Shown: positions 1 to 64,000 of the stretch, one piece after another
Numbering within the stretch: position 1 is the first letter of the stretch
How the letters are laid out: the number at the start of each line of letters is the position of its first letter
NCBI GenBank assembly: GCA_002786025.1
Contig: NHNW01000054.1
Location: 186,001-250,000, forward strand
Direction: 5' to 3'
Length of the DNA: 64,000 bases
DNA from: Zasmidium citrigriseum
Lineage: Eukaryota > Ascomycota > Dothideomycetes > Mycosphaerellales > Mycosphaerellaceae
Notes under the pieces: generated by a model
What the model was told of the DNA's origin: nothing
Databases searched by the model: none
Seen by the model: only the letters and a program-made list of their open reading frames with translations
Position numbers and translations under genes: made by a program

Positions 1-861
1 CATCATGGCGATCTCCTTCGCGCCGATCATGTTCTTAGTCTCTTCGATCTCGGGGACGTGAAGAGTGACAAAGTCCGCGCTAGAGAGGAGTTCTTCCAGG
101 GAACCCACTTGATGGGCAGTTCCCAGACCCATGAGGTTGACCACATCGTAGTAGATGACTCGCATGCCCATTGCCTCTGCAAGCACTGAAAGCTGTGCAC
201 CGACATGTCCGTATCCTACAATACCCAATGTCTTTCCTCTTACTTCCCAGCAGCCATTCGAGACCTTGTTCCACACACCGTTGTGCATTTCCATGCTGCG
301 GTCTGCCATTTGTCTTGCCAGCGTGATGATCTCTCCAATCATGAGCTCAGCCACAGAGCGGGAGTTGCTGAACGGCGAGTTAAAGACAGCGATACCATTC
401 TCCGCGGCATATTGCAAGTCGACCTGGTTGGTACCAATGCAGAAGCATCCAATGACAATCAGGTTCTTCGCATGCTTGAGGACATTGGCAGAAAGCTGCG
501 TCTTGGAACGAATGCCAATGACGTTCACATCCTGGATCTTCTCGATGAGCTGGTCTTCGGGGAGCGAGCTCTTGAGGGCTTCCACCTGGTAGCCCTGCTT
601 CTTCAGAATGGCCTGTCCGGTCTGGTTGACGTTTTCTAGCAGCAGGACCTTGACATCTTGCGATTGGAATGGACGGAGCTGTTTTGCGCTGACTTTGGGT
701 GGGCCGGCGTAGCTTTGTGTCTGGTGTGGGCTGTGGAAGGAGAGCTGAGGGCTGGTGGAGAGGGAGCCGGCGGGGTCATATCGCGAGTTGCTGACGGTCC
801 TGGAGAGCGAGGCGTCGCCGTTGGCGGGGCGTTCGGGGATGTCGAGCGCTGCGGTGGGCAT
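1..861 (-). CDS. D-3-phosphoglycerate dehydrogenase, N-terminal 287 residues (runs off window)
   Basis: The first committed step of serine synthesis oxidises 3-phosphoglycerate to 3-phosphohydroxypyruvate with NAD in the cytosol. The minus strand is open from an ATG at 861 to the window edge with no intron. About 60 residues of low-complexity Ser/Pro leader precede the catalytic part, as in fungal Ser3/Ser33. Visible landmarks are IRSKTQLSANVL, GCFCIGTNQVDL, FNSPFSNSRSVAELMIGE and the Rossmann loop GIVGYGHVGAQ near residue 220, followed by the TLHVPE segment. These match the substrate-binding and NAD-binding lobes of the 2-hydroxyacid dehydrogenase family. The C-terminal ACT domain would lie outside the window. 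The start was chosen because it is the first ATG giving the usual fungal leader length. Another 2-hydroxyacid dehydrogenase is the only real alternative. Confidence 0.93.
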   Translation of the reverse strand, partial: MPTAALDIPERPANGDASLSRTVSNSRYDPAGSLSTSPQLSFHSPHQTQSYAGPPKVSAKQLRPFQSQDVKVLLLENVNQTGQAILKKQGYQVEALKSSLPEDQLIEKIQDVNVIGIRSKTQLSANVLKHAKNLIVIGCFCIGTNQVDLQYAAENGIAVFNSPFSNSRSVAELMIGEIITLARQMADRSMEMHNGVWNKVSNGCWEVRGKTLGIVGYGHVGAQLSVLAEAMGMRVIYYDVVNLMGLGTAHQVGSLEELLSSADFVTLHVPEIEETKNMIGAKEIAMM

Positions 862-1485
862 GTTGGCGGGTGGGAGAAGATTGGGGGTGAGAAGGAGAGA
901 AGTGGGAGAGAGACGGGTATTTATTGCGGTGAGTTACGTGGAAGGTTGAGTTGGAAGTGGTGCCATTCCGCAAGAGTCATTCTGGTGCTTCGAAATCTTT
1001 GTTCGAACACCGAACCTCCCGCCGACGCCGCTCCACGTGAAACTCGGTTCCTGCGCATGACGCCATGTGCTAGGCCGCATTCGGCAGCGACGATGAGCTT
1101 AGCGCCTGCACATCATTCGGATCCGTTCACTTCATCTCTTCCTTCCTTCTCTTCCGTGCAACTGTGTCACCTCTTCGTGTAACTATTCGACGTGTGAATG
1201 GTCAGTTTTGACGAGACATTCAACACCGTCGCGTCGCGTCGCTCAGGAGACGAGAATGCAAGTTCCCGAGGACTTCTTTGTTAACCTTCAAGGTAGCGGG
1301 ACCCCTGTAGGGCTTCATCGTTTCCTCTACCCTCTCCTCTCTCTTCTCTACAAACGCCTCGAGCTTCCCTCTTAGTCAACGGCGAAGGACTGTCAAGTTT
1401 TCCTGACTACACAGCATCACATGTCGACATCTTGAGCCTCATTTACATCGATTGGACTCTCCTGGAAACATCGAGAGCGGCGGCA
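862..1485. promoter_or_regulatory. Divergent promoter region
   Basis: This 620-bp gap separates the divergent starts at 861 (minus) and 1486 (plus). It holds a pyrimidine tract around 1319-1352 (repeated CCTCT/CTCTT), typical of fungal core promoters just upstream of transcription starts. No other gene is visible. Confidence 0.5.
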
Positions 1486-3922
1486 ATGGCACCACACACT
1501 GGCTATCTCGACACGTACAAGGCTTACAAGGCTGGAACTACCAAGATAACGACATGGCTGGTCGAAAATGCTGAGCGATGTGGTACAGACCTGGGCTTAC
1601 CTGCCACTGCCGGTGCGAGCCAGAGCGGGTCAAAGAAAGCGAGCCCATCACAGTACCCCATACCGGTCAACAACTTCCCGAAGCTGGCCAGGAGCATCGC
1701 TGCCTCTACCAATCCAGTCATCCGAATACCCAATCATATAATCTCTCTGGTGAAGAGCGTCATCGGCCTGAGGAAGCAATTCACCCACCTGTTCGCAAAG
1801 TTCTCCAAGCGAAGAAACGCAGCTGCTCAAAAGGCCAAAGATGGTCATCAGCACATCATCTCGATCTTGGAAGATGTTCTCTCTATTCTTCGACCAGCTG
1901 AAGCGATCGACGATGCCGACGATAGCTTGACGAACATGTTCGCTATGCTTCACGTTGAAGAGACAACCTCAGAAGGCACGGCCCCTGCGAAACCAACCAA
2001 AGCACCGAAGAAGCCTCAATACGAGATGGAAATCGAAGACGACGAACCTACTTTCGCCATCTTCAGTTTCGTAAAAGATGTGAACGAGATTCGCGAGCAT
2101 CTCAGAGGCGTGTGGGCAGACTACCGCAGTGGCAGACTCGATTTGATGGCTGCGTCCATTACCACAGATACGGCGTTTGACATGATAAAGCGTAGCGCAT
2201 CGGAGCTGTCTGACTTCATTGAAGATTTGTCCTATCCACTCGTGGTCATCGTCCTAAACCAATTCATGGACGAGGTCGGAGGAGCCACAGAATCATTCGC
2301 CGACTGGATTTGTTACCCAACGTATCATTATCTCATGAAATACGACGAGATCCTTACTCCGAGTGGAGCCCCTTATCTCAAGCCCGGCCACTGGGGCGTC
2401 TACGACCCAAAACAGGACAGGTCTAAAATGTCCAAGGACGAGAAAGAAATCGAAGACAGGATCATCGTTATGGAAATGCTGCCGGAGTTCACCAAACTCT
2501 CGCGTGCTCGTTTGCGCGCTCCAGGGGAAGACGAGCTGACTTCCGGAATGCGCCACATGATGGATGCAAGCAGCGTGGAAGAGCTACCTTTGCATACCGT
2601 CTTCGCCTTGCAAATTCTTCTTGATATCCATCACGTCCTTCGCGAAGACGCCATTCGGCCTTTTGAACAGATGCAGGCCACCGGAAAGAAGGCTATCCAA
2701 ACGCTTGACGACTACTTCCGCTTTTCTCGCGGCAGATACATCAGCACATGGCCGGCTCAGAACGACGATGCCTTGCGAATGGTGCAATCCTTTGCGAAAG
2801 ACTGGACGCAGACTGACACTGTGGAAAAGGCTCTGTTGCCAGTCTATCAGAAGCTCGGCGTCACACCGAGACCGTTCTTCTTCCTCAAGAATCACCCGGT
2901 CCTCTGCGGACTGCTGACCTACCGGCTCAATGCGTTGCTACAAGAATGTAAGTATGCCCGATCTCCCGTGCCATTCATGATTCTGGACCACTGCCCGGGG
3001 ACCATCGTGCATCTTTCTTGGACATTCTGTGAAAACAACAAGCTGACCTTTATTTCCCCCAGGTGGCATCACACTCTGCAATGCATGGGGTACAGCAATC
3101 TTCCCAGCCCACTTCTACAATGCAGCTCGTCAAAGCGCCGACCTGGGAGTAGAGTGGAAAGACATGGACTATGTGATCTCTCTCCACTCAGCCCAACGCA
3201 TCTTCGTCGGCGCGCCTCCCACCGAACCAACCGAGTATCTAAAGCGCTTCGTCCTCGCTCTTGGCGGCAGCGCCAGTAACTTCGCTCGTAATCGCCGCTC
3301 GGGCGGTCCATCTTTGATCGTGGAGTCCAAGAAAGGCCCCCGCGGCCTCAAAACCACCACTCCCGTGAAGGACATCTTCTACCCTCGATACGCCGAGTTC
3401 GACTCGGCAAAGCTCACGACGCCCAACATCATCGCCATGCTCTCCGTCGCTGCCAAAGCGGAACGCCTCAGTCCACCCTCTATCGACCTACAACCCTTCA
3501 CCCAGCAAATGCTCACCCAACGCCAATTCACCCCCCTCCAACTCCTCCGCATCGTCCGCGAAGGCGTCGCAGCCGAAGAACTCCATCTCCGCTTCGACTA
3601 CCTCGGTCTGCACCAGCGCAGCCTGAAACTTCTACGGACGCTGCAGACGCACCTTCATGCTGATCTCGTCAAGTACTTCAGCGAGCAGTACATCGAGGAG
3701 GAGTCGCAGCTGCCCTTTGTCATTGGGTATTTATTTGAGGTTGTGTATGGCTCGGCTCGTGTGGCGGAGGAGTTGAGGGTGCAGGCTGGGAGTCGCATGT
3801 TGCATACCGCGGCGGGGGTTTTGGACAGGTTTTTGACTGAGGGTGGGAATTCTTCTAAGAGTTTGGATGCTGCAAGGGAGATGGCGATTGCGGGATGGGT
3901 AGAGTCTTCAAATGGGAGGTGA
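1486..3922 (+). CDS. DUF6604-like fungal protein, two exons
   Basis: A 773-residue protein of unknown function. Exons are 1486-2947 and 3063-3922. The intron (115 nt) starts GTAAGT, ends CCCCAG, and its removal joins the reading frames across codon TGT. The N-terminus (YLDTYKAYKAGTTKITTWL near residues 6-24) resembles the start of the fungal DUF6604 domain, which I recognise from memory with moderate certainty. A lysine/serine stretch, an acidic segment near residue 185 and a helical C-terminal half follow. There is no signal peptide or membrane segment. The frame is also open 18 codons upstream (ATG at 1432), but the ATG at 1486 has a better context (gcaATGGc) and starts directly before the conserved block. 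The cellular role is unknown. Confidence 0.8.
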
Positions 3923-4216
3923 GGTCTTGAGGGCTGTTTAGCCGATCGATCATATGGTAGGAAGGAGTGGACTTAACCCTCCTCCAGGCGATTGAACGGT
4001 CTACGAGCCGTCAAAAATCCTCAGCTTCCATTCGACCTGTATTGAACGTGTGAAGTCGTTACGTGATTACGTGTGTCTATCTCATGGGCTGGTCTGTGAA
4101 GCCCATTGTGCGACAAAGATTCAGCCATATACTCGGTTCTTTGCGAAAATTCGATGACAGCCCATGCATGTCTTTCAGTGCCGCCATCGAGCACCGTGGA
4201 CACAGTCATCGCTCCT
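3923..4216. other. Convergent intergenic region
   Basis: This is the 3' gap between the plus gene ending at 3922 and the minus gene ending at 4217. Short overlapping frames exist on both strands, but none looks like a protein. I see nothing else in it. Confidence 0.5.
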
Positions 4217-5416
4217 CTAGGCAGGAATATTCTGCGTCGCACAATGAATCCCCCCGCCCTGCATCGCAACCTCATGCAAATAGACCTGCTCCACCATCCG
4301 GCCTGGATACAACTCCTGAACAACCCTCTTCGCTTTCTCATCAGCCTCGTCATCCCCAAAACGTGCCAAGATCACCGCCCCATTGACAACAGCGTAATTG
4401 ACATACGACAGCGAAGGAGCGAGCTCGGGATCATTATCTTCACCCAGGGCCTTTTGCGGATCAGGCTCCGTCAATTCGACGATTTTCAGCTTTCTCCCTC
4501 TCGCATCTGTGGAGTTCTCAAGAATGGCTCTCATCTCGTAGAATTCATCCAGAGCATCGTCGGAGCTGTTGAATGGTCTGTTGATGACAACTGTGCCGGG
4601 GAAGGTGAAACGAGCAAAGGAGTCGATATGGTCATCTGTGATATCGCCGCCGCGGTAGCCAGGGAGCCAGATCGTTTTGTTGACGCCGAGGACTTCAGCG
4701 AAGTAGTTCTCCATCGTCTTCTTGTCGATACCAGGGTTGCGGTTTGGATTCAGGATTGAGGCCTCAGTGGCGAGCAGAGTGCCTTCGCCATCGACTTCAA
4801 TGCCGCTGCCTTCAGCGGTAAAGGGGGCGTTTCGCGAAGAGAAGTTCAGCGCTTGAGCGGCGTAGGCGCCGAGGTAGGAGTCGCTGTTGGGGAGGGTCTT
4901 GCGGCCCCAGTTGTTGAAATTTAGCAGTAGGCCGACGATGCTGCTGGATGTGCTGTTGGTATCGAAGCCCACTCCAGGGTCATCTGTCTGATTCCATGTG
5001 TTCGTGATCGGACCTTGATTAGAGTGGACGAAGACCGGGCCGGTGTCGCGGGCCCACAGCGAATGAACATTCTGCGTGATGTGAATCGACACATTCTTGA
5101 CCCCACCCAACATCTCTTCTGCGGATTGCAAATTCGTATTCTCGTTACCACAGCCAGGCTCTCCAATCTGGGGATCGCGAACAAACAACTCGACAGGTTC
5201 GTGCCTCGCAATGGCTTTCGCGACTTCGGCTAGCTCCTGTCTTGTCTCGCGGACTTTGCAATCAGGACAAGGATATGATGTTTCGTTGACCATAGAGTAT
5301 TCAGTGGGCCATGTCATAATCGTACCGGCCTGAAGATCGGTCTCGGCAGGCATCCTGAAGCTCGAGTCTGGTGTAAGGGCCATCATCACGGCGAGTGCTG
5401 GGTTGAGGACAGCCAT
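4217..5416 (-). CDS. Agmatine deiminase / bacterial-type peptidyl-arginine deiminase family protein
   Basis: A 399-residue member of the guanidino-group hydrolase fold that includes agmatine deiminase (agmatine to N-carbamoylputrescine plus ammonia). Family landmarks in order are TWPTEYS (35-41), SLWARDTGP (119-127, catalytic Asp124), AEGSGIEVDG (201-210, Glu), DDHID (261-265, His/Asp) and the C-terminal GGGIHCATQ with nucleophile Cys392. All catalytic residues expected for the family are present. The frame stays open upstream to 5623. I prefer the ATG at 5416 because a TATA-like element lies about 90 bp upstream at 5506-5514, and the upstream translation is unlike the family. Many N-x-S/T sites hint at passage through the secretory route, yet no clear signal peptide is visible. 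The true substrate (agmatine, free arginine or peptide) cannot be told. Confidence 0.85.
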   Translation of the reverse strand: MAVLNPALAVMMALTPDSSFRMPAETDLQAGTIMTWPTEYSMVNETSYPCPDCKVRETRQELAEVAKAIARHEPVELFVRDPQIGEPGCGNENTNLQSAEEMLGGVKNVSIHITQNVHSLWARDTGPVFVHSNQGPITNTWNQTDDPGVGFDTNSTSSSIVGLLLNFNNWGRKTLPNSDSYLGAYAAQALNFSSRNAPFTAEGSGIEVDGEGTLLATEASILNPNRNPGIDKKTMENYFAEVLGVNKTIWLPGYRGGDITDDHIDSFARFTFPGTVVINRPFNSSDDALDEFYEMRAILENSTDARGRKLKIVELTEPDPQKALGEDNDPELAPSLSYVNYAVVNGAVILARFGDDEADEKAKRVVQELYPGRMVEQVYLHEVAMQGGGIHCATQNIPA

Positions 5417-5505
5417 GTCTTCTTTGGAAGAGGGAATCGATGATCTGTTTTCAAGCTTTCGTCGGCTTGGACTAGACCAACGACCACCGTGACTTCTTGA
5501 TTGTG

Positions 5506-5514
5506 TTATATATC
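5506..5514 (-). promoter_or_regulatory. TATA-like element of the deiminase gene
   Basis: GATATATAA on the minus strand lies about 90 bp upstream of the ATG at 5416. It supports the shorter start over the longer open frame. Confidence 0.45.
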
Positions 5515-6071
5515 TAAAGCCGGAGACACCTGCGGTGGCCCGGAACGGTATTCTTCTCCAGCAATGAAAGACGTTGCGGGCTGTGTCGTTCGTCATAGCA
5601 ATTGAGCTTGGCGCCATGGCCACAGCAACATTAGATGTATATCCCAGTATGCGTGATGTACTTTCTCGGGCACAAGCTCTATTGAATGCATCGTGTACGG
5701 AGTCTTGGTGGAGAGAGCGCGCCAGGTCAAAGCATCCGGCCTCACGATTGAGAGATCGATCAGAGGGCCAGAGGCCAACCGTGCTGAGCGCTGTACAGAC
5801 ATGGACACGGGAATCTCCAAGCTATTGCACTGTCCAAAATTGACTCAAGCAGGTATTGATGGCACGAACATCTTTCCGCTTTCGGACAAGGTGAACCTTT
5901 AATGGGACCTCGTTGCTGTCATGCAAGATATCTAGTGCAGTCGACAGCCGTAGTATCCGTAGCATGCGGAGGTCAGAACGGGGGGTCGTTGATAAAGAAG
6001 CTCGCGTGTGCCTTCCAAACGTGGTACCGCATGTCCCGAAAAGGACTGCGCTTTGCAGCCTCGAGCGCTCC
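5515..6071. other. Intergenic region
   Basis: This is a 557-bp gap between two minus-strand genes. It should carry the promoter of the deiminase gene and the terminator of the gamma-tubulin complex gene. No supported coding frame or repeat was seen. Confidence 0.5.
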
Positions 6072-8510
6072 TCAACGGACGCCCCACTCCAAAGTCTCAG
6101 CAAGTCTTGACAGAAAGGTGTCGCCGCCTACTCGGCCAACACCTCGTATCCCAGCGGTCAGAAACTTGACGTTCTTGTCGAACTCGTTCTGCAGTCCGGC
6201 GATGCGGTTTCCTCGATCCGTCTTGGCCAGGACTTCGCTCAGCTCGAGAATGGCCACAACGGCGTCCCGAACAGGCTCGAGGTTGGCCGAAAGGAGCAAA
6301 TTCATGTCAAGTCGTTTCTCGTAGGCGGCATAAACTGCGACCATCTCATCAATGTCAGCAGCACGTTCCATAGCAAGGACCATAGCTTTGTGGAGGGTCT
6401 GAGCCGTCGTTGTTGTATAGTCGAAAAGGCAGTTGGAGAACCACAAGAGCTTTTGTCGTAGCTTGATCGTCTGGGTGTTGACAGGGTGCCCCAAGCGAAA
6501 ATCGAAGAAGCGGCTTTGTAGAAAGTTTCCGGCACAGAAGATCTGTAGGAGGAAAGTGAAGGCCTTTGAGTGGGCGTCTGGGCCTTTTGAATGTATCACA
6601 TTCTGCACCGGCCATGAAAGCCTGTGTCCGATCGTGAGCATCGTCAATCGGCGAACGAGTGAGCCTGTGATGGGCTTTTCCTTGTCGTGCAGAAGAGTGA
6701 CGTAGATGTTCTCAGCGTCTACTTCAGATGAGCTCCCGAATGTGCTTTGGGCGAGCTCTGTCAACATGAATTGATCGTCGCCTGCTATGGCATCCGGCCT
6801 CGAGCTCATGCGCGCTATAACAGTGGTGGCAAATTCTTGGAATAGAATGCCGTCCTGCGAGAGAAACACTTTGGGCAGAGCAGCCAGCGTTCTTTTCAAC
6901 TGATGCCCATGGAACAATTCCGAACGCAATACAGGACTGCAGTCCGTGCTGATCTTGGTGATCCATTCATCGAGAGTATCGTCCAGCGATTGCGAGAATG
7001 GAGAGAGTGGACTCTCCGCGAGTTCTCGCAGGCAAGCATTGAAGTCCGGGAGCGACGTGGCCTCGTGTTGGTTCTCCGAATCCTCTCCAGCCGCCTCAAG
7101 CTGATTCAGAAACGCTCTGCTCTTGCCAAGCGAGAAGAGCGGCGCGGCTTTGGTAGAGAGGCAATGGGGCGTGAACGGCCTCTCATTCGTCAATGAGCGT
7201 AGCTTGAACCGTAACCTCCAAAGATCACTTTTCTGACACTCCTGGTCAGACTCTTCCGCGAACAAGATTTCTCGATCTTGAGGAACAATGATACCCTTGG
7301 TCACCCAAGTTCCGACAGGGCGCAAGTAAGTCGTAAACCCGCTCAGAAAGACCGTCGCAAGGACTTCAAACACGCCCACGTCGCCAGCTAGATGAGCCAT
7401 ACAAGCCTCGTCGTACAACTCATCCAGAAGAGCAAAAGGTGCATCGTCGGAATCTGTGTGAGAAGCTCGTTCAACAATCTCAGACAGATGGACCAGCGGG
7501 CGAGCTATGAAATCGATTTCTGTTTGCACTTCAAGCGCACTCACAGCTGTAGCCTTTGCAGGTGCGATGTAGCGTTGCTCGATCGATGCAAGCTGGGTAC
7601 CGAGCTTGGTGAGTTGCTTTTCGATCGAGCCATGGATGCTCTGCAGGTACGAGTGCGGCATCTCTGGGACCCATTGCCGCAGGAAGTTGATTGCAGAGCC
7701 AGCATTTGCTGCGGAGCGTAGCAGGTCGAGCAGGGTACCCGTGCTCGCGCTGGCAATGCGGATTGTCGCAGACACGACCACTCTGCCGTCATCATCCACA
7801 TCAAACAGATCCGTAGGTAGACCATGCATCATTGAGAGTATTTGTCGGGCGACGACCAGTTCGGACAGAGTTTGACATCCTTCCTCATGTTTGAGGGATC
7901 CCCCATGGCGTCTAGCTGACTTCACCTGCTCAAGAGCTGCCTCGTCTGGCTGCAAAAGGTACAGTCTCGCAACTGAAGCCGGATCCTCCTCGTCCAGAGA
8001 TGTAGCCTTTGTGGATACCGTTGGATCGGAGTCTTGATAGAACTCATCATCACCGCTGGAATGATAGCCACGTTCAACGTCTGCCCAGATGTCCGGATCG
8101 TCAAATGGTTCGTCGCCAATAATGTCCTCCCACGTGAGTGACTCTTCGGCTGCTTTGGCTTGAGCCTCGTTTTGAATATCTTCCAGAGACGTGTTCTCCA
8201 CAGGACGATCCGAAAGCTCAAGCAGGAGAGACAGAATCTCGGGCATCCATCGAGAATCTCTGGGCAGGTCGTTCAAGTCTGTCTCGAGAAGAGTCGCCAG
8301 TCCCTCTCGATTGAGCACAGAGAACTTCTCGATCAGCCCGTCCAGCTTTGACCTGACGGCAAATTGATTCGTTCGTGCATGACTTTGGTCTCTCAGGTTC
8401 TTTAATGCCTTGTCTGTGAGTTTGCTGAATCCTGGATCATCTTTGCTGCGGCCAGTAGTGGAAGTGACGAGGCCCTCTGCGAGCCTCTTCAAGTTTGCGG
8501 CGTGTGCCAT
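6072..8510 (-). CDS. Gamma-tubulin complex component (GCP5/Mod21-like), spindle pole body
   Basis: An 812-residue intronless protein of the Spc97/Spc98 (GCP) family, which assembles gamma-tubulin into the ring complex that nucleates microtubules at the spindle pole body. A long helical N-terminus is followed by an acidic segment (about 130-170) and then the GRIP1-type block near 395-420, FLSGFTTYLRPVGTWVTKG, where fungal and animal GCPs read YLRxxxxWxxxG. The C-terminal half (about 640-780) carries the GRIP2-type segments PVQNVIHSKGPDAHSKAFTF and RQKLLWFSNCLFDYTT. The length and the long linker before GRIP1 fit a GCP5/GCP6-type accessory subunit better than GCP2 or GCP3. That sub-assignment is inference. 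The start at 8510 is the first Met and gives a clean beginning. Confidence 0.85.
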   Translation of the reverse strand: MAHAANLKRLAEGLVTSTTGRSKDDPGFSKLTDKALKNLRDQSHARTNQFAVRSKLDGLIEKFSVLNREGLATLLETDLNDLPRDSRWMPEILSLLLELSDRPVENTSLEDIQNEAQAKAAEESLTWEDIIGDEPFDDPDIWADVERGYHSSGDDEFYQDSDPTVSTKATSLDEEDPASVARLYLLQPDEAALEQVKSARRHGGSLKHEEGCQTLSELVVARQILSMMHGLPTDLFDVDDDGRVVVSATIRIASASTGTLLDLLRSAANAGSAINFLRQWVPEMPHSYLQSIHGSIEKQLTKLGTQLASIEQRYIAPAKATAVSALEVQTEIDFIARPLVHLSEIVERASHTDSDDAPFALLDELYDEACMAHLAGDVGVFEVLATVFLSGFTTYLRPVGTWVTKGIIVPQDREILFAEESDQECQKSDLWRLRFKLRSLTNERPFTPHCLSTKAAPLFSLGKSRAFLNQLEAAGEDSENQHEATSLPDFNACLRELAESPLSPFSQSLDDTLDEWITKISTDCSPVLRSELFHGHQLKRTLAALPKVFLSQDGILFQEFATTVIARMSSRPDAIAGDDQFMLTELAQSTFGSSSEVDAENIYVTLLHDKEKPITGSLVRRLTMLTIGHRLSWPVQNVIHSKGPDAHSKAFTFLLQIFCAGNFLQSRFFDFRLGHPVNTQTIKLRQKLLWFSNCLFDYTTTTAQTLHKAMVLAMERAADIDEMVAVYAAYEKRLDMNLLLSANLEPVRDAVVAILELSEVLAKTDRGNRIAGLQNEFDKNVKFLTAGIRGVGRVGGDTFLSRLAETLEWGVR

Positions 8511-8794
8511 GATACTCTTGAGTCCAGATGACTTCGATCATGTTGGTGTGATGTTGTTAGTTCATCTCGACTCGCACGACGCGAAGACGCGAGGTTGACA
8601 TTTGTACGGCGGACCAAAGATGCGGTCTTCACGTGCGGCTCAAACAAGCTCTCGGCTCGGAGGCGGCAGGAACGCCACCCGCCTCAAAGAGGGAGGCGCG
8701 TCCCTAGATCTTGGCACCGATGTCACGTTTCCATCTGCGACAGCATCCATGATCCCAGACAAGCCAATATCGACTCCTCCTCGATGCGACGGCC
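8511..8794. promoter_or_regulatory. Divergent promoter region
   Basis: A 284-bp shared upstream region separates the gamma-tubulin complex gene (minus) from the mannosyltransferase gene (plus). No other feature was seen. Confidence 0.4.
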
Positions 8795-10140
8795 ATGGAC
8801 AAGAAGAGAGACAGCTTCGCTTATGAATCGCGGCCGACCGGCATCGTCGACCAACAATCCTCGAAGATGGGAATGCCCAAACCGATTCGCCTGCTGGCCG
8901 GCGCGACCATGTGCTTGTTCTTCTTTCTCGTCTGGCAGATCATGAGGAGTCCGCGGGTGCTGCAGGCGCCGGGTGGGAGGGAGAAGATTGAGGATATGGT
9001 GCGGGATCCGAATCTGGATCGTACGTGCAGAGAACACATCGCAATGTAGGATGATCAATGGCTAATGGGCAGACAGCGACTGGAGAGCCACCTGAACCGT
9101 TACATCGAGTCAGCGGGAACAACTACGCCCCGAACAACCCGAACTCGGATCGCATCAACGCAACGCTTCTATCATTAGTACGAAACAGCGAATTGGAGCA
9201 AATAGTGGGGAGCATGCAAGAGTTGGAGAAGACATGGAATCACAAGTTCAACTACCCATGGACCTTCTTCAACGACGAGCCCTTCACAGAGGAATTCAAG
9301 AAGGTCACGCAAGCGAATACCAATGCCGAGTGCAGATACGAGCTCATTCCGAAAGAGCACTGGGAGATTCCCTCATGGATTAACCGTGACTTGATGAAGG
9401 AGAGCGCGAGGATATTGGAAGAGCAGAAGATCCAGTACGCGAGCATGGAGTCATACCATCAGATGTGCAGGTGGAACAGCGGGTTGTTCTACCACCATCC
9501 GGCGTTGAAGGATATGCAATATTACTGGAGAGTGGAACCGCATGTGAACTTCTACTGCGATGTGGATTATGATGTGTTTCGATACATGCGGGACCACAAC
9601 AAGACCTACGGCTTTACGATCAACATCTACGACTCGCCACAATCGATCCCGACCCTCTGGCCCGAGACCGTGAAGTTCCTGGCAGGAAACAACAAATACC
9701 TCGCAAAGAACAACGCAATGGGCTGGCTAACGGACAGTGAAAGAAGACCAGAACACAACAAAATCGCCCACGGCTACAGTACCTGCCACTTCTGGTCCAA
9801 CTTCGAAATCGCAGACATGAACTTCTGGCGATCTCCCGCCTACGAGGCCTACTTCGAGCACCTCGACCGCGCCGGTGGTTTCTTCTACGAACGATGGGGT
9901 GACGCTCCCGTGCATTCTATCGCCTTGGGTCTCTTTGAAGACGTCAACAGGATCCACTGGTTCAAGGACATCGGCTATCGGCACATTCCCTTCTTCAACT
10001 GCCCCAACTCACCCAAGTGCAAGAAGTGCCAGGCGGGCAAGTTCTTCGACGGGGCCGACTGGCTCAAGAAAGAAGACTGCCGGCCGAGCTGGTTCAAATA
10101 TGTAGGTAACGAGTGGAGTCTGAGCGGTAGCTCAAGTTAG
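8795..10140 (+). CDS. Alpha-1,2-mannosyltransferase, KRE2/MNT1/KTR family (GT15)
   Basis: A type II Golgi membrane enzyme that adds alpha-1,2-mannose from GDP-mannose to N- and O-glycans. Exons are 8795-9020 and 9077-10140. The 56-nt intron (GTACGT...ACAG, with GCTAATG as a branch site) joins VRDPNLD to PTGEPPEP, giving 429 residues. A short basic N-terminus and one hydrophobic anchor (about 30-48) precede a stem and the catalytic domain. Hallmarks are WTFFNDEPF, the metal and donor site YCDVDYDVFRYM, GYSTCHFWSNFEIADMNFWR and RAGGFFYERWGDAPVHS, all standard in GT15. ATG 8795 has a strong context (gccATGGa). An internal Met (MGMPK, 8867) would leave almost no cytosolic tail. The exact yeast orthologue (Ktr4/Ktr5/Kre2) is not decided. 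Confidence 0.93.
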
Positions 10141-10780
10141 TGCATGGGACGACAGCAAGAAATGGAACTAAACGTGAGGTTTTAGCAGGGCGTCTTGGCG
10201 AATCGTTGGTTTGATGATTTTGGACCTTTGGAGGGAGAGGGCAGGGATTGGAACATGTGAAAGTACCTGTCTAGAAAAAGAAGATATCCTTGGCTCATGA
10301 GAGTAATGTACAAATGTTCTGCAAGTTCGAACAGCAATTCTCACGGGCGCCGTCGACATCCATGCGCGACATGGCTGGTTTTGGGATCTCGACTGCCCGG
10401 TGCCGCCAGCTTGGCCCTAGCGATCCCCGAGATCATCGCGGACGACTATGCCTACGAGACGACCGTTCGAGGACTGAGGCGGCCCAATCGCGCGGAGAAA
10501 GCTGCTGTGTAACATCGCTCTTTCCAATGACTGGACAAGCTTGACGCGCTGGCTGAGCAGGCGATGGTGCTGGTATCCACTTCAGCCGAACAACTTTTTG
10601 CCTAGACCATTGGTGTTGCGGTCAAATTGGAAGACATTAGTAGCAATCCCCAACTTTTTGCCAAAGGACTAAGAGTGCAACCAAGCACTGGAGAGCTCAG
10701 AGTCGAGCACTTGTTTGGAGAGAGCTAACTTTCCAGCTTGAGCGGAGGAAGGAGGGTAGTCCTCTTGAGAGGAGATGAAC
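10141..10780. other. Intergenic region
   Basis: A 640-bp gap after the mannosyltransferase gene. Short frames at 10290-10544 show no signal peptide, domain or splice support. Nothing else was seen before the relic that starts at 10781. Confidence 0.45.
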
Positions 10781-10990
10781 ATGGCGTCCACGCAGTCGTT
10801 AGGTACTCCTCCTGGCAATCCGGCTGGCGCTCCACAGGATGTTGCATCAACATTGTTCAGCCTCTAGAGCCCGCACTTACAACATCTGAAGGGCCTAGGA
10901 AATAGCTCAGCTACTGCCGTGCGCCTACGACAGATCATAGAATGGATTCTGAGCCCGGAGCGCGATCTCCCATTCAGCGAAGAACGATCC
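10781..10990 (+). pseudogene. 5' relic of a CorA-like gene (duplicate of the gene at 11220)
   Basis: Reading from an ATG at 10781, the frame gives MASTQSLGTPPGNPAGAPQD and then ASTLFSL, where it meets TAG (10865-10867). Past the stop, the same frame continues with PHLQHLKGLGNSSATAVRLR and IIEWILSPERD. This aligns with the start of the next gene: ASTMFSPRKSHLVRHLDSLA, SASRLRCIAYYILH. The match is about half identical over some 45 residues and is collinear. Homology fades at about 10990, so only the first part of the gene was duplicated or has survived. I read this as a dead 5' fragment. Confidence 0.65.
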
Positions 10991-11094
10991 AGCCCCTACG
11001 AGACCGTGAGTGCCCCAGGAGTGGCTTGGTCGCATGGAGAAAGCTTGACGTAATGAGGGTGGGGAGTAGGTGCGAGTGACACATGTGAAGCGAC

Positions 11095-11147
11095 GACTGA
11101 AGGGACAAGTGAAGGGACGAGTGAAGGGACGAGTGAAGGGACAACTG
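11095..11147 (+). repeat. 12-bp tandem repeat, about four copies
   Basis: The unit GAAGGGACGAGT recurs with small changes (GAAGGGACAAGT, two exact, GAAGGGACAACT). It lies 70 bp upstream of the preferred start of the CorA-like gene. In the open upstream extension it would encode KGQ/KGR repeats, which argues that the extension is untranslated leader. Confidence 0.8.
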
Positions 11148-11219
11148 AAGTATCTACCATTGTCGACCGTACACTCAGCTGACACTACCACTCCCACTCC
11201 ACCGAATGCTGCATCGACA

Positions 11220-12886
11220 ATGTTCAGCCCCCGCAAAAGTCATCTCGTGCGACATCTGGATAGCCTGGCGAATGCCTCACCGAGCGCCTCGCGTCTACGA
11301 TGCATCGCATACTACATTTTGCATCGTCATCCCCCAGACGGAGCGGTGCTCACCGGTACCTACGGCAACCCGCACGTTCAACCAGACGAGGACTTCTCGC
11401 TACAGATCATCGACATCTCAGGGCTGCATAATGAGACACGGATCGTACATGCTGTGAGGCTGGACGAGCTGTACTACGACCATCTCGATCGAGACCAGCG
11501 TGTGAACAAGCTTCTGGACAACATCAGACACTGCGGAGATGACACACATACGCGCTTCATAGTTCTGAACAGGTTTGAGATCAGTGAGTATCTATGGAAC
11601 TCGCATCTGGACATCCTCGTCCTCATCCACATCATGGTCGTGGAGCTCAAGATCTGTGCGGAAGCGGTCGAGACGATACTTCGACCTCTCATTGACCAAA
11701 TCCCTCCGGAGGTCATTCACGACAAGGACATCCACTACGCTATCCCTCCATACGGTCGCTGCATCGGAGACCTGTCGCTAGGCCCGGCGCGACTGGACGA
11801 TCCGCACTGCTTGAGTTGGCAGATATCGGCGACAGACGTCGGCAAATGCAATCTCAATGGACGCATGGTGGACACAGGTGAGTTCACAATGAGCAAGACA
11901 TGGTCGAACAATGCTGACAGTCACGCAGTGTTCTTCTGCTCAGACAGTCCTGGATTCAGAGCGCGACTTGGGTTGTTCGGATACGGCCACCGGAGGCGCT
12001 TGGGTCTTTTCGACTGCTTTGACTCTATTCCCCTCCGAGAATGGCAAATTCCCAGCTTTCAGCAACACATCGCTGCCGGCAGTGGGAGATCGGGGCAGGT
12101 TACCAAGTCAATGCCTCTCTGGACAGCCGCACTCATCCGAACAGCCATGTTGCGATACTCCATCACGCCGACAGTGACGAACCGCGACATCCAGTCACTA
12201 CTAGACATGGACGACAGCTCCCACGAGCGACGTTGTCAGATTGCTTTGGGCCTCTATCAATCGGCAAACATGGATCTTCTCAAGATCGAGAACTTCCTCG
12301 CCGAACACTGCGACTTCACCACTAAGGAATGCACTTCGGTACTGCGATCTTTTCGGATGATGGTGGAAAGACTGAGAGTGGACTCTGAGGAAATTTTCTC
12401 TGGCTTCGAACGACGGTCGACGCTCCGTAGTCTCGAAATGGCAAGGCTATCGATTGATGAGAGCCGTTCAACGATCCGACGTACGCACAAATACAGTCTC
12501 CACATGTTTCAACGACAAGACTAACTATCTTCTTAGTGACCTGGCTTGCTTCAATCTTCATACCCATTGGCCTCGCATCGTCCATCTTCGGCATGAACGT
12601 CCGAGAGATCAACGCGGACACGACCGGCATCTAGCAGTTCGCCGTGACTTCAGCCGTGCTCCTCGTTCTGTCGGCATGCTCCTGGTATTTCCTCCGCGCT
12701 CTACGCAACTACGCACTCTGCATCAAGAGGTTACGTCTGCTCCACTGGCTTCACTGGGCCTTGCTGCCGGTGCTCGTGTATCAGGAAATCAGGGATGCAT
12801 GCAAGCGTACACATACGAAAGCGATCTGGTATTTGCTAGGATTCAGGAAGGTGGATGAGTTGGGATTTACGGATCTTCGGGCATGA
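11220..12886 (+). pseudogene. CorA-like divalent cation transporter gene with in-frame TAG between its two membrane helices
   Basis: The C-terminus carries IFIPIGLASSIFGMNV, the first transmembrane helix and GMN signature of CorA Mg2+ channels. Before it lies a long soluble domain typical of fungal CorA-like proteins. My exon model is 11220-11877, 11929-12480 and 12537-12634. Intron 1 (51 nt, GTGAGT...GCAG) keeps the frame even if retained. Intron 2 (56 nt, GTACGC...CTTAG with branch CTAAC) is needed to reach the GMN exon. The frame then hits TAG at 12632-12634, 12 residues after GMN. Beyond the stop it stays open to TGA at 12886 and encodes the second hydrophobic helix (QFAVTSAVLLVLSACSWYFL) and a basic tail. 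The intact family needs both helices, so this is either a fresh nonsense allele (TGG to TAG would restore it) or stop-codon readthrough. An upstream in-frame ATG exists at 11070. Confidence 0.65.
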
Positions 12887-13507
12887 TTTGGTCTCTTTGG
12901 ACGGTGTACGGTACGTCGGTATGCTTGGCGAGGGCTACTTCTAACAATGTATTCCAACGAACGACAACCATTCCCCAATCCAGCTCTCCAACAAATCCAG
13001 TGGCGATTTGGGATCGAAATCCATGAATCACATGCTCGCCAAAAGACGCTAGGCTTGATTCGGCAGGGCTGGATGAAGTGAGCAACCAGGGCCGACAAGG
13101 CGAGTTCGGAGACCCTAAATTCTTTGAAGATACACTTCCATCAGATCGCCCCATGGCCGATACCTGTCCTCTACGTACTTAGTGTTTCAACACAGCGAGG
13201 CGGCAGATGCCCTAGATGGCGTATTCGTCCAGCGCTGCCTGGATAGGGAAAATCTCTACTCGGAGCGAAGTAACGTTCTCTTTACGTTCTGTCACAGGAT
13301 GCGAACCCTCCAAGGCCTGTCTAAAACCCTATAATAGGCAATGGATCAAGGCTGTAGCCGCGAAACGACATCCACGTTGTCGGTAGGGTAGCTCTATGCG
13401 TCGTCAGCTCGGACGAATATAAAGAAACGGCGTCATCCACCTACACACTATCATACAGCTTCGAAGCCTCGGACACACCAGAATACCCATTCTACACATT
13501 CTTCAAC
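12887..13507. promoter_or_regulatory. Intergenic region with TATA box of the repeat-precursor gene
   Basis: A 621-bp gap. TATAAA at 13418-13423 lies about 85 bp upstream of the ATG at 13508, an unusually clear TATA promoter that suggests strong or regulated expression. A minus-strand frame at 12867-13154 has no recognisable content and I did not call it. Confidence 0.55.
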
Positions 13508-14338
13508 ATGCAATTCAAAGACCTCGTCCTCCTCCTCGCCGCGGCGGGCTCCACGACCGCGCTCCCCGCCCCCCACCAAGAAGCCCCCGTCCGTCGCCAG
13601 ACCAACGGCTTCGGCAGGGAGCGTTTCTATCAGCCCTGGTTGCTTAACAACCCCAATCTCGACGGCGACTTCTCCAAGCGTGATGCAGAGGCTCTTGCGA
13701 AGCGCCAGGGTAGATGTAAGTCCAAACACCATCCCCCCTACTCATAACCTTCACTAAGAACAAGACCTCGAAACCCCGGGCTGGGGCACCCCGAACCCCG
13801 GCTGGAGCAGCAACCCCCTCTACCCGTGGCTCCAACCACCTAGCAACGGCCGCCCCGCCAAGCGTGATGCTGAGGCTCTTGCCCAGCTCGAGAGTAGGTG
13901 AAAGTCCAAACACTGCTATCCTTCCTACTCATGACCATCGCTAAGAACAACAAGACCTCGATTCCCCCGGCTGGTGGAACCCCAGCTGGACCAATGGCAA
14001 CCCCTACCCGTGGCTCCAACCACCTAGCAACGGCCGCCACGCCAAGCGTGATGCTGAGGCTCTTGCCCAGCGCGCGGGTAGGTGTAAGCCCAAACACCAT
14101 CCTCCATACTCATGACCATCGCTAAGAACGACAAGACCTCGAAACCCCCGGCTGGGGCGCCAACAACCCCGGCTGGACCAATGGCGACCCCTACCCGTGG
14201 TTCCAACCACCCAACAACGGTGGTGGTGGCCCAGCCAAGCGATTGCTCGCCAGGCAATATCCTCCGGGCCCGGCCCAGGGCCCGCAAAACTTCGGTAGAC
14301 CATTGGACCAGCCAGCCCAGCCTGGTGGCGGCTTCTAA
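13508..14338 (+). CDS. Secreted Kex2-processed repeat peptide precursor built of tandem exon modules
   Basis: I predict 222 residues from four exons: 13508-13715, 13765-13893, 13955-14083 and 14136-14338. A signal peptide (about 1-19, ending near TTALPAP) is followed by four W/P/G-rich repeats. Each ends in a dibasic site: FSKRDAEALAKR, RPAKRDAEALAQ, RHAKRDAEALAQ and GPAKRLLARQ. The repeat core reads LETPGWG..NPGW...PYPWLQPPSNGR. KR is a Kex2 site, and DA-EA-LA after it are X-Ala dipeptides of the type trimmed by a Ste13-like peptidase, as in alpha-factor precursors. The mature peptides have no cysteine, unlike known filamentous-fungal alpha-pheromones. Exons 2 and 3 are each exactly 129 nt and phase 1-1, and the three introns are similar to each other, so whole exon-plus-intron units were duplicated. 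Function (signalling peptide, RiPP or effector) is unknown. No DUF3328 or tyrosinase gene was seen nearby. Confidence 0.8.
13765..14135 (+). repeat. Tandem exon-intron modules in the repeat precursor
   Basis: Unit 1 is 13765-13954 (129-nt exon plus 61-nt intron). Unit 2 is 13955-14135 (129-nt exon plus 52-nt intron). A third related exon follows at 14136, and a related intron precedes unit 1 at 13716-13764. The introns share CCAAACAC near the donor, CTCATGACCATCGCTAAGAAC or a close variant, and a CAAG acceptor. Confidence 0.85.
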
Positions 14339-14909
14339 ACGGATCGTGGGGCTCGTGAGGAAGGGGGCGTGGAGATAGCGAGGAGGACAGGAGTGCATAG
14401 GAATGTCTACTGTACTGTACTGTAACGATAAGAGACTCCGCACTGGTCGATGGCTTAGACTTCATTCAACATGAAGATGGGGTCCGAGGCATTCACGCCT
14501 ACTCTGCTCTCCTTTCCCCGTCGGAACCAGGAGATCAGTCGTCTCAAAATCGTTGCTCAACTGCAAGCTCTTGAAGGGCCTACAGCACTCTTGGTCCTGT
14601 GCGACCGAATCAGAGAGCGCTGTCCGTTTGGCCAGAACACGGAAGTTAGATAGTCCAACGGACTGCACTCTTCCTTCTTGTTCTAGCAACAAGCAAGAGT
14701 GAACCGCATGGGAGAGCGCGCTTTCTCCGTGGTTGAAGCCAAAGCCATGGCGTCCTTCACGGCGTCTTTCCACTGTTGTATATGTTGAAAGCAGGGGAAC
14801 AAGCGACATGGAACAAAGCAAGCAGTTTTCTTGAAGGTAATAAAGTACATTATGTCTACATGCTCTCTCGTCGCTGAACTTTCTCGCTAAGCAACCCAAT
14901 CAGCCCAGC
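14339..14909. other. Intergenic region
   Basis: A 571-bp gap holding the 3' end of the repeat-precursor gene and the promoter of the CAP gene. A minus frame at 14462-14899 shows no domain, signal peptide or splice support. Nothing else was seen. Confidence 0.45.
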
Positions 14910-15597
14910 ATGAACCAAGATCAACAAAGTGCGCTCGAGATACACAATCAAGGTCGGCCTCTGTTCTCTCTCCCATTGTAGCCCTCCGCTAACATCCGCC
15001 GCAGCTCGCGAAGAAGTCGACTCCCCGCCCCTAATCTGGTCCTTCAGCCTGACGAGCGACGCCCAAATCTGGGCCGACTACATCGCAGGCAAAGACCTTG
15101 GCGAAGCTAGAAGCAGGCTACGCATGCCCGACACCGGCATCAACGAGAGCATCGCCACGATCCATTCTTCGCATGTTGAACAGCCTCTCACGCACATGAG
15201 CGCGACATGGCACGCCGATAAGCGGAAGTGGCATCGGAAGGGGAATGTGATTCTGCCGTATTGTAAGGATCGGTGTACGCACGGTTGCTATACCCAGGTT
15301 CGTATTGTGGCTTTGCGAGGGCTGTATGGGGGGAGCTGACGACGATGGCAGATGATCTGGAGCAAGACGATGCATCTCGGCATGGCGTGGGCGAGCAATG
15401 GGCGAGAGACAATCGTAGTGGCGCGATATTCGCCTGCCGGAAACGTGATTGGAGAGTCTCCAGTCGAAGAGGCTGCGAAGTCTTATTCTGAGTCTGAGTC
15501 GGAGTCGTGGGTGGAAGTCTTTCAAGATCGACGGCATCCGCTCGCAGGCGTCTCCGAGATCAGGTCCAAGTCTAAGGCGGCGCCAGATAATTCATGA
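14910..15597 (+). CDS. CAP/SCP (PR-1-like, GAPR-1 type) domain protein
   Basis: A 193-residue protein from three exons: 14910-14952, 15005-15297 and 15352-15597. The first intron (52 nt) has a weak GTCGGC donor but ends CCGCAG and joins ALEIHNQ to AREEV. The second (54 nt) joins CYTQ to MIWSKT. The sequence shows the order typical of CAP domains: LEIHNQAREE, PPLIWSFSLTSDAQIWADYI, GCYTQMIWSKTMHLGMAWA and VVARYSPAGNVIGE. There is no signal peptide, so it resembles intracellular GAPR-1-like members rather than secreted PR-1 or Pry proteins. CAP domains often bind sterols or lipids, but the role here is unknown. The tail is Ser/Glu-rich. Its 3' end overlaps the convergent gene by 26 bp. Confidence 0.85.
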
Positions 15598-17095
15598 GCG
15601 GAGCGAGCGGCTTGAGATATGGCCTGGCGAAGTCTTCGATCTGAGTCTGAATACCTTGGATGTAGTAAAATGCACGTTCTTGGGCATTCGTGCCTGGGTT
15701 CTCGACTGGTGGTTCTGGTGCTCTTGCTTCTCCAGTCAATTTGGCACCCGTCTCGTTAAGATATGCGTCGAGGCATATTCCTGCGCAGACGCAATCGCGC
15801 CAAGCCGTCGAAAGGAGTAGCAAGAAGCTTTCGCCTTCGGGACTGATTCCCGTGAATGGTGCTCTCGACTTTGGCTTCAGCGGGTTCACAACAGGTCTCG
15901 CAATGCCATCCTCGTCGACTCGCTGGATGACGGCTCGTCGCTTGCGATGCATCCAGTCGAGATAGCTGCTCTTCGCAAATACTTCCGGCCGTATGATAGC
16001 CATTCTGTATGCCGTAGCCGCGAGCAATGCAGTCCCGGATGTCTCGCCGCTCCAGGTGCTGTCACCAAGGTAGTTTCTCAGCAAGCCTGAGCTATCATCA
16101 TCGGTGATGACAGCACCGCTCAGTATCTCAGCAATCCAGGTGTCGAGGTCGTTCTTCTCCTTTGAGAGTGCCGCGTTGCTGACTGGCCAAGCCGTGATAG
16201 TCGCTCTGACTCTTGCCATACCATAGGCAACCCAGGCAGTCCCAGTCGACCAAGCCCCTTCGTCGAAATCTTCAGCTGGGCCAACGATATGTCGCCATAG
16301 GCCTTTTGTACGCCCGGCGCTGATCCTCAGTACATCCCGATACAGTGCAATCTGTCGAACAGCTTCGCGGATCATGTCCAAGTCATCGGTCGCAACTCCG
16401 TAATAAGCCAAGAAAGGAGGAAACATAGCGACAGCGTCTGACCAAAGTTGAGCCTCACCGAGGAAATGACTGATGGCTCCATTGCTGTAACGTGAAGCTT
16501 CTTTCAGAAGGATATCTTTCTGTCGTGTCGCAGCGGCCATGAGGTCCTTGTTGTTCCATTTCTGAGAAAGCATGATAGCGGCGATTCCAGCAGCGGCTGG
16601 ATCAGAGACTGCATCTCTCTCCTCTTTGAAAAGGACCTTGCCATGTGATTTCAATTTGGGCTCCGCGAAAAGGGAAGCCTCATCCAAACGCATGCCAAGA
16701 CTTGGAATTTTTCCATCAGGGAACGGGTCTGATCCAAATACAGATCGTTCGGGGTTGAAAATCTGCTGAGTAGCTTCGAAGGCATATGCTACCTCCCAGC
16801 TACGGCTGGCCTCGTTGTGGGCATGTTCGATAGCTGCGTTGACGCGGAAGGAGTAGTTGAAAGTGCCGGTACAAGATTCGTATGATGTGATGTCGGTGGT
16901 GGGTTCGGAAAAGAAGTGATTCCAATAGACTGCGATGAAAATGCCCAGGAGTGCGATATATGCAGGTAGGAATTTGAAGGAGGCCGACCAGGTGCCCGGA
17001 TCAAGCCAAGTGGATGGTCGTTGTTGGTATTGGATGTTGTTTGACTCAGAGACTGCTGGCCTGTCCGGCTGATGGGTATCTTTGGTGTCTGCCAT
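15572..17095 (-). CDS. Six-hairpin glycosidase-like protein (GH88/GH105-related), single membrane anchor
   Basis: An intronless protein of 507 residues. A cytosolic tail and one hydrophobic segment (FLPAYIALLGIFIAVYW, about 43-59) suggest type II membrane anchoring. The rest is an alpha-helical domain with the pattern of six-hairpin (alpha/alpha barrel) glycosidases: FLGEAQLWSDAVAMFPPFLA, GLWRHIVGPAEDFDEGAW and STGTAWVAYGMARV, then GISPEGESFLLLL near the C-terminus. Related enzymes (GH88, GH105) remove unsaturated uronic acids from pectic or glycosaminoglycan oligomers. Whether this branch is catalytic is unknown. I chose the ATG at 17095 (MADTKDTH) over the in-frame 17242 because the upstream stretch lacks the character of a leader. 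It overlaps the 3' end of the CAP gene on the opposite strand. Confidence 0.75.
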   Translation of the reverse strand: MADTKDTHQPDRPAVSESNNIQYQQRPSTWLDPGTWSASFKFLPAYIALLGIFIAVYWNHFFSEPTTDITSYESCTGTFNYSFRVNAAIEHAHNEASRSWEVAYAFEATQQIFNPERSVFGSDPFPDGKIPSLGMRLDEASLFAEPKLKSHGKVLFKEERDAVSDPAAAGIAAIMLSQKWNNKDLMAAATRQKDILLKEASRYSNGAISHFLGEAQLWSDAVAMFPPFLAYYGVATDDLDMIREAVRQIALYRDVLRISAGRTKGLWRHIVGPAEDFDEGAWSTGTAWVAYGMARVRATITAWPVSNAALSKEKNDLDTWIAEILSGAVITDDDSSGLLRNYLGDSTWSGETSGTALLAATAYRMAIIRPEVFAKSSYLDWMHRKRRAVIQRVDEDGIARPVVNPLKPKSRAPFTGISPEGESFLLLLSTAWRDCVCAGICLDAYLNETGAKLTGEARAPEPPVENPGTNAQERAFYYIQGIQTQIEDFARPYLKPLAPLMNYLAPP

Positions 17096-17374
17096 GACGA
17101 TGGCAAGAAGTGGGTGTTTAGGAAGGAAAATGCATTTTGTTGTGAAGGATCCAGAAAGTGGTTGAAGTCGAAGAGACCTATGGCGCACGTGCGGGAGCTC
17201 TACCCAATCAACGGCCGTCCAATGGGAAGGCACCCGTGGCACTGGGTGGGTCTTGCGCCGAAGTCAAAGCTGACCTCTGTTGACAACATGGCGGGCCTTC
17301 AATCTTTCTGCCTTTTCCCTTGCCCGCGTACCCACGGACGGGCGAGCAAGATGGTGGTCTCCAACTGAAAGAGT

Positions 17375-17900
17375 CTACCGTGGATCTGGTCGTCCTATCT
17401 GATGGTGTGCGAAGATGCGGCGGCCCCGCGACTCGGCCCCGTCTTCTCGGGTCTGGAGTTGCTGGATGGTCACCACCTGGACTGTGACGGCATCGCCTGC
17501 GGCCTGCGACGCCGAGCGCGGGAGAGCGTGATCGAACATGATCCGCAACTTCTTCCGGCTCGTAGAAGGGCTCATACTCTGCCTCAAGGGTCACCTTCTT
17601 TGGTGGGATCAACTCCTCGCCTCTCTGTTTTGCGCACTGAACGAGGAACTCCCATGCCGCCTTGTGTCCATCCTCGTCATTGGTGAACTCGGTCCGGTGA
17701 CCATTGTTGCAGCACAGCTTGAAGTGACTGGCAGCCGTAGCCTTCTTCTTCCCAAGAAGTTCAACAGGCAACTCGTTGATTGTGTATGCGGACTCTGGAG
17801 TCTTGCCGTACTTCTCCAGATAGCCGTACTTGCGGCGTTCCTTCCGCTCTCGCCTGCTCTGAAGCCAGTCCAAGAAAGAGATCGGGAATGTTTGCGGCAT
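17375..17900 (-). CDS. Hypothetical protein, two exons
   Basis: Not recognised. My preferred model is exons 17550-17900 and 17375-17503 with a 46-nt intron (GTTGCG...GTCGCAG), giving 159 residues. The first exon reads as a compact basic-acidic domain (WLQSRRERKERRKYGYLEKY, then HFKLCCNNGHRTEFTNDEDG) and ends EYEPFYEPEE. The second continues AAGDAVTVQVVTIQQLQ and ends RPDPR. Without splicing, the frame runs on to 17208 as 230 residues, but the extra part is Arg/Pro-rich and looks like out-of-frame translation. The donor is weak, so the C-terminus is uncertain. No signal peptide or membrane segment is present. Confidence 0.5.
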
Positions 17901-18568
17901 TTTGAATGCTGTGGGAGTGGAATGGAGTGGTTGTTGTGCTTCAACTGAAGAAATGTCGATAAGACTGCACTTCTGGAGAAAGTGGAGGCTGAAGTTAACA
18001 AAAATCTGGAGGAAGAGGAGGCGTGGGTTATATCACCCGTCTTTTTTCGAATCTTGGTGAGTGCCAAGTCGTCAAAATACGGAATTCCTTGCACAGCCAT
18101 TCAGAGACTGCTGAATTGTCAATCATGCCTTCGGCGTTGACGAGAACTCTAAAGTTGCTCACGGGGTCGAGCCCGTCGAAAGAGCATTTGCAAGAGGGTC
18201 AGCACCCACACCAATCCGGGAAAGCCGCTCACATCCAGACAACAATCTGTGGCAGAGCCGAAGACGTGCGACCACTCTGCGTGCCACTTGCACGGGCCTT
18301 CAGTTCCCAGCCACAAGAGACGGAAGAATGTGGTAATTGCGAGCATCGACGTCAAACGTGTAGAAATGAAGACGGCCGCACCACATGCCCCGATATTTCT
18401 AGCAAAGAAATGAGTTCTCAAGAGGTCTCTATGTCCAGGTATGTATCTGCGTAACAAGATCGAAGGCATTGACAATGCTTTGGCATGATAGCGATATGAT
18501 CGCTGCTGTCTCTAATGTACCTTCCCAGTCACCCTCTTTATTCCCATTTTGTCTATTCCACGAACGCC
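17901..18568. other. Intergenic region
   Basis: A 668-bp gap with short frames on both strands (for example plus 18128-18454 and minus 18149-18475). None shows a domain, signal peptide or convincing splice partner. I see no repeat. Confidence 0.4.
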
Positions 18569-19375
18569 TCAGGACTCATGGCTCACCAAACACCGTTTAC
18601 TCCTTTTCGACCTCACCAGCCGCCGACCAAGCCACGAAGGACTCGAAGTCCTTCCCGCCGAGCACTCAGGAGATTCCTCACCCCTATCTTGAAGCCGCCC
18701 CCTCAAAGACCTTAAATGGGAACGATAGTCCATCCACGTCGACGATCTCGACATCTGCGAAGCACTACAATCAGTCTCCACCGCAGGCGACTCTTCCACC
18801 ACCTGAACCCTCCTAGTCTCAGACCACCCACGACTCTCAGTCCCACCAAAATCCAAAGGAGGAAGAGCCGGAGTCCAATTAACACCCTCCCGCCTCGGGA
18901 CCCCCTCCACAGGCGAGACACGACCTTCAGGCCCACTCCACGGCACACCCGGTAGCATCCCCACATAAGCCTCCCGCCCCCTATCCATATCGCCCTCCTC
19001 GCCAAACTGCTCCTCCCCCGCCACACACTCTCCCGTAACAACATGATACAGCCTCGAATCCCTTCCCAGACACAACATCCGATCAAGAAAAGGGTTATAC
19101 TCCTTTCTCCGCATGCTCTGTCGCTCGGCCCAGTACTCCGGATTGAGTTCCCTTTCACAAGAATTTGAGCATGTCCGGGCTACGAGGGGGAGGTATATCG
19201 TTGGGTGCATTTGGTCTTCTGGACATGGACTTGAAGCTGAGGATGACGGGCAGCGTTGGAGGCCGAAGTAGACGTCGTTGTGGGGCGAGTTGACAGGCCG
19301 GGAAGAGCTGCAGGTTGACGGGCGGGAGGGGGTGTCGTAGCAGAGGTCGTAGAGGGCGAGGACTTTGCGGCACAT
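18569..19375 (-). CDS. Hypothetical protein, Ser/Arg-rich
   Basis: An open frame of 268 codons from ATG 19375 (MCRKVLALYDLCYDTPSRPS). There is an alternative in-frame ATG at 19390. The N-terminal 100 residues contain several cysteines (YFGLQRCPSSSASSPCPEDQ, VARTCSNSCERELNPEYWAE), which could form a small zinc or disulfide unit. The C-terminal half is low-complexity and rich in Ser, Arg and Glu. No signal peptide, membrane span or known domain was recognised. The length and ordered N-terminus favour a real gene, but splicing is untested and a spurious frame cannot be excluded. Confidence 0.45.
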   Translation of the reverse strand: MCRKVLALYDLCYDTPSRPSTCSSSRPVNSPHNDVYFGLQRCPSSSASSPCPEDQMHPTIYLPLVARTCSNSCERELNPEYWAERQSMRRKEYNPFLDRMLCLGRDSRLYHVVTGECVAGEEQFGEEGDMDRGREAYVGMLPGVPWSGPEGRVSPVEGVPRREGVNWTPALPPLDFGGTESRGWSETRRVQVVEESPAVETDCSASQMSRSSTWMDYRSHLRSLRGRLQDRGEESPECSAGRTSSPSWLGRRLVRSKRSKRCLVSHES

Positions 19376-20511
19376 GGTGGCACGCGACACTTGTGCTCGA
19401 TTCCAGGCCGCCCAGAGTGAATTATAGATTAAGCGCGATTAACGAGAGGTATAAGCAAAGATTCTTTCAATCAAAAAGACAGTAAAACCCAAGTGCCGTC
19501 GACATCGTCCAGTCCGTTCCGCTGATCTTAGTCGGCTCTTGGGGTAAACGGCGAATCGTCGTCCCTATGAAGCACTCAACCAGTCAGCAAAACGAATGAA
19601 GGTCGCGAAAAGCCGGACGACTTCTCGCCCACTACCCGTCGTGAGGCCAGATCAAAGTTGATGTATCACAACTCTCTCGTGTTCTTCGCACTGCTCCACT
19701 CAGTCTATCGTTCCCCGCTACAAGCACAAACCACACTGTGTCTTGTCGACGACACATGTCAAAATCCCAACCACCATGTCCGTGGCCCCGGGATCAACCA
19801 GTCGACTGATCGGCAAGTCTATCTAGATAGGTGATTCGGCGACGCCTATAGCTGCCCATTCGATGCCTACTGGTCGAAAACTTTCAAGTCCCCGAGTTTG
19901 GAGAGACAGTCGGCGACTGTCACAAACCTTGTTTCTTGCTGACTAGACAAGCTCGAGTGCCTGACCCTAGAGAGAGCATGCCTGGATTGTAAAGACTGGA
20001 GCTACGAGACTGGATGTAGTGTGCATTTGCGCTTTGTGGTAAAAACCAAGGTCTTAACGTGCTTCGAGAAGGCGCCGGAGGTTCTCTAATCCATCAACCG
20101 TCAAGGAGGAGGCTGTAGACAATTTATGTTATGTCCATTGTCCATTGTATCTACAAGCAAACATACACTATCCCGTTGCCCGTTCCCCATCCCGAAAGCC
20201 CCTCATACCCTCCATCCCATCTTTCTACAATTGGTTATTAAAGCAGTGCTAGCCTCCCAAATCTCGCTCATTGACAATGCATAAACGCTTGACTCCAAAC
20301 CACCCGGAAGGCTTTTCGAAAATCAGAATGTTGGCTCGATCGAAGACGTAGCTATCCCCAGTTGTTAGCTTCAGGCCGAGTCAATCATTGCCGGCGGCGG
20401 TGCCACGGAGAGAGGTGGACTCGTGGTGATCGAGCCGGCTTTTTGGGGAAGAGGTTCGAATGTCATTGCCAGTAGATTGTTCATTGGCTCGTGTGAGCTG
20501 TTCGTCCATCT
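19376..20511. other. Long intergenic region
   Basis: A 1.1-kb stretch between two minus-strand genes. It should hold the 3' UTR of the ABC transporter and the promoter of the hypothetical gene. No frame longer than about 60 codons, no clear tRNA fold and no repeats were seen. Confidence 0.45.
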
Positions 20512-23500
20512 TCAATTGTCGTCGATCAGTTTCCTCGCCTCATTTGCCTTCTTGGCATCCCGTTGCAGAATCTCGAAATCGGCTCCAGTCTGCTCGCACA
20601 TCCCACGGAAGATACCTCCTTGCTTGGAGATCAGATCGAAAGGATTACCATACTCAATCACCTCACCGCGATCCAGGACAAGCACTTTATCATAGTCAAT
20701 GATAGTCTGCAGTCGGTGGGCGATGGTGATGGTGGTGTTCTTGATCTCACGAATTGTCTCCTGAATCTTCGAATCCGTCGCGTAATCAATCGAAGCCGTC
20801 GCCTCATCCATCAACAACACCTTAGGATTCTTCAGCATAGCCCGCGCAAGACACAGCAGCTGTCTCTGTCCCTGCGAAAGATTGGTGCCCGACTCGGCGA
20901 CCGCAGAGTTCAAATTGCGGAAGATGTTCTTGTTCTCCAAGGTCGTTCCTGTCGGGCTGGCGGGGCTTGGCGAGGTTGGATCTCCCTTGGAAGCCAGGGC
21001 TTGCTTGCTGAATGGCGTGACGGGCGACGACCGGCGAGACTGAGCATTGACGGGAGTTTCGGGCCTGGAAGGAGCAGCAGAGTTCGCGGTCGAAGGCGCA
21101 CCTATGAGCTGGACTCTGCGCAGCGCAGTGAAAATCTCCTCGTCGGTAAAGAGCCCGAATGGGTCCAAATTGTTGCGGATGGTGCCGGTGAACAGGGTCG
21201 GGTCTTGGGGAACCATGACGATGTTCTCGCGAAGGTCTTGCAGGCCTATAAGGCCAATGTCCACATCGTCGATGAGGATCTTGCCGGTCTCGGCTTCTAA
21301 CGCACGAAAGAGAGCGAGCGCGAGCGAACTCTTGCCTGCGCCGGTTCTGCCCACCACGCCGACCTTTTCCCCAGGGGCGATCCTGAATGTGATGTGTTTC
21401 AGGACAAGGTCAAAGTCGCTGCGGTATCTTGTGCTGTAGTCGATGAACTCAACAGAGCCTTTGCTGGGCCAGTTGCCCTCCGGTCTGTTTTCTGGCACAA
21501 TCGGCGCCGCTTCTTGCTCGACGTCAAGGTATTCCTTCACACGCTCGACAGCGTTCATGTTCTGCTCGTTGCTGGCATAGAGACGCACGAACCACAATAC
21601 GTTCTCGGTGAAGGTCACTGCGTAGGTCATGGCCAAACCAGCTGCACCAGCGTCTACTGTACCAACGCTCAGGATGACGAATACACCCGTGAAGAATGAC
21701 ACGAGCGCGCCAACAACATCGACACGCAAAGCCAGCCATCTGTTGGCAGCCCAAAGGTAGATGAAAGGTCGAGAATGTGTGTTAACACGGTGCAGGTTCT
21801 CGCGGATGAAACGTCGCTCATCGCCGTAGGCTCGAATGGTCGTCATGCCCGAGAGTGTCTCTCCGAATTGCTGGTAGAGCGGACTTCGTTGCACCGATTC
21901 GAGACGCTTCAGATCTCTGCTGGCGCTGATGTAGACCCCGCCGATGATGAAGTATAGAATGCTGATGAAAACACCCGCGATCAAGAAGGCTGGCGTGATG
22001 ACGGAGATCAGGATGACGATCGTCAAGATGGAGAAGAGGCAATGGACAACGCCGACTGCCACAGGGGAGATCTCTTGATCAACAGCCTCGATGTCTTTCG
22101 AGAAGCGATTCATGATCTGGCCAAGTGGTGTAGCGTCGAAGAAGCGGAACTTGGCGTGTGTTACTCGCTCCATCAATTGACGGTGGATGCGCTTGGATGC
22201 TGATAGTGAGCCAGCGAAGAGCACGCATTCTCGGAGGAAGGTGACAAGCATGTAAGCAAAACCGAGGATGGCGTAGATGGCCAGATAGTAGCCGACGTTG
22301 ACGTCCGAGTTCAAGACCTTGAAAGAGCCGAGATCTTGAAGCTGCTGAGTCCACAGACCACTCCATACGCATGAGCCAGACCGTAGGCAGTTGAATGAGC
22401 TGCTGATGCCACCACGGACGTGCGTGACAGGAGAGGAATGCCGAGTGGCATTGGCATTGGCAGCCATGTACTCAGTCTGAGTGTAGGCATTGGCCCATTG
22501 CCGAATCCATACATTGGTAGCAACCTGCGAGAGCTGCTGCAATGCAAAGCAGAGTGCCGCAATGATCCAGTAGACGGCGCCTCCCATGTGTGTGAGGTAC
22601 ATGGTAATGATTGATAGCTTCACCGCACCAGTCGCCTTCTCTTCGCTATACGCCACGTTGTTCTCATCAACAGCCTTGTTCATACCAGGGATGTCTTTGG
22701 AGATGACCTTGGAGAGTGCCTCGCTGTGACTTGCGTCAGTATCGCGTCGGTGCAAATATCCGTTTGCGTGACCGTTCGGAGTAAGCTCGTTCATGGGCGT
22801 TTCGCCGTCGCCACCAATGTCTGACGGTACTCGCGATGGCAACACGGAAGTGGGTCGGGATGGAGGTCTCGATTCGAACTTTGAGATGTCCTCTGCCAGT
22901 TTCCCGGAGTGGATGATCTCCGAAGCTGTTCCTTGAGCAGCAACTCTGCCATTGTCCAGAACTATTGCATATTCTGCCCGCGGGAGGCACAGCGCTGCAT
23001 TGTGAGTGACCAAAATGCAGGTGCGGTTGTACATAAGTGGACCCATCAGTGCCTTGTCGAAGATCCACTTAGACGTATGGGAATCCACCGCACTGAGGAC
23101 GTCGTCGAGCAGGATGTGCCGAGCATCGCAGTAAAGAGCTCTTGCCAGACTGATACGTTGCTTCTGGCCGCCAGAAAGAGTGACACCCTTCTCACCGACC
23201 AGCGTCTGATCTCCAGCGTCAAGAATCTCCAGATCGCGCTGCAGTGAACATGCCACTATCACGTTCTTGTACCTCTTGGCGTCCCATTTGCTGGCAAAGA
23301 TGATGTTCTCCTTGATGGTGCCATTCACAAGCCAGGCTTGTTGGGCACAGTAGGCGACACTCTCGGTGAGTCCGGTGGCTGGATCTCGCTTGACTTCCTC
23401 TCTGCTACGACCACCAGGCAGGTAGACTGACCCGTCGAGCAGCGACATCTCTCCCAAGAGTGCCATGAGCAGGGACGTCTTGCCACTGCCAGTAGGCCCG

Positions 23501-25674
23501 ATGACAACGTTGAGCTGGCCAACCTTGAAGTACATATCAAGATCAATCATCTTGAAGTCTTCCGCATCTTTGCCACCCCAGCTAAAAGTGGCGTTGTCAA
23601 ATCCGATGAGCGGATCGCCATACTCGTCGTACTGGTCGCTCTGAAGCTGGTGGTACTTGTCGGTCTCTGGCTCGTTGAGGTACTCTTCGACTCGGTCCAC
23701 GGACACCTTTGATTCTTGAACGTGAGCAACCATGTCCGCTAGCTGATCCAGCGGGATTCTCAGCAAACTAAACAGAGAAAGTGCTGTGAAGGCGATGGAC
23801 GGCACTAGATCCTTCTTCTCAACCAAGGTGTAGACAAGGAACGTCAGGAACGTGATCAACACCGGTGCACCAGACCAGATGGTAGCTGCAATGGCCCAGA
23901 CGATGTAGCGATATCTGAGATGCTTGAGTTCGACAACACGCTTCTCGTCGACTGTCGCCAGAAACCGTTGCTCCCAAGCAAAGTACTTGATGATGCGGAC
24001 ATTCGTCAGGACTTCGTTGGTCGTGTGTATTCTGGAGTCAGTCGCGGCGAGGATCTTCTTCTGCACGCTCGAGAACTGCTTAGCGATGTACATATTGACG
24101 GGAAGGAGCAGTGCCATCATTCCGATTCCAACAATACTACTGTTGCCGAGGAACAAGTAGAGTAAGAGGATAGCGAGGACGAATTGGACTGGTGTCTCAG
24201 CCCAAAGGAAGTGCAGATACGCGCTGATCTCGGCCACCTTGAAAGAATCAACAGCCATGAGATTGATGATTGCTCCAGAGGTTACTTGTGAATCGTCCGT
24301 GCCGGCCTCGTCTTTGTTGCCAGCAGGAGTGCCATTCTCGGTCGTCTTCTTCTTCTTCGTCTTGCCGAAGGTGAGCATCTTCTTGATCAAGCCTGGTTTC
24401 GGTTCGTCATCATCTTTCTTGGCCTCCTGTCCGAGTACCTTGTCTGCTGCTGCCGCTGCTCGTCTGCGCAAGGCCTTGGCATAGATTTCGCCAATGATGA
24501 TGGCGCGCAACCTGATGCAAATCTTTCTACCGATCCAGAGAGCTTGGCCGCTGGACAACGCATTGACTACGCCAGAGACGAACAGGAGAATGACGTAGAA
24601 CCAGGCTGCATTCTTCGGGGTTGACTCTGGGTCTTCAATGTACTCCAAGATGACCTTGAGAAGTAATGTCGGAACAAAAGTGACGGCACCAGATATCGCG
24701 GCCCAGCCTGCCTGTGCAAGCAAAGGACCTCTGAAGTATCTGAGCAGATGCCAAGCGAGGATATTCGTCTTCTTCAGCTGTCGATAGTCGGCGAGGATTG
24801 CAGATGCCTTGTCCTTTGGCATGAGATTCCAAACATCCTTCATCTCGACCGTCCTCTTGTAGCCATTCCAGACAATCGGATCGACCCAGGCGAAAGTTCC
24901 AAGAGAAAAGAGACTCGCAAGTGGCTCTCTCGATGGCTCGATCGAATCTTCATACTCCAGCTCTACGGCCTTATTTCCCTTGCGAGAAGTCAGAGCAATG
25001 ATTGCCAACAGTGTCGTGAGGGCAAAATGCGAGCTCATCAAAGCCTCTGAGATCTTCGACCGTGGATGGATGATCTCTGAACGGAACAGCATGACCACGC
25101 ATAGCCATTCGAAACAGTAGAGAAACGCAGTGTGGTACCACAGCTTGGGGAATGACCATTTCGATTGACTCGAGAAGAGCAGTCGCAGAGAGGCCAGAAT
25201 CGCAATGTACGCCCAGACCGCAACACTTGCGATCGCCCCAATGCGGCCTTTGCGTCCCCATGCTTGCAAGACCAGTGCGGCCACTTGTATGCCCAGTTCG
25301 GCCAACACCGCTAGCTCTTCAACGATGATGATTGCCACTTCGCCTCGAGGCCGATCGACGGTCAGGACTGAGGCGTCTGTTGCCCGGCTCTTGGTCATCT
25401 CCAGCGCCAGGTCTTGATTCCGCTGCATCTCATCTTCGCTGTCATCTTCCTCGCTGCTGGTCTCTTCTGCCCGGACCCCGTTCCACACATGCTGCTTCAG
25501 TAGGTCGTACCCGGGTTGCGCGTGTTTCGATCGAGAGGCGACCAGTTGATAGGCGAGCCAGAGCGCAGAGAGAGCGCTCGCTATGAGCGGTAGTAGAGCC
25601 TGTAGGTAGTCATGTTGGAAACACCGGGTGAAGTCGTCGGCATCCCAGACTCCTCCTCCGCACTTCGCAAACAT
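20512..25674 (-). CDS. Full-length ABC transporter, ABCC (MRP) subfamily
   Basis: An intronless protein of 1720 residues with the ABCC layout TMD0-L0-TMD1-NBD1-TMD2-NBD2. The N-terminal extension has several membrane spans (about 20-240). NBD1 has Walker A GPTGSGKTS near 728, signature LSGGQKQR near 833 and Walker B HILLDDVLSAVDSH near 855. NBD2 has Walker A GRTGAGKSS near 1443, signature LSQGQRQL near 1601 and Walker B VLLMDEATASID near 1624. The family exports glutathione conjugates, bile-type anions or drugs, usually at the vacuole or plasma membrane. NBD2 carries a Ser/Pro/Thr-rich insertion of about 70 residues just before its signature. A Lys-rich linker inside TMD1 (TKKKKTTENG) is also visible. 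The exact substrate class cannot be read from sequence. Confidence 0.96.
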   Translation of the reverse strand: MFAKCGGGVWDADDFTRCFQHDYLQALLPLIASALSALWLAYQLVASRSKHAQPGYDLLKQHVWNGVRAEETSSEEDDSEDEMQRNQDLALEMTKSRATDASVLTVDRPRGEVAIIIVEELAVLAELGIQVAALVLQAWGRKGRIGAIASVAVWAYIAILASLRLLFSSQSKWSFPKLWYHTAFLYCFEWLCVVMLFRSEIIHPRSKISEALMSSHFALTTLLAIIALTSRKGNKAVELEYEDSIEPSREPLASLFSLGTFAWVDPIVWNGYKRTVEMKDVWNLMPKDKASAILADYRQLKKTNILAWHLLRYFRGPLLAQAGWAAISGAVTFVPTLLLKVILEYIEDPESTPKNAAWFYVILLFVSGVVNALSSGQALWIGRKICIRLRAIIIGEIYAKALRRRAAAAADKVLGQEAKKDDDEPKPGLIKKMLTFGKTKKKKTTENGTPAGNKDEAGTDDSQVTSGAIINLMAVDSFKVAEISAYLHFLWAETPVQFVLAILLLYLFLGNSSIVGIGMMALLLPVNMYIAKQFSSVQKKILAATDSRIHTTNEVLTNVRIIKYFAWEQRFLATVDEKRVVELKHLRYRYIVWAIAATIWSGAPVLITFLTFLVYTLVEKKDLVPSIAFTALSLFSLLRIPLDQLADMVAHVQESKVSVDRVEEYLNEPETDKYHQLQSDQYDEYGDPLIGFDNATFSWGGKDAEDFKMIDLDMYFKVGQLNVVIGPTGSGKTSLLMALLGEMSLLDGSVYLPGGRSREEVKRDPATGLTESVAYCAQQAWLVNGTIKENIIFASKWDAKRYKNVIVACSLQRDLEILDAGDQTLVGEKGVTLSGGQKQRISLARALYCDARHILLDDVLSAVDSHTSKWIFDKALMGPLMYNRTCILVTHNAALCLPRAEYAIVLDNGRVAAQGTASEIIHSGKLAEDISKFESRPPSRPTSVLPSRVPSDIGGDGETPMNELTPNGHANGYLHRRDTDASHSEALSKVISKDIPGMNKAVDENNVAYSEEKATGAVKLSIITMYLTHMGGAVYWIIAALCFALQQLSQVATNVWIRQWANAYTQTEYMAANANATRHSSPVTHVRGGISSSFNCLRSGSCVWSGLWTQQLQDLGSFKVLNSDVNVGYYLAIYAILGFAYMLVTFLRECVLFAGSLSASKRIHRQLMERVTHAKFRFFDATPLGQIMNRFSKDIEAVDQEISPVAVGVVHCLFSILTIVILISVITPAFLIAGVFISILYFIIGGVYISASRDLKRLESVQRSPLYQQFGETLSGMTTIRAYGDERRFIRENLHRVNTHSRPFIYLWAANRWLALRVDVVGALVSFFTGVFVILSVGTVDAGAAGLAMTYAVTFTENVLWFVRLYASNEQNMNAVERVKEYLDVEQEAAPIVPENRPEGNWPSKGSVEFIDYSTRYRSDFDLVLKHITFRIAPGEKVGVVGRTGAGKSSLALALFRALEAETGKILIDDVDIGLIGLQDLRENIVMVPQDPTLFTGTIRNNLDPFGLFTDEEIFTALRRVQLIGAPSTANSAAPSRPETPVNAQSRRSSPVTPFSKQALASKGDPTSPSPASPTGTTLENKNIFRNLNSAVAESGTNLSQGQRQLLCLARAMLKNPKVLLMDEATASIDYATDSKIQETIREIKNTTITIAHRLQTIIDYDKVLVLDRGEVIEYGNPFDLISKQGGIFRGMCEQTGADFEILQRDAKKANEARKLIDDN

Positions 25675-26728
25675 CGTTCGAGCGCAAGCAACCTCAATGG
25701 CCCGGCTTCAGATCATCTCGCGGGGATAGCGGTCGTCCAAAGGAAGGAAAGGCGGCTTGAGGTCGCGAGAGGAGAGGCGATCGACGGGGAGATGAGAGCA
25801 AGAGAAGAAGAAAACGAGGATGGGTCGATGGCGAAAGTTCGTGATCTCGAGCCGAGTGCGACTTGGAGCTTTGCCCAAACGGAAATGACGTCTCCAATCG
25901 CTGGAAGCACTCCGGCGCTGTGTTCCGCTTGTCGGGAGCTCAACGTTCTTCCAGATTTCTTCTCCCAGCCTGCGACTTGCCCTCAGGTCTCAAAAGGCTT
26001 GTTACAGCCCTCAGTCCTTGTGGAAAAGTCGGGGATCGCTGAGAATGGGTTTCAAAAAGAAGAATGCCCGCAGCACCGAAGATTCATCAATGTCTGGAGA
26101 GCTCAACAATAACGGGACGCGCGCAGGCGTAAGATTGGGCTCGATTTAATAATATCGACTCTACCAGCATCAACCGCGTTCTCGACGGCGGGCGGCGTGG
26201 TTCATCATGCCGGCGCATCGCCCATGGGCCGCGCCGGGCAGCACTTATCGCGAGAGACTCCACCTTCTGCAAAGAGAAATGCGGTCTGTGACTCAGTTCT
26301 CCCCCATGTAACCTCAACGCAAGCAGAAGCTCGCTCTGCTGCACAAGCACAGATGCTGCATATGCGGCACACGCACGGGGAAGCCAGGATCAGCGAAAAA
26401 GCTAGCATGCAATGCGAATGCCCCTCCGCATCAAGCACGTGAAGCTGTGTCACCATAGATGTACAGGCTTGGAACGAATGCGAAGTGAAGCTCCTAACTG
26501 ACATGTCGGTCACCGACCTTCCCATACAGGCAAGAATTCGGGGCTTGCTTGACATGAAGACTCATTGCCATTGTTCGACTATATTTATGTGAGTCAATGG
26601 TACCTTCTCCGCGCCCAAACGCCACGCCCGTTGGCGGCTATCCGCGGTTCTGCTCGTGGGCATATTCTGATCCTTCAGAACGTTTCTTCACCCAACCTCG
26701 CCACTAATTCTCCGTCCCATGTGCCGCT
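25675..26728. other. Intergenic region
   Basis: About 1.05 kb between the start of the ABC transporter and the end of NDUFA12, both on the minus strand. It should contain the ABC promoter. A plus frame over 25612-26112 is antisense to the ABC start and is not supported. No repeat was seen. Confidence 0.45.
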
Positions 26729-27533
26729 CTATCGTGGTGCTGCAACCGGCTGCCATGGCTGATACTTGTTCTTGGTTCTGGAGAAACAATTAGATCGCCA
26801 CTTTCCTCGGAGCCCAGTGTCAACGGCAAGGCAAAGCAAGCGAGCAGACTTACGTATTGAAAGTCTTGAAAGCACTCCTTGATGCCGTCAACACGGGAAC
26901 GTGCTTCTCTGGCTCCCATGCCCGTATCGAGCGCTGCAGGAGCTTGTCCTCTGCGGGCGACTTGTCCACCATGTATGACATCCATGCGTGCCTGCTTGAA
27001 TTAGCGTATACCTTCCATGTTGCGTCGAAGAACGTTGCATACCATCCTGGCTCTATTTGTGATCTGTCCTCCGTGTCAGTCGTGTCTTTCCCTCACGCAA
27101 GCAGGCCTCCTTACGGGTCGAATTCATGGTCCTTGTAGTCCACCCAGCGTGTCCGTACTGCAATCATTCAGCTCATGTCCACCACTTCTTTTTGATACAC
27201 ATACGTGGCAGCTCCTCCTCCAAATTCTCAAAGTACTTGTTGCCGTACCGGTCAATGCCGACCAGTGTGCCTCGCTTGGTATCACCTAGCCCTGCTCAGT
27301 GTCTATTCCGCATGCTCTTCCCACATATCTCCCATACCAATATACTGCGCGCGTGGTTAGCCATTCGTTCTGCGGTCGTGGTAGCTCGTTTTGACGGTCG
27401 AGGGGGCTTCGTACATGCAGTTGGTGGCCATAGTCCTATTCACTGTTAGTACTGCTCATGCGCGCATCTCTGGATCTCTCACCTTCAGGCCGATACTCCG
27501 CAGATTGCGGAGGGTTCGCATGATGGTCGACAT
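26729..27533 (-). CDS. NDUFA12: Mitochondrial complex I accessory subunit NDUFA12 (B17.2), eight exons
   Basis: This 136-residue gene appears only after splicing. Exons on the minus strand are 27483-27533, 27415-27435, 27338-27344, 27205-27285, 27115-27157, 27043-27063, 26854-26991 and 26729-26777. The introns are 47-76 nt, all GT-AG. The joined protein has the family order: MSTIMRTLRNLRSIGLK, then DTKRGTLVGIDRYGNKYFEN, LPLRTRWVDYKDHEFDPSQI, EPGWHAWMSYMVDKSP and a C-terminal YQPWQPVAAPR. NDUFA12 sits on the matrix arm of NADH:ubiquinone oxidoreductase near the quinone site. Exon 3 is only 7 nt (TATATTG) and supplies Y-I-G of the conserved YIGDTK. It shares a 173-bp divergent promoter region with the PGS1 gene, another mitochondrial protein. 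Confidence 0.92.
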
Positions 27534-27706
27534 GGCTGCTGATCAGGTCTCGCGACTCAATGGCAGCGTGAAGTCGTGGTGCAGTTGCTGACCTGCGAAT
27601 GGTGATGCGCCGATTCGACGATGGCCCAAGCGCCGATGCACGGACTTCGATCCCGACCTCACTCCTTTCCTGCTGCCATTTCCTTTCCACACGCCATGCA
27701 TCCTCG
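27534..27706. promoter_or_regulatory. Bidirectional promoter between NDUFA12 and PGS1
   Basis: A gap of 173 bp between two divergent nuclear genes for mitochondrial proteins, which suggests co-regulation. The frame of the plus gene stays open through part of it, so the exact plus-strand start is not certain. Confidence 0.5.
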
Positions 27707-29388
27707 ATGATCACGCGACGAGCCTCAACGTGCTTGAGGCTATCAAAGCAACCGTTACGCATCAGAAGTATTCACGGCCATGGCGTATACCAGAAGCGTT
27801 TCGCCAGCACCTCTTCAGCGGCGGCAGCGACGCCTGCAAGCACTCACACATCCGCCTCCCAGCTGGCCATGATCACGAACGAGCTCGACAAGCTGAGCCC
27901 ACGCTTCAATGTCCCTGCAGAGTCAATTGAGATTCTGCGGTCTCCATCCGAATTTTATGAGACCCTGAAGGTACGAGCGGCACACGGCTCTTCTCGTACC
28001 GACGACCATCGCTGATCGAGCTAAAGTAGACGAAAATTCGAAATGCGGAACGACGAATCTTTCTGTCTACCTTGTACATTGGCAAGAGCGAGCATGAACT
28101 GGTTCGTGGATTGGATCATGTACGAAGTTTGTTCTGACGCATCCAGATCGACACCATCAGAGCCGCGCTTAAAGCGAATCCGAATCTCAAGGTATCATTA
28201 TTAACAGATTACCTACGAGGTACCCGGGAAGAACCGAACCCATCTTGCGCCAGCCTCCTTGCTTCTCTCATTAAGGATTTCGGGCCGGAACGAGTCGAGG
28301 TATGCCTGTACCACACCCCAAACCTGGTCGGCACCAAGAAAGCCATCCTACCAAAGCGTATCAACGAAGGATGGGGCCTGCAGCATATGAAGCTGTATGG
28401 AATCGATGACGAGATCATCATGTCGGGTGCGAACCTGTCAAACGACTACTTCACGAACCGGCAGGATCGATACCATGTCTTCAAGTCCAAGGAGATTACC
28501 GAATACTTTGGAAAGCTCTACCGCACGGTTTGCGACTTGAGTTATCGCGTCTTGCCGTCTGATGCACAGAGCGGGTTCGAGACCGACTGGCCATCGAACA
28601 ATGTTCAGCCTGCGCCTCTGACCAACCCAAAAGGATACATCGAGGCAGCCACGAAAGTCCTGCAGCCATTCACGCAACCTCCATCGATGGAAACATGTTC
28701 AGATTCGGACACCTACGTGTATCCTCTCGTGCAGTTGACACCGCTTCTCAGACCAGACACCTCCACGGAGTTACCAGCTCTAACCGGGATACTCGCCAAG
28801 CTCGGCAGCCCAGAGCTCGCCGGCTCCAAGTGGACATTCACAGCCGGATATTTCAACATGACACCCGAAGTCCGCGAACTCCTCCTCCGATCAGACCCTG
28901 CATCAGCAACCGTAGTCGCAGCATCACCATGGGCGAACGGCTTCTACGGCAGCAAAGGAATCAGCGGGATGCTCCCAGCAGCATACACCCTCCTCTCCCG
29001 CCGCTTCCTAGACGCCGTCTCCCGACAAGGCCTCAGTAAACAAATCTCCGTCAAAGAATGGCGAAGAGGAACAGTCAATGAACCAGGCGGCTGGACCTAT
29101 CACGCCAAAGGCATCTGGATCACTTTACCAGGCGACACCAACCCCAGCATCAGCCTCATAGGAAGCTCGAATTACACGAAACGGAGCTATTCCCTTGATC
29201 TGGAAGCCAATACTTTGATAGTCACCCGCAACCCCGACCTGCAGAAACGACTTGGCGAAGAAGAGAAATGGCTGCAGGAGTACGCAACGCCCATGACTCG
29301 TGACGACTACGCCAAGACGGAACGACGAGTGGGATTGCACGTTCGGATTGCTATGTGGATCGTCACACTCGTGGGAGGGGCACTTTGA
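27707..29388 (+). CDS. PGS1: Phosphatidylglycerophosphate synthase, mitochondrial (PGS1)
   Basis: It makes phosphatidylglycerol phosphate from CDP-diacylglycerol and glycerol 3-phosphate, the committed step toward cardiolipin, at the inner mitochondrial membrane. Exons are 27707-27970, 28030-28101 and 28147-29388 (525 residues). The start MITRRASTCLRLSKQPLRIR gives a textbook basic mitochondrial presequence. An in-frame ATG at 27599 would add 36 residues. The two phospholipase-D-type motifs are HMKLYGIDDEIIMSGANLS near residue 192 and HAKGIWITLPGD near 431, followed by IGSSNYTKRSYSLDLEAN, the arrangement specific to eukaryotic PGS1. A hydrophobic C-terminus (RIAMWIVTLVGGAL) may associate with membrane. 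Confidence 0.95.
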
Positions 29389-29744
29389 GTGAAAGAGGTC
29401 ATAGCAAAGTATGTGAGATACAAACTCTGCCCTCCCTCTCTCCAAGCCGCATTCCTTGATGCAGTAATCCTGTCGTTGTAGTAGCTTTTGACTTTCTCCA
29501 AGACTTCGCTCTCGCAGCGGGCGGAATCCGAGCCCCCAAAGCAACATCCCGGTCGTGTCGCTTTTTCCAAGATCGAAAGAACAAGCTCTTTCCCTGGGGA
29601 AGCTCTCACCGCAGAAGTCAATTCCTCCTGCCGTACCGCCTATGTGGTCCCGCTCGTTCGCTCGGTGTGATGAAACACGCTCTCTCTTATCTCCATCCTG
29701 TCAATGCTCTCCAAGCCAACCGATCAGACTTCAGAGCGTCGAAA
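29389..29744. other. Convergent intergenic region
   Basis: A 356-bp gap between converging genes. Only 3' UTR and terminators are expected. No structure was seen. Confidence 0.4.
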
Positions 29745-31172
29745 CTAGGTGCCGCGGCTCGGGGAGCCTTGCGGGACGAAGAGCGAGTCTTGGGACGCTT
29801 GCGGAGCCTGCGATGCTCGAGAACCGAAGGTCCCCTGAGGCGCCTGTGGAGAGCGCTGCTGCGAGGCCCGACGCTGCTGCGCGCTCTCGACCAGACCGGC
29901 AAAGACACTCTCCTCCTTCCGCTGTCCCAGCGCCGAACCGCCATACGCCTCGCCACGGCCGGGCTCCTTGAGGTCGTTCTCAACCGCGAATTGGCCGAGC
30001 ATGAGCTCGAGGTTGTCTTGGCGGGTGTTGACCTGCGAAATCATAATCAGTAAGCCATATTCGCTTTGGGAAAAGGGGCTGTAACTCACCTCTTTCAGCG
30101 CTTTTCGATTCTTCTCCGCCAAATCCTGAAACGTGTCATGCACATGCTTGTCGATGTCGGCGATCTGCTTCTCCATCTTCTTCTTCAGATCGGTGAATTC
30201 TTTGTAGACTGTGAGGACTTTGGCAGTGGCCTCGTGGATTCCGCCGATGACGCCTTGCAGTTCGGCGAAGAGTTTCTCGAGATCTTCCTGCTGGATGGTG
30301 CCTGGATCGAAGGAGAGGGCTCGGGCGCCGTTCTTCTGGCTGCGGGCTTGAGCACCGAAGGCGCCGGTCGCTGGGCGAGAGGCTCGACGGGCGGAGGATG
30401 AGGATGGAGTCATGAGAGGAGCGGAGGGGGTCATAGGGGCGACGGATGCGATGCGCTGGCTGTGGTCCATGGAAGCGTAGCCGTTGGACTGCTGGTAGCC
30501 GCTCTCAGTGCGGCGCTTCTTGCTGCCGCGGGAAGGGGTGTCGTCCATCATGGCGTAGTCATCTGGGATGAACATGCCATTGTCGGCTTGTGGCGACTGG
30601 TAGTTGGAGCGGAAGGGCGTGCGCTCGTTGTCCATGGTCTCGAGGTGCTGATGAGTGCGACGAGGAGTTGGTTCGAGGCCGTAGCGGGAGGAGGGGTTCT
30701 TGGATTTCTTGCTGGTGTGGGTGTGGGAGGGTGCGTTGTTGAAGTAGTGGGAGTAGTCCATGTTGTTGTTGCCATGGTAACCGCCAGGTCCGCCAGTGTA
30801 GTCGTGGTCTTCGATGCTGTTGAAGTAGTCGTACTCTCCCTCTCCCGTGCCCTCGACCTTGATCGGAACCTCGTTCATGCGGCGGGCCAACGAGCTGTTG
30901 GAGTAGTTGTCGCGGCCATGGCCGGTGCGGGATGGCATGGTACTGAAGAGGTCGTGTGGGGTCTCTGGACGCGTGAAAGTGCTACTGACGGAATCGTAGA
31001 CCATCTTGTCGAGCTTCTGTTGGCCCTCGTCGCGGACCTTGCGTGGTGGCGACGGCGGCTGGAGAGGAGCAGCGGCGTCATACATCTCGTCGTCGCCGGA
31101 GAGGTCGATGACAGGGGTGGTGTTGTCCATGGTGGAAGCACTGGATGCTGGCGAGGAGTTGGTGATGCCCAT
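29745..31172 (-). CDS. Hypothetical coiled-coil protein, probably nuclear
   Basis: Exons are 30090-31172 and 29745-30032. The 57-nt intron (GTGAGT...TCGCAG) is a multiple of three, so the unspliced frame also stays open. The spliced product has 456 residues. An N-terminal acidic motif (TPVIDLSGDDEMYD) resembles a SUMO-interacting motif. A long disordered Ser/Pro/Gly-rich region carries basic patches (SRGSKKRRTESG) that could act as nuclear import signals. Residues about 300-370 form a predicted coiled coil (EDLEKLFAELQGVIGGIHEA, KKKMEKQIADIDKHVHDTFQ). The C-terminus is Gln/Ser-rich with repeated SQAPQ. I do not recognise a named family. The conserved-looking part is the coiled coil. Nuclear location is inference. 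Confidence 0.7.
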   Translation of the reverse strand: MGITNSSPASSASTMDNTTPVIDLSGDDEMYDAAAPLQPPSPPRKVRDEGQQKLDKMVYDSVSSTFTRPETPHDLFSTMPSRTGHGRDNYSNSSLARRMNEVPIKVEGTGEGEYDYFNSIEDHDYTGGPGGYHGNNNMDYSHYFNNAPSHTHTSKKSKNPSSRYGLEPTPRRTHQHLETMDNERTPFRSNYQSPQADNGMFIPDDYAMMDDTPSRGSKKRRTESGYQQSNGYASMDHSQRIASVAPMTPSAPLMTPSSSSARRASRPATGAFGAQARSQKNGARALSFDPGTIQQEDLEKLFAELQGVIGGIHEATAKVLTVYKEFTDLKKKMEKQIADIDKHVHDTFQDLAEKNRKALKEVSYSPFSQSEYGLLIMISQVNTRQDNLELMLGQFAVENDLKEPGRGEAYGGSALGQRKEESVFAGLVESAQQRRASQQRSPQAPQGTFGSRASQAPQASQDSLFVPQGSPSRGT

Positions 31173-32068
31173 GTACCGGATGTGGATGTTGATGTAGAGA
31201 AGATGGAGGTTAAGAAGGCGGCGAGGTCAAGATATAGTGCGACATAATGAGAGTGAAGTGATGAGGTTAAGGGGCTGCGTGTCATATGTTAGCATGTGAG
31301 TGAAGTGAAGGCAGTGAAGCTTCACTGACAATTCCCAAGTTCGTACGCGGCCGGAACACAAGCTGGAAGGAGCTCAAGGCGGACTTCCCCCTATACATGA
31401 AGCATTCGGCTTGAGTGGATGGAGTCGCGGCGATCCTCAGGGGACGGCACAGCATTGAATGTTGAAGCAATCGATAGGAGCCAGCCGGCCTTGGAGATCT
31501 GTGACCGAATCACTTCGGACTGTATTTGGCGATTTTCTGTTGGAAAGACTAGGGCGATGCGAATGCTCGATCCTTTGCCAAAGAAGACAGGACTCCCATT
31601 CTCGATGACTCTCAAGTTCGTTGCGGAGGACTGAGGTGTGAAAAGCGCTTCAACGGCTTAAGAGTCGCAAGCCCGCTCGGAGAGATCTGACCCCCTTTCT
31701 GCGCCATCAGTTGTCGCTTCCTCTGATTCTGTTTGACTCAACGCATCCATCTCGCCTGCCATCATGTGCGTGTGGCCTTTTGCCGACGTCTGGCTCGAAG
31801 ATCCGCCATCCCCGCCGCCCAGAAGACGTGAAAGCAGACATCACCGACACCGTCAAGTGAAATCAAAGACCGTGAAAGAGCGGACCATCGTCCATCAAGA
31901 GCCTGTCGTAAGTTTGCTTTTATTCTTTCATCCCCGTCGACACCACCTCACCCTGACGTCGCTTCCTTCACTTCGACTGCACGGCTTCACATGCAAATTT
32001 GGACGAACTCGGTCATCTAAACCGACTCTGGCCGCCACCAACAACCCCGTGACTCATCCAACCCCTCC
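31173..32068. other. Divergent intergenic region with a possible alternative first exon
   Basis: About 0.9 kb. A short frame at 31764-31907 (MCVWPFADVWLEDPP...) ends in a perfect GTAAGT donor. The first downstream AG (32109-32110) would splice it in frame into the next gene at 32111, replacing that gene's first 14 residues. Apart from that I see only promoter-like pyrimidine tracts. Confidence 0.4.
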
Positions 32069-32845
32069 ATGTCGTATCGACCTGCAATGCCTGCCGACGA
32101 CGACTACGAGCACTGGCCCGACGGCGGCAATTGCTATACCCAACCAGCCGCGGCACCACCCAACAGCGACTTTCAGCTCGTCGCAGAAATGCCCAAATCC
32201 TCACCACCACCCCAACTTCCACCAAGCTTCATCCAGCAGCCCCAACCCATCTACTACGCCCACCCGCCGTCGGCCATGACTTACCCTCAGCCGCAGTACT
32301 ACTCGCACCCACCACAGTACTACCAGCCCGCCCACCCACAGCCAAGCTACTACACGTACGCGGCGCCCGCTCCAGTACCGACTCCGGCGCCAGCTCCAGC
32401 GCCAGCGCCCGCCATGTCGGCCCCGCCAGCAAACTACCACGTCTACCACCCAGCCGGCGCCGAGCCGAAGGCCGTTCCTGGTGCTCCTCAGGCCAATACT
32501 TGGCTTGGTCGCACCAAGGAGCAGGTCGAGGAGGACAACATGAAGATTGCCAAGAAGGAAGGCGCCTACGACAAGCGCAAGATGGCGCCGGTCGACGTCA
32601 AGGATGACCAGTACTTCTGGGTCGTCGAGCTCGATGGGAAGACCACTCTTCGGTGAGTCGAGATATATCAATCCTCGCCAAATCTGCAATACCGAGTCGT
32701 CTTCGGCCTGAATGAAATCTGATTCTGACCTGTGAATAGTGAGTACCGCTTCATTAAGGAAATCACGGGCGAGTGGAAGGAAGATCCTCGCTTCGAGGGC
32801 GCCTACTACTTCGTCCGCGAGGAAGAGAAGAAGGACAAGAAATAG
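32069..32845 (+). CDS. Hypothetical Pro/Tyr-rich protein with conserved C-terminal domain
   Basis: Exons are 32069-32652 and 32740-32845. The 87-nt intron (GTGAGT...AATAG) joins TTLR to EYRFIKE, giving 229 residues. The first 130 residues are low-complexity, rich in Pro, Tyr, Gln and Ala, with YYSHPPQYY-type repeats and a (PA)n run near 105-117. The C-terminal 85 residues look folded and highly charged: NTWLGRTKEQVEEDNMKIAK, DDQYFWVVELDGKTTLREY and WKEDPRFEGAYYFVREEEK. No signal peptide or membrane span is present. I do not recognise the family. A WW/SH3-binding or prion-like behaviour of the N-terminus is only a guess from composition. An alternative first exon is possible (31764-31907). Confidence 0.8.
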
Positions 32846-33412
32846 CACTCTTGCCACTACTACACTCGACACAGGATACTGTTGCGGAGGATTTGAGCTG
32901 CGATTGGAGATGAGAGGAAAGAGGCCACGTAGGCCACACAACTCAACAAGGAACGACTGCCATGATGATCAATGAGGAATGCATGGGAGATCACTGCTGC
33001 CTGGACAGCTGATCTCGAGCATATGATGAGGGGGTTTCTCGGATACCCTATTCAATGGAAAAGATGTTTCTTTCATGATGCTCTCGTGAGGTGATGTATG
33101 TGATCTGACTACGGCATTCTATTTCGATTGTCCTTCAGAGATCGATATCGGCCTCCGTATCGACCTTGACGTCACCTCAAGAACTCGAAGAACTTCACTT
33201 CAATGCCTTTCGACACAAGCCTGCGAAACACCTGCCTCTTCCTTGCGATTTTCATCCTCGCCTTCTTTCCCAACGCCTTCCAACTCCTCCTTGAATCGAT
33301 CACCTTCCCCTTCGAGCTCCTCGGCTACGACTTTCAACCACCAAAACAGCTCCTCCCGAACTGCAACTGCTGCCCACCAGCCGACTGTCAAACCACCACA
33401 CAACCGCCCACA
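32846..33412. other. Intergenic region with an in-frame hydrophobic leader before the next gene
   Basis: The first 350 bp hold nothing visible. From ATG 33203 the frame of the following gene is open for 70 codons and encodes a strongly hydrophobic segment (CLFLAIFILAFFPNAFQLLL). I treat this as probable leader rather than protein. Confidence 0.4.
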
Positions 33413-33847
33413 ATGAGCTGGTTCCAAAAACAATTCACTCTCCCCTCGCGCTCCCGTGGCTCCTACCTCATAACCGACCACATCGTCTCCGAACTCCCCG
33501 AACTCAAAAACTACAAAGTCGGCATCCTGCACCTCTTCGTCCAACACACTTCCTGCGCCCTCTCCCTCAACGAGAACTGGGACGAAGACGTCCGCGAGGA
33601 CATGTCCGACGCCCTGGATCGCATTGCGCCGGAGGACAGGAAGGGGACTTTGTACAAGCACTCTTGTGAGGGACCGGATGATATGCCCGCGCATATCAAG
33701 AGTGCGCTTGTGGGAGCGAGTGTGAGCGTGCCGATAAGTAATGGACGGTTGAATACGGGGACGTGGCAGGGGATTTGGTATTTGGAGTTTCGGGCTAGTA
33801 AGCATTCGAGGAAGGTTGTTGCTACGATTCAGGGGGAGAAGATGTGA
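33413..33847 (+). CDS. UPF0047 / YjbQ family protein
   Basis: A 144-residue single-domain protein of the YjbQ family, present in bacteria, archaea and fungi. YjbQ has been linked to thiamine-phosphate synthase side activity, but the physiological role is unsettled. Landmarks are LHLFVQHTSCALSLNENWDE and the HxxN-type region, DDMPAHIKSALVG and NTGTWQGIWYLEFR near the C-terminus, which is the family signature. The ATG at 33413 (acaATGAGC) gives the usual family length. An in-frame ATG at 33203 would add a hydrophobic 70-residue leader, making a 214-residue membrane-targeted form that would be unusual for the family. Confidence 0.9.
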   Translation: MSWFQKQFTLPSRSRGSYLITDHIVSELPELKNYKVGILHLFVQHTSCALSLNENWDEDVREDMSDALDRIAPEDRKGTLYKHSCEGPDDMPAHIKSALVGASVSVPISNGRLNTGTWQGIWYLEFRASKHSRKVVATIQGEKM

Positions 33848-34442
33848 CTTCGTGAGGTGGATGCGAAGAGTGGAAGGGAGAGTGGGAGGCTTTGATGATG
33901 GTGTGGCTTACTGAGATCATGATGTGATGAGTATGGAGAGCGAAGGTGTTGGTGGAGTTGAGGATGAGAGAGTGCAGAGGTCAGAATCAACTCCTTTGCC
34001 GATGAGAAGCAAGTCCTTAACGCAGGCGTTCCAGCTGTCGACATTCGTCGTCTCGACAAACTTCTTGGCTTCAACTTACCACCATGTAATGTCGCGCGCT
34101 TTGGACTGGTCTCCCTTTCGACAGGAGATGGACTGTCGTACATGGCCCTTCCGAATCATGGCAATCATGGCCATTGAGCCGAGAACAAGAAGTCTCGCTT
34201 TCAGCAACAGACTCGCGGACCTTGATGTTCACGATCATAGTTTCACCTACGTCTATCAATCCATAGCCTCAGCCATCTTGGCAGCGTTGATTGAAGAGTC
34301 GTACATTTCGACGCTCGAAATCTGCATGGCGCTGATTAAACAATACTTGGTCTGAATATCCAAAGCTAACAATACAGCGGCCAACAAGCTGGGTATAGAA
34401 CGAAGACAACAACAGCAGCCGAACCCCTCCTAAACAACCCCT
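33848..34442. other. Convergent intergenic region
   Basis: 595 bp between converging genes. A plus frame of 143 codons (33924-34355) and a minus frame of 104 codons (33829-34143) overlap. Neither has recognisable content. Confidence 0.4.
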
Positions 34443-36554
34443 CTACGCACCATTGATAATCACATCCGCCGCCTTCTCACTAATCATATAGATCGGCAGA
34501 GCAATGTAGTATCCAGGAATCTTCGGGAACACCGACGCATCAACAACCCTCAGTCCCTCAACACCTCTTACACGGAAGTTGGTATCCAGCACCGCCATCT
34601 CATCATCATCAGCACCAATCTTGCACGTGCAAGAAGCATGATGTCCCCACGCCTCATCCTTGATAAACTGCTTCAGATCATCGCCAGTAACATTGGTACC
34701 AGGCCACGTCTCAGTGAAAGCCCCATCGAGAGGAATCATCTTCTGGAACGCCTCGCGGGCGAAGAGCATGGCTTCATAGACGGCCTTGAGGTCTTTCTCG
34801 TCGCCATTATCGGCCGTGTTGCCAGTATCAAAGGAGTTGAAATCGATCTGGGGCATTTCCTGCGGGTTCGTGGAGCGGAGCTTGACGGTCCCGGCGTTGT
34901 TATGCGAGTGTGCTTTGAGGATAATCCAAGTCCAGTGGTGAGCATCTTTGAGCGCTTCGGCGAAACCTGGATAGTAACCCGGGAAACTTGCCGGTGCACC
35001 TGAGATGAAGAGGTCTGGGTCGTCGGATTCAGAGGCGGCGGAGGACTTCCTCGTCACAGCGACGGCGATACCGTTGGTTGCGTAGACACCGCGGGTTTCT
35101 TTGGTGGTGCCCTCTTGCCATTTCTCGAGACAGGGGTCGGGTTCTGTGTAGCCGAACGTGCAGTCCTTAGTGATGACGAACACGCCTGGGTTGCGGCCTA
35201 CGACGCCGGTCTCGTAGCGGTCCATCAAGTTTTCGCCGACGCCGGGGAGATTCTTGACGACGTCGATGCCGAAGCTTTCGAGTTCGGCTTGGGGTCCAAT
35301 GCCGCTGAGTTTGAGCAGTTGGGGGGTGTTGAACGTGCCGGCTGAGATGATGACTTCCTTTGCGGCGGCGACGTAGCCTGAGGTTCCGGTGGCGGCGGCG
35401 TAGCGAGGGTCGGCGGCGTAGAGGCTCTGGCCCTGGATGTACTCAACGCCTACGGCTCTAGGTGTCGAGCCACTGCGGTCGAATCGAATCTTTGTGACGA
35501 GGGTCTTGAGCTGGACGTCCAGGTGGTACTTGCGCGATCCATCGGCGTTGACGGCGTTCGCGGTGGCGAGGATGAAGTCTCTTGGGCTGCTCCTTGTCGA
35601 TGCGGAGTTGTTGACTGCGATGGGGACTTGGTAAATATCTTGAGTTTGGTCGCGGAGAGAGCTGGCGGAGTTGATGTCGTCCACAAGGATGTGAGCGAGA
35701 CCAGTGACGGTCGAGATCACACTGGTGAGCAGGCCCTACATCATGTCAGGTAGAGCAGAAGGCCGTGAGATATATTTGGCTTACCTTGCCCATTGCAGTA
35801 GCTGCAGACAGAATCAACGTTAGCAACTTCTGGTCCTCGATGACGAGGTTCAGGGAAGTCAAGCTCGTCTGCAGCCATCCATCGAATCCGTGGCCGGCAG
35901 TTCCTGGAAGCGCGTATTCGTTTCGCTCGAGCTTCTCGAAGTAGGTCCTCATGTTATCTGGCGCCCATGAATCGTCTCCGGTGATGGTTTGAAGGTTGGT
36001 CCAGTCGCTCTCGTGTGGGTAGACAGTAATCATTGCGTTGTGAGCGGCCTGTTGGAGAAGTGTTAGCAAGCGCATGAAGGAACTCTGTTTTGTGGGATAC
36101 ATACGCAACCTCCAAGAGTACCTGCTCGAGGGTACAAGATGCCCAACGGCTCGGCACCCTCTGGCGGGTTCTTTCCAGTATAAAGCTCGCCGTTGGTCTG
36201 GTTGTACACCATCTTGGAATCCCTTTCCTGTCGGGTGAGATTCGAGTAGTGGTTGACGAAGTAGTCCCATTTCTGTGGCGTGTATTCGACGGACTGCAGC
36301 TGCCTTGCAGGAACCATCTGATCGATAGCGTCGCCTTGGTCGTCTCCAGCGTCGATCAGAAGGACCTTGAAACCGGCAATGGCCAGACGGGATGCCAGAG
36401 GACCACCTCCAGGTCCAGATCCAACAACGACGTAGTCATACTCCGTCGAATTGACATCCCGGTGATGCTGTTGATGCAAGCGAGCGTGGTTCAACGAAGT
36501 TGAGGTAGCGACCGACAAGAGAGCCGTCCACGTGAGAACTCCTCTGAACAACAT
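34443..36554 (-). CDS. Secreted GMC oxidoreductase
   Basis: An FAD-dependent glucose-methanol-choline oxidoreductase of 668 residues. Exons are 36105-36554, 35785-36048 and 34443-35735, with introns of 56 and 49 nt. The signal peptide covers about 1-20. The ADP-binding loop is YVVVGSGPGGGPLASRLA (41-58). The substrate-side flavin motif reads RAGTLGGCAAHNAM across the first splice. GTFNTPQLLKLSGIGP is GMC signature 2. The C-terminus has the catalytic His block WGHHASCTCKIG and VVDASVFPKIPGYYIALPIY. Secreted members oxidise alcohols, sugars or aryl alcohols, and many reduce O2 to H2O2. The substrate is unknown. It lies next to a receptor gene and a secreted heme-thiolate peroxidase. I chose ATG 36554 over 36608 because it starts the signal peptide. 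Confidence 0.93.
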
Positions 36555-37150
36555 CTTGGCCGGATCCAGGTGAGTCAAACGTGGAATGCTTCTTGGAGAG
36601 CGTTCCACCTCAAGAAAAGACGAAGCTTCTTTTTGAAGGACATAACTCGGTCTCGGTCAGACTCCCTCCCGTGGATTGCTGCTAATTCCTAGAGGCCCCA
36701 TTCCTGCGCAAGGATTCCAACATCACCGCCTCGCGGGAGCGCAAGCGAAATGTGTAGTCGCGTTTGGATAACAGACTAGTCTCAGGTGAATCGTCGGGAT
36801 TGACAGGGGTTGGCATGGGGTCGTGGAGCCGTGGCCAGGATCCCATCTCTGCGTGAAAAGACCAGGGATGAGTAGTGTGGCGCTAGCAAGGCTGTCGTGT
36901 GAACGGGTCCAAGTCCGGACTTCAAGTCGCATAGCAAAGCCGGATAGATCCAGACCAAGAAGAATTTCGAATTTCTTGTTTGTGTGCACGGGCAGAGCGT
37001 ACGTCGATCGTAATACGCATAGATTGTTGGTAGTAGCTTGATGACGAATGCTTCGAGAAAGATAGCCGACTAATCATTACTGCGCACTGATGCTCTATCC
37101 CAAAAGTCCGGGGCCTGTCTTCCGATGATCCGTTATGCCCCAAATGTTCC
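36555..37150. promoter_or_regulatory. Upstream region of the GMC oxidoreductase
   Basis: 596 bp between two minus-strand genes. It should contain the GMC promoter and the receptor gene terminator. No coding content or repeats were noted. Confidence 0.4.
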
Positions 37151-38782
37151 TCAGGCCGGCGATACTGGCCGGATGTATGATGAATGACTTTCGTGAGTTT
37201 GGTGCGTGTGCGTTGTGCTCCCTCCTGCAGTTTGCGGTGCTGCACCTGGTCGAATCGTATTCCCGTCCATATCGACCAAAGGAATGAAGTTCTCCTCGTC
37301 ACTGCTTCTTGGCCGGACTTGGACTTGTGGTTCAAATTTACCAATGCCGCTGTTCACGGCAGTAGGTCCAGACAAGCCAGTGCTGTTGTGACCGCCGGTC
37401 ATCTTCGACTCCTCGTATGTCGAACCCATTAGTCTTGGTAGAAAGCGACGGATCAGGTTGCGTATCGAAGGCATGCAGGCGCAAACAACGGATGCATGAA
37501 GCTCAATCGTCGACCAGTAGCCCACTGGCGTGTAGTGCCCTGCCGTGATATCAGTAAGGTGAATGATCAGTCATGCTCATGGGAAAATACGTACAGGGTA
37601 TATTGGTGCTGTCTCCGAATTCAATCAGGACCTGCAATCTCAGGATACTGACAACCGTGACGAAAGATCCCACGCCGAACATGAGCATAACGAAGAACTT
37701 CTTCCGCTTGTTCAACTGCATTTTCCAGAGCATTGGCATGGGGAGACTCAGGACGATGATATCCAAAATGACATTGAAGACCGCGGACGTCCAACCTTGA
37801 GCGTTGATGTTGTTGCAACGACCGACCGTTTCTCCAGTCCAATGAGTCCAGGAGTAAGAGATCGGCCAGCATTGGAAGATGGAGACCAAAACGAATGCGA
37901 TAGCATAGCATACGTTAAGTCCGATCACGGCGAAGACGATATGACGGAATCGCTTCGAGTCGAATATTCGGAGGTAGGTTAGGCAGATGGAGATCTTGAC
38001 GGCCGGTAATGCGCAGAGGTACAAATCTTCGTCCACGTAATAGATCTGCAGAAAATCAGTCTTGTTCAAACTTCATTGCAATGAGCACTAATACCTTTGA
38101 GATACTTGTGATGTTCTCGAAGGGCAGTGTCCAAATGTCTTTGCCAAGTCCAAGGTTGGCCACTGTCAAGACATCAGCAAGGTTCGAAACTTGTGCAGGA
38201 TGTTTGCCTTACGGTCTACCGATAGAATGCTGACTGGTATCACAAGTGCCATTGCAAAGGTGATGACAGCATCATCCCACCAAAGCTGGCTTGTGAATGT
38301 CAAGCGGCTGCAGCCCTTGCACGACATCTTTGACGAAATGCGCAAGATGTACGCGATCACCGCAATCACACAGCCAATGACTCCGCTGTAAGACACAGCT
38401 TTTGTCCTGTCTCGCACGGGATGCTGGCATAGTGTCTCCGTCGTGTTCTTGGTTGTGAGTTGGTTCTTGACCCCACAGGACTCCGTCACACACAGCTCGA
38501 CCTGTGCGGTGATCGTAGAATTCGAGCAGCTGCATGCTATGTCCGTTGAAGAGCATGGGCTAGCTGCTATGGCTGACATTAAGCAATTGAGCTGTACGGC
38601 CGTGTGTCAGTCACCTATATGGCCTCGGTCTCGCTTCGTATGTCGTATATCGTACGTACTCCACATGTCGGCATCGATGCAAGTAATTGAAGTGCCGCCG
38701 CTTGTTGCTGTTCCTCAGTCGTATTGGCTGCTGCTGCCAAACCGGCTAGAAGGGTCAAAGAGACCCATTGAAACAGCTTCAT
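37151..38782 (-). CDS. Pth11-type G-protein-coupled receptor with N-terminal CFEM domain
   Basis: A predicted surface receptor of 469 residues. Exons are 38660-38782, 38213-38591, 38095-38162, 37595-38045 and 37151-37539. Exon 1 supplies the signal peptide (MKLFQWVSLTLLAGLAAAA) and the first CFEM cysteine (Cys40). The CFEM module has eight cysteines in the family spacing (40, 44, 54, 61, 63, 75, 80 and about 97) around CLMSAIAASPCSSTDIACSC. Seven hydrophobic segments follow. The conserved Pth11 features NLGLGKDIWTLPFENIT and VKISICLTYLRIF are present. The tail is cytosolic and Thr/His-rich. Pth11 in Magnaporthe senses surface cues for appressorium formation, but the ligand here is unknown. 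It is divergent from the peroxidase gene, with 637 bp between the starts. Confidence 0.92.
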
Positions 38783-39419
38783 ATTGTTTCATCGACCCGG
38801 ACAGCTGGAATGGAAGGTGGACAGAAGGACAGTAGAAGCAGTGGACATCAAGAAGAGGACATGCCCTTGGCTCACATGTGCCGAGCGAGTTATGACCGTG
38901 CTATCTGAGCAAACGGTAGGGCGGTCCCGTGGTGCGTTGAGTGACGATGCGGGCAAAGGCAGGCCGAACGAGGAAGAATTTCCAAGCCCAAGTCACGCAC
39001 CCCGGCAATCGCGTGTTGGCGAGTTCCAGTAGACAAATCGCTGGAAACGTATGCCCAAGACTCGCGCTTGCTGATCGTCCAAACTTCGGTATTTGCAATT
39101 CTTTTTCGCAACAGGGGTTTCGACTCCACGCGAGGCTGCCGGCGTCGGCTGAAAATATCCCCTGTCCTTGTCAATCCTGGTCCATCACCTGCTAAACCAA
39201 GATCGGTCTCCTTAAACAGCGGACTCGTTATTCGTAGACGATGATCATTGCAAATGGAAGCTTGTTTGAATAAGCACGGAAACCGCGGAGGGTGAGGTCG
39301 ACGGAATGTCGTCGTTGTTCCCAGCCCACAGGAAAGCGTCCCATGAGAGTCGGTCCGTTGGTCATCGTGTCTCAGTCTGTTGACTTCAGTCTACGTTACT
39401 GTCCAGCACTTCGTTCGAG
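38783..39419. promoter_or_regulatory. Divergent promoter between receptor and peroxidase
   Basis: 637 bp shared upstream of the CFEM receptor (minus) and the heme-thiolate peroxidase (plus). Short frames in both directions have no protein character. No repeat was seen. Confidence 0.45.
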
Positions 39420-40923
39420 ATGTTTTCACCGGGCTCTCTGCTGCTCGCCGTCGCCGCTTGGTGCAGTCTCGCGAGCCAAGTGAATGCATTCTCCAATCTC
39501 CACGACTTGAAGCACGCCCATCTTCACAGCAGAAGTGTGCCAGAGAAACGCCTTTTGGTCAATGGATTGCAAAGTCCTGTGGATGTCTCAGGTGAACATG
39601 CCTTCCAGCCGCCCAGCGAAGGAGACCAGCGCGGGCCTTGTCCAGGGTACGATACCAAGCAGCCGCCAGATCTGAGACATCTGCTAACGTCTTGTCTTCT
39701 CTCTTCCCAGGTTGAACGCTCTTGCGAACCACAACTACATCTCGCACGATGGGATTGTATCCCTTACTGAAGCTGCGACCGCCATCAACAAGGTGTATGG
39801 CATGGGCATCGAGATCGCAACGATTCTTTCGGTGATGGGCCTCGTGTGGACTGGAAACCCACTGTCTTTGAACCCGTCATTTTCGATCGCCGGCCCCGAT
39901 TCAAGAGTTGAAAACTTGCTGGACAACGTGCTTGGCCTTCTGGGTACTCCTCAGGGCATCTCTTTCTCGCACAATCTCATCGAGGCCGACAGCTCGCCCA
40001 CTCGCGATGACCTGTACATGACAGGCGATCCGGTGACGATGAACCTTGATAAGTTCGAAGATTTGTACGCGATGGCCGAGCCGAACGGTACATTCACAAT
40101 GGATGTGTTGGCAAGCTATGCTGCAAAGCGTTTCAACGACTGCGTCGCAACAAATCCGAACTTTTACTTCGGTCCTTTCACCGGTATGATAGCTCGCAAC
40201 GCTGGGTAAGCACGCCCATCTTCACGGCAGAAGTGTGCCAGAGAAGCGCCTCTTGGTCAATGGATTGGTTTGAGACATGAGCTGATCTTCTGCCCTTTAC
40301 TTTCAGGTATCTCTTCATTGGGCGCCTGTTTGCGAATCATTCGTCAGAGCATCCGGAGGGCATCCTGAGTAAGTGAACCTCTATCAAGGCCTGCAAGACG
40401 TGGCGAAGCTGATGTTTGTTAAGCCCACGATACTTTGAAGAGTTTCTTTGCGGTATCGGGTGAGCCCGGGAACTTTACATACCAGAAAGGCTGGGAGCGC
40501 ATCCCAGAAAATTGGTACAAAATTCCAGTCGATTGGACGGTGGTGCAGTTGAATCTCGACCTTGTGGATTGGGCAGCACAGTACCCTGAGCTGCTCAGCA
40601 TCGGTGGAAATACGGGCGAGGTGAACACATTCGCGGGCATCTCATTGGCGGATTCCATCACTGGCATTGGTAATGTAACCAACTTGCTTGAAGGGAACAA
40701 CTTGATCTGCTTTGCCCTGCAAGTGGTGAAGCTGGCCGCACCCTCGTACACGAATAATCTTTTCAAGACCCTGGCGAAGCCACTGGAGTTGATCCTCAAT
40801 ACTCTGGCAGGACCGTTGCTGGATCTGTCTTGCCCGTCTTGGGGTGCCCTTGAAAGAGGAGGAAAGCCGATCTGGGAGTATATGCAGGAGAACTTTCCAG
40901 GAGCAAATGAGACAGCCCTCTAG
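39420..40923 (+). CDS. Secreted heme-thiolate peroxidase (chloroperoxidase/peroxygenase family)
   Basis: A 427-residue secreted enzyme. Exons are 39420-39646, 39711-40205, 40307-40368 and 40424-40923. The signal peptide covers about 1-23, followed by a propeptide with a possible Kex2 site (VPEKRLL, 40-46). The heme ligand motif is RGPCPGLNALANHNYI, with proximal Cys74, completed across intron 1. The distal acid region is SHNLIEADSSPTRDD (161-175). Family members use H2O2 for halogenation or for inserting oxygen into C-H bonds. Whether this is a chloroperoxidase or an unspecific peroxygenase cannot be told. Intron 2 (40206-40306, 101 nt) contains a 58-nt near-copy of exon 1. The neighbouring GMC oxidoreductase could supply H2O2. 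Confidence 0.92.
39512..39569 (+). repeat. 58-nt direct repeat, exonic copy
   Basis: This stretch of peroxidase exon 1 (encoding the HAHLHSRSVPEKRLLVNGL propeptide) recurs at 40210-40267 inside intron 2 of the same gene with three transition differences. Confidence 0.95.
40210..40267 (+). repeat. 58-nt direct repeat, intronic copy
   Basis: Begins directly after the GTAA of the intron 2 donor. It matches 39512-39569 at 55 of 58 positions; the differences are A-G, A-G and T-C. Its presence explains why this intron is nearly twice as long as its neighbours. Confidence 0.95.
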
Positions 40924-40961
40924 TCCCAGGAGCCCTGTCGTAGGCAGACAGTAATGTTTAA

Positions 40962-43021
40962 TCAAAGATCTCCGGCCAGTGGCTCGACGTTAGGCCAGGA
41001 CACATCTTGCCAGTCCAGCCAAGTTCCTCCAGTATCCATGAAGTCGAGATCGATCGAAGGGTGGTTCAAGAAGTCTTGAAGCGGCGGATTTTGCATCAGC
41101 CCTTCCATCGTAGGGGCATACATGTCAGTCGCAAGATTCTGTGCCGCTGAATCCATCATTGTCGGTCCAGTGGTTGGCACTGACTGGCCTCTAGCGGTCG
41201 TTTGCATCGAAATGTGTTCCGCCACCACATCTTTCAAAGCTTCGATGTGAAGAAAATACTCCTTGGCAGCAAAGTTGCCGTTTCTGTCCAATTGCTGCAA
41301 AAAGTTGACCGCTAACAGAAACTCTTCGTGGTCGCTCGCCCAGCCATTGTGCCTGAGAAGGCAAGACAGGGCAAGTATATTTGCCGAGCTGAAGATATAT
41401 TGTGTCGAAAAATAGTCGAACGCAGTGATGGTGCCGTCATTCCAGGCTGTCTTTAGGAGGCTCATTGAGGCGCGAGCACATCGTATGCAGGCGCTTGTTA
41501 GCGATGATGCAGATTCCGAAAATACCTCTTGTGAATTAGTCTGTTGTGTTGAATTCTGTCGTCTCTGTCGAAGTAAATGCAGGACTATTGGTCTGGTGGT
41601 CACAATGACAGTCTGTCGGTCGTGGTCAGCAGCATTCCCACGCAAGATTGGGAGGCGCATACCTGATTGAAAGATAGATGTAGGAACACCACGTGGCGTT
41701 CATTCGGTGTTCCGCTGTCATCAGCGTTGAGCTGAAGTCGTGGGGGAAGGTCATTCGTCCATTCGCTTAGTGCTTGCACTGCAGTTTGGACTCTTTCCGA
41801 GAAGGATGTTGGCTGTCTCTTCCGCACGTAGAGAGAACTCACAGCATTCATCATTAGTCTTGCCAGTCGAACGACAAATACAATGTGCTCTGCATCATGC
41901 AGATCGTTGCGAGCGTCTTCCGGCAGACCATCGTCGGAAGGCAAGCCAATTTCAACGCTCTCATCTGGTATCGATGGAGGCCAGCCGATTTTGCTGGCCC
42001 ACATTCTATCAAAGCAGTAAGCTGACCACCATAGGCGGCAGCGATGCTCTCTCAGCTCTTGATCTCGCACTTGTGATTCGCTGATTTCGATGTGGAGTCC
42101 AAGTATGACCGACACCCTCAGAGCATAACTTGCCATGAACGATGCAGTGTGGCGACGGTTGATCGCTGAAGCGTATACTGACAGAAGGAGGTATATCTCA
42201 ATGAGGGCCAAGCGTGGTCGTTCGCTGGGGATGTGAACCATAGACATAGCTTTGGCGAAATACTTCGAGCCGGGGAAAGGTGCATCCGGCAGAGTGCACC
42301 GCGATGAGTATGCCTCGCCCAGTGCGAGAAGAGCCCAGAGACGACATGCGGATAGCCAATCGCAATTGTTGGGATTTTGAAGGACCGTACTCACACTCGC
42401 TGTGATCTTCGACCGTCGGACGATGTGCCAGGTCTTACAGACTGTATTCAAGGCCACATCGACTAAGTATCTCATCCGTGAAGCATTCGGCCACTGCAAA
42501 TTGGGATCCGTCAATGACCGAAGGCTGTCATCGCTCATATACTGGACTCTGGGTAGATGGCTAACTGGTTTCGTTGACGCTGCCTGCCGCAACCGTGTGG
42601 CGAACGCAGCATCCGCAGCCTCGCCAATGTGTATCGGCAGGTCGGAAGCATTGCCGTGTGCGATGAACCATGGCCTCTCTTCAATCAAAGGATTTCGATC
42701 TGCGTTGTCTGCTCGTGGGGCCTGCGGCTCAGCAGATGGCTGGCCCGCAGGAGATGCTGCTGGAGTGTTGGCTGCAGAGACCAGGGCAGAGAGGCGTCTG
42801 TTCTCTTCAAGGATCTTGTCCAAGTATCGCTGGCCAACCTTGGTCTTCCTGTCTTTGACCGGGTAGATGCATTCTGTCGACGACTCTGCACAGGCTACAC
42901 ACGGTGGTCCACTGCCCGAACACTTGACTTTGCGTTTATGACACGCAGCGCAGCTGTACACAGTCAGCTGTGAACTGGATGCGATGGTTAATACTCACGC
43001 AGTGATGCGCTTGGGCTGCAT
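40962..43021 (-). CDS. Zn2Cys6 transcription factor with fungal-specific middle domain
   Basis: A 654-residue nuclear regulator. Exons are 42999-43021 (23 nt), 41663-42953 and 40962-41612. The tiny first exon encodes MQPKRIT and completes Ala8 across a 45-nt intron (GTGAGT...GTACAG). The binuclear zinc cluster follows at once: Cys9, 12, 19, 26, 29 and 36 in the C-x2-C-x6-C-x6-C-x2-C-x6-C spacing. Basic residues follow, then a short helix (RYLDKILEENRRLSAL). The fungal-specific regulatory domain spans roughly 180-450, with EHRCRLWWSAYCFDRMWASK and IGWPPSIPDESVEIGLPSDD. It is divergent from an MFS transporter (492 bp apart) and convergent with the peroxidase gene. Control of either neighbour is likely but inferred. 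Confidence 0.92.
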
Positions 43022-43513
43022 GTTCGGAGGCGACTGTGTTGACGCGCTGAGACGCGATGGAGGGTCACGGCGAAAGTTGAAGTTTGGCCGCGGCGAAAAC
43101 GAAACAACGCCGACGGACCCACTTCCGCTCCCTAGCGCCCGCTTTGATTGGCTGGCTACTTTCATTCACTTCGCCGAGCACGGACATCTTGCCCTGAATC
43201 CAAAGCTGAAGGTGATCGCAGGCACACGATCCCTTGTGATGCTTCTCAACTTTGCTCGAGGTATCAATCCAGAAGATGGATCTCATCAAGCCCCCTCTTT
43301 CTGAGGATGAAAGTACGAAGCAAGTCGTCCGTTGAACGTAGGCAAGTGCACTCCAGATTGAAAAACTGAAGGTATCACAGATGGGCTGCATCTTCAGTCA
43401 CTGCAGAAGACCCACTCCTCGGCGCTCAACAACGGACTGGCCGAGCAACAAACATATAACAGACTGCCGAGCCAACAAGTCAAAATGGCCGGAATCATCG
43501 ATACTCGTTCAGA
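43022..43513. promoter_or_regulatory. Divergent promoter between Zn2Cys6 factor and MFS transporter
   Basis: 492 bp. Zn2Cys6 factors usually bind CGG-type triplets, and several CGG/CCG triplets are present (for example 43037-43120). I did not find a clearly paired site. No other gene was seen. Confidence 0.4.
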
Positions 43514-45137
43514 ATGGGACAATCCGACCTCGAAGCCCAGGCGGCTCAACCTACTACTACCCGAGCCTCAAGCCCATCAGCGTCCGACATCGATGAGAAG
43601 TCCCCCGGCTACGCTGTTTCGACTGCCCAGAAGTGCCTGGTAGTCTTCACGACCAGCTTCGCAACGCTGGCAGCTTGCTTTTCTTCGACCTCGCTGTTCT
43701 CGGCTGCGAGCGAAATCGCCAATGAGTTCGGGACGACAGCAGATGTTGTCAATGCCTCGAGTGCGGGTGTGTTATTTGCTATGGGGTTGTCGAACTTTAT
43801 CTGGGGGCCGATTGCAAAAGTAAGGATGCCACCTCTTCATGCAAGGGTATAGAACTGACCATTGAACAGCTGTGTGGAAGACTGATTGCGTACAATGCAT
43901 GCATTGTCACCTTGACGCTCTTTACCATTGCTGCCGCGTTGTCACCGAATCTGGAGTGCTTCATAGTTTTCCGGATCTTGTCTGGGTTCCAGGGAACCTT
44001 CTTCCATGTGACTGGCCAAGCAATCTTGGCCGAGTACTTCCCTCCTGTAAGTAATGCTTCCGGTCCAGATCCACGGAGTCTTGAACTAATCGTCGTGTAG
44101 ACCTCCAGAGGTACTGCAACCGGGTTCTTTCTCTGCGGCACAGTGCTGGGCCCGCCTCTTGGTCCTCTGGTCGCGGGTATCGTTGTGACGTATCAAAGCT
44201 GGAGGGTCATCCTCTGGATTCAAGTCGGCATGACTTGTCTTGCGCTCGCTTTGTCTTTGCTCGTTCTTCGAAAGGGTGGTAGCGAGCCGCAAGTGCCAAA
44301 GTCGTCAGATGATGGACATTTCATTTTGCATGTCTTGCGCACCTTCAGCCCAATGAATGTCCTGAGGATCATGCGGTATCCCAACGTTCTGCTTACAGTA
44401 AGCGACTCTCGTCTTCATCTGCCAAAGCTTTCACTGACCGAGTTCTGGCAGGACATCGCCTGCGGCCTGTTGAGCTGGTCACAATATGCTCTGCTCTCAA
44501 GTCCACGCCATATTCTCGTCTCTCAGTACAACCTCACCTCGCCTCTCATATCCGGCCTCTTTTACCTCGCACCCGGCGCCGGTTTCCTGATAGGTACGCT
44601 CATAGGCGGGCGATTCTCAGACCACACCGTCCGACAATGGATAAAACGACGAGTCGGACTTCGTCTCCCGCAGGACAGGTTGCGAAGCGGCTTCGCCTCT
44701 TGGTTCTTGATCATTCCAGCGGCATCCTTGATATTTGGCTGGGGAATCGAGGAGCATGTCGGTGGCCTAGCATTGCCCATCGTGACGGCTTTCTTCTCGG
44801 CGGCGGGAATCCTGGCTGCATTCGCGGGTCTCAACACCTACTGTGCAGAGGTCATGCCATTGCAAAGACAAGACACCATCGCCAGCAAGTACGTCTTGCA
44901 ATACGCTTTCTCTGCTCTCGCTAGCGGTGTTTGCGTGCCCATGATCGATGCGATCGGAGTCGGTCTGCAATGCACAATCAGTAAGCCCAACGCCATAAAC
45001 ACTTGCGATCTATCAGAGATGCTGACAATAGTGCAGGTGTGATTCTCGTGTACATTGCCGGGGGCCTTTGCATCATCACAGCGTTATACGGAATAAACAT
45101 GCAGAACTGGGTTGATAGGAGGCTGGCGGAGAAGTGA
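43514..45137 (+). CDS. MFS transporter, DHA1-type (drug:H+ antiporter-like)
   Basis: A 469-residue multi-span exporter. Exons are 43514-43819, 43870-44046, 44101-44397, 44452-44980 and 45037-45137, with four introns of 50-56 nt. A polar N-terminus precedes twelve expected spans. Family landmarks are FAMGLSNFIWGPIAK leading into LCGRLIAYNA after the first splice (motif A region), RILSGFQGTFFHVTGQAILA, and FFLCGTVLGPPLGPLVAGI (motif C, antiporter signature), with LIGGRFSDHTVRQW as the second-half motif A. The likely role is proton-driven export of a small molecule. Substrate unknown. The start at 43514 is the first Met directly before the polar leader. It is paired with the divergent Zn2Cys6 gene. 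Confidence 0.92.
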
Positions 45138-45558
45138 CTCTCTTTTTGATTTGTCCAACGGTGGACAGCTTCGTCGAGGACATTGAGCCTTCGGAACGTG
45201 CAAAACGAATAGATGATAGAGAAAGATAGAAAGATACCCTTGAGATACCCTTGCTTATGGGTTCGGCGTTTGGTGTCGGACGGAGGAAAATGGCATCGGT
45301 AGCTCGGAAAATTCTTTTGCATCCTTCAGAGTCCTCCTTCAGCTTGATTTATGATGTGATTCGACTGGTATGTCGTCCAAAGTAGAAACTTGTGATCAGG
45401 CTTGGCATGTCCGGCGAGTCAGATTTTTCGCCGAAAGGCGTCGCAAAGGGCGTAGAAGACGGAAATGCTAGAGTTTTAATTGTCAATAGAAAAGTTCGTT
45501 GGCCCAACGTCTCCTGGAAGGTCAAAAAAACCTCGTCCGTTGCGAAAGAGCAGCCAAA
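45138..45558. other. Intergenic region
   Basis: 421 bp between two plus-strand genes. It contains an imperfect direct repeat GATACCCTTGA/GATACCCTTGC near 45233-45253. No coding content was seen. Confidence 0.4.
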
Positions 45559-46389
45559 ATGACCGTCTCGAAGCCGGATCCATCGCCCAGCAAGCTGGCA
45601 TTCGAAACCATCCCATTGGAGATCAACGGCGTGGCCCTGCAGATCGCCACGATGCATACGATCCAAAATCCATCAGCGAAGCCACCGATACTCTTCCTCC
45701 ACGGCTTTGGATCGACAAAGGAAGACTACGCCGACGCGATTAGGCATCCGGAAATCTCAAGGCACCCAATCCTAGCCTACGACGCGCCAGGGACAGGAGA
45801 GTCGACATGCAGCGAGCTTTCTACGGTTGACATTCCATTCCTCGTCAAAGTCGCAGAACGAGTACTCCGACATTTTGGTGTGGACCAGTTCTACGTGGTT
45901 GGACATTCCATGGGCGGCCTCACAGCACTGCTCCTGGCTCACAAATACCAAGACCGAGCCCTAGGCTTCATCGACATCGAAGGCAATGTGGCTCCAGAGG
46001 ATTGCTTCCTCAGCAGGCAGGTCATTCTACACGCCAACGAAAACGCCAATGAGTTCTTCCAAGAGTTCATCCGTCGAGCAAAAGCGTCACCGCAACGAGG
46101 GAGTGCACTCTACGCGGCCAGTCTGCAACACAAAGTCCAAGCCGGAGTTGTGAGGAGTATCTTCGAGTCGATGGTGGAGCTTTCGGACAACGCAGACCTT
46201 ATGGGCATGTTTCTGGGCTTGCCATGTGCGAAGATGTTTATGTATGGTGAAGATAACAGGTCACTGTCTTATCTGAAGAAGTTGGCGGCGAACGGTGTCC
46301 AGTTGGCGGAGATCGCAGCTTCGGACCATTGGCCGATGTATTCCAATCCGGTCGCCATGTGGGAAGAGATGGCAACTTTTCTGAGGTAA
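45559..46389 (+). CDS. Alpha/beta hydrolase
   Basis: An intronless protein of 276 residues with the alpha/beta hydrolase order. The oxyanion segment is PPILFLHGFGSTKEDY (43-58), then LAYDAPGTGES, the nucleophile elbow VVGHSMGG with Ser117, and a probable catalytic His in SDHWPMYSNP near 257. There is no signal peptide, so it is cytosolic. The substrate (ester, lactone or epoxide) is unknown. The ATG at 45559 (caaaATGACC) is preferred; the frame is open 20 codons further up to 45499 but lacks family character. It lies downstream of the MFS gene and could belong to the same metabolic neighbourhood. Confidence 0.88.
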   Translation: MTVSKPDPSPSKLAFETIPLEINGVALQIATMHTIQNPSAKPPILFLHGFGSTKEDYADAIRHPEISRHPILAYDAPGTGESTCSELSTVDIPFLVKVAERVLRHFGVDQFYVVGHSMGGLTALLLAHKYQDRALGFIDIEGNVAPEDCFLSRQVILHANENANEFFQEFIRRAKASPQRGSALYAASLQHKVQAGVVRSIFESMVELSDNADLMGMFLGLPCAKMFMYGEDNRSLSYLKKLAANGVQLAEIAASDHWPMYSNPVAMWEEMATFLR

Positions 46390-46449
46390 CGGCAGCGAGA
46401 TGGATGCAGGCTCAACGTCGCCCGGGATCGATGTACAGTGGATACAGTA

Positions 46450-48405
46450 TTACTTCGAAAGGCTCTTCACGGCCTTTGACTTCGTCGCCTTGGGATCGAT
46501 GCCCTTCTTCTTCAGCTGCTTTTTCAGACCCCGTTCGATGTATTTCTGATCCTCCTCGTCGTCGAAGCCACCAAAGTCATCTTCTTCCTGATCAGCGCCA
46601 TTGACAGCATCCGTCTCCAGCGCCACATCTTCGTCCACATCTTGCTCCTCCTTCGTACCATTGGCATGCTGCCTCTTCTCTTCCGCGCTGCCTTGTGCTT
46701 TGACGGCGTTTGGCGGCGTGGGTCCAGTCTTCCTGAACTTCGCAACGAAGAAACCGTCGACGTTGTAAGCGTGCGGGTAGTATCGCCGCGTCTCCTTCAT
46801 GGATGGATGGAAGCGCTTTGACTGGTATTTGATGAAGCCTTCCTTGCCAAAGACGAGTCCAGTTGGGACAAGTTTCACATTCGGTCGCTTGTTGAGCACG
46901 TACTGTACAACCTGCTCGTTTTCCTCGACAGAGACTGAACACGTACTGTAGACGATGTAGCCTCCAGTCTTGCTGGCGTGATCCACTGAGTCTACTGCAG
47001 CCAAAAGAAGCTGCTTTTGGAGATGAGGAACGCGGAGGAAGTCGGCTTCAGTCTTGTTCGTCTTCACACTGGCATCCTTGGCGATGACTCCGGTACCAGT
47101 GCAGGGAGCATCAAGCAGTACTCTGTCGAAGCCGCCCATCACTCTGGGGAATTCCAGAGCTGAGTAGTTGCAGACAATCGTGTTCTTGACGCCCAAACGA
47201 TGGATGTTTCCGATCAAAGCCTTGGCGCGGTCTTTGTTCGAATCGTTGGAAAAGATGCAGCCCGTATTCCGCATCAATGCGGCCAAATGGGTTGTTTTAC
47301 CACCAGGAGCAGCTGCCATGTCGAGCACTCTCTCGTGTTCCTGAGGGGCCAAGGCCATGACGGGAAGGAAAGAAGAGGCAGCTTGCAGGATATAGTGACC
47401 AGCCAGATATTCAGGTGTTGCTCCGAGCGGGACTTGAGATTCGAAGATTTGGAGGCCAACCTTGGACCACTTGCCGACAGGCTCCAGCGTTACGCCGCGG
47501 TTGATGAGCGCATGTGCCAGATCTCTCCTGTGGGTACGAAGCGTATTTGTGCGAATGACCATCGGTCGTGGCGTCTCGTTGGCGTCGAAGAAAGCCAGCG
47601 CTTCTTGTGGTGGGAAGAGCGAGAACAGCTTCTCGGCCATGAATGGCGAGTAACCGTAGTACGTGCAGATGTCTCGTAGTAACGCCTGAGTGTATTCTGC
47701 CCTGATCTTGCCGGGTTCTGCGAGCTCTTTGAAACTGGTCAAGACACGCACGGCCTCCGTTATCCTCGTCCTGAGCAATTGTAAATCTGGAGCCAGCATG
47801 CTCGCCTTTTGGCCATCTTCATCGTCCGGTATGTCTGCCGCTGCAATATTGGTCTGCAGCGCATCGTCACGCAGCTCCTCTTCAGCCTCTGCCGCCTCTT
47901 GCGCTCGTTGTTGGTCCAGTTTCCTCGACAAGCCAGCAATGTTGGCGGCCGTGAGCTTCTCTTCCGCATCCGAATCTTCATCATCAGACCACATCTTCTG
48001 GTGCCGTACATCCTCGTCAGAATCCATGACATCCTCATCCGACCCCGAAAGTGCGTTCGCGAAGTCGTCGGCATCGCTGTCGATCTCGTCGTCGTCCAAG
48101 TCATTCAGATCTGCCTCCTCTATCCCGTCCAGCTCGTCCTCCATAACATCGGGATCGTCGATGGCGTCGCCGCTGAGATCGGAGAAGTCATCGCCCTCCG
48201 GCTCTGGTTCAGGTGCTTTGGGAGCTTTCTTCGGTGCCGCCTTGTTCGCCTTCCCATTGGTGACTGGCTTTTTCAAGTCGGCGGTTTTCTGCTTCTTGAT
48301 TGCGCCGTTCGTGGGCGCCGCAGACTTTCGCTTCTTCGAGACAAGAGAATCATCGAGCGGCTGCGGTGCGCCCTGCTTCTTGCCCATGCGACGACCGACT
48401 CCCAT
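46450..48405 (-). CDS. NOP2: NOP2, 25S rRNA cytosine-C5 methyltransferase
   Basis: A nucleolar enzyme of the NOL1/NOP2/Sun family. It methylates a cytosine in large-subunit rRNA and is needed for 60S assembly. It is an intronless protein of 651 residues. The N-terminus is Lys-rich with nucleolar-signal patches, then strongly acidic (about 70-150). The catalytic part has the SAM loop MAAAPGGKTTHLAALM near 360, LLDAPCTGTGVIAKD near 433 and the second catalytic-cysteine motif IVYSTCSVSVEENE near 485, typical of RNA m5C methyltransferases. An acidic-basic C-terminal tail ends in a Lys-rich patch. An in-frame Met six residues in (MGKKQG) is an alternative start. Confidence 0.95.
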   Translation of the reverse strand: MGVGRRMGKKQGAPQPLDDSLVSKKRKSAAPTNGAIKKQKTADLKKPVTNGKANKAAPKKAPKAPEPEPEGDDFSDLSGDAIDDPDVMEDELDGIEEADLNDLDDDEIDSDADDFANALSGSDEDVMDSDEDVRHQKMWSDDEDSDAEEKLTAANIAGLSRKLDQQRAQEAAEAEEELRDDALQTNIAAADIPDDEDGQKASMLAPDLQLLRTRITEAVRVLTSFKELAEPGKIRAEYTQALLRDICTYYGYSPFMAEKLFSLFPPQEALAFFDANETPRPMVIRTNTLRTHRRDLAHALINRGVTLEPVGKWSKVGLQIFESQVPLGATPEYLAGHYILQAASSFLPVMALAPQEHERVLDMAAAPGGKTTHLAALMRNTGCIFSNDSNKDRAKALIGNIHRLGVKNTIVCNYSALEFPRVMGGFDRVLLDAPCTGTGVIAKDASVKTNKTEADFLRVPHLQKQLLLAAVDSVDHASKTGGYIVYSTCSVSVEENEQVVQYVLNKRPNVKLVPTGLVFGKEGFIKYQSKRFHPSMKETRRYYPHAYNVDGFFVAKFRKTGPTPPNAVKAQGSAEEKRQHANGTKEEQDVDEDVALETDAVNGADQEEDDFGGFDDEEDQKYIERGLKKQLKKKGIDPKATKSKAVKSLSK

Positions 48406-48795
48406 GATTGCGGTGATGTGTGGTGGTGTTTGCGAGACTTTGCTGCATGTGATCGCAAAAGCAGAGCAGAGAACTTGAAATTTTGGGCGGAGCTAATTCC
48501 GAGTCAACCGGCCAAGACCCGGCTACTCACGTCCAAATTAGGACAGAATATCCGAAGACAGCCGGGTCATCTTCGACGACACTTCCTCCTTGCTTCCTTC
48601 CACACCCATTTAAAGTACATCTGCTTCGAGGATGACTGCCATTGACCGCCACGTCCAATACTGCACCATAAACAACATGAAGAGCGCCCGTACTTCGTCC
48701 AATCACCTCCAGAGGTCCATTCTCCGCGGAGTCGGTTTGGTCGGCAGCGCTTGGCGTCACAGTTGAATCCTACGGTCTGAGCCACCCTCTTATGG
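48406..48795. promoter_or_regulatory. Divergent promoter region
   Basis: 390 bp between NOP2 (minus) and the membrane protein gene (plus). No other gene or repeat was seen. Confidence 0.4.
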
Positions 48796-49992
48796 ATGTA
48801 CTTCGAGCGTCGTAAGTCCCTCTTCCCCGGCTCTGCACCTCCAACTACCGCCAAGATGCAGTTCCCAGCGACCACGGAGATGTTCCATGTCCTGCTCAAG
48901 GTAAGGCCTCAAATGCCATGCTACGTCCATATGCTAACGTCTTCCCAGTCTTTCTTTGTCTCCGCCTCTCTCATATCAGACTATGCTCTCAAGTTCGACG
49001 AATGGATCGTGACACGTCCAAACTTCGACGGAGATACTTCAGGTGAACGTAAACGATGGATCGCCGTTTTGAAGACTTCCTTAACCTACGCGGTCCTGGA
49101 GCCGCTTTGCTATGCGCTGATGACCGCGTTATCGAATTCATCATTCCTATGCTTTCTCATGGGTTGCCTTATACACATACACGCTGTGCCAGGGGCTATC
49201 GTAATCATGGGCCAGTGCATGCTGGACGTGCTTAAGAAACACAAGGAGATCTGTGGGCACTCTGAAGACCTGGCGAAAGAGGAAGAGGGGAAAGCAAACG
49301 CACACGACGAGAAGCTGGACTCTGAACTTCCTAATAGTATTCTGGAGGTGGAAAACAAGCGCCCGCTGCCCAAAGTCGACCTCCGCCCGTGTCTGGACCG
49401 CCACCCGCTGCCCAGGTTACATTACATAGCTCCTCTGCTTCCTGTTGCAACGGCTGCGCTTGCCAACGCTGGGCTGCTCTACTACACCCGATACCTCAAA
49501 ACGGAAGACAGCCAGACCTGGTACGATCGCTTCGCTTTTGGGTGGTTTGCCATTGCCCTTTGTTGCGCTTGTGTGTTGGTAATCAGCCGCTGGAACAACA
49601 AGATGATGCACGAAGCCTGCGGCCGCCCGCTGCACCTGAAGACGGTCCCGTGGGACGTCCTGAAGTATCGCCTTGTCGCACTCTTCCTGATGGCGTTTGT
49701 GCGGGCCCAGGTGCGCACTTTGCTGTCACAAGAGCCACTGACCTGGTTCGGGTTCTCCGAAAATGGCGGTCTCTACCTTCTTGGCAATGTCGACACTTCG
49801 GATGGACCAGGGACCTCGCTCGACAACAAGAAGCATCTGCTTGACCGACTTCTCGCTGCTATCCCTCCATGGGCCAACATGGCGATCTCCATCGGCAACA
49901 TTGTATTCGTCCTGGGACTATTGAGCTACACTTGGTGGCGAAAGAGGCAACAGCAACGTGCTGAACAGACTGGTGAGCAGAGAGAAGACTAA
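48796..49992 (+). CDS. Hypothetical multi-span membrane protein
   Basis: Exons are 48796-48900 and 48949-49992. The 48-nt intron (GTAAGG...CCCAG with GCTAAC branch site) is a multiple of three, so the unspliced frame also stays open. The spliced product has 382 residues. About five or six hydrophobic segments are visible, for example near FVSASLISDYAL, SSFLCFLMGCLIHIHAVPGA, YIAPLLPVATAALANAGLLY, FGWFAIALCCACVLVI and MAISIGNIVFVLGLLSYTWW. A charged loop rich in Glu and Lys separates the halves. No transporter signature was recognised and the role is unknown. An internal Met at 48856 could be the start instead. Confidence 0.7.
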   Translation: MYFERRKSLFPGSAPPTTAKMQFPATTEMFHVLLKVRPQMPCYVHMLTSSQSFFVSASLISDYALKFDEWIVTRPNFDGDTSGERKRWIAVLKTSLTYAVLEPLCYALMTALSNSSFLCFLMGCLIHIHAVPGAIVIMGQCMLDVLKKHKEICGHSEDLAKEEEGKANAHDEKLDSELPNSILEVENKRPLPKVDLRPCLDRHPLPRLHYIAPLLPVATAALANAGLLYYTRYLKTEDSQTWYDRFAFGWFAIALCCACVLVISRWNNKMMHEACGRPLHLKTVPWDVLKYRLVALFLMAFVRAQVRTLLSQEPLTWFGFSENGGLYLLGNVDTSDGPGTSLDNKKHLLDRLLAAIPPWANMAISIGNIVFVLGLLSYTWWRKRQQQRAEQTGEQRED

Positions 49993-50848
49993 AAGTAACA
50001 CGGGGCACGAGCATCGAATGTATGCAGCCTTATTTACGGGTGTCCCATAATGCATTGGAGATGCCCGTCTGTTCGTGATGGACTACAGATCGTAAGTTGC
50101 GTCGTCATGCACCTCATTCATGCACTTTCGTTGACGCAGTTTACAGCGGTTAGCTACCGGTAGCGAAGTTTGCCAGATCGCAGTCCAGCCAACATCTAAT
50201 ACAACGGCAATGAACAGACGCATGTCTTAGCAACGATCACAAATTCAAGCACGAGCGTACTTTAGCCCGGAGATTCTTGCAGGAAAGGATCGTCCTTCTC
50301 TTTCCTGAATCACAGACTAAGGACAAGATGGCACCCACGACCCCACACCTTTTCTTAATTCTACACATATACGCCTTCGACATCAATCCAGAAGAATACA
50401 TCTCGTTCGAAAAAGCAAGCGTCCACTTATTCGTTCTTATAGGCTAAACACCACAAGTGCACGACGAGTGCTTGAGCATTTACACCCAATGGCAAGCAAA
50501 TCGTCTTCACCGGCCGCACGGACTTCTACGTCGCTACCGCTGCTTGGTGAATCTACTAAACGGGCGTCACGAGGTCCCTATGGCTCGCAAAGCTGTCACT
50601 TGGGCTAGTGAATCTCAAATATTCATGTAGCCGTCGCTCCTGAAAGACGAGCGATGTGTGGTGTCGTGAACCACGCAACCACGCTCTCCGGCCCTTAAAT
50701 AGCCCATGATCCCCCCGATTCTCTGCACATCCTCGACATCCTTCGACTTGGCCATCCGGATTATCCGACTTCCACTACTACCGCGCCGACCTCAATAACT
50801 CCGCATTGCCAACTGATCCACATCAGCATCCCTCGAGGCACTCCAGAC
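49993..50848. other. Intergenic region with TATA-like element
   Basis: 856 bp. TTAAATAG at 50695-50702 lies about 150 bp upstream of the next ATG. The rest shows no frames, repeats or RNA gene that I can support. Confidence 0.4.
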
Positions 50849-51844
50849 ATGGATTCCAAGACCGCTCCAATCACCATCATCGAGGAACCATCTACCGTAT
50901 CAACTGCACAGAAGGCAAAGGTCCCACTCAAGGACCTCAAGCGCCCGTGCCGCGCCACCCAGACGACCATCCGCTATGATCGAGTCCTTCCCGGAGAGCC
51001 TCTGGCATTCGATGCCGAGTTCCAACAGTACAATGACGGCACAGGATGGAAGCACCGCATCGGTCGAGGCGCTCTCGTCAACACTGCTTGCGAGACTGTT
51101 TTCGACGGATACCTCGTCTACCAGCGCGTGGACGGCGTCAAGAAGGGCTATCCTCCGGCCCAATTCTTGGTTGAGCCTGCCGATCTTCTCTTTCAGAACG
51201 GTGCTCTGCCAGCTCGTGAGACGGAGAGAGCTCTCGCGGACCTCATGCACGGCCGCACGATCATCGTCCACGACAAGACACACGATGAGACGTGCTTTTT
51301 TCATTCAACGAACGCCCTCAAGGCCGCCAACAACGTGACTCTGGTCGACACCCAGGTTATGTACAGCGGCATATGTGGGCGCAAGCAGCCAGGGCTGGCG
51401 GATACGTATGCAGTGACGTTTCCCGGCCACATCGTTCAAGCTGGCGGCATCCACAGCCCGGTCGAGGATGCGAGCGCCACCATGGCCCTCTACCAAAACA
51501 AGCACCCTTTCGACCGCGTGGCTCACGCAGCCAAGATGGGCATCAAACTTCAGCCTGCCGAGTCTCCCCTGCCTTCCTACTTCAAGACGAAGCAGACTCA
51601 GGGAAACGCTAAGCGCAACAAGAAGGCGACCGCCACATTCCGCCAAAGCACGAGCGTCCAAACCACCAATCTTCCAGCTCCCTCGTTCAAGACCACCATG
51701 ACGCTCGCTAAAGAGTACAGCGCATCTGCTCCACGCAGCTCTGTTGGCAAGAAAGGAAATACCAAGCGTCCCGCCGCCAATACGAAGTCTTGTATCTCCT
51801 GGGCTCTGGACGACGATGCCAACTTCCCAGTGCTCGGTGCTTAG
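50849..51844 (+). CDS. DEDDh exonuclease-like protein (REX4/ISG20 fold), paralogue 1
   Basis: An intronless protein of 331 residues. The first 40 residues are low complexity. The core (about 45-225) shows the acidic motifs of DEDDh 3'-5' exonucleases in order: PLAFDAEFQQY (D-x-E), TIIVHDKTHDETCF (second Asp region) and GGIHSPVEDASATMALY (H-x4-D), the last very close to the HSSVEDARATM of REX4/ISG20-type RNA exonucleases. All metal-binding residues appear intact. The C-terminal 100 residues are basic and disordered and end in DDDANFPVLGA. Its tandem paralogue lies 612 bp downstream. The spacing between motifs and the loop lengths differ from classical REX4, so this looks like a divergent branch. 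RNA or DNA as substrate is undecided. Confidence 0.8.
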   Translation: MDSKTAPITIIEEPSTVSTAQKAKVPLKDLKRPCRATQTTIRYDRVLPGEPLAFDAEFQQYNDGTGWKHRIGRGALVNTACETVFDGYLVYQRVDGVKKGYPPAQFLVEPADLLFQNGALPARETERALADLMHGRTIIVHDKTHDETCFFHSTNALKAANNVTLVDTQVMYSGICGRKQPGLADTYAVTFPGHIVQAGGIHSPVEDASATMALYQNKHPFDRVAHAAKMGIKLQPAESPLPSYFKTKQTQGNAKRNKKATATFRQSTSVQTTNLPAPSFKTTMTLAKEYSASAPRSSVGKKGNTKRPAANTKSCISWALDDDANFPVLGA

Positions 51845-52456
51845 GCGCTCGGCACAGCACCGAATCACACCACACATTTAACTACGAAGGACTCACGATT
51901 TTTGCTTTGGCGTTTGGGTATCAGTTGAAAAAGGGGGTCTGCGTCTCGAAACGACCGGAGGATGGTTGGGTTTCTGGAGCGTTATATTCGAATTCACAGT
52001 TCACGTTCTCAATCTCGAGACTTGATCGTCGGTCACTCACCCGTATAAACTAGCTGCCGCAATGTTGAACAGTAATGTGCTTTCCCAACTACTCTTAAGC
52101 TTGGATTCACGCTGACTTGAACCAATCCAGGCTTTACTTATTACCGCCGTACGAACGACCTCGAGACCGAAGGTGGTGAATCTTTGCGGAGGTGAATGGA
52201 GACTGCACGCACCTCGCCAACGGCGAGTTAATCTCTGCAAGTGAATACCTAAGAGCATCGTACGCGGCCCTCGAGGGTATAAATAGGCTGTCGCTGCCCA
52301 CCCCTCGAGCCTCGCTCGTCCTTCTGGTGCACTTTTCAAACCTTCACTAACTCCACGTCAGCTCTCAACAGCAACAACCTCCCATTCCCGATCACCAGAC
52401 TCGTCGACCAAGGCCTCAAAGATAAGCTCGAAGACCTTAAACCACCTCCATCCACC
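51845..52456. promoter_or_regulatory. Intergenic region with TATA box
   Basis: 612 bp. TATAAATA at 52278-52285 lies 172 bp upstream of the paralogue 2 ATG. No coding frames are supported. Confidence 0.5.
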
Positions 52457-53599
52457 ATGGCGAACGAGACGATCATCCAGACGCTCACCTTCAGCTCCAG
52501 CAGCGAGGATTCCGGAGTCGAGGACCACACGCTGACCTCCCTCGAGTCGACCGAATCTACGAACAGCTCTAACACTTCTGTGAGCGACACCGTCAAGCCT
52601 CCTCCGAAAGACAAGAAGGCTGCCTCGAAGAAGCCCTGGACTTGCCGCGGTACCCAGCCCGAGATTCAATGGGACCTCGTGCTGCCAGGTGAGCCACTCG
52701 CCATCGATATTGAGTTTCAGCAATATCGCAACAAGAAGACCGGCATTACCAAGCATCGCCACGGTCGGACAGCACTCGTCAACACCGCAGGTGACGTTTT
52801 GTTCGATCGCCACCTCGCCTATCCGGCCGAAGCGGATATCACCAAGACCTACCCGCCCAAGGAGTACGGCGTCGAGGCTCCAGATCTGCTGTTCAAGAAT
52901 GGCGCTCTGGATGCACGCGTGATGGAGAAGGAGCTCAAGGAGTTGATGAAAGACCACCCCATCATCGTGCATGACGAGTCCAGCGACATGAAGGCTTTCT
53001 ACTACCAGCAGAACCAAGATGCCTTCTCTTCCTCGAACGGTGTCACCGTCCACGACACGCAGAAGCTCTACGCTCATCTCCAACACCACGGCAAGATCGG
53101 ATTAGCCAACGCATACCGTATGACTTTCCACAAGAGCATCCAGGAGGGACCTATCCACTCTCCAGTAGAGGACGCCAGAGCCACGATGGAGCTGCACCTT
53201 CACAAGTTTCCGTACGACCGCGAAGCTGAGAAGGCCAAGTACGAGGCAGAGCAGGCGAAGCTCGCGGCTGAGAAGCCCAAGTCGAAAGTCACCAAGCAAC
53301 ACGCTGGCAACAAGTACAAGACCTCCTCCAACGCTGATGAGTTCGGCGGCCTCATCACGGTGAAGAAGACTCAAGGCAAGACGAAGCGCGAGAAGAAGAC
53401 TGCAGCCGTTCTCGCTCAGGCGACCAATGACCAAGACACCGCAGTTCAGACTCGCACCTTCGCCTCCAGCACCACTCCCAAGATCAATCAACCCAAGCCA
53501 GCCGGTCGCCGCTTTCCAGGTCCAGCAGGCGCACCAGCTTCAACCTCTGCCACCGGATTCGCCTTCGCGGACGATGCCTTCCCTGTCCTGGGCAAGTAA
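52457..53599 (+). CDS. DEDDh exonuclease-like protein (REX4/ISG20 fold), paralogue 2
   Basis: An intronless protein of 380 residues, tandem paralogue of the gene at 50849. It has a Ser/Thr/Glu-rich leader of about 55 residues. Acidic motifs are PLAIDIEFQQY, PIIVHDESSDMKAF and GPIHSPVEDARATMELH, giving the complete D-x-E, D and H-x4-D set. The cores share LPGEPLA, RxALVNTA, YPP and PDLLFxNGALxAR. The linker is Lys/Ala-rich and coiled-coil-like (KYEAEQAKLAAEKPK), and the C-terminus ends FADDAFPVLGK, nearly the same as in paralogue 1. The ATG sits in an excellent context (caccATGGc) behind a clear TATA box. The function is probably 3'-5' nucleic acid trimming, but the retained C-terminal peptide suggests a shared partner protein. 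Confidence 0.8.
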   Translation: MANETIIQTLTFSSSSEDSGVEDHTLTSLESTESTNSSNTSVSDTVKPPPKDKKAASKKPWTCRGTQPEIQWDLVLPGEPLAIDIEFQQYRNKKTGITKHRHGRTALVNTAGDVLFDRHLAYPAEADITKTYPPKEYGVEAPDLLFKNGALDARVMEKELKELMKDHPIIVHDESSDMKAFYYQQNQDAFSSSNGVTVHDTQKLYAHLQHHGKIGLANAYRMTFHKSIQEGPIHSPVEDARATMELHLHKFPYDREAEKAKYEAEQAKLAAEKPKSKVTKQHAGNKYKTSSNADEFGGLITVKKTQGKTKREKKTAAVLAQATNDQDTAVQTRTFASSTTPKINQPKPAGRRFPGPAGAPASTSATGFAFADDAFPVLGK

Positions 53600-53944
53600 T
53601 CGACGACCACGAAAACTACATTGCTTTATCACTTCACGAACGGAACCTCGATAGCACGATCATGTGCAGGCGTTTAGGTAAAAAGGACTCACGGATACCC
53701 GTCTCTAGGAAGGACAGGAGGCGCTCGGAAAAGAAGGCGCGCAAGCAAGGGCGTTCCACAGGTCTACGAAATAGACGTCGAAAGCGTTTGTATCTCCATT
53801 TTGCTTTCCAGTATTTCTTATCCCTACCGTGACTCCTGTCGTCGTCTGCCCGACTACTCCTTTCCCCTCATCATCCCCCTCCTGAATCTCCCAAAACTCC
53901 CAAAACTCCAACAACACATTCGTCAACACAACTTGCCCTTCTCC
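53600..53944. other. Convergent intergenic region
   Basis: 345 bp between the exonuclease-like paralogue and the first small secreted protein gene. It contains a CTCCCAAAACTCCCAAAACTCC direct repeat at about 53888-53910. Nothing else was seen. Confidence 0.4.
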
Positions 53945-54214
53945 TCAACACATTTCCTTGTCCTCCGAATTGCAACAGTCGCAGTAGCCCCACAAGAAAT
54001 TCTTTGGCTCGCAGAGCATGAGACCTGAAATGGGTTAATCTTCTCCGATTGGAAGAAGAGGGTGGACGATGGACTTGCCTGATGGGTTGCTGTCGCTTTT
54101 ACATTCGCCCTTGTGGTGAAACCCTCCTTCTCCGCGCTTTGAGAACTCCCAAGGCAGGGCGGTGGCTAGGGGGAGCAAGGCTGTGAGGGCCAGGATGAGG
54201 GTTTGGAAGCGCAT
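53945..54214 (-). CDS. Small secreted cysteine-rich protein A of a four-gene array (GC-AG intron)
   Basis: I predict 71 residues from exons 54079-54214 and 53945-54024. The signal peptide is MRFQTLILALTALLPLATA. The mature part carries a possible Kex2 site (FSKR), then GECKSDSNPSG, where the intron splits the Gly codon. It ends with six cysteines in all, including the WGYCDCCNS block. The 54-nt intron uses a GCAAGT donor and TTTCAG acceptor. The nearest GT donor (four bases on) would throw the second exon out of frame and lose the cysteines. Proteins B, C and D in this array have the same plan. No known effector or antimicrobial family was recognised; effector-like is a description of form only. 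Confidence 0.8.
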
Positions 54215-54390
54215 GGCGGTGGTTGTGGTAAGTGGGTGAGGTTGTGAGATTGCTGGTTTTGGAGAGTGAGGTATGATGTTGGAGATGCGAAGAATTGTGA
54301 AAGATATAGGGAACAAAGGTATTTTTTGGGAGGACTCGAAAAGATCAAAAATTCTGCCTGGTTGCTCGTGATGAGCTTTACAAAGTCGCT

Positions 54391-54401
54391 GATAGGCAGG
54401 G
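54391..54401 (-). promoter_or_regulatory. Shared upstream element of secreted protein gene A
   Basis: CCCTGCCTATC followed by AG on the minus strand, about 180 bp upstream of the gene A start. The same CCCTGCC(T/A)ATCA core lies upstream of genes B and C at similar distances. Confidence 0.5.
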
Positions 54402-54571
54402 CGGGAGTAATACGATATGAGTCAGAAAGAACGATAGCTTTTGACATTTGTAGATGGACCTCATGCTGACAACCTCGCAGACGCTGATTTGATCATAGAT
54501 ATCGTAAAGATTGGATACCTCGCCACGGATTCGGACTCTGCCCAAGTAGGATTCGTCCCTTCGTTCAACCC

Positions 54572-54953
54572 CTAAAACCCCCCAAAAATACAAGACGCCC
54601 GACTCGCCACATCCTCAAAATCATTCAACCCTAATAAACAGATCAGCACACACGCAAGAAAATGACAGCACGCATCCACCCACGTGGACGGGCAAGAGTC
54701 CTTCTCGCTTGTCTGGCAGCAGGTGCACTCAATGTAGTCCCAACTCGTTTTGACGCAGAGAGCAAGACCTTGACACTCCGTGTTAGATGATACTAATTGA
54801 AGTCAGATGGCGTTGGCACTTGCCCTTGGGGTTGCTGTCGCCTTTGCACATCTTCCTCTTGTGTTTGAATTTGTACCCGTCGTGGTTCTCCGCGGGCAGG
54901 GCTGTGGATAGGAGGGGGAGGATCAAGGCGAGGATGATGGTGTGGAAGCGCAT
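54572..54953 (-). CDS. Small secreted cysteine-rich protein B (GC-AG intron, extended C-terminus)
   Basis: I predict 108 residues from exons 54824-54953 and 54572-54768. The signal peptide is MRFHTIILALILPLLSTALP. The mature part is basic (KFKHKRKMCKGDSNPKG), with a dibasic HKR site and the intron again at the Gly after N-P-x. The 55-nt intron has a GCAAGT donor and TCAAG acceptor. The second exon gives LALCVKTSWDYIECTCC and SEKDSC, matching the cysteine order of A, C and D. It then runs on for 44 residues with more cysteines before TAG, where its relatives stop. The extension may reflect a lost stop codon. Confidence 0.72.
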
Positions 54954-55107
54954 TCTGGCGGTGAGGCTGGCGGAAGTGAGTTGAAAGGGAGATTTGCAGG
55001 GAGAGGAAGTCGAAGAGGCGAGAAGTGCGCGATATGTTGGAAGGAGGAGCTGGTAGAGTACGAGAAAATTTGTTGGTGAGCGGTCACGAGGAGCTTACGA
55101 GATCGGT

Positions 55108-55118
55108 GATAGGCAGGG
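55108..55118 (-). promoter_or_regulatory. Shared upstream element of secreted protein gene B
   Basis: CCCTGCCTATC followed by AC on the minus strand, about 160 bp upstream of the gene B start. Flanking sequence (CGAGGAGCTTAC on the plus strand) also resembles the gene A promoter. Confidence 0.5.
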
Positions 55119-55247
55119 AGAGGATATGGTAAGATTCCAGAAGAGTGGATGCTCATGGGTTTTGTAGACGAAGTGTATGTGCTGACATGCTCGCAAATGC
55201 TGATTTGGTGCTCAATACCATTGGCACTTTGCATACAAGAGCTGCAG

Positions 55248-55563
55248 TCATGTGCTGTCATCATTGTCGTCGCCTGGCCAAGTCTGCATATGTCCCACAT
55301 GGCAATGATCAGACCAGGACTGATCCATCTCGCAGCACTTGCACTCGTGCTTCTTGTCGGCACAGTAAGCGATACCTCATTGTTCGATCAGTGGAAAGGT
55401 TGAAATGGGGTGTCAGCAGGGTTGAGGACTCACCTGAGGGATTCTTGAATCTCTTGCATTGTCCGAGCGTTACGAAAGAGGGCTCATCGCGGTCTTTGCC
55501 GTGCCCTGGCAGTGCTGCGGCCAGAAGGGGGAGGAGTAGTGCGACGATGGTTTGGAAGCGCAT
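55248..55563 (-). CDS. Small secreted cysteine-rich protein C
   Basis: I predict 85 residues from exons 55434-55563 and 55248-55375. The signal peptide is MRFQTIVALLLPLLAAALPG. The first exon ends GQCKRFKNPS and the intron splits the following Gly codon, as in its relatives. This intron (58 nt) has a normal GTGAGT donor and ends ATGAG. The second exon reads IAYCADKKHECKCCEMDQSW and then SDHC, completing the six-cysteine pattern. It continues with an acidic tail (WPGDDNDDST). The unspliced frame gives a different, cysteine-poor end and is not preferred. Confidence 0.82.
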
Positions 55564-55713
55564 CTTGGATGTGGCGGACGGCGGGATTTTGGTGTCGTTG
55601 GTGTAGGATTGATGGAGAGGGTCTCGGAAGGGCGAGAGGTGTGCGATATGTATTGAAGATTCTTGGTGGGACTCCATGATCAGAAATCTGCTTACAAGCT
55701 TTCCGAATTTTGT

Positions 55714-55724
55714 GATTGGCAGGG
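55714..55724 (-). promoter_or_regulatory. Shared upstream element of secreted protein gene C
   Basis: CCCTGCCAATC followed by AC on the minus strand, about 155 bp upstream of the gene C start. It differs from the A and B copies at one position. Confidence 0.45.
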
Positions 55725-56362
55725 CCTGAGCATTTTGCCAGGAGAACGACTAATAGGTCAGCTTTTGAAAGATGATTCGGATTGATAGTGGTTCTTTAGG
55801 CGATGGTCATGGCAGTTGTCTTTGTGGTGCTGGCGGTCTGCGTAAAGCATGCGGCTTCTGTGTGCTGTAAACGGTCGAAGTACAAGGGAAATGATTGAAG
55901 TGGAAGGTAGAAGATATGGACCATGCGCATCCTAAGGTTAGCAATCGGGCACGAGTCGTTGAAGATCGGGTCGGAGTTGGGTAGGACTGTGCTCTGTGCC
56001 GGAGAGTGGGTCTGGTATGATTCCGCGAGGACTTGTGTGCTCGTGAACTTGCTGTGGATCTTTGGTTGATAGAGCGAGGAGTATTTGCTGGGAGAGCAAA
56101 GGGGTAAAGTCATGATTTGAGGATTGAGAATGTTGGTGCTGGACCAGATTCACGGCAGGTTCTTGATATTCTGGTGTCCGGATGCAGTATCGAAGCCACT
56201 CAAGCTCTCGACATTCCCGCCAGCGCCTTCTCCGATTTTCCAGACGCCTATGGTTGTGCCCGCTTCGAAGCTGGTGGGTCAGCGACCCGTGATAGAATGG
56301 AGAAGTATTCCAGCGACGTACTCTTCAGCAGACATTGCGACTTGTCCTCTGCCCAAAGCTGA
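55725..56362. other. Intergenic region within the secreted protein array
   Basis: About 640 bp without a further family member. I looked for another signal-peptide exon of the MRF/MRI type on the minus strand and found none with the N-P-x-G junction. Nothing else is supported. Confidence 0.4.
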
Positions 56363-56669
56363 CTACGGGACGTAATCTTTCTCTGGGTAGCAAATATGCT
56401 CCTCATCCTCGCAGCAGAAGCACGTCTCGAAGAGCCACTTGAACACACGGTCTCCGGTCATGCAGACAGACAGACCTAATCATACGACCTGTCAGCGACT
56501 GCTCAGGCTTCGAGAGGGACGAATTACCATGAGGGTTCTTATCAGTCTTGCAGCGCTTGTGGAATCTGAAGCGCTTCTTTTCGTAATTCGCAGCTTCCTT
56601 GTTAGGCAGCGCCGCGGCAAGAGCTAGGGGAGCAAAGGCAACCGCGAGGAGGAGGTTTTGGATGCGCAT
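56363..56669 (-). CDS. Small secreted cysteine-rich protein D
   Basis: I predict 84 residues from exons 56528-56669 and 56363-56475. The signal peptide is MRIQNLLLAVAFAPLALAAA. The mature part has basic sites (YEKKRFRFHKRCKTDKNPHG), with the intron splitting the Gly codon. The intron (52 nt) runs from GTAATT to GATTAG. The second exon reads LSVCMTGDRVFKWL, ETCFCCEDEEHIC and ends EKDYVP. The six-cysteine order (single, single, C-x-C-C, single) matches genes A to C. Its promoter lacks the CCCTGCC element found in the other three, so it is the most divergent member. Confidence 0.82.
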
Positions 56670-56873
56670 GTTGGCGGTATTGTGTGAAGATTTGATGTAG
56701 GTTGGAAAGAGCGAGAGGTGTATAATGTATAAAATGAAGGATTAGTTTTTGATTTGTAGGTGCCTGGTGTGCTTACCTGCTCAGCGACGCTGACTTGCTT
56801 GACCGCCTTGGTCATGTGAAGCATTTTGGAGTTAATTTGCATCTATCCCCATCGATACCCACATCTGTCGATA

Positions 56874-57310
56874 GGGATCATGCCCTTGAACAGGCTATTA
56901 GCACGTTTGACAGAGACCTTAGTCTTGGGGATAGGTCCGTATATGTCCAAAGTGCTCTCCATTCGATGGCCGTCAACGTGGCTCACTCGGCGGCAGTCAG
57001 GCGCAATGATCGAGGTGAAATCAGTCCAGTCCCCATCGATCTCCACGGCTCTCTCAAGGGATCATGCCCTCAGACATGCTATTGATGACTTTGAAATAGG
57101 TCTTGATATTGGGGATAGGCTGGTTGAAGTGGAAAGTGCTCCCGTTCGATCGCCCTTGACGTGGCTCACCTGGCGGCACTCAAGCGGAAGGAGAGAGGTG
57201 AAGAATGCGCAGTACCCATCAATCTCCGTCCTCTGAACGATCGATCGTGCCTCTGAATAGGCCATTGCAGCCTTTGAGATGGAACAGAGATTTGGGGATC
57301 AAGGTGCTCT
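56874..57310. repeat. Tandem repeat of about 184 bp, two full copies and one partial
   Basis: Copy 1 is 56874-57057, copy 2 is 57058-57240 and a partial copy 3 covers about 57241-57310. Each starts GGGATCATGCCCT or a close form. They share TTGGGGATAGG, AAAGTGCTC, TTCGAT, ACGTGGCTCAC, GGCGGCA and a CCCATC(G/A)ATCTCC end. Divergence is considerable (roughly a third of positions). Frames are open on both strands across copies, but neither translation is clearly conserved, so I treat it as non-coding. Confidence 0.75.
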
Positions 57311-57490
57311 GCAGGACGCGTCGTCGATCGAAGGTTCGGAGCTCGGCTCGACACGCTACTGCACGTCATTTTAGCGTGGTGGGCAAAGCTTGGCATGCAG
57401 CTGGGAGCTCAAAAAGTTGCGATCCCCGCAGCTCGATCTCCTTCCAAGCAACCCTTTAGCTGTATCAGACGTCGAGAACAAGCCGCCATC

Positions 57491-58243
57491 ATGGAGAGAA
57501 TAGACGCCAAACCCGCCATCGAAGACTTCAAGCTACTCGCAGACCATCAGGCTCAGACGCCCGAGACTTTCTTCGCCTCAAAGCCAGTCCTACACGCGCA
57601 CGCGATCTCCGCGATCTCGACAGCCGACCATGCCGAGCTTCAGCGTCTTGAACACCCAGTCGACGTCTTCGTAAGCTCGAGATACCTCACACTCTACTCC
57701 GACACTTCGTCTTTCGGCTTCAATATCCCATACCCGGCTATTACCGTCACGGCTCAAGATGGCGCAGACGTGCTTCTAGAGATCAACCTGTCCGATCAGG
57801 ATACTGCCGACGAGGATATCGAATTCCTGCAGCTGCGTATTACCCCTGAGCGCATTGAGAAGCATGGAGAAGAGCAAGCAGAGGCTGGAGCAGGGCAGAC
57901 GAACATCAATGGAGCTTCAAATGGGACCACAAGCAGCAACGATACCTCTACAGCGCTCTACAAGGCTATATCAGACTGCCAAGAGCTCAACCCCGACCCC
58001 GCAGACGACGAAGAGGACGGAGAAGGAGGATTCGACGAGACAGCACCAGGCGCCACAGGCTGGATAACCAGCGAGAATATGGCGGATTTCATGGACGAGG
58101 AAGGCAATCTCCGCATCGGGGAGGGAGTCACAGTGGTCGGAGAGGACGAAGCTGGGCTCGGTGCTGGTGCAGGAACGCGGAGAACGGCTGCGGATAGGGA
58201 GGATGGAGAGGATGGAGACAGCAAGTGGCAGAGGACCTCATAG
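57491..58243 (+). CDS. Methylosome subunit pICln-like protein
   Basis: A 250-residue intronless protein. The N-terminal part has the pH-like fold pattern of pICln: VDVFVSSRYLTLYSDTSSFG, FNIPYPAITVTAQDG and ELRIT-like FLQLRITPE. A long acidic linker (DPADDEEDGEGGFDE) and the C-terminal block GWITSENMADFMDEEGNLRI follow. pICln binds Sm proteins and the PRMT5 arginine methyltransferase during snRNP assembly. ATG 57491 (catcATGGAG) begins the conserved region; an in-frame ATG at 57395 adds 32 residues without homology. The acidic-only tail and overall length agree with fungal members. Degenerate repeats begin directly after its stop codon. Confidence 0.87.
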   Translation: MERIDAKPAIEDFKLLADHQAQTPETFFASKPVLHAHAISAISTADHAELQRLEHPVDVFVSSRYLTLYSDTSSFGFNIPYPAITVTAQDGADVLLEINLSDQDTADEDIEFLQLRITPERIEKHGEEQAEAGAGQTNINGASNGTTSSNDTSTALYKAISDCQELNPDPADDEEDGEGGFDETAPGATGWITSENMADFMDEEGNLRIGEGVTVVGEDEAGLGAGAGTRRTAADREDGEDGDSKWQRTS

Positions 58244-58280
58244 GCCTAAGATACCCCTAAGATACCCTATGGAAACCTGG

Positions 58281-58950
58281 ATCGATCCCCGCTGCACCGT
58301 CTCCATCCAAGCTCTCCAAATGCTTCTCAAGGTACTACCAGAACTCGACAGTCCCGCGGAGATACCAACAGGTCCAATACGTGAGTGAAGCCACAAGTGA
58401 GCCTACAAGTGAGCCGACAAGTGAGCCGACAAGAGCTAAGAAGTAAGCTGACAAGTGAGCTAGTAAATGAGCCGACAAGTGAGCCGATAAGGAGTAGATT
58501 CCATAAAGCTGGGCCGAAAGCAGGGAGAACATCTCGGGATAAGGAGGAGGACAAAGGAGACAGCAGTAGCCGGGGACGGGATAGACCTGAGATACCCCCC
58601 AAGATACCACCGCCGAGACCAACACCTAAGATACCCAAAGGATGCGACAATCGATCGCCGCCAGAATACGTCTGTCTAAGCTCCCCGATTCCAGCTCGAG
58701 CTACTGCTAGTACTCTACAGTCCCGCGAGGACGCTATTAAGAAACACTGCCGATCGATCTCCCCTACATCGCATCCATCCAAGCTCTCCAAATGCCCCTC
58801 GAACTACTACTAGAACTCTACGGCTTCCCGGGGATACTCATAGTCCTACGGAATGCTAACTATCGATCCCCGCTACATCGTCTACACCCAAGCTTACGGA
58901 ACCTAGGTTAAGCTACTACTGGAACTCGATAATCCCGCTAGGATATTAAG
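58281..58950 (+). repeat. Array of degenerate ORF-like repeats (about 110 bp unit)
   Basis: Four related segments begin near 58281, 58680, 58751 and 58861. Typical DNA reads ATCGATCCCCGCTACATCGT, CCATCCAAGCTCTCCAAATG and CTACTACTAGAACTC. In one frame they encode IDPRCTVSIQALQMLLKVLP, QLELLLVLYSPARTLL, IDLPYIASIQALQMPLELLL and IDPRYIVYTQAYGT followed by a stop. Between copies 1 and 2 lie AAGATACC(C) repeats and a 12-bp CAAGTGAGCCGA repeat (58394-58490). Stops and frameshifts show that the array is not an intact gene. Origin unknown. Confidence 0.65.
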
Positions 58951-59517
58951 AGATTCAATGCGGGAGCGAAACCACTAGAAGTAAGCTAGTAAGGAAGCTA
59001 GCAAAGTAAGAAGAAGTCAACAACAAGTAAGGCCAACAAGTAAACATAACTTAAGTTTGAAGTAAGCTAACAAGTCATTTAATAGGTACAAGGGCAGGAG
59101 ATAGCTAAACGAAAGAAGCATTCAAACCGACAAGCCTACAAGTAAGTGAAGACAAGTTAAGCCATAAGTAAGCTAACAAGTAAACAGAACCCGAGGTCAA
59201 AGTAAGCTAACAGGCGTCTTAATAGGAATAAGTACAAGGTCATAGCCAAGTAAGAGGAGTAGGTCAACAAGTAAACCCACGAGTAAGCGAGCGAGCAACC
59301 CAGAGTCGTCCAACCTCCCCATCGATCTGCGGTCCTAATCTTAAGGCATGTGACTACGATACAGCGATTCCTGCAACTTTGGCAGTACTCCAAGGCATTG
59401 AAGCTCACAGTCTACGAGATCTCGACGGAGAGTCAACCCAGAGAGTCGACGTGAGCAATTCTGGAAAGCAAATCGCCACGACAATGACCGGCTTCCTCTC
59501 CACCTAGGGACCCATCT
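58951..59517. repeat. A-rich region with AAGTAAGCTAACAAG-type repeats
   Basis: Plus-strand A-rich stretch with many copies of CAAGTAAGC, AAGTAAGCTAACAAGT and GACAAGT from 58970 to about 59290. It resembles a decayed extension of the preceding CAAGTGAGC repeat. No gene is supported here. Confidence 0.55.
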
Positions 59518-59712
59518 TCAACTCTCCAACATCTCCTTAGGCACAAAGTTGAACCCCGTACTCACGACCGCCAAAATCGAGCTCACCACGATCAAAGACC
59601 AATCCACCATCCTCTGCCTTCGACTCAACTCTTTCCCGAAGAGCTTAAAGTGAAACGCGCACGGCAGAATCAAACAGATTGTGAAGCAAGCCACGGTGCC
59701 GAGGAGACTCAT
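59518..59712 (-). pseudogene. 3' fragment of a vacuolar amino acid transporter (AVT/Aa_trans family)
   Basis: A 64-codon frame that reads MSLLGTVACFTICLILPCAF, then KLFGKELSRRQRMVDWSLIV and ends after two hydrophobic segments. This is the pattern of the last two membrane spans of Aa_trans (AVT-type) amino acid transporters. The frame continues only a few codons upstream (QSPF before the Met) until a TAA, and no upstream membrane exon is present in the remaining 300 bp before the next gene. The rest of the transporter has been lost, so this is a 5'-truncated relic. A real very short gene is unlikely. Confidence 0.6.
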
Positions 59713-60015
59713 GAACGGGCTTTGAGGATGTTACGGATATCGGTTATTTGAGGAATTGACGCCCTTCTGGGAGACATTTCTCGGGCGAAACGCAACTATT
59801 GGAGCCAGTCGAGAAGTGAGCCTTCAGATTCGAGCGGGAATGGGGCACGCAACAGATCAACGTGAGTCTTCGCGAACCTATTCCCACGAAGCACACAGCG
59901 AAGCAAGGCATTCAGGCTCCATTTAGAAACCAGTAATAGACATTTTCACGCGGCTCGAGAGTCCAGACACATATCAAAATCAACATTATCATTAACCATA
60001 AGCACAACTAGGTAA
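59713..60015. other. Intergenic region
   Basis: 303 bp between the transporter relic and the 3' end of the large membrane protein. I searched it on the minus strand for the missing transporter exons and saw none. Confidence 0.45.
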
Positions 60016-63000
60016 CTACACCTTCAAAAACCCATCATTATCATACAAACTCCTCGGCGTCGCCGCGATACTCCCCACCGGCGTACTCAACAACCTCGGA
60101 TCCACCGTCTTCTCCTGCTTAGGCGTCGCCTCCCCCGTTCGAAATTGCGGCAACTCCAGAGACTCCGGTCGAAGACATCCTCCCTGTGTCCAGAACTTCT
60201 CGCCGTCATCCCAGACGTTCGAGCCCCTCTTCGAGGTGGTGGTGTTGTGCCCTTCACCATACGCATAAGCCGAGGATTTGGGCTTGGAGGCTGAAGACCA
60301 AGCTTGGTGTTCTGCGTCGAAACCCGCCAGGGCGCCTTCGATAACTTTCTCGAGTTGGTCGAAGGAGACTTCATCTAGAGCGCTGGCGCGGGGATCGACT
60401 TGGGGGACGCCGTGGCGGGTTGGTTTCATGTTTTCTTCCCAGGATGAAGCTGGGCTTGAAGACGAGGAGGAGCTGGCACCTGCTGCAGTATCAAAGTCGA
60501 AGGCGAAGTCGTCTGTCTCCATCCCGATCCAAGGTAGAAGTGGACTCGGCTCTCGACCCAGACGGACGAAATTTCTTGACTCGCGACTCTCACGGTGCGT
60601 TTTGATTTCGCTGTTCATCCTGCGCAGTGCCATGGCGTTTTTGAGGACGGATTTGGCAGGGGCGGAACGGGGGCCTTTGGGACCTGTGTGCGGTTTGTCG
60701 CCGTCCGAGGTGGCTGGTCGTTGGCTGAGGGTTGGTGCTGGTGGAGACGAGGATTGCGGGATTGTTGGAAGAGGTGGCGCGCGGGCTGTACTTGGACGGG
60801 GCGTGCGGAGGTTGGAGACGGAGCGTTGGCGGCGGTGGCGGTTGGTGGGTGCTGTTGTGGCTTGTTGGAGTTGCCATTGAGGAAGAGAGGTGGCCGTGTC
60901 TTGGATTGTGGGTGGTGCGAGGATCGGGACATTGGTTCCGAGGAAGTTGGATGTCGAAGATGGCTTGGGGATCTTGGCCATCATGGAGCTGGCGTTTTGG
61001 CTCGTGAGCTTCTCCTTGGACTTCTTGATTGCGAGGTCCGGAATTGAGCTGGGAGCCGTCTTTGGGCTCAACGGTGGCGAGTCGTCCTGCTCTCGTGCCG
61101 CACCAGGTCCGGCATAACTCGTCGGGCGACTCTTGGGCGAGACATCCTGTTCGTCCTCTTCCTTGATGGCAAACGGCAGCCAGATACCCGAGCTCCTCTC
61201 CACTTCATCCGTACTGAAGCCATTAAACATCAATGGCGGACTGGCAGGGTCATACTCCTCCTCAGGAGCTGGCAAGTCCACCACGACTGGCAACCACCCT
61301 GGATCATACTCCTTCTCCTTCGAAATCGGCAACGGCGGCGAAGAAGGCATGTCCATTGGTGAGACAGGCGAGTGCTCAACCGGACTGTCGCCAGCTTCGT
61401 CAGGCGAAACAGGCGAGCGCTCATCCTCCGAAGACATCGCCAGTCCGAATGGAGAGGAGCTGTTGTTCTGATCATGGAAACCAAGCGTCGGACTCTCAAT
61501 GTCCAGATCTATCGAGAACTCGGGCATGGGTGCTGTGTCCGGCTGGGGCACCGTCACAGCAATCGAAGCGCGAGCTTTGCTCGGTGACGGGAACTTGGGG
61601 ATAATGAAGTTGCCCGACGAGCGATTCGATTGTCTGGAGCTATTCCTTGAGGGTCGTAGTGGGGAGACTGTCATGTTCGAATCCGACGGATGAGACGAAA
61701 GACCTCCGGTGTTGTGGTTGTATTGGTCGTACGCATTCCAGGTCGAGAGCGTCGGCGAGCTAGGCGTGAGACTGGCTCTGAGGGTCTGGATCCGCAAACA
61801 GGAGTCGCTTGAGATGTTGCGTGGAGGCATTGGTGGGCGGCTTCGACGACGTTCGCTAGCAACTGCACGCTCAACCTCAGCTCGCTCCTTCTCGACTTCG
61901 CGCTTGATCTCGTCGCTCTCGCGTTCCTCCAGAATGTCGTCCATGACGATCTCAGGCGGGCTGGAACTACCACTTAGTCCACCGCTTGGACCAAGGACTT
62001 CAGGTGTCAGGGTGCTGATGCGGACGCAGTTGAGTCGACGAGTGTTCTTCCTGGCATTTGGCGAGCCTTTTAGCGCGCTAGGCTTGGGAAGCGAGTTGGA
62101 GCTGTTGGTATCCCACTGGAAAGGATTGCCATTGCTACTGCAGCCGGAGTCTTGGGTTGAGATACTCATCTGTCGGCGAGGTGAGCGTCGCTTCGAGCCA
62201 ACGTTGCCAGAGATATCTCGGAGGGCAGAACTTCGTCTGTCTCTTGCTGCTGGAGATCCAGAAGCCGAGACTGATGATACGCGGTGGGACCTTCTGCGTG
62301 GAGGTGTGTCGACTTTCTGTACACGTCCAGCTGAGCCTTCAATCAGCGAGTTGGAAGATGAGACTCGACTGATGCTGATGCGGTCGGCTGTTGCGATTTG
62401 TGGGATTGATAGTCGGTTCTCTGCTCGGCTGCCGCCAGATGAAGTGCTGCATGAGGACAGTCGGTTGCTCAGAGCACTTTCGCTGTCATAGCGAATGCTG
62501 CCCTTGACCGACGAGCGAACTCTCTCATGCTTCATGGTGGTCAAGTTGGCATTTGGCCGTGGTCCAGTGATGTTCGGGTTCTGCCATTGGCGGTTCAGGA
62601 CCGACTTGAGCTCTGCTCGATCGTCTTCCGCTACAACTTCTTCCACCGTCGGTGATGCGGCTGGCATGTCCTTGCCATGTCTTGTCAAGATGGGGCTGGT
62701 GACGAGGACAGAGCTACCCGCCGAATTCATGCTGCTGGAAGATGACTCCCGCGAGACTGCCACACAGAGCCCTTGACGAAGTCGCTCCTCGCTCTTGACC
62801 GGGATGGGAGGTACGGGTCCTGAGGGAGGTCTGCTGAGAGGTGCACCGAGCGATACAGATCTTGCGTGCATCGATGGTCGTTGCCGTTGCTTTGGATTCC
62901 GAATCACCTTGTCTGCGTATCCAAATACAGCGCCGTCGGTATCCAAAACACCAGTTGACACAGATCTCAAGACCTTTGGTGGACTGTTCTGATCATTCGC

Positions 63001-63759
63001 GATCGCGGCTCCATATCTCGATGGTGAGTTGATGGCGAAAGACGGCAAGACGTTGGGCTTGGGGCTCTCTGGTCGATTCAGCCATTCGTCTGACACCGAT
63101 TCGATCAGTCGATTAGTCTTGCGAGCCCAGTCTGATTCCACTGCGTATTCGGCGGTTTGCGCCAGACCAATATCGCCCGATTTTGGTGATCCCATCAATC
63201 GGTCTGCTGTGGCAACTGCTTGTGAAGAAGGCGGTGTTGGTGCGCGACTGTCAACTCTTGGACTCTCCAGTCCTTCCATGATAGCCGAAAGATGTTTGAG
63301 TCCCTTCAGTCGCAAGCCTTTCGATTGTCGAATGCGTTTCGGGAGCGAGACTGATGTTCGTTGGCGTTTGTCCGGTCGGGCATGTTGATCCGGCTCGTTG
63401 ACGGTGTCGTTCGAATACAGTGCATCCCAACCTGCTTGACCGGGTGGCATCAAGCTACCACACCTTACTGCGCTGACTGGCCGTGCGATTTGATTCATTT
63501 GCCTTGCTGGAGAGTGGACAACGCCCTGCTCGAGCTCGGCCATAGCCTTCTGATGTCGCTTCCTGACGACATGGATCCGAACGGCCACACCAACGATGAT
63601 CGCGAGTATAAGAACGCCAGCGCCAACTCCGGCTCCGACAATCGCGGGTGAGACTGCTGATGAACTACTAGCACCAGCATCCTGCCGAGGAAAGTTGGGC
63701 CTGTTGGCCATTGCGAATGCGCCGCCATCAGAAGTTTGAAAAGATGCACCTGGAGCCAT
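60016..63759 (-). CDS. Large Ser-rich single-pass membrane protein, function unknown
   Basis: An intronless protein of 1247 residues. There is no cleaved signal peptide. One strong membrane span (IVGAGVGAGVLILAIIVGVAV, about 40-60) is followed by a basic stop-transfer (RIHVVRKRHQK), giving a short outside N-terminus and a cytosolic region of over 1100 residues. The cytosolic part is rich in Ser, Pro, Arg and Glu, with many SPxx and RxxS sites, so heavy phosphorylation is expected. A short charged helix (ESDEIKREVEKERAEVERAV) lies near 600. The C-terminal 150 residues are more ordered, with EVSFDQLEKVIEGALAGFDA and the terminal RSLYDNDGFLKV. The layout resembles fungal wall-sensor or cortical scaffold proteins, but no family is recognised. 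Confidence 0.85.
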   Translation of the reverse strand: MAPGASFQTSDGGAFAMANRPNFPRQDAGASSSSAVSPAIVGAGVGAGVLILAIIVGVAVRIHVVRKRHQKAMAELEQGVVHSPARQMNQIARPVSAVRCGSLMPPGQAGWDALYSNDTVNEPDQHARPDKRQRTSVSLPKRIRQSKGLRLKGLKHLSAIMEGLESPRVDSRAPTPPSSQAVATADRLMGSPKSGDIGLAQTAEYAVESDWARKTNRLIESVSDEWLNRPESPKPNVLPSFAINSPSRYGAAIANDQNSPPKVLRSVSTGVLDTDGAVFGYADKVIRNPKQRQRPSMHARSVSLGAPLSRPPSGPVPPIPVKSEERLRQGLCVAVSRESSSSSMNSAGSSVLVTSPILTRHGKDMPAASPTVEEVVAEDDRAELKSVLNRQWQNPNITGPRPNANLTTMKHERVRSSVKGSIRYDSESALSNRLSSCSTSSGGSRAENRLSIPQIATADRISISRVSSSNSLIEGSAGRVQKVDTPPRRRSHRVSSVSASGSPAARDRRSSALRDISGNVGSKRRSPRRQMSISTQDSGCSSNGNPFQWDTNSSNSLPKPSALKGSPNARKNTRRLNCVRISTLTPEVLGPSGGLSGSSSPPEIVMDDILEERESDEIKREVEKERAEVERAVASERRRSRPPMPPRNISSDSCLRIQTLRASLTPSSPTLSTWNAYDQYNHNTGGLSSHPSDSNMTVSPLRPSRNSSRQSNRSSGNFIIPKFPSPSKARASIAVTVPQPDTAPMPEFSIDLDIESPTLGFHDQNNSSSPFGLAMSSEDERSPVSPDEAGDSPVEHSPVSPMDMPSSPPLPISKEKEYDPGWLPVVVDLPAPEEEYDPASPPLMFNGFSTDEVERSSGIWLPFAIKEEDEQDVSPKSRPTSYAGPGAAREQDDSPPLSPKTAPSSIPDLAIKKSKEKLTSQNASSMMAKIPKPSSTSNFLGTNVPILAPPTIQDTATSLPQWQLQQATTAPTNRHRRQRSVSNLRTPRPSTARAPPLPTIPQSSSPPAPTLSQRPATSDGDKPHTGPKGPRSAPAKSVLKNAMALRRMNSEIKTHRESRESRNFVRLGREPSPLLPWIGMETDDFAFDFDTAAGASSSSSSSPASSWEENMKPTRHGVPQVDPRASALDEVSFDQLEKVIEGALAGFDAEHQAWSSASKPKSSAYAYGEGHNTTTSKRGSNVWDDGEKFWTQGGCLRPESLELPQFRTGEATPKQEKTVDPRLLSTPVGSIAATPRSLYDNDGFLKV

Positions 63760-64000
63760 CTTAGTTCAAGTTGTCGCAACGTCGCAAATATAAAGTCCCT
63801 TTCGTCGCAAAGTAAGGAGAGAAATCCTGGAATGTCGGAAATGTCGTTGTCCCGCAGTGTCGTTAGTATCGTCCAGAATATGTCGTTCTCGTCGTGGCCA
63901 TCACCAGCCTTTCGAGCACCGGATGGGATCAAGTGCGCAAACTCGCACGGGCACGGTCGCAAAGTTCGGCTGCTCGTCTTTCGATGTTATGAGATCGGGC
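63760..64000. promoter_or_regulatory. Upstream region of the large membrane protein gene
   Basis: 241 bp to the window end. It carries repeated TGTCG/GTCGC words (for example 63773-63785, 63832-63862 and 63880-63893) and an ATATAAA at 63787-63793 on the plus strand. No coding content is supported. Confidence 0.4.

Follow-up and report, generated by a model that had tools for sequence, protein, structure and literature searches.

A predicted secreted repeat precursor of Zasmidium citrigriseum with an intron in its tandem unit

The window, a 64,000-nt stretch corresponding to C99:186001-250000, comes from a 280.7-kb contig (C99) of a 44.4-Mb genome in 148 contigs. At 13508-14338 it contains a candidate gene for a repeat protein, the repeats of which are separated by introns. 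What would such a gene produce, and how did the introns come to be part of the repeat?

Gene model and predicted processing

All three forward frames carried stops within the locus (translation of 13508-14338), so the 222-aa protein would exist only if the transcript is spliced. The four predicted exons joined into 669 nt, encoding 222 aa plus the stop, with the frame intact. The junctions of the original prediction were found exactly where it had placed them, and the three introns, 49, 61 and 52 nt long, run from GT to AG. The predicted features are as follows.

13418-13423 (+), TATAAA box, read in the sequence
13508-13597 (+), putative signal peptide at about codons 1-18, then a pro-part whose last two codons (29-30, 13592-13597) give RR
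13508-13715 (+), exon 1, 208 nt; leader, unique 26-aa peptide, KR (13676), DAEALA (13682), KR (13700)
13716-13764 (+), intron 1, 49 nt, GT..AG, phase 1
13765-13893 (+), exon 2, 129 nt; core 1, KR (13860), DAEALA (13866)
13894-13954 (+), intron 2, 61 nt, GT..AG, phase 1; its donor precedes by 6 nt the site homologous to the other two donors (13900)
13955-14083 (+), exon 3, 129 nt; core 2, KR (14044), DAEALA (14050)
14084-14135 (+), intron 3, 52 nt, GT..AG, phase 1
14136-14338 (+), exon 4, 203 nt including the stop; core 3, KR (14237), tail LLARQYPPGP...

An antisense ORF (14004-14465, - strand, 153 aa) had no Pfam match at E <= 0.1 and was treated as spurious.

The predicted protein starts with a hydrophobic stretch followed by TTA-LPAP, which resembled a signal peptide by eye and by hydropathy. 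Kex2-type sites are present as RR at residue 29 and KR at residues 57, 65, 102, 143 and 190. DAEALA follows three of the five KR sites (at residues 59, 104 and 145). These motifs agreed with the proposal that the product is secreted, is a repeat precursor of Kex2 type and bears processing signals like those of alpha-factor. The X-Ala dipeptides (DA-EA-LA) had been expected after KR; this held at three of the five sites, and failed at KR65, followed by QGR, and at KR190, followed by LLAR.

We infer that a four-exon transcript would be expressed from the TATA promoter and spliced, and that its product would enter the secretory pathway. Kex2 would cut after RR and KR, giving 7 fragments. A Kex1-type carboxypeptidase would take off the two basic residues, and DA-EA-LA would be stripped by a dipeptidyl peptidase of Ste13 type. 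Five products would exceed 20 residues: a unique peptide of 26, three related linear ones of 35, 33 and 39, and a tail of 31. In the genome, one match to the Kex2-type P domain and two DPPIV_N (DPPIV-type peptidase) proteins were found.

Four of these five products would begin with Gln (after RR, KR, ALA and ALA, respectively), and the tail with LLARQ; the Gln content of the precursor is 6.8%. This suggested that the first four peptides would likely carry N-terminal pyroglutamate, a feature reported for Coprinopsis cinerea KEPs produced in Pichia (excerpts of PMC9769878). The N-terminal Gln of array peptide 1 lies at a different codon position from that of the other two, and the copies are related. 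The three related peptides share the core P-G-W ... NP-x-W ... YPW-x-QPP-x-NG, which is rich in W, P, G and N, and their alignment contained 21 invariant columns. The predicted peptides are hydrophilic (GRAVY -1.1 to -1.4).

Kex2-processed repeat proteins are, as originally stated, known in fungi, and are termed KEPs (PMC6339444, PMC7329392, in the portions available). According to PMC6339444, in its accessible text, a KEP has a signal peptide and yields, when cut at KR or RR, at least 4 fragments of at least 2 residues, at least 3 of them similar, with repeats covering no less than 15% of its length. The predicted protein gave 7 fragments against the minimum of 4. Exactly three of them were similar, as judged by alignment rather than by the published FIMO step, and the repeats accounted for about 45% of the length (3 x 35 of 222 residues). 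By these counts, and with cleavage as predicted, the gene would be a KEP at the minimum of three repeats. It resembles the KEPs of the two surveys, as far as these are available, in its signal-peptide-like start, its three or more similar fragments between KR or RR, and its Ste13-type X-Ala spacers. It differs in that each core lies behind an intron copied along with it.

Neither the precursor nor its paralogue (below) matched a Pfam family. Protein-database searches (8000 candidates scored), also with the exon-1 ORF (2 candidates) and a two-sequence alignment (7997 candidates) as queries, gave no match at E <= 10; this is a weak negative, the fungal coverage of the database being uncontrolled. 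A first DNA pattern for the core matched 0 places in the genome and missed its own gene as well, and was thus uninformative. The core motif was not found by a literature text search. KEPs are very diverse, with 838 types and 2560 members without homologues (PMC7329392, in part).

The tandem unit and its introns

The repeated unit was located at the DNA level.

13674-14220 (+), tandem array, 3 copies of a 184-nt unit composed of KR-spacer, intron and core

TRF found 3.0 copies of the 184-nt unit (score 687, 83% matches), and a separate repeat search gave copy spacings of 184/184 and 184/187. The TRF score ruled out a chance repeat. The unit opens with the KR and spacer close to where one exon stops, continues across the intron, and finishes in the core of the following exon. 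It crosses an exon boundary and therefore does not equal one exon. This removed the earlier equation of one exon with one repeat and one peptide.

The introns were expected to resemble each other, and they were indeed 88-90% identical over ungapped columns (43/49, 43/49 and 47/52) with intron 2 counted from 13900, the homologous position. At the position homologous to the other donors, unit 2 reads GAAAGT, and the frame is preserved by a GT lying 6 nt upstream. Up to the KR region, the core measures 93 nt in exon 2 and 87 nt in exon 3, a difference of 6 nt. Exons 2 and 3 are both 129 nt long with phase 1 introns, as predicted. Their equal length results from two offsetting 6-nt differences, the donor shift and the core length, and we interpreted it as a coincidence rather than a designed feature. 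Exons 1 and 3 likewise have a GT 6 nt before their donors, so that alternative in-frame donors may exist there.

Intron 2 with short flanks (71 nt) matched 2 places in the 44.4-Mb genome, both within this gene. Spreading of mobile (introner-like) introns was rejected, since the intron 2 query had no matches outside the gene. This suggested that the introns are alike because the whole unit was duplicated, in line with the prediction that the intron had been copied within the repeat module.

Four equivalent repeats had been predicted, and three were found. At the DNA level, the exon-1 peptide did not resemble any of the three cores (p 0.64, 0.87 and 0.42; 2000 codon shuffles). A short PWL motif was common to this peptide and the cores by eye, and a repeat search placed the peptide in a 60% family over a stretch that included spacer and intron. 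A fourth core in exon 1 was rejected by the DNA comparison only; the share of exon 1 in the array is its KR-DAEALA end, to which intron 1 adds.

A paralogue and other precursors in the genome

One relative was found, on contig C57 (E 5.1e-8, 67% over residues 1-39; reverse search E 3.0e-8). A DNA search of the genome with the upstream region and leader gave no third family member. The two genes had three flanking blocks in common.

13126-13327 (+), upstream block, blastn 152/205 (74%)
13338-13440 (+), upstream block, blastn 82/107 (77%)
14369-14482 (+), 3' UTR block, blastn 87/114 (76%)

The DNA search with the upstream region and leader gave 75% and 79% for the same upstream blocks, and the 5' UTR plus leader matched at 80% (blastn). 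From TATA to ATG (13418-13507) 72/90 nt were identical, the TATAAA box being kept in the alignment. The leader (13508-13597) was identical at 72/90 nt, with a dS of 0.70 and a dN of 0.115 over 30 codons, which suggested that it is under constraint. A MAFFT alignment missed the distal promoter block found by blastn, giving 135/286 for 13126-13417. About 376 bases upstream of the paralogue (C57:497238-497613) are absent near 13330 in the window.

The rest of exon 1 matched the paralogue at 36/109 nt, and the array plus tail at 292/602 in a forced alignment. Thus, as judged by these alignments, the paralogue appears to have kept the same promoter and leader, and its predicted mature part is barely alignable to this gene.

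The paralogue was predicted to have four exons with intron phases 2, 0 and 1, and a low-complexity mature part rich in G, N, Q and F. It contains only two Kex2-type sites, each followed by GEQAEQ, and is not a KEP. Comparison of its intron 3 with introns 1-3 gave z of 1.7, 0.5 and 2.1, at best suggestive of a common unit; its introns 1 and 2 gave z of -1.9 to 0.7. Its exon 4 against exons 1-4 of the window gave p of 0.010, 0.042, 0.022 and 0.186, again at best suggestive, and its exons 2 and 3 gave p of 0.075 to 0.64.

The core dS of 0.155-0.350 and the 10-12% differences between array introns were lower than the leader dS between the paralogues. This suggested that the gene duplication probably came first and the tandem copying later, unless the copies are kept alike by conversion. 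The array would have arisen by tandem copying of spacer, intron and core, probably after the split from the paralogue.

The pattern KR-[DE]A-[DE]A was found at 19 places in the genome, against 3 for the reversed control. Six lie in a pheromone-type precursor on C20 and three in this gene; repeat precursors on C65, C88 and C126 account for one each, and the remaining 7 of the 19, inspected by eye, did not resemble such precursors. All four of these other precursors, with 9, 4, 3 and 3 motif copies, carry their counted repeats in one uninterrupted ORF. This suggested that the spliced build is unusual among the precursors seen. The original prediction had considered a build of one exon per peptide to be unusual; the spliced repeats did stand apart from the four, and the one-exon-per-peptide part did not hold.

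The terms intron, exon and splic- were absent from the main texts of the KEP surveys PMC6339444 and PMC7329392 in their available portions. A literature search at title and abstract level, with subscription journals mostly outside its scope, yielded no description of an intron-per-repeat precursor.

The precursors on C88 (C88:13337, +, L019) and C126 (C126:38713, +, L025) both have NPFDDPG before KR. A tyrosinase-like ORF, recognized by eye, contains a KREAEAEP stretch (C127:343248, +, L026).

Possible products and alternatives

We consider it rather probable, judging from the predicted protein, that the product is a KEP that is secreted and gives linear, non-mating peptides. The core number at the lower limit for a KEP, the paralogue with its two Kex2-type sites and the lack of database matches weigh against this reading. 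With higher confidence, we expect the peptides to act outside the cell, on the hyphal surface or on other organisms, rather than in mating or as cyclic toxins. Our confidence in any single one of these outside roles is low. The epichloecyclin precursor GigA is also a secreted Kex2-type precursor with imperfect repeats, and its peptides are cyclic nonapeptides (PMC9233826, in the text available).

The peptides, or the uncut protein, may be structural parts of the hyphal surface and not signals or weapons. The Ustilago Rep1 repellents come from a comparable Kex2-cut precursor of several longer peptides. The peptides obtained from Rep1 build fibrils in the wall (PMC6374014, from its accessible part). 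The length of the peptides here (33-39 aa), their content of aromatic residues, Pro, Gly and Asn, and the G/N/Q/F-rich, low-complexity mature part of the paralogue would fit such a role. On the other hand, their hydrophilic character does not suggest a surface-active peptide and sets them apart from Rep1. We regard a structural role as possible, and less probable than the main reading.

Selection on the repeats was estimated from the divergence of the copies. The DNA identity of the cores was 92, 80 and 85%, no higher than that of the introns. The dN/dS values between cores were 1.48, 0.67 and 0.83, based on few changes; those of whole units were 0.61-1.65, with the values that involve copy 3 resting on a poorly aligned spacer. 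The cores have thus diverged about as much as the introns, and the repeats show no sign of purifying selection. Neutral decay with no conservation of the repeat in related species had been named in advance as an outcome that would speak against the prediction. The comparison points in that direction and counts against a function of the repeats, within one gene only.

This result raises the alternative of a recent internal duplication without use, with the cores drifting neutrally whether or not the gene is expressed. The similar divergence of cores and introns, the dN/dS near 1, and the loss of one ancestral-type donor speak for it. However, the frame, the KR sites and the W and P positions are kept in all three copies, the lost donor was replaced 6 nt upstream with the frame kept, and the leader is constrained against the paralogue. 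We consider an unused duplication improbable.

The gene could also encode a cyclised dikaritin-type RiPP precursor served by UstYa enzymes elsewhere in the genome. Dikaritin and other UstYa-linked precursors are likewise secreted, of Kex2 type, and repeated; aromatic residues are present here, and 43 pieces matching UstYa were found in the genome. None of these pieces, however, lies on contig C99, and the cores are long. A different repeat precursor, with four DDTN-x-FCSK copies (C65:73461, -, L017), is flanked by three UstYa matches (C65:71856-76196), and likely forms a UstYa-linked RiPP locus with them. A dikaritin-type product of the present gene seemed very unlikely.

The pheromone-type precursor of the same genome is another gene, of the two-Cys alpha type, with 8 CGVPGQACNKR plus variants in one ORF of 485 aa (C20:17765-18597, -, L009-L014). 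A single STE2 gene was found, in two adjoining pieces on C74. The alpha-pheromone core has two Cys or, in Pleosporales, reads PYG[LM]P[IV]G (PMC6339444, as available); the present protein contains neither Cys nor PYG, so the conserved core is absent. A main or second alpha-type mating pheromone is the least probable of the alternatives: the leader, the Kex2 and Ste13-type signals and the repeated peptide are arranged as in ascomycete alpha-pheromone precursors, but the protein has no Cys, its repeats are spliced, its cores are 33-39 aa long against 9-24 aa for known alpha pheromones (PMC6339444, in part), and the two-Cys precursor and the single STE2 gene are found elsewhere. Together with the lack of Cys here and of UstYa nearby, these two genes argue that the locus is neither the main pheromone gene nor a UstYa-linked RiPP gene.

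Returning to the secreted repeat protein, its unusual points are the spliced repeat unit and the pairing of a fixed leader with a variable body in two paralogues. A bolder reading, of rather low probability, is that the two genes belong to a family of secreted precursors whose promoter and leader stay fixed as the mature part changes freely. Tandem copying of spacer, intron and core would have produced its multi-peptide member, and splicing or copy number could tune the peptide mix. Each core lies behind a phase-1 intron, so that skipping of exon 2 or 3, the tandem donors or the number of units would alter the peptides with the frame intact.

The locus bears on how new KEPs arise, and has a comparison gene in the same genome: promoter and leader are alike, and one copy carries a spliced peptide array and the other does not. 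If the number of units or the use of exons varies between isolates, this would be a simple route to an altered mix of secreted peptides. If the peptides are uncut or the cores unconserved, the array would be an ordinary internal duplication.

The neighbours in the window, 19 of whose 54 ORFs of at least 150 aa were examined in Pfam, included a GCP5-type gamma-tubulin-complex protein, a KRE2/MNT1-type mannosyltransferase, a GH88-type enzyme and an ABC transporter, and formed no obvious peptide-modifying cluster. At 11070-12900, a 484-aa ORF without a Pfam match is followed by a stretch that, by eye, resembles the end of a membrane protein and contains a GMN motif before a stop. From this motif we presume that it may be a CorA-like gene. 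Short tandem repeats with a 12-nt period, in-frame if coding, were found at 58384-58491 and 11081-11150.
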